From: Micromonospora sp. CPCC 205371
GTDB lineage: Bacteria; Actinomycetota; Actinomycetes; Mycobacteriales; Micromonosporaceae
NCBI RefSeq assembly: GCF_026130045.1
Contig: NZ_JAIBNX010000093.1
Coordinates: 1-32,529 of the forward strand
Reading direction: 5' to 3'
DNA: 32,529 nt
Shown here: piece by piece, positions 1 to 32,529 of the stretch
How the letters are laid out: each line of letters opens with the position of its first letter
How positions within the stretch are numbered: the first letter of the stretch is position 1
The notes under the pieces: generated by a model
Seen by the model: the letters and a program-made list of their open reading frames with translations, nothing else
Told to the model about the DNA's origin: nothing
Databases searched by the model: none
Program-made: the position numbers and the translations under genes

Positions 1-1
1 G

Positions 2-658
2 GCACCCGCTCCGGCCGAGGCGCTCCGGCCGCTGGCGGCCCCCCCATGGCGCCCGTACGGGGTCGACGCCGACAGCGCCGACCTGGTCCTGGCCGCGTCG
101 CCCGGCGGCGCGGTACGGGCGGGCGTCGCCGGCGTCGCCCTCGCGTCGGTCGCTCCGGGGCGCCGGCCGTTCGAGGTCCAGGATGGACAGTCGATGGGCG
201 GCCCGCCGCCGGACTCGCTCGGGCGGGCGCTGGACCTGGGCGCCCTGGCGTGCGCGGCGCACCTGCTCGGGGCCGGGCGGGCGCTGCTGGAGACCGCCGT
301 CGAGTACGCCAAGCAGCGCGTGCAGTTCGGCAGCGCGATCGGGCGGTTCCAGGCGGTCAAGCACGCGCTCGCCGACGTGGCGGTCGGCCTGGAGTTCGCG
401 CGGCCGCTGCTCTACGCCGCCGCGGTGACGCTCGCGCCGCGCGACGTCTCGGCGGCCAAGGTGGCGTGTGCCGGCGCGGCGAACCGTGCCGCGCGCGCGG
501 CCCTCCAGGTGCACGGCGCGATCGGGTACACCGAGGAGTACGGGCTCGGACGGTGGCTGACGCGGGTGCGGGCCCTGACGGCCGCGTGGGGCACCTCGCC
601 GGAGCACCGCGCCCGCGTGCTGGCCGCCCTCACCGCACCGGCCGAGCCCTGGAGCTGA
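2..658 (+). CDS. Acyl-CoA dehydrogenase, C-terminal part (5' end outside window)
   Basis: The reading frame is open from the window edge to TGA at 656-658, so the gene is truncated at its start and only about 218 residues are visible. The visible part contains the alpha-helical C-terminal domain of the acyl-CoA dehydrogenase family: a helix with EYAKQRVQFG, then IGRFQAVKHALAD, then a QVHGAIGYTEEYGLGRW segment typical of the FAD/adenine-contacting C-terminal helices. These flavoenzymes make the alpha,beta double bond of an acyl-CoA. The next gene is a second ACAD only 7 nt downstream. In steroid degraders such pairs often form alpha2beta2 heterotetramers, so a two-subunit ACAD for steroid side-chain or ring C/D CoA esters is a reasonable inference. 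The substrate cannot be read from sequence. Confidence 0.85.
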   Translation, partial: APAPAEALRPLAAPPWRPYGVDADSADLVLAASPGGAVRAGVAGVALASVAPGRRPFEVQDGQSMGGPPPDSLGRALDLGALACAAHLLGAGRALLETAVEYAKQRVQFGSAIGRFQAVKHALADVAVGLEFARPLLYAAAVTLAPRDVSAAKVACAGAANRAARAALQVHGAIGYTEEYGLGRWLTRVRALTAAWGTSPEHRARVLAALTAPAEPWS

Positions 659-665
659 CTCTGCG

Positions 666-1673
666 ATGGAGCTGACCGAGGAGCGGCTGGCGCTGCGCGA
701 GGCGGTGCGAGACCTGCTACGCAAAGATCCGGACGGGCACTGGCCCCGGCTGTGCGGCGAGATCGGCGCCGCTGGGCTGGCCGTGCCCGAGCGGTTCGGC
801 GGCGCCGGCGCCAGCCTCGTCGAGGCCCACCTGGTCCTCGAAGAGCTCGGGCGCGGGCTGACGCCGTCGCCGTTTCTGGGCTCGGCGGTGCTGGCCGTGC
901 GGGCGCTCCTCGCGACAGGTGCCGACGCGGCGTGTGCCCGGCTGCTGCCCGGAATCGCGGACGGCAGCCGGATCGCCGCGCTCGCTTTCGCTGGCGGCGC
1001 AGTCACCGTCGCGCACGACGACCGGCTGCACGGCACCGCCCACCACGTCCTCGACGGCGACACGGCCGGCGTCCTGCTCGTGGCCGTCCCCAGTGGACTG
1101 TACGAGGTGGACCCCGCCGGCGCGGTCCGCACCCATACTCCCACCCTAGACCTGACCCGCAGGCTCGCCACCGTCGAGCTGCGGGGCGCGGCCGGGCGGC
1201 GGTTGGGCCCGTGCCGGCCCGCGTGGCTGCGCGACATCGCCGCCGTCGCGCTCAGCGCGGAGCAGGTGGGAGCGGCGTCGCGGGCGCTGGAGCTGACGGT
1301 CGAGTACACGAGGACGCGGGTGCAGTTCGGCCGGCCGATCGGGGCGTTCCAGGCGCTCCAGCACCGCCTCGCCGACCTGTACGTGCTCGTGGAGAGCGCC
1401 CGATCCGCCTCGTACGCGGCGGTCGACGCGATCGTCGCTGGCGCTCCCGACGCCGCCGAGCTGGCGGCCGTGGCGGCGGTGCACTGCACCGAGGCTTTCG
1501 AACGGGTTGCCTCCGAAATGATCCAGATGCACGGCGGTATCGGGATCACCTGGGAACACGACGCACATAGGTACTTCAAAAGGGCCCATGGCACCAAACA
1601 CCTCTTCGGCGATCCGCACGAAAATCTGGCGCGACTCGCGGTCACCATCGTCGATGTCCCTGGGCTAGAGTGA
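666..1673 (+). CDS. Acyl-CoA dehydrogenase, probable partner subunit of the preceding gene
   Basis: 335 aa, a full but short ACAD typical of the small subunits of steroid-type heteromeric enzymes. The N-terminal helical domain begins MELTEERLALREAVRDLL and continues with a GLAVPERFGGAGAS segment. The middle beta-domain is reduced (residues about 110-190). The C-terminal domain has VEYTRTRVQFGRPIGAFQALQH and QMHGGIGITWEHDAHRYFKR. The ATG at 666 fits the usual N terminus of the family. It lies 7 nt after the preceding stop, so the two genes are surely cotranscribed. General resemblance is to the FadE26-FadE34 group of cholesterol degraders. No KstR- or KstR2-type operator is visible because the operon start lies outside the window. 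Confidence 0.88.
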   Translation: MELTEERLALREAVRDLLRKDPDGHWPRLCGEIGAAGLAVPERFGGAGASLVEAHLVLEELGRGLTPSPFLGSAVLAVRALLATGADAACARLLPGIADGSRIAALAFAGGAVTVAHDDRLHGTAHHVLDGDTAGVLLVAVPSGLYEVDPAGAVRTHTPTLDLTRRLATVELRGAAGRRLGPCRPAWLRDIAAVALSAEQVGAASRALELTVEYTRTRVQFGRPIGAFQALQHRLADLYVLVESARSASYAAVDAIVAGAPDAAELAAVAAVHCTEAFERVASEMIQMHGGIGITWEHDAHRYFKRAHGTKHLFGDPHENLARLAVTIVDVPGLE

Positions 1674-1727
1674 CCCCTGCGCGCCGGTCGCCTCCACCGG
1701 CCCGCTTCACGGGGGAGGGATGTTTTC

Positions 1728-4700
1728 GTGCGTCCACAATGGCTGATTCGTGCCTCGCTGACCTCGGTTCTCGTGGCGGCGATGGCGATGGTGGTCACGC
1801 CTCGGCCGGCCGATGCGGCACCGGCACCGCCCGCGCCACCGGCGAAGGACACCGCCGAGGGGCGTGACGAGCGCCACACCGTCATGCTGCTGACCGGCGA
1901 CCGTGTCACGTACACCGTCCGCGCTGACGGGCGGCGGGCCGTGACCATCCAGGCGGCGCAGCGCCCCGACGGCACGCCGGTGTCGTTCAGCACCACGGCG
2001 CACGGCGACCACTACTACGTGATCCCGTCCGACGCGCGGGCCCGCCTCGCGGCCGGCGCCCTCGACCGCGCGCTCTTCGACATCCCGCTGCTGGTGCGCG
2101 ACGGGCAGGCGAGCGCCGACCAGCCCGCCGGTGTCATCCTCACCTACCGGAAGGGCACCGCGGCCGCCCGCGACAGCGCCACCCTGCCCGGCGCGTCCCG
2201 GCGCGCGCCCCTGAGCAGCATCAACGGCGCTGCGGTCCGGCCCGGCAAGGGCCGGGCGCCCGAGCTGTGGCGCGCCGTTCGGGGCGACCGGGCCGCCGAC
2301 CGCACGCTGGCGCGCGGCATCGCGCGGGTCTCGCTCGACACCGTGGTCCGGCCGGCGCTCGACGGCAGCGTCATCCAGATCGGCGCGCCCACCGCCTGGT
2401 TCGCCGGCTATCGGGGCGAGGGCGTGCGGGTGGCGGTGCTCGACACGGGCATCGACGCCAACCACCCCGACGTGGCGGGCCGCATCGTCAGCAGCGCCAA
2501 CTTCACCCCGGAGTCCTCCATATCGGACGGTCACGGGCACGGCACGCACGTCGCGTCGACCGTCGCGGGCAACGGCGCCGCCTCCGCCGAACGCTTCCGC
2601 GGCGTGGCACCGGCCGCCTCGCTCATGGTCGGCAAGGTGCTCAACAGCGCCGGCGAGGGCGTGATGTCGCAGGTCATCGCCGGCATGGAGTGGGCCGCGC
2701 GCAACGGTGCCCGGGTGGTCAACCTCAGCCTCGGCGCCGGGCCGAGCGACGGCACCGACCCGGCCAGCCAGGCCGTCGACGCCCTCACCGCGGAGACCGG
2801 CGCGCTGTTCGTCATCGCCGCCGGCAACAACAACGGCGACGCCTCCGTCAACACGCCGGGCGCGGCCAGCGCCGCGCTCACCGTCGGCGCCACCGACAAG
2901 ATCGGCGGCGCGGTCGCCTACTCCAACCGGGGCCCGCGGCGCGGCGACGGCGCCGTCAAGCCCGAGCTGAGCGCGCCCGGGCACCAGATCATCGCCGCGC
3001 GAGCCGCCGGCACCTCCATGGGTACGCCCTACGACGCGAACTACACGAGCGCCAACGGCACCTCGATGGCCACCCCGCACGTGGCCGGCGCCGCGGCGCT
3101 GCTCGCCCAGGTCCATCCGACGTGGACCGCCGCCCAGCTCAAGGACGCGCTGGTCTCGACTGCCGAGCCGAAGTCGCTGCCGCTGTTCACGGAGGGCGCG
3201 GGCTGGGTCGACGTGCGCCGCGTCATCGGCCAGGGCGTGTTCGGCCCGGAAGGCGCCGACTTCGGCGCGATACCGCCGACGGCCAGCGGAGTTCGCGCCA
3301 AGACGCTGGAGTACCGCAACGACACCACCGCCGCGGTGACCCTGCAGCTCGCGGTTCAGGGGCAGGGCTGGGACGGGCGCGCCCTGCCCACCGGGGCGGT
3401 CTCGGTGAGCGCGAGCACCCTCACGGTGCCCGCCGGCGCCAAGGGCTCGGTGGCGCTCACCCTCGACCCCCCACCCGGCACCCCCGGCGTGGACGGCGGC
3501 GGCGGCACCGCCGCCGACGCGGGCGGCGCGGTGCGGCTGCGCACACCGTTCAGCTACTACAAGGGCGCCGCGCACAAGCTGACCATCCCGGCGCTCGACT
3601 CGCGGGGCGCGCCGGCGACGTCGGCAGTCGTCACGATCGCCAAGCTCGACGGCGCGAGCAACCCGAACGACCCGCTGGTGACCGAGACGACGTGGGGCTT
3701 CACCGACGCGAACGGCAGGTTCGAGACGTACGTGGCGGGCGGTGTCTACGACGCCTACGCCACCATCTTCGAGTGGGACGCCGAGGTGCGCCGGGCCACC
3801 CACGCGATCGCCATCGAACGCCCGATCCAGGCGGCCACCACGCTGACCCTCGACGCCCGCCAGGCCCGCAAGGTAAACCCGGTGCTGCCCGAGCCTGTCG
3901 ACACCCTGATCCTCAGCACGGGCACGCTGCGCGAGCTGCCCAGCGGCCAGCCGGTGGGCTCCGGCCCACTCGTTCCCTGGGAGAACTACGACCTGTATGT
4001 CACGCCCACGCCGGCGCCCACCATCGGCTGGTTCGACGAGTTCGAGCAGTGGATGCTGGGCTCGGCGCAGGTCCAGGTGCGCGCCAACGGCACGCTCGTG
4101 CCCGTCGAGTCGCACCCGTACCTCAACGGCCGGTCGCTGGCCCGGCACCAGAACAGCTCCTTGCCTCTGGTCTACGCGGGCGGCGGCAGCCCCGCGGAGC
4201 TGACCGCGGCGGGCGCCGCGGGCAAGGTGGCGCTGGTGCGCATCGAGGTGCCGGCCGGCACGCCGCACGCGACCTCCGGCGGCGTCGCGTGGAACGCGAT
4301 CGAGGCGGCCCGCCTGCACGCCGCCTCCGAGGGCGCGGCCGGCATCATCGCGTACATCGACCGGCCCGCCGGCATCCCGATGCCGATCCGCGACGACCAG
4401 ATCCTCGCCCTGACCGTCTCCGGCGCGACCGGGCGGGCGCTGCGGGCGCAGACCCAGGCCGGCCCGGTCACGCTGGCCGTCACGGGCGGCCGCGCCAACC
4501 CTGAAAAGGTGTTCCAGCTCCGCTACCAGAACACCGCGGGCGTGCCCGCCACCGCACCCACCGTCGACCCGGCGCAGCTGATCTCGTACCCGGCCCGCTA
4601 CCACGCCGACCGGGAGGGCCTGACGTACGGGCTGGGCTCGATCGTGTTCGGCGAGCACGACAAGACGGCCTCCTCGGGCTTGGTCGGGTTCTGGGCGCCG

Positions 4701-5927
4701 ATGAGCTGGACCGAGTACTTCGGTCCCGGCGACGCGCGGCTCACATGGTCCCGGCTCACGACCCAGCAGGCCGACTGGAGCGCGCCGGTCGGCGCCCAGC
4801 TCGAGTCCCGCGAGACGTTCCTGCCCGGCGACACCCGCGGCGCCGAAGACTGGTTCCTGCCGCCGGTGCGCACCGGCCCCGCCGACGTGCCCGACGGCTA
4901 CCCGTTCCGGCTCCGGTGCACGTTCTGCCGCGAGGGCAACACGTTCACCGCCGGCTACTACCAGGGCGACGCCGACCCTCGGCACTACGAGATCACCGAC
5001 GGCGCGGGCGCGACCTACCGGATGTTCCGCCCGGACGGCTCGGAGATCCCGGTCTCGGCGGTCAGCCCGTTCCAGTTCACGATGCCCACGACGCCCGGCG
5101 CCTACCGCCTCGACGCCGTCGAGACCCAGCGCGGCCTCGGCACGATCCGCACGCTCGGCCAGCGCATCACCTCGAGCTGGACCTTCCAGTCCGCGCCGCA
5201 GGCCACGCCGGGCAGGCCGGCCGGATACCGGTGCTTCAGCACCAGCTCGGAGACCGCCTCGTGCGCGTTCCAGCCGCTGATCCACCCGCGCTACCTTGCC
5301 GACCTCGATCCGCTCAACCGGGCGACCGCCGGACAGGCGTTCACGTTCGACGTGGTGGCGGCGCCGCACCGGCTCACCCCCGGTGGCTCGCCCGCAACCA
5401 CCCTGACCCTGTCCACCTCCACGAACGGCGGCTCCACGTGGCAGCCGGCGACCGTAACGTCGCTGGGCGGCGGCCGCTTCCGCGTGACCGTGACGCACCC
5501 GGCACTATCTAGCACCGACGGATACGTGTGGCTGCGCACCGAGGCGTCCGACGCCGCCGGCAACAGGGTGACCCAGACGGTGGAGCGGGCGTACGCGCTG
5601 AAGCAGGGCCCGACCTGCCGAGTGAGCTACACGGCAAACAGCTGGGCCACCGGCTTCACCGCCAACGTCCAGATCACCAACACCGGCCCGACCGCCGTCA
5701 ATGGCTGGACGCTGGCCTGGACGTTCCCCGGCGACCAACGCATTACAAGCGCGTGGAACGGCGTGCCCGCCCAGAACGGGCAGCAGGCGAGCGTCACCAA
5801 CACCGCATCCAACGCGACCATCGCGGCGGGCGCGTCGACCAGCTTCGGGTTCCAGGGCACCTACACCGGCACCAACACCGACCCGAGCACCTTCACCTTG
5901 AACGGCGGCCCCTGCGTCAAGCAGTGA
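1728..5927 (+). CDS. Secreted subtilisin-like (S8) serine protease with C-terminal CBM2
   Basis: 1399 aa. GTG start at 1728 with a strong purine-rich SD (gggggaggga, 1711-1720). A Sec signal peptide is evident: RR-free basic N terminus, hydrophobic core LTSVLVAAMAMVV, and likely cleavage after ADA (residue 30). An inhibitor-like propeptide region follows to about residue 220. The S8 catalytic triad is intact: Asp239 in VLDTGID, His271 in GHGTHVAS, Ser446 in NGTSMATPHVAG, with oxyanion Asn367. A PA-like insertion domain lies at about 810-920, beyond the catalytic domain, and is followed by beta-rich modules. Residues 1297-1396 form a family 2 carbohydrate-binding module flanked by Cys1297 and Cys1396, with conserved Trp residues and the terminal FTLNGGPC signature. 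It should be exported and act on extracellular protein, perhaps held on cellulose or chitin. It has no evident link with the steroid genes around it. Confidence 0.93.
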   Translation: MRPQWLIRASLTSVLVAAMAMVVTPRPADAAPAPPAPPAKDTAEGRDERHTVMLLTGDRVTYTVRADGRRAVTIQAAQRPDGTPVSFSTTAHGDHYYVIPSDARARLAAGALDRALFDIPLLVRDGQASADQPAGVILTYRKGTAAARDSATLPGASRRAPLSSINGAAVRPGKGRAPELWRAVRGDRAADRTLARGIARVSLDTVVRPALDGSVIQIGAPTAWFAGYRGEGVRVAVLDTGIDANHPDVAGRIVSSANFTPESSISDGHGHGTHVASTVAGNGAASAERFRGVAPAASLMVGKVLNSAGEGVMSQVIAGMEWAARNGARVVNLSLGAGPSDGTDPASQAVDALTAETGALFVIAAGNNNGDASVNTPGAASAALTVGATDKIGGAVAYSNRGPRRGDGAVKPELSAPGHQIIAARAAGTSMGTPYDANYTSANGTSMATPHVAGAAALLAQVHPTWTAAQLKDALVSTAEPKSLPLFTEGAGWVDVRRVIGQGVFGPEGADFGAIPPTASGVRAKTLEYRNDTTAAVTLQLAVQGQGWDGRALPTGAVSVSASTLTVPAGAKGSVALTLDPPPGTPGVDGGGGTAADAGGAVRLRTPFSYYKGAAHKLTIPALDSRGAPATSAVVTIAKLDGASNPNDPLVTETTWGFTDANGRFETYVAGGVYDAYATIFEWDAEVRRATHAIAIERPIQAATTLTLDARQARKVNPVLPEPVDTLILSTGTLRELPSGQPVGSGPLVPWENYDLYVTPTPAPTIGWFDEFEQWMLGSAQVQVRANGTLVPVESHPYLNGRSLARHQNSSLPLVYAGGGSPAELTAAGAAGKVALVRIEVPAGTPHATSGGVAWNAIEAARLHAASEGAAGIIAYIDRPAGIPMPIRDDQILALTVSGATGRALRAQTQAGPVTLAVTGGRANPEKVFQLRYQNTAGVPATAPTVDPAQLISYPARYHADREGLTYGLGSIVFGEHDKTASSGLVGFWAPMSWTEYFGPGDARLTWSRLTTQQADWSAPVGAQLESRETFLPGDTRGAEDWFLPPVRTGPADVPDGYPFRLRCTFCREGNTFTAGYYQGDADPRHYEITDGAGATYRMFRPDGSEIPVSAVSPFQFTMPTTPGAYRLDAVETQRGLGTIRTLGQRITSSWTFQSAPQATPGRPAGYRCFSTSSETASCAFQPLIHPRYLADLDPLNRATAGQAFTFDVVAAPHRLTPGGSPATTLTLSTSTNGGSTWQPATVTSLGGGRFRVTVTHPALSSTDGYVWLRTEASDAAGNRVTQTVERAYALKQGPTCRVSYTANSWATGFTANVQITNTGPTAVNGWTLAWTFPGDQRITSAWNGVPAQNGQQASVTNTASNATIAAGASTSFGFQGTYTGTNTDPSTFTLNGGPCVKQ

Positions 5928-5955
5928 TCTCGCTGGTAGCGCCGGTGGGTGAGGC

Positions 5956-5975
5956 GCGGCGGCGCAAGCCGCCGC
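5956..5975 (+). terminator. GC-rich hairpin with GCAA tetraloop between convergent genes
   Basis: An 8-bp perfect stem (GCGGCGGC / GCCGCCGC) closed by a GCAA (GNRA-type) loop lies 28 nt after the protease stop and before the convergent hsaB stop. There is no T-tract, so it would be a non-canonical (actinobacterial I-shaped) terminator if it acts as one. Function is inferred from position and symmetry only. Confidence 0.4.
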
Positions 5976-6008
5976 CGCCGCGCCGCGCCCGGGCCCCGCG
6001 CCCGGCCC

Positions 6009-6029
6009 CTCTTCCGCCGATCAAGGGCG
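6009..6029 (+). repeat. Terminal fragment of the 84-bp repeat (copy 3, partial)
   Basis: These 21 bases are identical to the reverse complement of 20760-20780, which is the outer end of repeat copy 1 including 6 bases outside its terminal inverted repeat. They include the 12-bp end CGCCGATCAAGG (6015-6026). The match stops at the edge of the hsaB stop codon region. The fragment sits 81 nt beyond the protease stop, in the same relative orientation as the full copies have to their upstream genes. Confidence 0.7.
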
Positions 6030-6034
6030 CGGGG

Positions 6035-6610
6035 CTACATCCAGTCGGTGTGTCGGTGCCAGGAGAGCAAGGTGTCTACTACCTCGGGTTCGTCGTGGGG
6101 GGAGATGTCTTGGGGGGCGGTGTAGCGACCCTTGTAGAAGAGCAAGGGCTTCGCGGCGCGGTTCTCCCCTAGCGCCGTGACCCGGCCGACCACGATGTCG
6201 TGGTCACCGCCCGGGTGTACGACCTCGATGTGGCAGTCGGCCCAGGTCAGTACGCCCGCGAGGATCGGTGCGCCGGCCGGTGACGGGCTCCAGGCCACGT
6301 CCCGCCACCGGTCGGCGCCCGCGGTGCCGAAGCGCCGGGACAGATCGCGCTGGTCGTCGGCGAGCACGTTGACGCCGAAGTGCCCGGCCGACCGGATGCG
6401 CCGCCAGGTCTCTGAGGTGCCGCGGGGGCAGAAGAGCGCCAGCGGCGGGTCGAGCGAAAGGGCTGCGAACGCCTGGCAGGCGAACCCGACAGGCTCGCCG
6501 CCCACCAGCCCGGTGATCACCGTGACGCCCGTGCAGAAGTGCCCGAACACCCGGCGAAACCGGTCGGTGTCGACAGCGGCGGGTGCTGTCACGCCGGCTA
6601 GCTCTGTCAT
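6035..6610 (-). CDS. hsaB: HsaB, flavin reductase of the 3-HSA 4-hydroxylase
   Basis: 191 aa, the usual size of HsaB. It belongs to the FMN-binding split-barrel flavin:NAD(P)H reductase family (HpaC-like), with FRRVFGHFCTGVTVIT at residues about 13-28, the flavin-contact segment GFACQAFAALSLDPPL, and a C-terminal HxxGDHDIVVGRV strand. It supplies reduced FMN to HsaA, which hydroxylates 3-HSA to the catechol 3,4-DHSA in ring A degradation. The ATG at 6608-6610 lies 5 nt after the hsaC stop. It is the last gene of hsaA-hsaD-hsaC-hsaB, an order also known from mycobacteria and rhodococci. It ends facing the protease gene. Confidence 0.92.
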   Translation of the reverse strand: MTELAGVTAPAAVDTDRFRRVFGHFCTGVTVITGLVGGEPVGFACQAFAALSLDPPLALFCPRGTSETWRRIRSAGHFGVNVLADDQRDLSRRFGTAGADRWRDVAWSPSPAGAPILAGVLTWADCHIEVVHPGGDHDIVVGRVTALGENRAAKPLLFYKGRYTAPQDISPHDEPEVVDTLLSWHRHTDWM

Positions 6611-6615
6611 CGGCT

Positions 6616-8387
<1,772 letters not shown>

Positions 8388-9542
8388 TCACACCATCGCG
8401 TCGGTGATCTGGAGGCCGAACTCGCCCCGCCCGTACATCGACAGCGCGCGCTCCGGGTCGTTGATGGCGTGTACCCGGCCGGCGTGCGCGTCGCGCCAGA
8501 ACCGCTGGATGGCGGTGCCCATCGCGAGGGCGCGCCCGCCTGAGTTCTCGAACAGCCGGTCGACGGCGCGGATCGCCTGTGCGGTGCCGCGCACCTGGTC
8601 TCGGCGTACCCGGAGGCGAAGTCGCATGGGCAACCGCTCCCCGGCGGTGACGAGCGCCATCAGCTCGCGGAAGTTGTTTTCGAGGGCGAGCCACGCGTTG
8701 TCGAGGTCGCCCGCGGCCTCGGCTACCCGCACCTGAGAGTGCGGATCCTCCGCGGCCTTGACCCCGACGTAGGAGGCGCGGACCCGGTCGCGCAGGTAGT
8801 CGACGTGCGCGTCGTAGGCGCCGGTGGCCATGCCGATGATGGGTGTGGTGATGGCGTACGAGAAGAGTGAGCCGTACGGAATCCGGTACAGCGGCGCGGG
8901 GTTCAGCTCCTGGCCGGGGCACTTGCAGCGCGCGGTGTCCGCGAAGCTGAGCGACCGGTAAGCCGGCACGAACGCGTCTTCGATGACGATGTCGTTGCTG
9001 CCGGTGCCGCGCAGGCCGACCGTGTTCCACACCTCGTCGATGGTGTAGTCGGAACGGGGCACCAGGAACGTGCGGAAGTCGGCCGGGTCGCCGGGCGCGA
9101 TGCCGCCGAGCAGCACCCACGAGGCGTGGTCGCAGCCGGACGAGAAGCTCCACCGCCCGCTGAGCCGGTAGCCGCCCTCGACGACGGTGACCTTGCCCGT
9201 GGGCGCGTACGAGGACGACATGCGGGTGCTCGGGTCGTCGCCCCAGACGTCTTGCTGCGCCTGGTCGGGAAAGAGGCCGAGCTGCCAGTTGTGCACGCCG
9301 ATCACCGAGCCGACCCAGCCGGTGGAGCCGCAGGCGCTGCCCAGCAGCCGCACCGCCGTGAGGAAGGTGATCGGATCGGCCTCGTATCCGCCCCACCGCG
9401 CGGGTTGCAGCAGCCGGAAAAACCCGATCTCCGCCAGGGATTTCACGGTCTCGGCGGGCAGCGCCCGGCGGTCTTCGGCTTCCTGCGCGCGCTCGCGCAA
9501 CACGGGAAGGAGGTCTCGCACCCCGTCGAGGACTTCGCTCAT
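8388..9542 (-). CDS. hsaA: HsaA, 3-HSA 4-hydroxylase oxygenase component
   Basis: 384 aa group D flavin-dependent monooxygenase with the acyl-CoA dehydrogenase fold. It uses reduced flavin from HsaB to hydroxylate 3-hydroxy-9,10-secoandrosta-1,3,5(10)-triene-9,17-dione. Family marks are ACGSTGWVGSVIGVHNW (about 70-86), the beta-domain GRWSFSSGCDHASW, and the C-terminal FWRDAHAGRVHAINDPERA. I chose the ATG at 9540-9542 because it has a GGGGGC SD and gives the family N terminus; a start further upstream would run into the operator at 9586-9599. First gene of the hsaADCB operon. A possible minus-strand -10 (TACTAT, 9587-9582) abuts the KstR operator, so repression by occlusion of polymerase is likely. 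Confidence 0.95.
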   Translation of the reverse strand: MSEVLDGVRDLLPVLRERAQEAEDRRALPAETVKSLAEIGFFRLLQPARWGGYEADPITFLTAVRLLGSACGSTGWVGSVIGVHNWQLGLFPDQAQQDVWGDDPSTRMSSSYAPTGKVTVVEGGYRLSGRWSFSSGCDHASWVLLGGIAPGDPADFRTFLVPRSDYTIDEVWNTVGLRGTGSNDIVIEDAFVPAYRSLSFADTARCKCPGQELNPAPLYRIPYGSLFSYAITTPIIGMATGAYDAHVDYLRDRVRASYVGVKAAEDPHSQVRVAEAAGDLDNAWLALENNFRELMALVTAGERLPMRLRLRVRRDQVRGTAQAIRAVDRLFENSGGRALAMGTAIQRFWRDAHAGRVHAINDPERALSMYGRGEFGLQITDAMV

Positions 9543-9585
9543 GTTCTGCCCCCTTGCTGGCCGGCTGGTTCGCCAGCCACTATAG

Positions 9586-9599
9586 TAGAACACGTTCTA
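9586..9599. promoter_or_regulatory. KstR operator 1 (hsaA side)
   Basis: TAGAACACGTTCTA is a near-perfect inverted repeat and fits TnnAACnnGTTnnA, the known KstR motif. It lies 43 nt upstream of the hsaA start in the 142-nt hsaA/kshA divergent region and overlaps a possible hsaA -10 element. Confidence 0.9.
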
Positions 9600-9641
9600 G
9601 ATTTGTCTGGCCACCGCGTACGAGCGAAGTTTAGCGCACTG

Positions 9642-9655
9642 TATAACGTGTTTCA
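9642..9655. promoter_or_regulatory. KstR operator 2 (kshA side)
   Basis: TATAACGTGTTTCA fits TnnAACnnGTTnnA at every fixed position. Its first six bases, TATAAC, are also a good plus-strand -10 element, giving transcription from about 9654 and a roughly 30-nt leader before the kshA ATG at 9685. It lies 56 bp centre to centre from operator 1, so each divergent promoter seems to have its own site. Confidence 0.85.
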
Positions 9656-9684
9656 GATCGATGAACGGGCATGTGGAGGGGCTG

Positions 9685-10824
9685 ATGAACGACGGGGACG
9701 CCGTACGGTCCATCGACGCCGGCGAGCCGCCCAAACGGTTCGCCCGGGGTTGGCACTGCCTCGGGCTCGCCGACACCTTCCGCGACGGTGCCCCGCACGC
9801 CATCGAGGCGTTCGGCACCAAGCTGGTCGTGTTCGCCGACTCGGCGGGCAAGCTGCACGTGCTCGACGCGTACTGCCGGCACATGGGCGGCGACCTCACG
9901 ATGGGCACCGTGAAGGGTGACGCGGTCGCCTGCCCCTTCCACGACTGGCGGTGGGGCGGCGACGGCAGGTGCGCCGGCGTGCCGTACGCGCACCGCGTGC
10001 CGCCGCGAGCGCGCACCCGGTCGTGGCCGACGCTGGAGGAGAACCGCCAGCTCTTCGTCTGGAACGACCCGCAGGGCAACAAGCCGCCGGAGGACGTCAC
10101 GATCCCCCGCATCGACGGCGCGTTCTCCGACGAGTGGAGCCAGTGGACCTGGGATTCGGTGCGCATCGACGGCGCGAACTGCCGCGAGGTCATCGACAAC
10201 GTCGTCGACATGGCGCACTTCTTCTACATCCACTTCGCCTTCCCGACGTACTTCAAGAACGTCATGGAGGGGCACGTGGCGGCGCAGTACCTGGAGACCC
10301 GGGGGCGTCCGGACGTCACGAACGGGTCCAACTACGCCGGCGACTCCGAGACCACGCTGCGCTCGGAAGCCGCGTACTACGGGCCCTCGTACATGATCGA
10401 CAAGCTCTTCCACAACTACCACGGCATCGTCGTTGAGTCGATCCTCATCAACTGCCACTACCCCGTCACGCCGACGTCTTTCGTGCTCCAGTGGGGCGTC
10501 ATCGTCAAGCGGCTGCCGGGCCTCACCACCGCGCAGGCGGAGAAGGTGGCCGGCAAGTTCGCCAAGAGCGTCGGCGTCGGGTTCCTGCAGGACGTGGAGA
10601 TCTGGAAGCACAAGAGCCGCATCGACAACCCGCTGCTCTGCGCCGAGGACGGGCCGGTGTACCAGCTCCGGCGCTGGTACGAACAGTTCTATGTGGACGT
10701 CGAAGACGTGACCGACGACATGGTCGCCCGGTACGAGTTCGAAGTGGACACCACTCGGGCGATACAGGCGTGGGAGGTCGAGGTGGCCGACAACCTCGCA
10801 CGGCGCGCGGCGGCCGAGACGTGA
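9685..10824 (+). CDS. kshA: KshA, 3-ketosteroid 9alpha-hydroxylase oxygenase (Rieske)
   Basis: 379 aa Rieske non-haem iron oxygenase. With KshB it hydroxylates C9 of 3-ketosteroids such as AD/ADD; together with KstD this breaks ring B open. Rieske ligands are Cys64, His66, Cys83 and His86 (CRHMGG and CPFHDW). The mononuclear iron site is His178 and His183 in DMAHFFYIHFAF, with Asp303 in LQDVEIW the likely third ligand and Asp175 bridging. I start at ATG 9685, which has a GGAGGGG SD; an in-frame ATG at 9661 has none and would add 8 residues. The last codons overlap the next gene by 4 nt (GTGA). Confidence 0.94.
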   Translation: MNDGDAVRSIDAGEPPKRFARGWHCLGLADTFRDGAPHAIEAFGTKLVVFADSAGKLHVLDAYCRHMGGDLTMGTVKGDAVACPFHDWRWGGDGRCAGVPYAHRVPPRARTRSWPTLEENRQLFVWNDPQGNKPPEDVTIPRIDGAFSDEWSQWTWDSVRIDGANCREVIDNVVDMAHFFYIHFAFPTYFKNVMEGHVAAQYLETRGRPDVTNGSNYAGDSETTLRSEAAYYGPSYMIDKLFHNYHGIVVESILINCHYPVTPTSFVLQWGVIVKRLPGLTTAQAEKVAGKFAKSVGVGFLQDVEIWKHKSRIDNPLLCAEDGPVYQLRRWYEQFYVDVEDVTDDMVARYEFEVDTTRAIQAWEVEVADNLARRAAAET

Positions 10825-11060
10825 CCGCCGATTTCTACCTCGAAGGCGGGCTGGTGCCGCTGGCGTGCGAGCACTGCGGGGCCCGCGTGCGGGTGAAGAA
10901 GGCCAGCGCCATGCAGACCAGCGTGCAGTGGACACGGGCGGCGGTTTCGGAATGCGCGGAGTTCACCGGTGGCCGGCCCAACGCGCTCGTCGCCACGTGC
11001 GTCAAGCTCCGCGACAGCATCGAGCGCGCGGTCCGCTGCGGCGAGCTGAGGGCGGGATGA
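10821..11060 (+). CDS. Small cysteine-containing protein between kshA and kshB, unknown function
   Basis: 79 aa, GTG start overlapping the kshA stop (10821-10824) and TGA overlapping the kshB ATG (11057-11060). Both junctions are 4-nt overlaps, strong evidence for a real, translationally coupled gene. It has five cysteines: a CEHC pair (Cys16, Cys19) near the N terminus, then Cys45, Cys60 and Cys73. There is no signal peptide or membrane segment. A metal-binding or iron-sulfur-related helper for KshA is a natural guess from the CxxC and the location, but the four-cysteine spacing matches no ferredoxin or rubredoxin I know, so I leave the function open. I do not recognise it from the mycobacterial or rhodococcal clusters, where kshA and kshB are usually apart. 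Confidence 0.75.
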   Translation: MTADFYLEGGLVPLACEHCGARVRVKKASAMQTSVQWTRAAVSECAEFTGGRPNALVATCVKLRDSIERAVRCGELRAG

Positions 11061-12118
11061 TCCGGTACCGCCGGCTGCCGGTCGCCGACCTCATCGAGGA
11101 GACGCCCGACGCGTGCTCGCTCGTGCTGGCCGTGCCACCGGAACTGGCCGCCGAGTTCGCCTACCGGCCGGGGCAGTACCTGACGATCCGGGTCCCCGGC
11201 GCCGCGGGGGGCGCGGTGGCGCGCTGCTACTCGCTGTCCAGCTCCCCGCACACCGACGATCACCTGAAGATCACGGTCAAGCGCGTGCCGGACGGGCGCG
11301 CCTCGAACTGGATCTGCGACCACGTCAAGGCCGGCGCGGTGCTGGAGCTGCTGCCGCCGTCCGGCGCGTTCACGCCCGGCTCGCTCGACGGCGACCTTTT
11401 GCTGCTCGCTGGCGGCAGCGGCATCACGCCCGTCATGTCCATCATCAAGTCGGCGCTGGCACAGGGCTCCGGCCACCTGACGCTGGTGTACGCCAACCGG
11501 GACACCGCGTCGGTTATCTTCGCGGCCGAGCTGCGGGCGCTGGAGGAGCGGCATCCGTCGCGACTGCGGGTCACCCACTGGCTCGACAGCGCGCAGGGGC
11601 CACCCGATCCGGCGTCGCTCGCGCCGCTGCTGGCCTCGTACGCGGACCGGGACGCCTATGTGTGCGGGCCCGAGCCGTTCGTCGCGGTGGCGTGCAAGGC
11701 GCTGGGCCAGCTGGGCGTGCCCGAGCAGAGGGTCCACATCGAACGCTTCCACTCCGCCCTGGCCCCCGTGACGGCCGAGGAGGCCGGCCCGGCACCCGCG
11801 GCAGCCGATGCGGGTGAGGGCGTGCCCGCCTTGAACGGCGCGGCGGCGGCGACCGCGGAGGTGCACATCGACGGGCAGGTCCACCAGCTGCCGTGGCCGG
11901 CGGGCACGCGCCTGCTCGACCTGCTCATCTCGGCCGGGCTCAACCCGCCCTACTCGTGCCGGCAGGGCACGTGTGGCGCCTGCGCGTGCCGGCTGCTGGA
12001 GGGCGAGGTCGAGCTGGTGCACAACGAAATCCTGGAAGACGAGGACTTCGCCGAGGGGTACACGCTCGCCTGCCAGGCCATCCCGCGGACCGCGAGCGTC
12101 CGCGTCACCTACTCCTGA
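11057..12118 (+). CDS. kshB: KshB, 3-ketosteroid 9alpha-hydroxylase reductase
   Basis: 353 aa class IA oxygenase reductase passing electrons from NADH through FAD and a plant-type [2Fe-2S] cluster to the KshA Rieske centre. Domains in order: FAD-binding barrel with RCYSLSSSP (56-64), NAD-binding domain with [13 protein letters not shown] (116-128) and YVCGPEPF (201-208), an Ala-rich linker (about 238-268), then the [2Fe-2S] domain with Cys301, Cys306, Cys309 and Cys339 (C-x4-C-x2-C-x29-C). ATG at 11057 overlaps the preceding stop. The last 10 nt overlap the convergent hsaF 3' end, leaving no room for a terminator between them. Confidence 0.94.
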
Positions 12119-13149
12119 CGCCCGCGCGACGACAGGGTCAGCGCGATGTCGATCAGTTGGTCTTCCTGGCCGCCCACCAGGCGGCGGGCACCGGCCTCCA
12201 CCAGGATCTCGGCGCCGGAGACGCCGTAGCGCTCGGCCAATGTGTAGGCGTGCTTGAGGAAGCTGGAGTACACGCCCGCGTAACCCATCACCAGAGCCAT
12301 CCGGTCGAGGCGGCACTCCTCGGGCATCGCCGGCCGCACCACGTCTTCGGCCGCGTCGACGATCGCGAAGAAGTCCACCCCGGTGGTGATGCCGAGCTTG
12401 TCGCACACCCCGACGAACGCCTCGACCGGCGTGTTGCCCGCGCCCGCGCCGAACCGGCGGGTGCTGCCGTCGATCTGGGTGGCTCCGGCGCGGGCGGCCA
12501 GCACCGAGTTCGCCACGCCGAGGCCGAGGTTTTCGTGGCCGTGGAAGCCGACCTGGGCGTCGTCGCCGAGCTCGGCGACCAGAGCGGCGACCCGGTCGCT
12601 GACCTGGTCGAGCACGAGCGCGCCGGCGGAGTCGACGACGTACACGCACTGGCAGCCGGCGTCCGCCATGATCCTGGCCTGCTTGGCGAGATCCTCAGGG
12701 GAAATCGAGTGCGCCATCATCAGGAAGCCGACGGTCTCCAGGCCCAGTTCGCGGGCGAGACCGAAGTGCTGGGCGGAGATATCGGCTTCGGTGCAGTGGG
12801 TGGCGATCCGGCACACGGTTGCGCCGTTGCCGGCGGACGCGACGATGTCGTCCTTGACGCCGACGCCGGGCAGCATGAGAAACGCGATCTTGGCGTTGCG
12901 CGCGGTCTCCACGGCTACCGAGATCAGCTCCTGTTCGGGCGTGCGGCTGAAGCCGTACGTGAACGAGGAGCCGCCGAGCCCGTCGCCGTGGGTAACTTCG
13001 ATGACCGGTACGCCGGCCGCGTCGAGGGCGCCGACCACGGCGGCCACCTCGGCGGTGGTGAACTGGTGCCGCTTGGCGTGCGAGCCGTCGCGCAGGGACG
13101 AGTCGGTGATGCGCAGGTCGAGCGCGTCAGAGAAGCGGCGCGGCAACAT
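12109..13149 (-). CDS. hsaF: HsaF, 4-hydroxy-2-oxo acid aldolase
   Basis: 346 aa DRE-TIM metallolyase (DmpG/BphI-like). It splits 4-hydroxy-2-oxohexanoate into pyruvate and propanal, channelled to HsaG. The signature DSSLRDGSH is at residues 16-24, with Arg20 and metal ligand Asp21; the other metal ligands are His203 and His205 in GFHGHENLG. Usual length. ATG at 13147-13149 is preceded by GGAGAG; a TTG at 13161 would add four residues. The start lies within the end of hsaG (23-nt overlap). The 3' end overlaps convergent kshB by 10 nt. Confidence 0.94.
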
Positions 13150-14032
13150 GAGACTCTCCAATGGATCGGGCCAGTTCCTCGCCGACGCGGGTGGCGGCGG
13201 CGGTCATGATGTCGAGGTTGCCGGCGTACGCGGGCAGGAAGTCACCGGCGCCAGCGATCTCGACGAAGATGGCGACCCTCGTGTGTGGACCGTGCCGGTC
13301 GAACTGCGCCTCGTTGAGCAGCCGGTACCCGGGAACGTAGCGGGCCACGTCGGCGGCCATCGCGGCGATCGAGGCGGCCACCGCGCCGGTGTCGGCGCCC
13401 GGGTCGATGGCGCAGAAGATGGTGTCGCGCATGACCATCGGCGGGTCGGCGGGGTTGAGCACGATGATGGCCTTGCCCCGCGCGGCGCCCCCGATGACCT
13501 CCAGCCCGCGGCTGGTCGTGCGGGTGAACTCGTCGATGTTGGCCCGGGTGCCCGGCCCGGCGGACTTCGATGCCACCGTCGCCACGATCTCGGCGTAGCT
13601 GACCGGGGTGACCCGGGAGACCGCGTACACCATCGGGATGGTGGCCTGGCCGCCGCAGGTGATGAGGTTGACGTTGGGCGCGTCGAGGTGGGCGTCGAGG
13701 TTGACGTGCGGCACCACGGGCGGGCCGACGGCCGCGGGTGTCAGGTCGATCGCCCGGATGCCGGCGCCCGCGTACCGGGGAGCGTTGGCCCTGTGGACCG
13801 CGGCGGAGGTGGCCTCGAAGACCAGGTCGGGCAGCGGGTCCTGAGCCAGCAACCAGTCGACGCCGTCCACTGTGGTCGACAGGCCCAGCTCGGCGGCGCG
13901 GCGCAGCCCCGGGCTCGCCGGGTCGATGCCGACCATCCAGCGCGGCTCCACCACGTCGGAACGGAGCAGCTTGAACAGCAGGTCGGTGCCGATGTTGCCG
14001 GATCCGACGATGGCGGCGGTCGCCTTGGCCAC
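13127..14032 (-). CDS. hsaG: HsaG, acylating propanal/acetaldehyde dehydrogenase
   Basis: 301 aa CoA-acylating aldehyde dehydrogenase (DmpF/BphJ-like). It oxidises propanal from HsaF to propionyl-CoA with NAD+ and CoA. The Rossmann loop is [11 protein letters not shown] and the catalytic cysteine is Cys126 in [25 protein letters not shown] and [18 protein letters not shown] are strong family blocks. Two in-frame GTG codons compete: 14038 (GTGA overlap with the hsaE stop, but directly abutting the GGGAGG SD) and 14032 (6 nt from the SD). I prefer 14032; the other adds two residues. HsaF and HsaG form a complex in relatives, in keeping with their coupled genes. Confidence 0.94.
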
Positions 14033-14034
14033 GG

Positions 14035-14817
14035 TCACCCTCCCATGAACGACAGCGAGACGTCACCCAGACCCGTGAACGACGCGCGGAACTCGTCGCC
14101 CGGGTGGGCGTCGACCGCGCGGGCACACGCCCCGGGCAGGATGAGGTGCCCGGCCCGCAGCCGTACCCCGAAACGGGCCACGGTGCGCGCGAGCCAGGCC
14201 ACGGCGGTCACCGGGTTGCCCAGTACCGCGTCGGAGCGGCCCTGCGCGACGGCCTCGGTGCCGCGGTAGAGCACGGCGTCGATGAGGCGGATGTCCACCT
14301 CGGACGGTGGCACCCGGGCGGCGCCGACCACGAACCCCGCCGACGACGCGTTGTCGGCGATCGTGTCGGCCAGGCTGATCCGCCAGTCGAGGATGCGGCT
14401 GTCGATCAGCTCGATCGATGGGGCGTACGCCTCGGTGGCGGCGACCACGTCGTCTTCGGTGCAGCCTTCGCCGGGCAGGTCGGCGCCCAGCAGGAACGCC
14501 ACCTCGATCTCCACGCGGGGGTAGCAGTACCGGGTCGCGTCGACCGGGACGGTCTCGGACAGGCGCATGTCGGCGAGCAGGTGGCCGTAGTCGGGCTCGT
14601 CGACGCCCATCATCTGCTGCATCGCCCGCGACGACAGCCCCACCTTGTGGCCCACCACGGGCGCGGTGCGCCGCCGGATGTTGTGGAGCTGGATCTCGTA
14701 GGCGTCGGCGGCCTCCAGCTTGGGGTGCGACTCGACGAGCGGCGGGATCGGCGCCCGGTCACGCTCGGCGTCACGAAGCCGGTCGGCGAGCATGGACAGT
14801 TCCGCCTCACTCAGCAC
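14035..14817 (-). CDS. hsaE: HsaE, 2-hydroxypenta/hexa-2,4-dienoate hydratase
   Basis: 260 aa member of the fumarylacetoacetase-like hydratase/decarboxylase group (MhpD/BphH). It hydrates the dienoate released by HsaD to 4-hydroxy-2-oxohexanoate, the HsaF substrate. Family blocks are [28 protein letters not shown] (start about residue 54), the metal-site [25 protein letters not shown] and [15 protein letters not shown] at 14815-14817 has a GAGGAGG SD at 5-nt spacing and overlaps the end of the upstream flavoprotein gene by 7 nt (14811-14817). The order here is E-G-F. Confidence 0.93.
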
Positions 14818-16397
14818 GATGCCTCCTCCTCGGAGCCGGCGTGCCGGCCCGCGCGCCGGCCGGAGAACACGCAGTCGGCCAGCGACAGGCCGCTGACGTA
14901 CGAGTTGGAGCAGAGGCCCACGGCGGTGCGGCCGGCGGCGTACAGGCCGGGGATCGTGTCGCCGCCGGGCCGGCGTACCAGGCCGGTCTGCTCGTCGACC
15001 AGCAACCCACCCAGGGTGAGCATCGGCGCGGGCTGGCCCAGCCGCGGCCTGATCGAGCAGTCGATCAGCGAGTACGGCGGCCGGGCGAGCGGCCGGACGA
15101 GGTCGGCCGGCTTCCCTGCCGGGTCGGGCTCGCCGGCCTCGGCGGCGGCGTTGTATGCCTTGACGGTCGCCGCGAGCCCGCCCGGGTCGACGCCGGCCTT
15201 CGCCGCGACCGCGGCCAGGGTCGGCCCGCTGACCCGGTCGACGGTCAGCAGCCACCGCGCCTGCAGCCACTGAAACCACAGCGTCTGCTCGCGTACCTGT
15301 CGGCGCGCCTCGGCGAGCACGTCGGCGTCGACCAGCAGCCACGCCCGGCGCTGGTCGCACCGCAGCACGGCGTCGCCGATCGCGGCGCCGTACCGGGACT
15401 CGTCGCACACCCGCTGCCCGGCCCGGTCGACGAGCACCCCGCGCACGAGCGCGGCGGGCGGGGTGATGAAGCGCCACAGCGACATCCGGTCGAGGTGGCC
15501 GGTGCCGGCGCCGACCTCGGTGCCCAGCCGGATGCCGCTGCCGTCGTCGGCGGGCGTGCCGAGGCGCAGCCCGCCCCGGTAGGCGGGCGCGTGCTCGGCG
15601 ACCATCCGTCGGTTGTGGACGAAGCCGCCGGCCGACAGGACCACGCCGCGCCGGGCGGCGATCCGCAGTGGACGGCCGAAGCGGCGCTCCAGCCAGGTGA
15701 CCGGCCGGTGCAGCGCGCGCCCGAGCGCGGGCAGGTACAGGCCGGGCTTCACGGACCAGCGGTGCAGCGTGCCGTGCGCGAACCGCACCCAGCCAGGCGC
15801 GCCGCGCAGCGTGGTGGCCTCGACGCCGACGACCCGGCCACCGTCGCCGGTGACCAGCCGGTGCGCGGTGGTCCGCGTGCGTACCCGGACCCGGCGCTCC
15901 CGCGCGGCGGCGGCCAGCCGGGCGTGCAGCACCGCACCCGACGTGCCCTTGCCGACGGCGCGGTGGCCGCGCGGCGCGGGTGCGGCGAACGACAGTTCAC
16001 TCCCGGAGTAGTACAGGTAGAACCTGTTATCGGGATACGACGTCTTGTATGGGCACAGGCTGGCGTCGAACGGGACGCCGCGCTCCTCCAGCCACGCCAG
16101 CGCGCCGGCGCTGCCCTCGCAGAACCGCCGCAAAGTCGCCGACGAGACGGCGTCGCCCACCTCGTGACGCAGGTACGCGAACATCGCCTCGGGGGTGTCC
16201 TCGATGCCGGCGGCGCGCTGCTGGGCGGTGCCGCCACCGGCGTACACGACGCCGCCGGAGAGCGCGGTCGAGCCGCCGCCGCCGAACCGGTCGAGCGCCA
16301 CCACGCTCGCACCCGCCTCGGCCGCCTCGATGGCGGCGCAGGCGCCGGCGGCGCCGAAGCCGACCACGACCACGTCGGCGTACTCGTCCCAGGCCAC
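14811..16397 (-). CDS. kst4D: KstD-family flavoprotein, probable 3-ketosteroid delta4(5alpha)-dehydrogenase
   Basis: 528 aa FAD-dependent oxidoreductase of the fumarate reductase/KstD superfamily. The dinucleotide motif GFGAAG is near residue 13, and VLSAGGFVHNRRM and TIPGLYAAGRTAVG are also present. It differs from true KstD: the C-terminal block is NSYVSGLSLADCVFSGRRAG, with Tyr500 and Ser502 in a Y-x-S arrangement, and Tyr336 in DESRYGA, resembling what is known for delta4(5alpha)-dehydrogenases (Kst4D), which turn 5alpha-3-ketosteroids into 4-ene-3-ones. This assignment is inference; another ring-desaturating role is possible. GTG at 16397 is 5 nt from AGGAGG; a GTG at 16403 overlaps the SD. 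First gene before hsaE-hsaG-hsaF. A minus-strand -10 (TATAGT, 16432-16427) overlaps the KstR operator. Confidence 0.75.
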   Translation of the reverse strand: MAWDEYADVVVVGFGAAGACAAIEAAEAGASVVALDRFGGGGSTALSGGVVYAGGGTAQQRAAGIEDTPEAMFAYLRHEVGDAVSSATLRRFCEGSAGALAWLEERGVPFDASLCPYKTSYPDNRFYLYYSGSELSFAAPAPRGHRAVGKGTSGAVLHARLAAAARERRVRVRTRTTAHRLVTGDGGRVVGVEATTLRGAPGWVRFAHGTLHRWSVKPGLYLPALGRALHRPVTWLERRFGRPLRIAARRGVVLSAGGFVHNRRMVAEHAPAYRGGLRLGTPADDGSGIRLGTEVGAGTGHLDRMSLWRFITPPAALVRGVLVDRAGQRVCDESRYGAAIGDAVLRCDQRRAWLLVDADVLAEARRQVREQTLWFQWLQARWLLTVDRVSGPTLAAVAAKAGVDPGGLAATVKAYNAAAEAGEPDPAGKPADLVRPLARPPYSLIDCSIRPRLGQPAPMLTLGGLLVDEQTGLVRRPGGDTIPGLYAAGRTAVGLCSNSYVSGLSLADCVFSGRRAGRHAGSEEEASC

Positions 16398-16428
16398 GGT
16401 CACCTCCTAGGCATCGCTCCCGCAGAAC

Positions 16429-16442
16429 TATAACCTGTTCTA
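16429..16442. promoter_or_regulatory. KstR operator 3 (kst4D / kstD divergent promoter)
   Basis: TATAACCTGTTCTA fits TnnAACnnGTTnnA and ends one base before the GTG start of kstD (16443). It carries the plus-strand -10 TATAAC and overlaps the minus-strand -10 TATAGT for the kst4D-hsaEGF operon, so one bound repressor would shut both directions. Confidence 0.9.
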
Positions 16443-18083
16443 GTGACAGAGTTCGACTCAACAGCCTTCGACCTCGTCGTGGTGGGAAGTGGCGCGGCGG
16501 GCATGACGGCCGCGCTGACCGCCGCGCACCATGGGCTCACCACGGTCGTCCTGGAGAAGGCCAGCGCCTTCGGCGGCTCCACGGCACGCTCGGGCGGCGG
16601 CGTCTGGCTGCCCGGCAACGACGTGCTGCGCCGCGCCGGCGTCCCCGACAGCGAGGACCAGGCCCTCACCTACCTGGCGCACGTGGCCGGGCCCGAGGTG
16701 CCCGAAGCGCGGCAGCGAGCACTGATCGAGCACGGACCGGCGGCGCTGGCGTTCGTCGCGGCGCACTCGCCGCTGCGGTTCTCGTGGGTGCCCGGGTACG
16801 CCGACTACTACCCGGAGGCGCCGGGCGGGCTGCCGCAGGGGCGCACGATCGAGCCGGTGCCGCTCGACGGACGGGTGCTGGGGACCGATCTCGACGCCCT
16901 CGCGCCGCCGTACCTGCCGGTGCCCGAGGGCATGGTCGTGACCGCCGTCGACTACCGGTGGCTGTCGCTGGGCACCCGGCACTGGCGGGCGGCACTGACG
17001 GCGGTGCGGCTCGGTGCGCGGGCGGCCGTGTCGCGGGCGTTGAAGCGGCGCCGGATCGGCATGGGCCAGGCGCTCGCCGCCGGCCTGCGCGCGGGACTGC
17101 GGCAGGCTGGGGTGCCTGTGTGGCTGGACACGCCGATGGCCGACCTGTACGTCGTGGACGGCCGGGTGGCCGGCGTGCGGACCGCGGACGGCCGCCTCGT
17201 CGGAGCCCGCCGCGGCGTCCTGATCGCTTCGGGCGGCTTCGAGCGCAACGAGGCCATGCGCCGGCGGCACCAGCGGGCACCGATCGGTACCGAGTGGACG
17301 GTCGGCGCGCCCGGCAACACCGGCGACGGGATCGCGGCCGGCGAGCGGCTGGGCGCCGCGCTGGACCTGATGGACGACGCGTGGTGGGGCCCATCGATAC
17401 CGCTGCCGAACGGCCCGTACTTCTGCCTGGCCGAGCGCAGCCTGCCCGGCTGCGTCATCGTCAACGAGCGCGGCCAGCGGTTCGTCAACGAGGCCGCGCC
17501 CTATGTGGACGCCGTGCACGCCATGTACGACACCAGCAGCGTGCCTGCCTGGCTCGTGGCCGACCAGACCTACCGTGACCGGTACCTGTTCGCCGGGCGT
17601 GGGCCGCGCGCGCCCCTCCCCCGCCGGTGGTACGAAGCGGGCGTGGCGCACCGAGCGTCCACCCTGGACAGCCTCGCGTCGAAGATCGGCGTACCGGCCG
17701 ACGCCCTGCGCGACACCGTCGAGCGGTTCAACGGGTTCGCCACGCTCGGCCACGACCTCGACTTCGGGCGCGGCGACTCCGCCTACGACCGGTACTACGG
17801 CGACCCGCGCAACCACCCCAACCCGTGCCTCGCACCGCTGCGGAGGCCGCCGTTCCACGCGTTCCGGATCGTCCCCGGTGACCTGGGCACCAAGGGCGGG
17901 CTGCGCACCGACGAGCGCGCCCGCGTCCTGCGCCCGGACGGCTCGACGATCCCCGGCCTGTACGCCGCCGGCAACGCCAGCGCCTCCGTGATGGGCCACA
18001 GCTACGCGGGCGCCGGCGCCACGATCGGCCCGGCGATGACTTTCGGATACCTGGCCGCCCTCGACGCCGCCAAGGAGGCGTGA
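16443..18083 (+). CDS. kstD: KstD, 3-ketosteroid delta1-dehydrogenase (copy 1)
   Basis: 546 aa, the usual size. It removes C1 and C2 hydrogens from 3-keto-4-ene steroids using FAD, the step that with KshAB leads to ring B opening. FAD motif VVGSGAAGMTAAL at 14-26. Catalytic positions known for the family are matched by Tyr119 (PGYADYYPE), Tyr326 (GPYFCLAER), and Tyr521/Gly525 (SYAGAGATIGPAMTFGY). The start must be GTG 16443: there is no alternative start before the FAD strand and no SD. Since the -10 TATAAC ends 8 nt before it, a leaderless transcript is likely. The next gene overlaps its stop by one base. A paralogue lies at 28698-30356. Confidence 0.93.
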   Translation: MTEFDSTAFDLVVVGSGAAGMTAALTAAHHGLTTVVLEKASAFGGSTARSGGGVWLPGNDVLRRAGVPDSEDQALTYLAHVAGPEVPEARQRALIEHGPAALAFVAAHSPLRFSWVPGYADYYPEAPGGLPQGRTIEPVPLDGRVLGTDLDALAPPYLPVPEGMVVTAVDYRWLSLGTRHWRAALTAVRLGARAAVSRALKRRRIGMGQALAAGLRAGLRQAGVPVWLDTPMADLYVVDGRVAGVRTADGRLVGARRGVLIASGGFERNEAMRRRHQRAPIGTEWTVGAPGNTGDGIAAGERLGAALDLMDDAWWGPSIPLPNGPYFCLAERSLPGCVIVNERGQRFVNEAAPYVDAVHAMYDTSSVPAWLVADQTYRDRYLFAGRGPRAPLPRRWYEAGVAHRASTLDSLASKIGVPADALRDTVERFNGFATLGHDLDFGRGDSAYDRYYGDPRNHPNPCLAPLRRPPFHAFRIVPGDLGTKGGLRTDERARVLRPDGSTIPGLYAAGNASASVMGHSYAGAGATIGPAMTFGYLAALDAAKEA

Positions 18084-18913
18084 TGCCCATCGACCCCGCC
18101 GTCGCGATCGGTGCCGAACTGCCCGGCCGCGACCTGTCCTGGACCAGCACCGACGTGCTGCTGTACCACCTCGCGCTGGGCGCCGGCGCCGAGGAGATGT
18201 CCTATGTGTACGAGCGAGACCTGCGGGTGCTGCCGACGTTCGCGGTCGTCGCGGGCACCCTGCGCGACACCGAGCCGCCCGCGCTCGACATGCCGGGCGT
18301 CGACGTCGGCCTCGACCGGGTCCTCCACGGGCGGGAGGAGCTGGTCATCCACCAGCCGCTGCCCGTGGCCGGTGAGGCGAAGGCGTGGTCGCGGATCGCG
18401 GACGTGTACGACAAGGGCAGCGCGGCCATCGTCGTGCTCGAGATGGGCACGCCGTACTACACCATCCGCAGGAGCGTCTTCCTGCGCGGCGAGGGCGGCT
18501 TCGGCGGCGATCGCGGGCCGAAGACCACGGTGGCGGTGCCGGAGCGGGCACCGGACGCCGAAGTGCTGTGCCGCACGTGGCCGGAGCAGCCCATGCTGTA
18601 CCGGCTGCTGGGTGACCGCAACCCGTTGCACGCCGATCCGGACTTCGCCGCTCTGGCCGGCTTTGCACGCCCGATCATGCACGGCCTGTGCACGTACGGG
18701 ATGGCGTGCAAGGCCGTCGTGGACGCGATGCTGGACGGCGATCCGACCGCGGTGACCGGCTACAGTGCCCGCTTCGCGGGCGTGGTCTTCCCCGGCGAGA
18801 CGCTGCGCGTGCGCGCCTGGCGCGCCGACGGCGGCATCGCCGTCACCGCGACGGTGGCCGACCGCGACGACGCCCCGGCCCTCTCCGACGCCCTGGTGAG
18901 CGTCAGCCGGTAG
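18083..18913 (+). CDS. hsd4B: MaoC-type (R)-enoyl-CoA hydratase next to kstD
   Basis: 276 aa double-hotdog hydratase 2 family protein. The C-terminal hotdog has the hydratase signature YRLLGDRNPLHADPDFA with Asp178 and His183 as catalytic pair, followed by ARPIMHGLCTYG. The N-terminal hotdog is degenerate. In mycobacteria the gene after kstD (annotated hsd4B; Rv3538 type) is of this kind and hydrates enoyl-CoA steroid side-chain intermediates, so I carry that name over by context. ATG at 18083 sits in a TGATG overlap with the kstD stop and has an AGGAGG SD at good spacing; the GTG at 18080 is too close to the SD. The end overlaps the convergent oxidase gene by 11 nt. Confidence 0.86.
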   Translation: MPIDPAVAIGAELPGRDLSWTSTDVLLYHLALGAGAEEMSYVYERDLRVLPTFAVVAGTLRDTEPPALDMPGVDVGLDRVLHGREELVIHQPLPVAGEAKAWSRIADVYDKGSAAIVVLEMGTPYYTIRRSVFLRGEGGFGGDRGPKTTVAVPERAPDAEVLCRTWPEQPMLYRLLGDRNPLHADPDFAALAGFARPIMHGLCTYGMACKAVVDAMLDGDPTAVTGYSARFAGVVFPGETLRVRAWRADGGIAVTATVADRDDAPALSDALVSVSR

Positions 18914-20324
18914 CTGGCGGGATGTTCTGGTTGAGGCGGAAGAGGTTGTCCGGGTCGTAGCGGCGCTTCAGGTCGCGGAGCCGGTCGTACTTCGCGGGCC
19001 CGTACGCCTGCCGCACGCGGTCGTCGCCCTCGTCCATCAGGAAGTTGACGTAGACGCCCGCGTGGTAAGGGCTGAGCGCCGACCAGAAGTCGCGCACCCA
19101 CTCGCGCTCTTCGTCGAACCCGTCCGGGCCGTCGGTAGCGGCGGTGATGTTGAACGTGTGGCCGGTGACCCGGCCGTGGAAGGCCGTGTCGTCCGCGCCG
19201 ACGCGGGCCGCGGCGCCGCCGACCTGCCAGATGGGGAACGCGGTGCGCGGCGACCGGATACGCATGGCGTGCTCGACGGTGATGTCGATGACGTCGTCGG
19301 TCAGCTCGACGACGTCGCAGGCGCGCATGTAGTACCACCAGCCGTGCGGGTAACTCGGGTCGAACATCGCCTGGTGCGCAAGGAATGGCTTGGGCCGGCA
19401 CAGGTCGAGCACCGGCGACCCGAACCGCCGCAGCGGCCGCACCACGCGCTCGCCCTCGTCGACCGGGCCGGCGTAGCAGCACACGACGGCGACCACGAGC
19501 TCGCCGTGCAGCTCGGTCGGGATGAACGGCAGCGGCGGGGCCTTGCGGTGCACCACCGCGGTCATCAACTCGTCCGGCGCGTCCGCGATCCAATCCCGGT
19601 AGAACCGCAGCACCCTGTGCGACTCGGCCATCGGCCAGAAGATCGGCCCGGCCAGGACCGTCGGGCCCACCGGGTTGAGCCGGAACTCGAACTCGGTGAC
19701 GACGCCGAAGTTTCCACCGCCGCCGCGCACGCCCCAGAACAGGTCGGCGTTTTCGCTCGCGCTCGCCTTGACGAACTCGCCGCCCGCGGTGACCACATCG
19801 ACGGACAGCAGCTGGTCGATCGTGAGCCCGTACTTGGGCATCAGCCAGCCGAGCCCACCGCCCAGCGTGAGCCCGGCGACGCCGGTGTGCGTGACGATGC
19901 CGGCTGGCACGGCCAGGCCGAACTCCTGCGTCTCGCGGTCCAGTTCGCCGATCAGCACGCCGGCCTGTACCCGGGCGGTGCGCGCGTCGGGGTCGACACG
20001 CACACCCTTCATCGGCGACAGGTCGATCACCAGGCCGCCGTCGCAGACCGAGTACCCGGGGAAGCTGTGCCCGCCGCCGCGGACGGCGACGGTCAGGCCA
20101 TGCTCCCGCACGAACCGGGCCGCGGTCATGACGTCCGCGACCCCGGCACACCGGACAATCAGCGCCGGACGGCGGTCGATAGAACCGTTCCAAACCCGAC
20201 GGGAAGGGTCATACTGGGCATCGGCCGGCTGGACGAGATCGCCCCGGAGTGTTGTCACAAGATCAGTAACCGCGCGTTCGTCGACCGGAGCCGGCGGAAC
20301 GGCAGCCGTAGCCAGGCTGGTCAT
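18903..20324 (-). CDS. FAD-linked oxidase, BBE/6-hydroxynicotine oxidase type
   Basis: 473 aa VAO/PCMH-fold flavoprotein. The N-terminal FAD-binding domain contains VRGGGHSFPGYSV, where His86 is the expected covalent FAD attachment residue, then GVAGLTLGGGLGWLMPKYGLT and GVRGGGGNFGVVTEFEF. The C-terminal berberine-bridge (BBE) segment ends YDPDNLFRLNQNIPP. The second, cysteinyl FAD attachment of bicovalent members is absent: the equivalent stretch reads AGIVTHTG. It oxidises an alcohol or amine with O2 or another acceptor, substrate unknown. ATG at 20324 is preceded by GAGGG. No KstR operator stands before it, so its link to steroid metabolism is only by neighbourhood. Confidence 0.88.
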   Translation of the reverse strand: MTSLATAAVPPAPVDERAVTDLVTTLRGDLVQPADAQYDPSRRVWNGSIDRRPALIVRCAGVADVMTAARFVREHGLTVAVRGGGHSFPGYSVCDGGLVIDLSPMKGVRVDPDARTARVQAGVLIGELDRETQEFGLAVPAGIVTHTGVAGLTLGGGLGWLMPKYGLTIDQLLSVDVVTAGGEFVKASASENADLFWGVRGGGGNFGVVTEFEFRLNPVGPTVLAGPIFWPMAESHRVLRFYRDWIADAPDELMTAVVHRKAPPLPFIPTELHGELVVAVVCCYAGPVDEGERVVRPLRRFGSPVLDLCRPKPFLAHQAMFDPSYPHGWWYYMRACDVVELTDDVIDITVEHAMRIRSPRTAFPIWQVGGAAARVGADDTAFHGRVTGHTFNITAATDGPDGFDEEREWVRDFWSALSPYHAGVYVNFLMDEGDDRVRQAYGPAKYDRLRDLKRRYDPDNLFRLNQNIPPATG

Positions 20325-20840
20325 GCCCTCAGTGTCGTCCTGTCCCGCCGGCCTGTCAGGAGCTTGGCGCCGCCGAACGCTCAGGATCAGGATCAAGTTT
20401 CGGGCTACCGCGGCGCCCGTCGTGGTCGAGACCCGCTGCTCCCGCGGCCTCACCCTCCGCGGTTCACGATCAACCCCCGCGGGTCGTGGGAGCGGGGAGA
20501 GCGAGGCCGCGGGAGCGACGGCATGGACCGCGACGGACGTCGCGGCAGCTCAACGCCGGAAGCCCCGAGACGCCGGACGCGCGCCGCCCACGCCAGCCGC
20601 GCCGCCCCCGGGCGATCGCGCCGCCCGCGGCAATCGCGCCACCACGCCACCCGCGCTCGCCGCCCCGCTGGCACCGCCACGCGCCGCCCGCGCCGATCAA
20701 GGAAGATCCCATGGATCAAGGGCAAATGCACGCGGAAAAGAGATCCAACCACGTGCATTCGCCCTTGATCGGCGGAAGAGCCAGCGCGGCGGGCGCGGCG
20801 CGCGGGGCGCGGGGCCGCAGCGCGCGGGGGCCCCGCAGGG
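20325..20840. other. Gene-free stretch of 516 nt holding repeat copy 1
   Basis: This region holds the promoter side of the BBE oxidase gene at its left and the 3' region of ltp2 at its right. Open frames here are GC-rich artefacts; the only peptide shared with elsewhere in the window comes from the repeat. Both flanks of the repeat are G/C-only tracts rich in CGCG and CCGC runs with several short dyads. I see no RNA gene and no KstR operator. Confidence 0.7.
20691..20774 (-). repeat. 84-bp hairpin repeat, copy 1
   Basis: Reads 84 bp with exact 12-bp terminal inverted repeats, CGCCGATCAAGG at 20691-20702 and CCTTGATCGGCG at 20763-20774. 79 of 84 positions match the reverse complement of 31169-31252. 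Inside it, arms at 20714-20735 and 20749-20770 pair over 22 bp around a 13-nt loop; on the minus strand the only two imperfections are G.U wobbles. The element begins 66 nt beyond the ltp2 stop codon, in ltp2's transcriptional direction. I do not recognise it as a named family. Confidence 0.85.
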
Positions 20841-21998
20841 TTAGGGGGACGTGAGGATCAGGGCGCTGGTGGGGACGCCGGTGCCGGCGGTCACCAGGAC
20901 GGGGCCCGGGTCGGGGACCTGGTTGACGGCGGTGCCACGCACCTGGCGTACCGCCTCGGCGATGCCGTTGACGCCGTGGATGTACGCCTCGCCGAGCTGG
21001 CCGCCGTGCGGGTTGAGGACCAGCCGGCCGCCCGGCTCGACGCCGCCGTCCGCGAGGAACCGCCCGGCCTCGCCGCGCGGGCAGAAGCCGAGCTCCTCCA
21101 GCTGCATCAGCACGTACGGCGTGAAGTGGTCGTACAGGACGGCCACCCGCACGTCGTCCGGGGTGTATCCAGACCGGCGCCAGAGCTGGCGCGCCACGAC
21201 GCCCATCTCCGGCAGGCCGGCGAGGTCGTCGCGGTAGTAGCTGGTCATCACGTACTGGTCGGGGCCGCTGCCCTGGGCGGCCGCACGGATGACGGCGGGC
21301 GGATGGGGCAGGTCGCGTGCGCGGTCGAGCCGGGTCACCACGAGGGCGACCGCTCCGTCGCTCTCCTGGCAGCAGTCGAGCAGCCGCAGCGGCTCGGCGA
21401 TCCAGCGCGACGCCTGATGCTCGGCGAGCGTGATGGGGCGCTCGTAGAACCACGCGTGCGGGTTCGTGGCGGCGTGGCGGCGGCTGGCGACCGCCACCCG
21501 ACCGAAGTCCTCTGTGGACCCGCCGTACTCGTGTAGGTACCGCCGGGCCACCATCGCCACCATCGCGGCGGGCGTGGCAAGGCCCATCGGGTAGTGCCAG
21601 CCGGCGTCCACACCGGACGACGTGGACGCGCCGGCGAGGGCGTGCGACACCTGCCCGAACCGGCGGCCGGAGCGCTCGTTGAGGGCCCGGTAGCAGACCA
21701 CGACGTCGGCGAGCCCGGCGTCGACGGCCAGCATTGCCTGCTGCACGACACCGCAGGCCGCGCCGCCGCCGTACCCGACCTGGCCGAAGAACGTCAGCTC
21801 CGGCACGCCCAGCTCGCGGGCCACGGCGATCTCGGTGCTGGTGTCCATCGTGAACGTCACCAGACCGTCGACATCGGACGGTGCCAGCCCGGCGTCGGCG
21901 AGCGCGGCCCGGACCGCCTCCACGGCCAGCTTGAGCTCGCTGCGCCCGGAGTCCTTGCTGAACTCGGTCGCGCCGATCCCCACGATGGCGGCGCTCAT
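20841..21998 (-). CDS. ltp2: Ltp2, steroid side-chain retro-aldolase (thiolase fold)
   Basis: 385 aa, thiolase-superfamily (SCP-x/nonspecific lipid transfer protein type) aldolase. In the known pathway Ltp2 cleaves 17-hydroxy-3-oxo-4-pregnene-20-carboxyl-CoA to androstenedione and propionyl-CoA, working in complex with the DUF35 domain of ChsH2. N terminus MSAAIVGIGATEFSKDSGRS is typical. Other marks are FGQVGYGGGAACGVVQQA (71-88), DHFTPYVLMQLEELGFC with Tyr295, and NPHGGQLGEAYIHG with Tyr339, tyrosines in the regions where this group places its catalytic residues. The classic thiolase Cys-His set for condensation is not complete. ATG overlaps the chsH1 stop (ATGA, 21995-21998). Last gene of the six-gene operon. 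Confidence 0.92.
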   Translation of the reverse strand: MSAAIVGIGATEFSKDSGRSELKLAVEAVRAALADAGLAPSDVDGLVTFTMDTSTEIAVARELGVPELTFFGQVGYGGGAACGVVQQAMLAVDAGLADVVVCYRALNERSGRRFGQVSHALAGASTSSGVDAGWHYPMGLATPAAMVAMVARRYLHEYGGSTEDFGRVAVASRRHAATNPHAWFYERPITLAEHQASRWIAEPLRLLDCCQESDGAVALVVTRLDRARDLPHPPAVIRAAAQGSGPDQYVMTSYYRDDLAGLPEMGVVARQLWRRSGYTPDDVRVAVLYDHFTPYVLMQLEELGFCPRGEAGRFLADGGVEPGGRLVLNPHGGQLGEAYIHGVNGIAEAVRQVRGTAVNQVPDPGPVLVTAGTGVPTSALILTSP

Positions 21999-22378
21999 GG
22001 CAGTCGCACCCGCACCGTGCCGGTGACGTGCGCGCCGAGGCTGTTGCGCCCGGCCACGTCGACCACGCATTCGCCGCCGGCGACCTCCGCCACCGTGCCC
22101 GTGAAGGTGAGCGTCTCGTACGGGTAGCACGGCACGCCCAGCCGGATGGCGATCCGGCCCACCACCGCCTCGGGGCCGGCCCAGTCGGTGACGTACCGCT
22201 GCACCAGGCCCGTGGTGGTGAGGATGTTGAGGAAGATGTCCTTGCCGCCGCGCTGGACCGACCGGTCGCGGTCGTGGTGCACGTCCTGGAAGTCGCGGGT
22301 GGCGATGGCGGTGCTGACGACGAGCGTCGGCGTGATCTCGACCGACCACTCAGGCAGCGCGGTGCCCGCGGCGGTCAC
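21995..22378 (-). CDS. chsH1: ChsH1, MaoC-like hydratase subunit
   Basis: 127 aa single-hotdog MaoC-like protein, the usual size of ChsH1. With the N-terminal domain of ChsH2 it forms the heteromeric enoyl-CoA hydratase that hydrates the 3-carbon side chain 17(20)-ene-CoA before Ltp2 cleavage. The segment ATRDFQDVHHDRDRS (about 26-40) carries the catalytic Asp and His region, and KDIFLNILTTTGLVQRYVTDWAG follows. GTG start at 22376-22378 forms a GTGA overlap with the chsH2 stop, and its own stop overlaps ltp2. Confidence 0.92.
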   Translation of the reverse strand: MTAAGTALPEWSVEITPTLVVSTAIATRDFQDVHHDRDRSVQRGGKDIFLNILTTTGLVQRYVTDWAGPEAVVGRIAIRLGVPCYPYETLTFTGTVAEVAGGECVVDVAGRNSLGAHVTGTVRVRLP

Positions 22379-23259
22379 GACAGCCGCCACGCGGGCAGCG
22401 ACAGCGACGCGTCGACGCGCACGAAGTCGACCCGCACGGGCGCGCCGATCCGCGCCTCGGCCGGGTCGCAGTCCAGCAGTTCTCCCACCACGCGTACCCC
22501 TTCCGGCAGCTCGACCAGCGCCACGACGAACGGTGCCTTGCGGCCCGGCACCTGCGGGTGGTGGTGCACGACGTAGCTGTACACGGTGCCGGTGCCGGCC
22601 GCGACCACGTATCCCGGGCGCATGGCGCCGCAGCGCGGGCAGGACGGGCCGGGCGGGTGCCGCAGCGCCCCGCACTCCTCGCACCGCCAGATCCGCAGCT
22701 CTCCCTTGACCGTGCCGGCCCAGAAGAACTCGGTGTCGGGGCTCGCGACGGGCCGGAGCACGGCCTGCGGCGCCGGCTTGTACTTGAGCACCCGGAACAG
22801 CATCGTGGCGACCGGCTCGGTGCCGACGTACCAGGTGCTCTCGGTGGTGACGAACCAGCCTTCGCCGAGCGCGGTGCGCTTGGGGCCGGTGACGTCGACC
22901 AGCCGGCCGCGCACCGCGACCCGCTCCCCCACGCGCAGGTACCGGTGGTAGGTCTGCTCGCAGTTGGTGGCCACGACGGAGGTGAATCCGGCCGCGTCGA
23001 GGACCGCTGTCATCGCGGCGAGCGGGTCGTGCGGGTCCGGAACGGGGCGCAGTCCCCGCATCGTCCACACCTGCGTCATCGCGGGTGGCGCGATCCCGTC
23101 CCGCTCGTACACCGGGTTGTCGTCACCCATCGCCTCCAGCCAGTTGCGCACCATCGGCAGGTTGACAGCGTCCCGTGCCACCCGGGGCGGGCTCTCTCCG
23201 GCCGCGATGATGCGCTTGGCCTCATCGAGGATGCTGGCATCCACGAAGGAAGCGCTCAT
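22375..23259 (-). CDS. chsH2: ChsH2, MaoC-like/DUF35 fusion subunit
   Basis: 294 aa two-domain protein. The N-terminal hotdog/MaoC-like half (about 10-160) pairs with ChsH1 for hydration. The C-terminal DUF35 half has a rubredoxin-like zinc ribbon (Cys193, Cys196, Cys207, Cys210; CEECGALRHPPGPSCPRCG) and an OB fold (about 215-290), which in homologues docks Ltp2. ATG at 23257-23259 overlaps the chsE2 stop (ATGA); the 3' end overlaps chsH1 by 4 nt. All residues expected of the zinc ribbon are present. Confidence 0.93.
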   Translation of the reverse strand: MSASFVDASILDEAKRIIAAGESPPRVARDAVNLPMVRNWLEAMGDDNPVYERDGIAPPAMTQVWTMRGLRPVPDPHDPLAAMTAVLDAAGFTSVVATNCEQTYHRYLRVGERVAVRGRLVDVTGPKRTALGEGWFVTTESTWYVGTEPVATMLFRVLKYKPAPQAVLRPVASPDTEFFWAGTVKGELRIWRCEECGALRHPPGPSCPRCGAMRPGYVVAAGTGTVYSYVVHHHPQVPGRKAPFVVALVELPEGVRVVGELLDCDPAEARIGAPVRVDFVRVDASLSLPAWRLS

Positions 23260-24401
23260 CGCGGCACCCGCGGCAACGATAGGCCGGCCGTCGCGATCAG
23301 TTCCCGCTGGATCTCGTTGGCCCCGCCGCCGAACGTCAGCACCAGGTTGCGCTTGACCTGGATGTCCAACCAGGACAGCAGCCGCCCGGTTTCCTCGTCG
23401 GCCGGGTCGCCGTACCTGCCGACCACCTCCGCCAGCTCCTCCCCGAGCCGTTGCAGGCTCTCCGAGGCGAACACCTTGGTCGCCGAGGCGTCCGCCACCC
23501 GCACCGGGTCGACGGCCGCCACCTGCCAATTGAGAAGCTCGTTGACGCGCAGCGTGGCGTGCGTGCGGCTCAGCACCCGCCGCACGTCCGGCTCGTCCAC
23601 GAGGGACCGCGCCGCCGCCCAGTCACGCACCCGGTCGTAGAGCGCGCCCAGCCGGCCGGCCGGGCCGAGCATCACCCGCTCGTGGTTGAGCTGGGTCGTG
23701 ATGAGACGCCAGCCGGCGTTCTCGGCGCCGACCCGCATCTCGACCGGTACCCGCACGTCGCTGTAGTACGTGGCGTTGACGTGGTGCGCGCCGTCGGCCG
23801 TGATGATGGGAGTCCACGAGTACCCGGGGTCTTTGGTGTCGACGATGAGGATCGAGATGCCCTTGTGCTTGGGTGCGTTCGGGTCGGTGCGGCACGCCAG
23901 CCACACGTAGTCGGCGTCGTGCGCGCCCGTGGTGAACGTCTTCTGTCCATTCACGACATACGCGTCACCGACACGCACGGCGGTGGTCCGCAGCGACGCG
24001 AGGTCGGTGCCGGCGCCCGGCTCGGTGTACCCGATGGCGAAGTGGACGTCGCCGGCCAGGATGCGGGAGAGGAAGAACGCCTTCTGCGAAGCTGTGCCAT
24101 GGGTCAGCAGGGTCGGCCCGACGGTCTGCAGCGTCACCGAGGGCAGTGGCACGTCGGCGCGCACGGCCTCGTCGACGAAGATCTGCTGCTCCACGGGCCC
24201 GAAGCCGCGCCCGCCGTACTCCACCGGCCAGCCCACGCCCAGCCAGCCGTCGCGCCCCATCCGCCTCACGACGGCCCGGAGCACGGGACCGTGCCGGTCG
24301 CGCAGCAGCGCCGCCCGCTCGTCGGGTGTCATGAGGCCGGAGAAGTAGGCCCGCAGTTCGGCGCGCAGCGCGTACTGCGCCTCGGTCAGGTCGACGAACA
24401 C
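23256..24401 (-). CDS. chsE2: ChsE2, acyl-CoA dehydrogenase (FadE29 type)
   Basis: 381 aa ACAD. With ChsE1 it dehydrogenates the 3-carbon (propionyl-CoA) side chain of the steroid. Visible marks are GWPVEYGGRGFGPVEQQIF (58-76), the FAD/substrate strands FAIGYTEPGAGTDLASLRT and NGQKTFTTGAHDADYVWLACRT, and Glu241 in NHERVMLGPAG, the position of the catalytic base in this subgroup. The C terminus FGGGANEIQRELIA is typical. GTG at 24399-24401 has a GGGAGG SD at 5 nt. It starts within the last 16 nt of chsE1 and ends in an ATGA overlap with chsH2. The alpha2beta2 arrangement is inferred from homologues. Confidence 0.92.
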   Translation of the reverse strand: MFVDLTEAQYALRAELRAYFSGLMTPDERAALLRDRHGPVLRAVVRRMGRDGWLGVGWPVEYGGRGFGPVEQQIFVDEAVRADVPLPSVTLQTVGPTLLTHGTASQKAFFLSRILAGDVHFAIGYTEPGAGTDLASLRTTAVRVGDAYVVNGQKTFTTGAHDADYVWLACRTDPNAPKHKGISILIVDTKDPGYSWTPIITADGAHHVNATYYSDVRVPVEMRVGAENAGWRLITTQLNHERVMLGPAGRLGALYDRVRDWAAARSLVDEPDVRRVLSRTHATLRVNELLNWQVAAVDPVRVADASATKVFASESLQRLGEELAEVVGRYGDPADEETGRLLSWLDIQVKRNLVLTFGGGANEIQRELIATAGLSLPRVPR

Positions 24402-25417
24402 GGCACCTCCCCGAGGCGGTACTCCGAGCCACCGATCAGCCGCACCAGGTCGGTCACGACGGCGGAGTACCGGTGTAGCGGGTAGCTCACGTCGACTCCG
24501 ACGCCGCCGTGCAGGTGGTGGCAGGTGCGCATGGCGGGCGGCCCCTGACTGGCGAGCCAGTACGCGGCGATGCTCAGGTCGGTGTCGGCGGGGCGGCCGG
24601 TGCCGAGGCGCCACGCCGCGGCGAGCGCCGCCAGGTGCGTCGTGCGTGCGGCCACGTACACGTCGGCGACCTGCTGCGCCACCGCCTGGAACGTGGCGAG
24701 CGGCCGACCGAACTGCTCCCGTTCACCCACATACGCCGACGTGCTCGCCAGCGCCCCGGCGAGGACACCCGCGCCGGTCACGCAAATGGCGGCCAGCGCG
24801 CACCGGTACAGGTCGGCCACCGTCACGCCCGACAGCAGCTCCGCTGCGACCGCGTCGAGCCGCACGGTGTACTCCGGGTCGCCGGTCGAGCTGTGCGTGC
24901 GTTGGAGTGTCACGCCCGCGTCCGCGGGGTCCACAATGGCCACCGCCGTCCCACCGTCAATGGATACCGGCACCAGGATTCGGCGAGCCTGCTCGGCGTA
25001 CGGGACGCCCACCTTGACGCCGCTCACGGCGGGAGTCGCCACGGTGCGAGGGCGCGCCGGCATGGGGGCGCCGGGCTCGCGCAGGGCGGCGGTCAGCAGC
25101 GCGTCGCCGGCCGCGACACCGCTCAGCAGCGCCCCCCGCTGCGCCTCGTCGGTGCCACGTGCGGCCGGTAGGACCCCTAGCGCGAGGGCGAGCGCGGGCA
25201 CCGGCACGGCCCGCCGGCCGACCTCCGCCAACACGAGGCAGGTCTCGACCACGCCGAGCCCCGCCCCGCCCGACTCCGGCGGTATCGCCAGCGCGAGCAG
25301 CCCGGCCTGGGCGAGCGCCTTCCACACCCGGTCGGGCGGGTCGTCGCCGGTGCCGTCGAGCACCTCGGCGGCGAGCCGTACCACGGCCTCCTGCGTCTCG
25401 TCGGGAGCGAAATCCAT
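24386..25417 (-). CDS. chsE1: ChsE1, acyl-CoA dehydrogenase (FadE28 type)
   Basis: 343 aa, the shorter ACAD partner of ChsE2. N-terminal helices begin MDFAPDETQEAVVRLAAEVL; the middle domain is weakly conserved; the C-terminal domain has YVGEREQFGRPLATFQAVAQQVADVY and HHLHGGVGVDVSYPLHRY. In the ChsE1-ChsE2 pair this subunit contributes FAD-binding contacts rather than the catalytic base, and no NHER-type base is present here, in line with that role. ATG at 25415-25417 shares a base with the upstream stop (TGATG). An SD GGGAGG lies 8 nt ahead. Confidence 0.91.
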   Translation of the reverse strand: MDFAPDETQEAVVRLAAEVLDGTGDDPPDRVWKALAQAGLLALAIPPESGGAGLGVVETCLVLAEVGRRAVPVPALALALGVLPAARGTDEAQRGALLSGVAAGDALLTAALREPGAPMPARPRTVATPAVSGVKVGVPYAEQARRILVPVSIDGGTAVAIVDPADAGVTLQRTHSSTGDPEYTVRLDAVAAELLSGVTVADLYRCALAAICVTGAGVLAGALASTSAYVGEREQFGRPLATFQAVAQQVADVYVAARTTHLAALAAAWRLGTGRPADTDLSIAAYWLASQGPPAMRTCHHLHGGVGVDVSYPLHRYSAVVTDLVRLIGGSEYRLGEVPCSST

Positions 25418-27486
25418 CAGCGATCCTCCCGTGGTAGGCCGAGCACCCGCTGGGCCACGACCGACAGCAGGATCTGCGTGGTGCCGCCGGCGATGCTCAG
25501 GCACCGGCTCAGCAGGAACTCGTGCACCGCCTCGGCACTGTCGCCGTCGGCCGCGGCACCGGCTTCGCCGAGGCACACCAGCGCCGCCTCGGCGCCCGCC
25601 TGCCGGTGTGCCACGCCGACCAGCTTCGCGACGGCCGACTCCGGGCCGCTGGGCTGGCCGTCGAGGCGGCGCAGCGCGGCCCGTACGTCCAGAAGGGACA
25701 CCGCGAGGCCACCCGCCACGAGACCGCCGAGCAGCTCCGCCGGGGCGCCGGCCGCCAGTCCGCCGAGCAGCCGCTCGACGCCCTCGCCGAACGACGAGCC
25801 GCGTGACATCGCCACCCGCTCGTACGCCAGCGTGCCCCGCGCCAACCGCCACCCGTCGCCGGGCTGACCCACGACACAGTCGTCGGGCACGAACGCACCG
25901 TCGAGGAAGACCTCGTTGAAGACCGCACGCCCGGTCAGCTCGCGCAGCGGCCGCACCTCGACGCCCGGCGACCGCATCGGCACGAGGAAGTACGTGAGCC
26001 CCTTGTGTTTGGGCGCGTCGGGGTCGGTGCGGGCCAGGCAGATGCCCCAGTCGGCGTCGGCGGCGAGGGAGGTCCACACCTTCTGGCCGGTGAGCCGCCA
26101 CCCGCCGGGCACCGGCTCGGCACGGGTGCGCAGGGAGGCCAGATCGGAGCCGGCCTCCGGCTCGCTGAACAGCTGGCACCAGGTGATCTCGCCGCGCAGC
26201 GACGGGCCGGCGAAGCGCTCGCGCTGGGCGTCAGTGCCGTGGCCAAGGATCGTGGGCACCGCCCAGCCGGCAATCGCGATGTCGGGTCGGGTCACCCCGG
26301 CACGGTCCAGCTCGGCGTCCAGGGCGAGCTGCTCGGCCGGCCCGGCACCGAGCCCATACGGGACCGGCCACTGTGGAGTGAGGTACCCAGCTTCGGCGAG
26401 GGCGGTGCGCCGCTCCCCCTCCGGCAGCGCGGCTATGTCGGCCACCGTGGCCCGCATCTTCGTCGAAACAAAAACCTCCCCTATGGACAGGGTGCGCCGG
26501 GCTCCGGCCACCGCCAGCTCGGCGGTTCGCGCACGCCAGGCCGCACCGCCGCCGAGAAGCTGCCGCAGCGCCACGGCCCGGCGCAGGTACAGGTGCGCGT
26601 CGTGCTCCCAGGTGAACCCGATGCCGCCGAGCACCTGTACGCAGTCTTTGGCGTTGTCGACGCCCGCGTCCAGCGCGACCGACGCCGCGGCGGCCACCGC
26701 GAGGGGAAACTCCTCGGGCGCCTCGTCGAACGCCCTTGCCGCGTCCCACACGAGGGCGGTGGCCCGCTCGGCGCGGCAGAGCATCTCGGCGCACATGTGC
26801 TGTACCGCTTGGAAAGCGCCGATCGGCCGGCCGAACTGCTGGCGCGCCTTGGCGTACTCGACGGCCGTGCGCGTGGCCCAGCCGGCGACGGCGGTGGACT
26901 CGACGGCGGCGAGCAGCGCCGCGATGTCCTTGACCCGCGCGGTCGCGAGCGGCAGGCGGCGCTCGGCTGGCAGCACGCCGGCCTCGATGACGCCGATCGG
27001 CCGCGAGAAGTCCACGGCCGCGCGCCGCGTCACGCGAGCGTCCATCAGGTACCAGCCGGTGTCCCCCGGAAGGAGCACGTGCGAGGCGCCGGCCCCGAGG
27101 ACCAGCCCGCCTGGCGCCAGGCCGATGGCCACGGTCGCGCCGCCGGACGCGAGCGCGGGCAGCAGCTCCTTGGCGGCGGGCAGATCGGCGTGGTCGGCCA
27201 GCGCCAGCGCGGCGACCAGTGTGGGCAGCACCGGGCCGGGTGCCAGTGCCTCGGCGAGCGCCTCGACGGCGGTGGCCAGGTCGGCGACGGTGCCACCGGC
27301 TCCACCGGAGGCCGCCGGAAGCGCGATCGCGAACACCCCGAGCTCCGCCATGCCCGCCCAGTGCCGCTCCCAAGCCGCCGGCGTGTCCTCCATCGCGCGG
27401 ACGGTCGCGAGCGTGCCCGCGCCGGCGGCCCAGCGGCGCACCGCCTCCCGCAGGGCCCGCTGCTCCTCCGTGATTGCGATCGGCAC
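25417..27486 (-). CDS. fadE34: FadE34/ChsE3, double-length acyl-CoA dehydrogenase
   Basis: 689 aa made of two fused ACAD halves. Residues 1-330 end with VEYAKARQQFGRPIGAFQAVQHMC and VLGGIGFTWEHDAHLYLRR; residues about 340-689 contain PQWPVPYGLGAGPAEQLAL, CQLFSEPEAGSDLASLRT, TGQKVWTSLAADADWG and Glu556 in YERVAMSRG, the catalytic base position. Fused ACADs of this length next to kstR are FadE34 (ChsE3), which act on the 5-carbon (cholenoyl-CoA) side chain. The GTG at 27484-27486 lies 8 nt from the KstR operator and has no SD; with a -10-like TCTAAT (27498-27493) the mRNA may be leaderless. It opens a six-gene operon. Confidence 0.92.
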   Translation of the reverse strand: MPIAITEEQRALREAVRRWAAGAGTLATVRAMEDTPAAWERHWAGMAELGVFAIALPAASGGAGGTVADLATAVEALAEALAPGPVLPTLVAALALADHADLPAAKELLPALASGGATVAIGLAPGGLVLGAGASHVLLPGDTGWYLMDARVTRRAAVDFSRPIGVIEAGVLPAERRLPLATARVKDIAALLAAVESTAVAGWATRTAVEYAKARQQFGRPIGAFQAVQHMCAEMLCRAERATALVWDAARAFDEAPEEFPLAVAAAASVALDAGVDNAKDCVQVLGGIGFTWEHDAHLYLRRAVALRQLLGGGAAWRARTAELAVAGARRTLSIGEVFVSTKMRATVADIAALPEGERRTALAEAGYLTPQWPVPYGLGAGPAEQLALDAELDRAGVTRPDIAIAGWAVPTILGHGTDAQRERFAGPSLRGEITWCQLFSEPEAGSDLASLRTRAEPVPGGWRLTGQKVWTSLAADADWGICLARTDPDAPKHKGLTYFLVPMRSPGVEVRPLRELTGRAVFNEVFLDGAFVPDDCVVGQPGDGWRLARGTLAYERVAMSRGSSFGEGVERLLGGLAAGAPAELLGGLVAGGLAVSLLDVRAALRRLDGQPSGPESAVAKLVGVAHRQAGAEAALVCLGEAGAAADGDSAEAVHEFLLSRCLSIAGGTTQILLSVVAQRVLGLPREDR

Positions 27487-27494
27487 GCTGGAAT

Positions 27495-27508
27495 TAGAAC
27501 ACGTTCCA
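27495..27508. promoter_or_regulatory. KstR operator 4 (fadE34 / kstR)
   Basis: TAGAACACGTTCCA fits TnnAACnnGTTnnA. It lies 8 nt before the fadE34 start and 76 nt before the kstR ATG, so it should repress the side-chain operon and give KstR autorepression, as is known for the fadE34-kstR intergenic region in mycobacteria. Confidence 0.88.
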
Positions 27509-27584
27509 CTACGTTGATACCAGTACACATGCGCGTAACAGCAGGATTGCTAGTCTTGATGCACCTAGATCCCGGAGAGGAAGC

Positions 27585-28244
27585 ATGGCAGCACCGAGAA
27601 CAAATACCAGCAACCCCGCTCTGGGCACGCTCGCCGCCGAGGCCGAGCAGGGCTCAGCCGCGCAGCGCGACCGGCGCCGGCGCATCCTCGACGCGACGCT
27701 CCAGCTCGCCTCCAAGGGCGGCTACGACGCCGTGCAGATGCGCGCCGTCGCGGAGCGCGCCGAGGTGGCGCTCGGCACCCTGTACCGCTACTTCCCCTCC
27801 AAGATCCACCTGCTGGTCTCGGCGCTCGCCCGGGAGCTGGACCGCTCGCAGGAGAAGCTCAGCCGGGCCCCGATCCCCGGCGACACCTCGTACGACCGGA
27901 TGCTCTTCGTGCTCGGCAAGGTGACCCGCTCGATGCAGCGCGACCCGCTGCTGACCGAGGCGATGACGCGGGCGTTCATGTTCGCCGACCCGTCGGCGGC
28001 CACCGAGGTCAACGCGGTGGCGCGGCTGATGGAAGACATGTTCACGCGGGCCATCCACGAGGGCGAGTCCACCGAACCCTCCGCGGACGACCGGGCGACG
28101 GCCCGGGTGATCGGTGACGTCTGGCTGTCGAACCTGGTCGCCTGGGTGACCCGGCGCGCCTCCGCCAACGACGTCATCAACCACCTCGAGCTCGCCGCCC
28201 GGCTGCTGCTCGCGACCCCTCGCCCCGAGGGAAACGCAGAGTAG
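27585..28244 (+). CDS. kstR: KstR, TetR-family repressor of steroid catabolism
   Basis: 219 aa. TetR N-terminal helix-turn-helix at about 34-80: RRILDATLQLASKGGYDAVQ, then MRAVAERAEVALGTLYRYF and PSKIHLLVSAL. The ligand domain keeps blocks characteristic of KstR (RDPLLTEAMTRAFMFADPSAATEV, VIGDVWLSNLVAWVTRRAS). KstR is released from DNA by steroid CoA thioesters. The first 24 residues (Thr/Asn/Ala-rich) extend beyond the mycobacterial protein. ATG 27585 has a GGAGAGGA SD. Divergent from fadE34 with an operator in between; six matching operators in this window make it the local regulator. It ends 6 nt from the convergent SRPBCC gene. Confidence 0.94.
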   Translation: MAAPRTNTSNPALGTLAAEAEQGSAAQRDRRRRILDATLQLASKGGYDAVQMRAVAERAEVALGTLYRYFPSKIHLLVSALARELDRSQEKLSRAPIPGDTSYDRMLFVLGKVTRSMQRDPLLTEAMTRAFMFADPSAATEVNAVARLMEDMFTRAIHEGESTEPSADDRATARVIGDVWLSNLVAWVTRRASANDVINHLELAARLLLATPRPEGNAE

Positions 28245-28250
28245 GGAAGC

Positions 28251-28676
28251 TCAGAGTAGGGCGGTGAACTTGGCCAGGGACTGCGCGGCGGCGGTCCCGG
28301 CCTGCTTCTCCAGCATGCCCGCCATCGGCCCGGCCAGCGCCGGCCCGTTGAACTCCATCTCATACGTGATCTTGGAACCGTCGCCGGACGGCTCGACGAA
28401 GAAGCGGTTCGCCGCCTTGACGCCCATCGGGCCGTCGCCGGCCAGCTCCAGCCGCCCCGCGTCGGCGGTCGCCACCCGCCACGCCATCTCGGCGGGCATC
28501 CCCATGAGCTTCACCCGCTGGCGGTACGCGGCGCCCTCGGTGAGCGTCGCTGGCACCTCCCCCGTGAAGCCCTCGTGCATGGTGTTCCACTCGGCCCACC
28601 GGGGCAGGTCGGTCGCGAGCTCCCACACGCGCTCCGGTCCGGCGGCGGCTTCGGCTGAAACGGTTACCTTCGGCAC
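28251..28676 (-). CDS. SRPBCC (START/polyketide-cyclase-like) small protein under KstR control
   Basis: 141 aa with the helix-grip pattern of SRPBCC proteins: VTVSAEAAAGPERVWELATD, DLPRWAEWN, a long FNGPALAGPMAGMLEKQAG C-terminal helix, and alternating strands between. Such proteins have a deep hydrophobic cavity that binds lipids, sterols or aromatic compounds. GTG at 28674-28676 with AGGAGG at 6 nt. A KstR operator ends just at the SD (28687-28700), so the gene very probably belongs to the steroid regulon. A role as steroid-binding or carrier protein, or in handling an intermediate, is inference; I know no characterised steroid-pathway member with this position. Confidence 0.82.
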   Translation of the reverse strand: MPKVTVSAEAAAGPERVWELATDLPRWAEWNTMHEGFTGEVPATLTEGAAYRQRVKLMGMPAEMAWRVATADAGRLELAGDGPMGVKAANRFFVEPSGDGSKITYEMEFNGPALAGPMAGMLEKQAGTAAAQSLAKFTALL

Positions 28677-28686
28677 TGCGTCCTCC

Positions 28687-28700
28687 TGTAACTTGTTCTA
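28687..28700. promoter_or_regulatory. KstR operator 5 (SRPBCC gene)
   Basis: TGTAACTTGTTCTA fits TnnAACnnGTTnnA. It covers the TAG stop codon of the upstream kstD (28698-28700) and touches the AGGAGG SD of the SRPBCC gene (28682-28687), leaving the transcript a very short leader. Confidence 0.82.
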
Positions 28701-30356
28701 ACTCTGGGCCAGGTCACGGCCGGCGACGTACCCGAAGGTCATCGCCGGACCGAGCGTCGAGCCGGCGCCCGCGTAGCTGTAGCCCATGACCGCTCCGCTC
28801 GCGTTTCCGGCCGCGTAGAGGCCGGGGATCACCGAGCCGTCGGGGCGCAGCGCGCGGGCGCGCGCGTCGGTGCGGATACCGCCCTTCGTGCCCAGGTCGC
28901 CGGGGACGATCTTGAAGGCGTAGTACGGCGGCAGGTCGAGCGTCGCCAGACAGGGGCTGGGCTGGTTGGTGGGGTCGGCGAAGTACGCGTCATAGGCGCT
29001 GTCGCCGCGCAGGAAGTCGGTGTCGCGGCCGGCGCGGGCCAGGCCGTTGAAGCGGGTGATCGTGGCGCGCAATGCCGCCGGCGGTACACCGATCTTGGTG
29101 GCCAGGCCCTCGATGGTCCAGTCGCGGTGCAGGGCACCGCTCGAATACCACGAATCCGGGTACGGGAGCGCCGGCGAGACATCCTTGAAGAGGTACCGGT
29201 TGCGGTACTTCTGGTCGGTCACCATCCAGCACGGGATGTGCGGCACCTGGGCGGTGTGCTTGTCGTACATGGTGTGCACGACGTCGGAGTACGGCGCGGC
29301 CTCGTTGACGAACCGTTTTCCCGCCGCGTTGACGAAGATGTTTCCTGGCAGGGTGCGCTCGGACAGGCAGAAGTACGGCCCGTCGGGCAGCGGGATCATC
29401 GGGCCCCACCAGGCGTCGTCCATGAGCTCCAGGCCGGCGCCGGCCCGCGCACCCGCCTCGATGCCGTCGCCGGTGTTCGAGGCGGCGCCGACCGTCCAGT
29501 CCACGCCGATCGGCTCCCGCTGGAACTGCTTGCGCATGCGCTCGTTGTGCTCGAACCCGCCCGAGGCGATGAGCACCCCTCGGGCCGCCTTGACCAGCAG
29601 ATCCTCACCGTCGGCGGTGGTCGCCCAGACGCCCGCCACCCGCCCGTTCGCCACGTACAGGTCGGTCAGCGCGGTATTGAGCAGCACCGGCACGTCGGCG
29701 GCGATCAGGCCCGCGCGCAGGCCACCCGCCAGCGCCTGACCCATCGTGATCGGCTTCTGCCCCCGCAGGGAGAGCTCCAGGTACCGGCGGACGATCTCAG
29801 TGGCGGTGGCCAGGCCACGCGGGTGGCGCGCGATCAGGGCCAGCCACTTGTAGTCGACGGCGAGCACCACCGTGCCCGCCGGCACGGCCAGGTACGGCGG
29901 ATTGAGGTTGGCGGCTTCGGTGCCGAGGATGTTGGCGTCGAGCGGCGCCGGCTCGATGGAGCGGCCGTTCGGCATGCCGCCGGGCAGCTCCGGGTAGTAG
30001 TCCGGGTAACTCTCCATCCAGGAGAACCGCAGCGGCGTGTTGCGCAGCAGGAACGAGATGGTGGCGGGGCCGTTGTCCAGGTACGCCCGCTGCCGCGCCG
30101 CGGGTGCGCCCGACCCGACGACCGCCGACAGGTAGGTGGCGGCCTTGGCCGGCGTATCGGGTACGCCCGCCGCGAGCACCACCTCGTTGTTGGGCACCCA
30201 GATGCCCGCGCCGGAGCGGGCCGTGGAGCCGCCGAACTTTCCGGCCTTCTCGATGAGGATGGTCCGCAACCCCTGTTTGGCCGCGGCGAGCGCGCCGGTC
30301 ATGCCCGCCGCACCAGCCCCGACCACGACGGCGTCGTACTCTACAGTGGTGGTCAT
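28698..30356 (-). CDS. kstD: KstD, 3-ketosteroid delta1-dehydrogenase (copy 2)
   Basis: 552 aa paralogue of the KstD at 16443-18083, with the same block order. FAD motif VVGAGAAGMTGAL, catalytic positions Tyr117 (ESYPDYYPE), Tyr328 (GPYFCLSER), Tyr528 and Gly532 (SYAGAGSTLGPAMTFGY). Differences cluster in the middle (KHTAQVPHIPCW versus SSVPAW), which may reflect different steroid substrates. ATG at 30354-30356 is 4 nt from GGAGG; the GTG at 30359 is too near the SD. Its promoter contains the same 14-base operator as the first kstD, TATAACCTGTTCTA in the gene's direction. Confidence 0.93.
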   Translation of the reverse strand: MTTTVEYDAVVVGAGAAGMTGALAAAKQGLRTILIEKAGKFGGSTARSGAGIWVPNNEVVLAAGVPDTPAKAATYLSAVVGSGAPAARQRAYLDNGPATISFLLRNTPLRFSWMESYPDYYPELPGGMPNGRSIEPAPLDANILGTEAANLNPPYLAVPAGTVVLAVDYKWLALIARHPRGLATATEIVRRYLELSLRGQKPITMGQALAGGLRAGLIAADVPVLLNTALTDLYVANGRVAGVWATTADGEDLLVKAARGVLIASGGFEHNERMRKQFQREPIGVDWTVGAASNTGDGIEAGARAGAGLELMDDAWWGPMIPLPDGPYFCLSERTLPGNIFVNAAGKRFVNEAAPYSDVVHTMYDKHTAQVPHIPCWMVTDQKYRNRYLFKDVSPALPYPDSWYSSGALHRDWTIEGLATKIGVPPAALRATITRFNGLARAGRDTDFLRGDSAYDAYFADPTNQPSPCLATLDLPPYYAFKIVPGDLGTKGGIRTDARARALRPDGSVIPGLYAAGNASGAVMGYSYAGAGSTLGPAMTFGYVAGRDLAQS

Positions 30357-30372
30357 CACACCTCCTCAGAAT

Positions 30373-30386
30373 TAGAACAGGTTATA
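30373..30386. promoter_or_regulatory. KstR operator 6 (kstD copy 2 / thioesterase)
   Basis: TAGAACAGGTTATA fits TnnAACnnGTTnnA; its reverse complement is identical to operator 3. It overlaps TATAAC -10 elements in both directions (plus strand 30383-30388; minus strand 30386-30381), so both genes should be repressed together. Confidence 0.9.
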
Positions 30387-30394
30387 ACTAAGAC

Positions 30395-31108
30395 ATGGGC
30401 TGGAGCTACCACACGATCGACTCCACTTCGCCGCCTACCCCCGAATCCGCCTCCGTGGAGGAGCGGCGCGCGGCCATCGCGGAGCTCGGCGAGGCGCTAC
30501 GCACCCTCGTCGAGCAGGCCGCCGCCACCGAGTCACCGGCCGACGAGCTGCGCCGCGCGGCAGCCCTCGTGCGCGAGGCCACCATCCCGGTCGGCAAGCA
30601 GCAGCGCACCCGCGGCCAGCTCCCCAGCGCCGACGACCTGCTCGGCGGCGTGCGGATGTACAACCCGGTGTGCGGTGACGGCAGCGCTATCGCGCCGCCG
30701 CTGCACGTCGAGGTCGTCGACGGGACCGCCGTCGGCACGTGCACGCTCGGGCTCACCTATGAAGGCCCGCCGATGTACGCCCACGGCGGCATCAGCGCGC
30801 TGCTGCTAGACCAGATCCTGGGGTACGCCACCAGCGTCGCCGGCCATCCGGGAATGACCGTGCGGCTCGACACCCAGTACCGTGCACCGGTGCCGTTGCA
30901 GACACCGTTGCGGCTGGCAGCGTCGGTCGTAAGCGTCGACGGCCGCAAGGTAACGGCCCGCGCCACCATCACGACGGAGGCCGAGCCGGAAGCGGTACTC
31001 GTCGAGGCGACCGGCTTGTTCGTGGCCCTCCGCTCCGACCAGGCCGAACTCCTGTTCGGCGAGGCCCTACACCCCGACGCCTCAAACCCAGCAGCCGCCC
31101 ACGACTAA
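30395..31108 (+). CDS. Hotdog-fold (PaaI-like) acyl-CoA thioesterase under KstR control
   Basis: 237 aa. An alpha-helical N-terminal extension (about 1-85, rich in Glu/Ala/Arg) precedes a PaaI-type hotdog domain: TLGLTYEGPPMYAHGGISALLLDQILGY starts near residue 117 and includes the HGG catalytic-helix motif, followed by MTVRLDTQYRAPVPLQTPLRLAASV. It should hydrolyse a CoA thioester in the cytosol. ATG 30395 lies 8 nt after a KstR operator with no SD, 6 nt beyond a TATAAC -10, so it is probably leaderless. In steroid catabolism it may release trapped CoA from stalled intermediates; this is inference. Confidence 0.87.
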   Translation: MGWSYHTIDSTSPPTPESASVEERRAAIAELGEALRTLVEQAAATESPADELRRAAALVREATIPVGKQQRTRGQLPSADDLLGGVRMYNPVCGDGSAIAPPLHVEVVDGTAVGTCTLGLTYEGPPMYAHGGISALLLDQILGYATSVAGHPGMTVRLDTQYRAPVPLQTPLRLAASVVSVDGRKVTARATITTEAEPEAVLVEATGLFVALRSDQAELLFGEALHPDASNPAAAHD

Positions 31109-31460
31109 CCCACTCCCCACTCCCCCGCCCCCGCCCCCCGCCCCGCGCCGCCCGCGCCGCCCTCTGCGCGCCGATCAAGGGCGAATGCACGTGGTTCGAT
31201 CTCTTTTCCGCGTGCGTTTGACCTTGATCGATGAGATCTTCCTTGATCGGCGAACGATCGCCGCGTGCCGCGGCGCGGCGCACCGCGCCCGGGGCCGGCG
31301 GGGTCCGGTCGTGCGCGCCTGGCGCCGCGCGACTGGTAGCGGCGGCGGTCTCGGCGGCGGCGCCGTCGGCCCTATACGGTTCGTCGCCGGCGGGGGGATG
31401 CCGCGCGCCGAGATCGGTCCGGCGGGCGGCGAGATCGGTCCGGCGGCGGCGAGGTCGGGG
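31109..31460. other. 352-nt convergent intergenic region with repeat copy 2
   Basis: After the thioesterase stop there is a C-rich tract (about 31110-31165), then the 84-bp repeat, then G/C-rich sequence up to the convergent deaminase stop. I see no gene. Open frames running through it start in the repeat and continue antisense to the deaminase. Confidence 0.7.
31169..31252 (+). repeat. 84-bp hairpin repeat, copy 2 (inverted relative to copy 1)
   Basis: Reverse complement matches copy 1 at 79 of 84 positions; the 12-bp ends CGCCGATCAAGG and CCTTGATCGGCG are intact. Arms at 31173-31194 and 31208-31229 pair over 22 bp around a 13-nt loop with one true mismatch and three G.U wobbles on the plus strand. 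It begins 60 nt after the thioesterase stop, in that gene's direction. Confidence 0.85.
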
Positions 31461-31946
31461 TCAGGTGCCGGGGGCGTTGTGGAAACGGCGGTGCAGCTCG
31501 CGGACGCGGGCCGTCAGCTTGGTCACAGGGCCCTCCACGTCGGCCTCCGGCACGATCTCGTGGATCGGCAGCGCGCGCACCGGCGGTGGGGGTGCGTCCA
31601 TCTCGGCGAGCCATCCCTCCAGCTGGGCGGACGACGCCACGTAGACGATGCGGCCGAGCCCGACCCAGCCGTGCGCCGCCGCGCACATCGGGCAGTGCTC
31701 GCCGGAGGTGTACACGGTCGCGGCCTTGCGCTCGGCGGGGCTGAGGTTGGCCGCCGCCCAGCGCGCCAGCGCCAGCTCCGCGTGCTGGGTGTTGTCGCCG
31801 CCGGCGACCCGGTTGTGGTCTTCGGCGAGCACCGTGCCGTCGGCACCGACGGGCACCGCGCCGAACGGCTCGTCGCCGGCGGCCCACGCCTCCTCGGCGA
31901 GCTCGACGCAGCGGTGCAGGGGCCGGGGGTCCCCGGGGCCCATCAT
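31461..31946 (-). CDS. Nucleoside/guanine deaminase-like zinc enzyme
   Basis: 161 aa of the CMP/dCMP deaminase superfamily. Zinc and catalytic residues are present: His55-Ala-Glu57 in NTQHAELAL, and Cys85/Cys88 in SGEHCPMCAAAH. The family includes guanine deaminases and related small deaminases; with a Glu-His before the CxxC instead of the more common Pro, substrate assignment is uncertain. Two adjacent ATGs (31946 and 31943) are possible starts. It lies 23 nt downstream of the RidA-family gene and is probably cotranscribed with it. No tie to steroid catabolism is seen. Confidence 0.85.
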   Translation of the reverse strand: MMGPGDPRPLHRCVELAEEAWAAGDEPFGAVPVGADGTVLAEDHNRVAGGDNTQHAELALARWAAANLSPAERKAATVYTSGEHCPMCAAAHGWVGLGRIVYVASSAQLEGWLAEMDAPPPPVRALPIHEIVPEADVEGPVTKLTARVRELHRRFHNAPGT

Positions 31947-31969
31947 GCCGGCCAGCCTAGAACGGACGG

Positions 31970-32380
31970 CTACGCGGCGCTGACCGCAGCCGTCACCTCG
32001 ACCTCCAGGACCGCGCCTGGAAGGAAGAGGCGGCTCACTTCTACGGTGGTGCTCGCCGGCGGGTTGCCGCCCGCGAACACGCGCCGCCGCACCGCGCCGT
32101 ACGCCGGCAGGTCGTCGAGGCTGGTCATGAACGTGCGCACGTGCAGCACATCGCCGAAGCCCGCGCCGTGCGCGGCCAGCACGCCGCTGATGATCTCGAA
32201 GATCCGCTCGGACTGCGCGGTGGCGTCGCCGGGCGCGTACACTGCGCCGGTGTCGTCGACGGCGACCTGGCCGGCCAGCACGAGCAGCGCGCCACCGGCC
32301 ATGTCGACGCGGGCCACGTGCGCGAACCGGTCGCCGAACGGAGCGGCCACGCTCGCCGGGTTGTCCAGGGTCAGTCGCAC
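31970..32380 (-). CDS. RidA (YjgF/UK114) family protein
   Basis: 136 aa single-domain RidA-family protein. Typical blocks are LLVLAGQVAVDDTGAVYAPGD, AQSERIFEIISGVLAAHGAGFGDV and HVRTFMTSLDD, with the conserved Arg of VRTF, and the C-terminal VEVSRLFLPGAVLEVEVTAAV including the conserved Glu. Some members deaminate reactive enamines/imines; others have unknown roles. GTG at 32378-32380 with a GAGGAG SD at 7 nt. It follows the preceding minus-strand stop by 10 nt and is followed by a deaminase gene, so the three may form an operon. Confidence 0.88.
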   Translation of the reverse strand: MRLTLDNPASVAAPFGDRFAHVARVDMAGGALLVLAGQVAVDDTGAVYAPGDATAQSERIFEIISGVLAAHGAGFGDVLHVRTFMTSLDDLPAYGAVRRRVFAGGNPPASTTVEVSRLFLPGAVLEVEVTAAVSAA

Positions 32381-32390
32381 TGTGCACTCC

Positions 32391-32529
32391 TCATTGGACG
32401 ATCGCGCCTAGGTCGGCGCTTCGGTCTCCTACAGTGGACAAAGCGATGGCCGCGCCTTGGGCCACCGGAGCGGACGACGGACCCAGCGCGCGCCGTGCCA
32501 GGTCGAGGTCCCTCGCGGCGGGCGCCACG
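32391..32529 (-). CDS. 3' end of an unidentified gene (truncated by window edge)
   Basis: On the minus strand a frame is open from the window edge to TGA (32393-32391), about 45 residues ending RSADLGAIVQ, with GC-rich third positions. It stops 10 nt before the RidA-family start, the spacing expected of an operon. The visible part (Ala/Leu/Arg-rich, then VAQGAAIALSTVG) is too short for me to assign a family. It could also be a chance open frame in GC-rich DNA. Confidence 0.5.
   Translation of the reverse strand, partial: VAPAARDLDLARRALGPSSAPVAQGAAIALSTVGDRSADLGAIVQ

Follow-up and report, generated by a model that had tools for sequence, protein, structure and literature searches.

An 84-bp inverted repeat belongs to a family of non-coding palindromes dispersed through genomes of the Micromonosporaceae

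Intrinsic terminators are hairpin-forming sequences that lie behind genes, also between convergent genes; U-tract terminators are uncommon in high-GC actinobacteria, where transcription stop is poorly charted. Prokaryotic MITEs are short, non-coding elements with terminal inverted repeats that multiply in lineage bursts, and DNA uptake sequences consist of a short motif with lineage dialects, often as inverted pairs behind genes. The GTAG- and CGTC-tagged REP/BIME elements are dispersed extragenic palindromes, often in inverted pairs, that lie mostly between unidirectional and convergent genes and behind coding regions; REPs measure 20–40 bp and carry a GTAG or CGTC tag that is unpaired, the CGTC type has no known transposase, and the paper does not contain the word Actinobacteria (Di Nocera et al. 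2013, PMC3733652). The Streptomyces GATC-binding nucleoid protein Gbn has the consensus GATC followed by (A/T)T (PMC9239103).

The repeat described here resembles REP/BIME elements in being dispersed, extragenic and biased to gene 3' ends, and differs from REPs in its length of 54–84 bp, in a tip (GATCAAGG) that is paired and family-wide, and in its presence in a genus of which six genomes gave no Y1 transposase. In the source genome and its congener G004 the tips start with CGYC. With MITEs it shares short length, lack of coding capacity, terminal inverted repeats and lineage bursts; with intrinsic terminators, a hairpin-forming sequence behind genes, convergent gaps included; and with DNA uptake sequences, a short motif, dialects and inverted pairs behind genes. 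Unlike intrinsic terminators, it forms one sequence family with conserved tips and no pair covariation in three genomes. Gbn is comparable as an actinobacterial protein reading GATC-containing DNA, with a consensus that differs from GATCAAGG. Literature searches returned no description of the repeat, the letter-string search among the matches listed.

The window, a stretch of 32,529 nucleotides from Micromonospora sp. CPCC 205371 (the source genome hereafter), contains the following features.

6015..6029, plus strand: CGCCGATCAAGGGCG, a solo tip between convergent genes
20691..20774, minus strand: copy 1 of the 84-bp repeat, gene-sense, 66 nt past the stop (20841) of a thiolase-domain (ltp2-like) gene
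20691..20709, minus strand: additional 19-bp unit that follows the core of copy 1 on its downstream side and ends in the outer tip CCTTGATCGGCG
20710..20774, minus strand: 65-bp core of copy 1, a palindrome made up of a tip and two inner arms with the GATCTC centre between them
20841..21998, minus strand: thiolase-domain gene (named ltp2 in the original prediction), with copy 1 at its 3' end
30395..31108, plus strand: 4HBT thioesterase gene, with copy 2 at its 3' end
31109..31168, plus strand: C-rich, G-poor stretch from the stop to copy 2, which fits the general flank trend
31169..31252, plus strand: copy 2 of the 84-bp repeat, gene-sense, 60 nt past the thioesterase stop (31108)
31169..31233, plus strand: 65-bp core of copy 2
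31234..31252, plus strand: extra 19-bp unit of copy 2

The original prediction had described the two copies as an inverted pair lying gene-sense 60–66 nt past a stop codon, and re-measurement returned the same anatomy: 79 of 84 positions are identical in opposite orientation, the ends are exact, and an inner stem of 22 bp encloses a 13-nt loop. The sequence CGCCGATCAAGG occurs exactly five times in the window (at 6015, 20691, 20763, 31169 and 31241), both ends of the 84-mer being exact, and eight times with at most one mismatch, against 0.27 expected from shuffles. By the original prediction, a total of only two copies would have meant a local duplication; searching the source genome showed many copies, 41 of them matching the 84-mer over at least 80 nt (40 scored of 528 first-look candidates). 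The 84-mer represents a palindromic, non-coding repeat that is dispersed through the genome, and the pattern GATCAAGG-N38..44-CCTTGATC, used for the family-wide search, matches 413 times in the source genome and 564 times in its congener G004. At least one match was present in 61 of 354 family genomes, at least five in 31 of those 61; a reversed-pattern control gave no matches, and outside the family, within the same order, 5 of 318 genomes carried 1–3 each. Two of six species of the genus have amplified the element into the hundreds, and copies there have gained 19-bp tip units.

Tips are common to the family and inner arms vary by lineage, so that each lineage has its own dialect. The inner arms of the source and G004 elements differ, with both sides changed. 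The GATCTC/GAGATC centre is the same in these two genomes and in Micromonospora-like genomes, two of which have it in 10 of 63 centres (0.25 expected), which argues for a common origin over genera. In genome G064 the element is exactly 54 bp long in 47 of the 50 matches listed, when 41–71 bp were permitted. A coding origin was considered on account of variable positions 3, 15, 18, 21 and 24 in the source genome, which look period-3; the idea was dropped because in the Micromonospora-like dialect the most variable arm positions are 13 and 15, and because few copies lie in called genes.

Copies are concentrated where genes end. In the source genome 35 copies are convergent, 28 tandem and 9 divergent, with a further 22 at stretch ends and 2 coding, compared with intergenic bases that are 17% convergent, 55% tandem and 28% divergent; even tiles of G004 gave 24, 15 and 5 (plus 2 at stretch ends and 3 coding) against 13%, 59% and 29%. 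These counts leave out solo tips, 6 in the source genome and 3 in G004. Within tandem gaps the element is closer to the stop in 21/28 (source) and 11/15 (G004) cases, and the central GATCTC tends to run along transcription of the nearer gene (49/66, p 1e-4, and 53/80, p 0.005), in agreement with the predicted 3'-end and orientation bias. Sense orientation in tandem gaps alone, at 20/28 and 20/36, is weak in G004 and counts against the reading we favour below, as does the context of 30 loci from other genomes (10 tandem, 9 convergent, 5 coding, 3 divergent and 3 at ends) and the presence of the GATCAAGG palindrome in none of 80 named ltp2-like loci. The flanks in convergent gaps are skewed by +0.22 and +0.33 with an element and by about 0 without one. 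An inverted-copy relation between the two flanks was also considered, and that pattern proved not to be element-specific. Replication polarity is a possible cause of the orientation bias, examined over about 0–7 Mb of the 9.6-Mb G004 contig with 5–29 copies per bin.

The sites are partly conserved between genomes. Both window copies have a counterpart in G004 at the same gene end and in the same orientation, at the 3' end of the ortholog of 20841..21998 and 60 nt past the stop of the ortholog of 30395..31108; in the matching G004 stretch a full element also lies behind the ortholog of gene 666-1673. Across 119 orthologous gene ends, 5 elements are shared, 5 are in the source genome only and 9 in G004 only (p 0.002), and all five shared elements are in sense orientation in both genomes. 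Two comparisons preceded this one: a gap-level test of 62 gaps (1 shared, 2 source only, 2 G004 only, p 0.14; 24 short gaps skipped) and a first ortholog test on chance overlap (3 shared, 2 source only and 8 G004 only of 53, p 0.054). Most sites are not common to the two genomes, which implies high turnover and weighs against our favoured reading. At ten orthologous sites in the Micromonospora-like genomes G195 and G221, 185 of 200 inner-arm positions are kept, against 151 of 191 in the centre and about 68% in the flanks, and element length is equal in 8 of the 10.

One alternative is that the repeat acts as RNA, the transcribed long hairpin terminating, protecting or processing the mRNA 3' end, and that the copies are alike through recent spread. 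Gene-end position and sense orientation agree with this, as do inner arms that differ between the source genome and G004 on both sides, and the window copies fold strongly in gene orientation (-50.1 and -44.4 kcal/mol, 0/200 shuffles as good; opposite strands -42, 0/200, and -33.4, 1/200). A hairpin can form because the tips are perfectly complementary in nearly all copies, a point against our favoured reading. The original prediction took stem wobbles as evidence for the RNA fold, and the wobbles themselves were confirmed, two of two imperfections in copy 1 (G.T, T.G) and three of four in copy 2 (G.A, G.T, T.G, T.G). The argument built on them did not hold up: with arms re-dealt between copies as the expectation, G.U numbered 161 against 159.5 and A.C 42 against 41.1 in the source genome, and 87 against 83.4 and 84 against 83.5 in G004. 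In gene orientation G.U is mildly above A.C (84 vs 56 in the source genome, 78 vs 59 in G004), which does favour an RNA element. Pair covariation, however, is absent in the source genome (z -1.46), in G004 (z -0.54) and in 47 G064 copies (432 pairs, 430.5 expected), so the arms are independent in all three. Small positive values in Micromonospora-like samples (z 1.02 and 1.78) and z 3.15 in G032, the latter on 10 of 24 copies of mixed sub-dialects, count the other way. A neutral repeat had been expected to lack both placement bias and covariation; orientation and 3' bias are present, and covariation is absent or weak. A terminator consensus scan gave no U-tract match at either window copy (a single match in the region against 2.0 expected), Rfam gave no family at gathering score (one search returned sub-threshold microRNA matches only), and the conserved tip and near-fixed length would need another cause. 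An RNA-level element is rather unlikely in our judgment; with its conserved half-site motif, near-fixed spacing and independent arms, the repeat is closer in its behaviour to a paired recognition site in DNA than to a conserved RNA fold.

We are similarly doubtful that it is a selfish MITE-like repeat, whose putative transposase would recognise the GATCAAGG tips and tend to land behind genes. The repeat has the MITE features of short, non-coding, multicopy sequence with terminal inverted repeats (12 bp here); it is amplified in two of six congeners, is present or absent at syntenic gaps, and keeps its tip while the inner arm differs by lineage, as in transposon ends. Against this, 2–9 nt target duplications at the ends as drawn were no more frequent than in re-dealt pairs (bar one G004 copy with 8 nt), and the Y1 transposase (RAYT, PF01797) was found in none of six genus genomes by a search positive in 5 of 14 control genomes. 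No neighbour gene is recurrent (largest cluster 5/292), the 84-mer has no match in plasmids or phages (the viral pattern scan covered the Micromonospora-like dialect only), and the sites in G195 and G221 are inherited vertically, conservation being higher in their arms than in their centres; centres are also not common to copies in Micromonospora-like genomes, unlike in MITEs. Far less credible is a local inverted duplication serving to flip the 10-kb block, which two inverted copies do bracket, given the hundreds of copies genome-wide; the proposed inversion found no support in G004, where the block is colinear with elements at both places.

The reading we tentatively favour is one of paired half-sites in DNA at the ends of transcription units, which may act through a putative protein as a bidirectional barrier or terminator and may have spread in lineage bursts. 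Each copy would comprise two sequence-specific half-sites in inverted orientation, each made of the family-wide tip (GATCAAGG) and an inner arm particular to the lineage, with near-fixed spacing round a centre that often contains GATCTC. The protein would read the paired half-sites in DNA, and the bound element would block or terminate transcription from both directions; the transcripts that approach it from either side are rich in C and poor in G, which would be compatible with release by Rho. A bolder and more doubtful extension is that the whole family marks transcription-unit ends in this way, the reader protein co-evolving with the dialects as the tip stays fixed and the inner arm drifts, giving a lineage-own punctuation code with hundreds of sites in some species. 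The repeat predicts a trans-acting partner, and a comparison of dialects with proteins among the genomes that carry the element could reveal it. A gene-end repeat with a fixed tip and dialects offers a handle on transcription stop in these bacteria, and also on how extragenic palindromes spread without RAYT.

Solo tips are few, at 6 of 102 clusters in the source genome and 3 of 52 in G004, which sets the repeat apart from DNA uptake sequences; the solo tip at 6015..6029 is possibly the remnant of an element.

The window holds two inverted copies of the 84-mer, which bracket a block of about 10 kb:
20691-20774, minus strand, copy of the 84-mer
31169-31252, plus strand, copy of the 84-mer
The copies, and the exact ends, stem, loop and stop-codon distances claimed for them in the original prediction, were all confirmed on the window sequence. 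Their flanking genes encode a thiolase-domain protein and a 4HBT thioesterase, with a TetR regulator gene between them; the names ltp2 and kstR are those of the original prediction, and Pfam backs the folds only. The genome search proposed there returned many copies in the source genome, Micromonospora sp. CPCC 205371: at least 41 matches ≥80 nt long (40 scored out of 528 first-look candidates), and 210 matches to the pattern of the 5' half at up to two mismatches (reversed control 0). The paired tips, GATCAAGG-N38..44-CCTTGATC, occur 413 times in the source genome, 564 times in its congener G004, and 6, 1, 1 and 0 times in the remaining four congeners (reversed control 0). At least one match is present in 61 of 354 family genomes and 15 of 44 genera, with five or more in 31 genomes; outside the family, a scan of 397 genomes of the order found 1-3 each in 5 of 318. 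Counts of the 12-mer CGYCGATCAAGG are 778 in the source genome, 1922 in G004, between 52 and 136 in each of the remaining four congeners, and 85 in the compared genome G032 (control 0-2). Several source copies lie at contig ends (e.g. loci L002, L027 and L028), suggesting that the repeat interrupts assembly and that true copy counts may be higher.

The centre is readable in 100 of the 103 source cores, 97 of which carry exactly one 19-bp unit on the downstream side and nothing on the upstream side; 94 of the 97 G004 cores have one or more downstream units, and between 0 and 5 upstream ones. A GATCTC centre is nearly invariant across these 100 and 97 cores. Other lineages have 54-58 bp forms, each with its own inner arms. 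In the Micromonospora-like genomes G195 and G221, GATCTC/GAGATC occurs in 10 of 63 centres against 0.25 expected, which argues for a single superfamily uniting the elements of different lineages. In the congener G003 (L213-L217, L220, L221) the tips point outward, CCTTGATCGRCG ... CGYCGATCAAGG, over ~107-119 bp, and enclose a different hairpin; at L077, L101 and L103 of G004, element and flank stand in tandem, spaced ~190-220 bp.

Genes outside the window were predicted with our own codon-usage caller, not taken from annotation. With source stretches chosen for holding copies and G004 sampled as even tiles, the median element distance is 97 and 89 nt to stops, and 184 and 186 nt to starts, respectively. 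Convergent gaps with an element have medians of 352 bp (source) and 301 bp (G004), against 7 and 18 bp without; element-free convergent gaps of at least 60 bp have medians of 172 and 161 bp. Incoming flanks are C-rich in element-bearing convergent gaps (skew +0.22, n=27, and +0.33, n=19), and no such skew is seen in element-free ones (-0.03, n=22, and -0.01, n=29). At 30 loci from other family members the sequence is 51% C/24% G upstream of the element and 51% G/23% C downstream. Flanks are tandem-repetitive in 59 of 192 source and 46 of 193 G004 cases, above a threshold that <1% of shuffled flanks exceed, as do 1.3% (source) and 0.3% (G004) of intergenic pieces lacking an element; these repeats may reflect slippage at a stalling site.

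The element's placement and polarity suggest a role at transcript ends. We prefer a reading of it as a gene-end barrier, in which a protein would read its paired DNA half-sites. Such a protein is suggested by a tip fixed across lineages, a near-fixed length, and arms that vary independently. When arms were re-dealt among copies, no covariation was found in the source genome (z -1.46, 99 copies) or G004 (z -0.54, 97 copies), and the compared genome G064 gave 432 Watson-Crick pairs of 799 against 430.5 expected (47 copies, from 50 matches listed less three of other length; genome total 75). The z values were 1.02 for 59 copies among the matches listed from seven Micromonospora-like genomes, 1.78 for all 63 copies of G195 and G221, and 3.15 for G032, on 10 copies mixing two sub-dialects of inner arm, with 14 copies one base shorter excluded. 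Action as an RNA hairpin is a live alternative and may co-exist with a barrier. The G.U versus A.C asymmetry does not support an RNA fold as originally proposed: both counts are at chance level in the source genome and G004. In loop orientation over all 25 pairs, the source genome has 252 G.U vs 113 A.C, and G004 shows no such excess (116 vs 105); the source excess is an arm-specific consensus, since an identical T24.G42 pair recurs in 70 of 100 copies. In gene orientation the preference is mild (84 vs 56 and 78 vs 59).

Selfish spread is likewise live and may co-exist with a gene-end barrier. G004 is colinear across the window block, with elements behind the orthologs of both flanking genes in the same orientation, at stop-to-GATC distances of 29 vs 71 nt and 60 vs 65 nt (G004 vs source). 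An FAD_binding_4/BBE oxidase gene (window 18903-20129) lies between orthologous neighbours in the source genome and is unmatched in the corresponding G004 stretch. Across 119 orthologous gene ends (five more, too near an end, were left out), the element is shared at 5, source-only at 5, G004-only at 9 and absent from both at 100 (p 0.002). In this sample, source stretches were chosen for their copies, part of the anchors derive from G004 loci likewise retrieved because they hold one, and both ends of one convergent gap may count one element twice. Two smaller sharing tests point in the same direction and are not significant. Inner arms differ between the species at shared sites, which implies either a joint change of both arms or replacement of copies. 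Element sites in G195 and G221 are old and constrained, while the source genome and G004 have amplified the element. At ten orthologous sites of G195 and G221, selected by a centre likeness that favours the centre, inner arms are kept at 185 of 200 positions, the centre at 151 of 191 and flanks at ~68%, with equal length at 8 of 10. Two of these sites are also retained in G337.

Gene-end gaps also hold other palindromes. A second family, GGTGATCATGRRGTTAGCG..., occurs in G004 at L136, L140, L152 and L159 (4 of 380 gaps scanned), and one gene end carries a GATCAAGG element in the source genome (L177) and a GATCATG element in G004. Further strong palindromes, e.g. of GTGACTGGAACACCAGTGCTG and GTGAACATCTA types, are found at L174 and L181 of the source genome and L136, L137 and L138 of G004, each kind in about two gaps.
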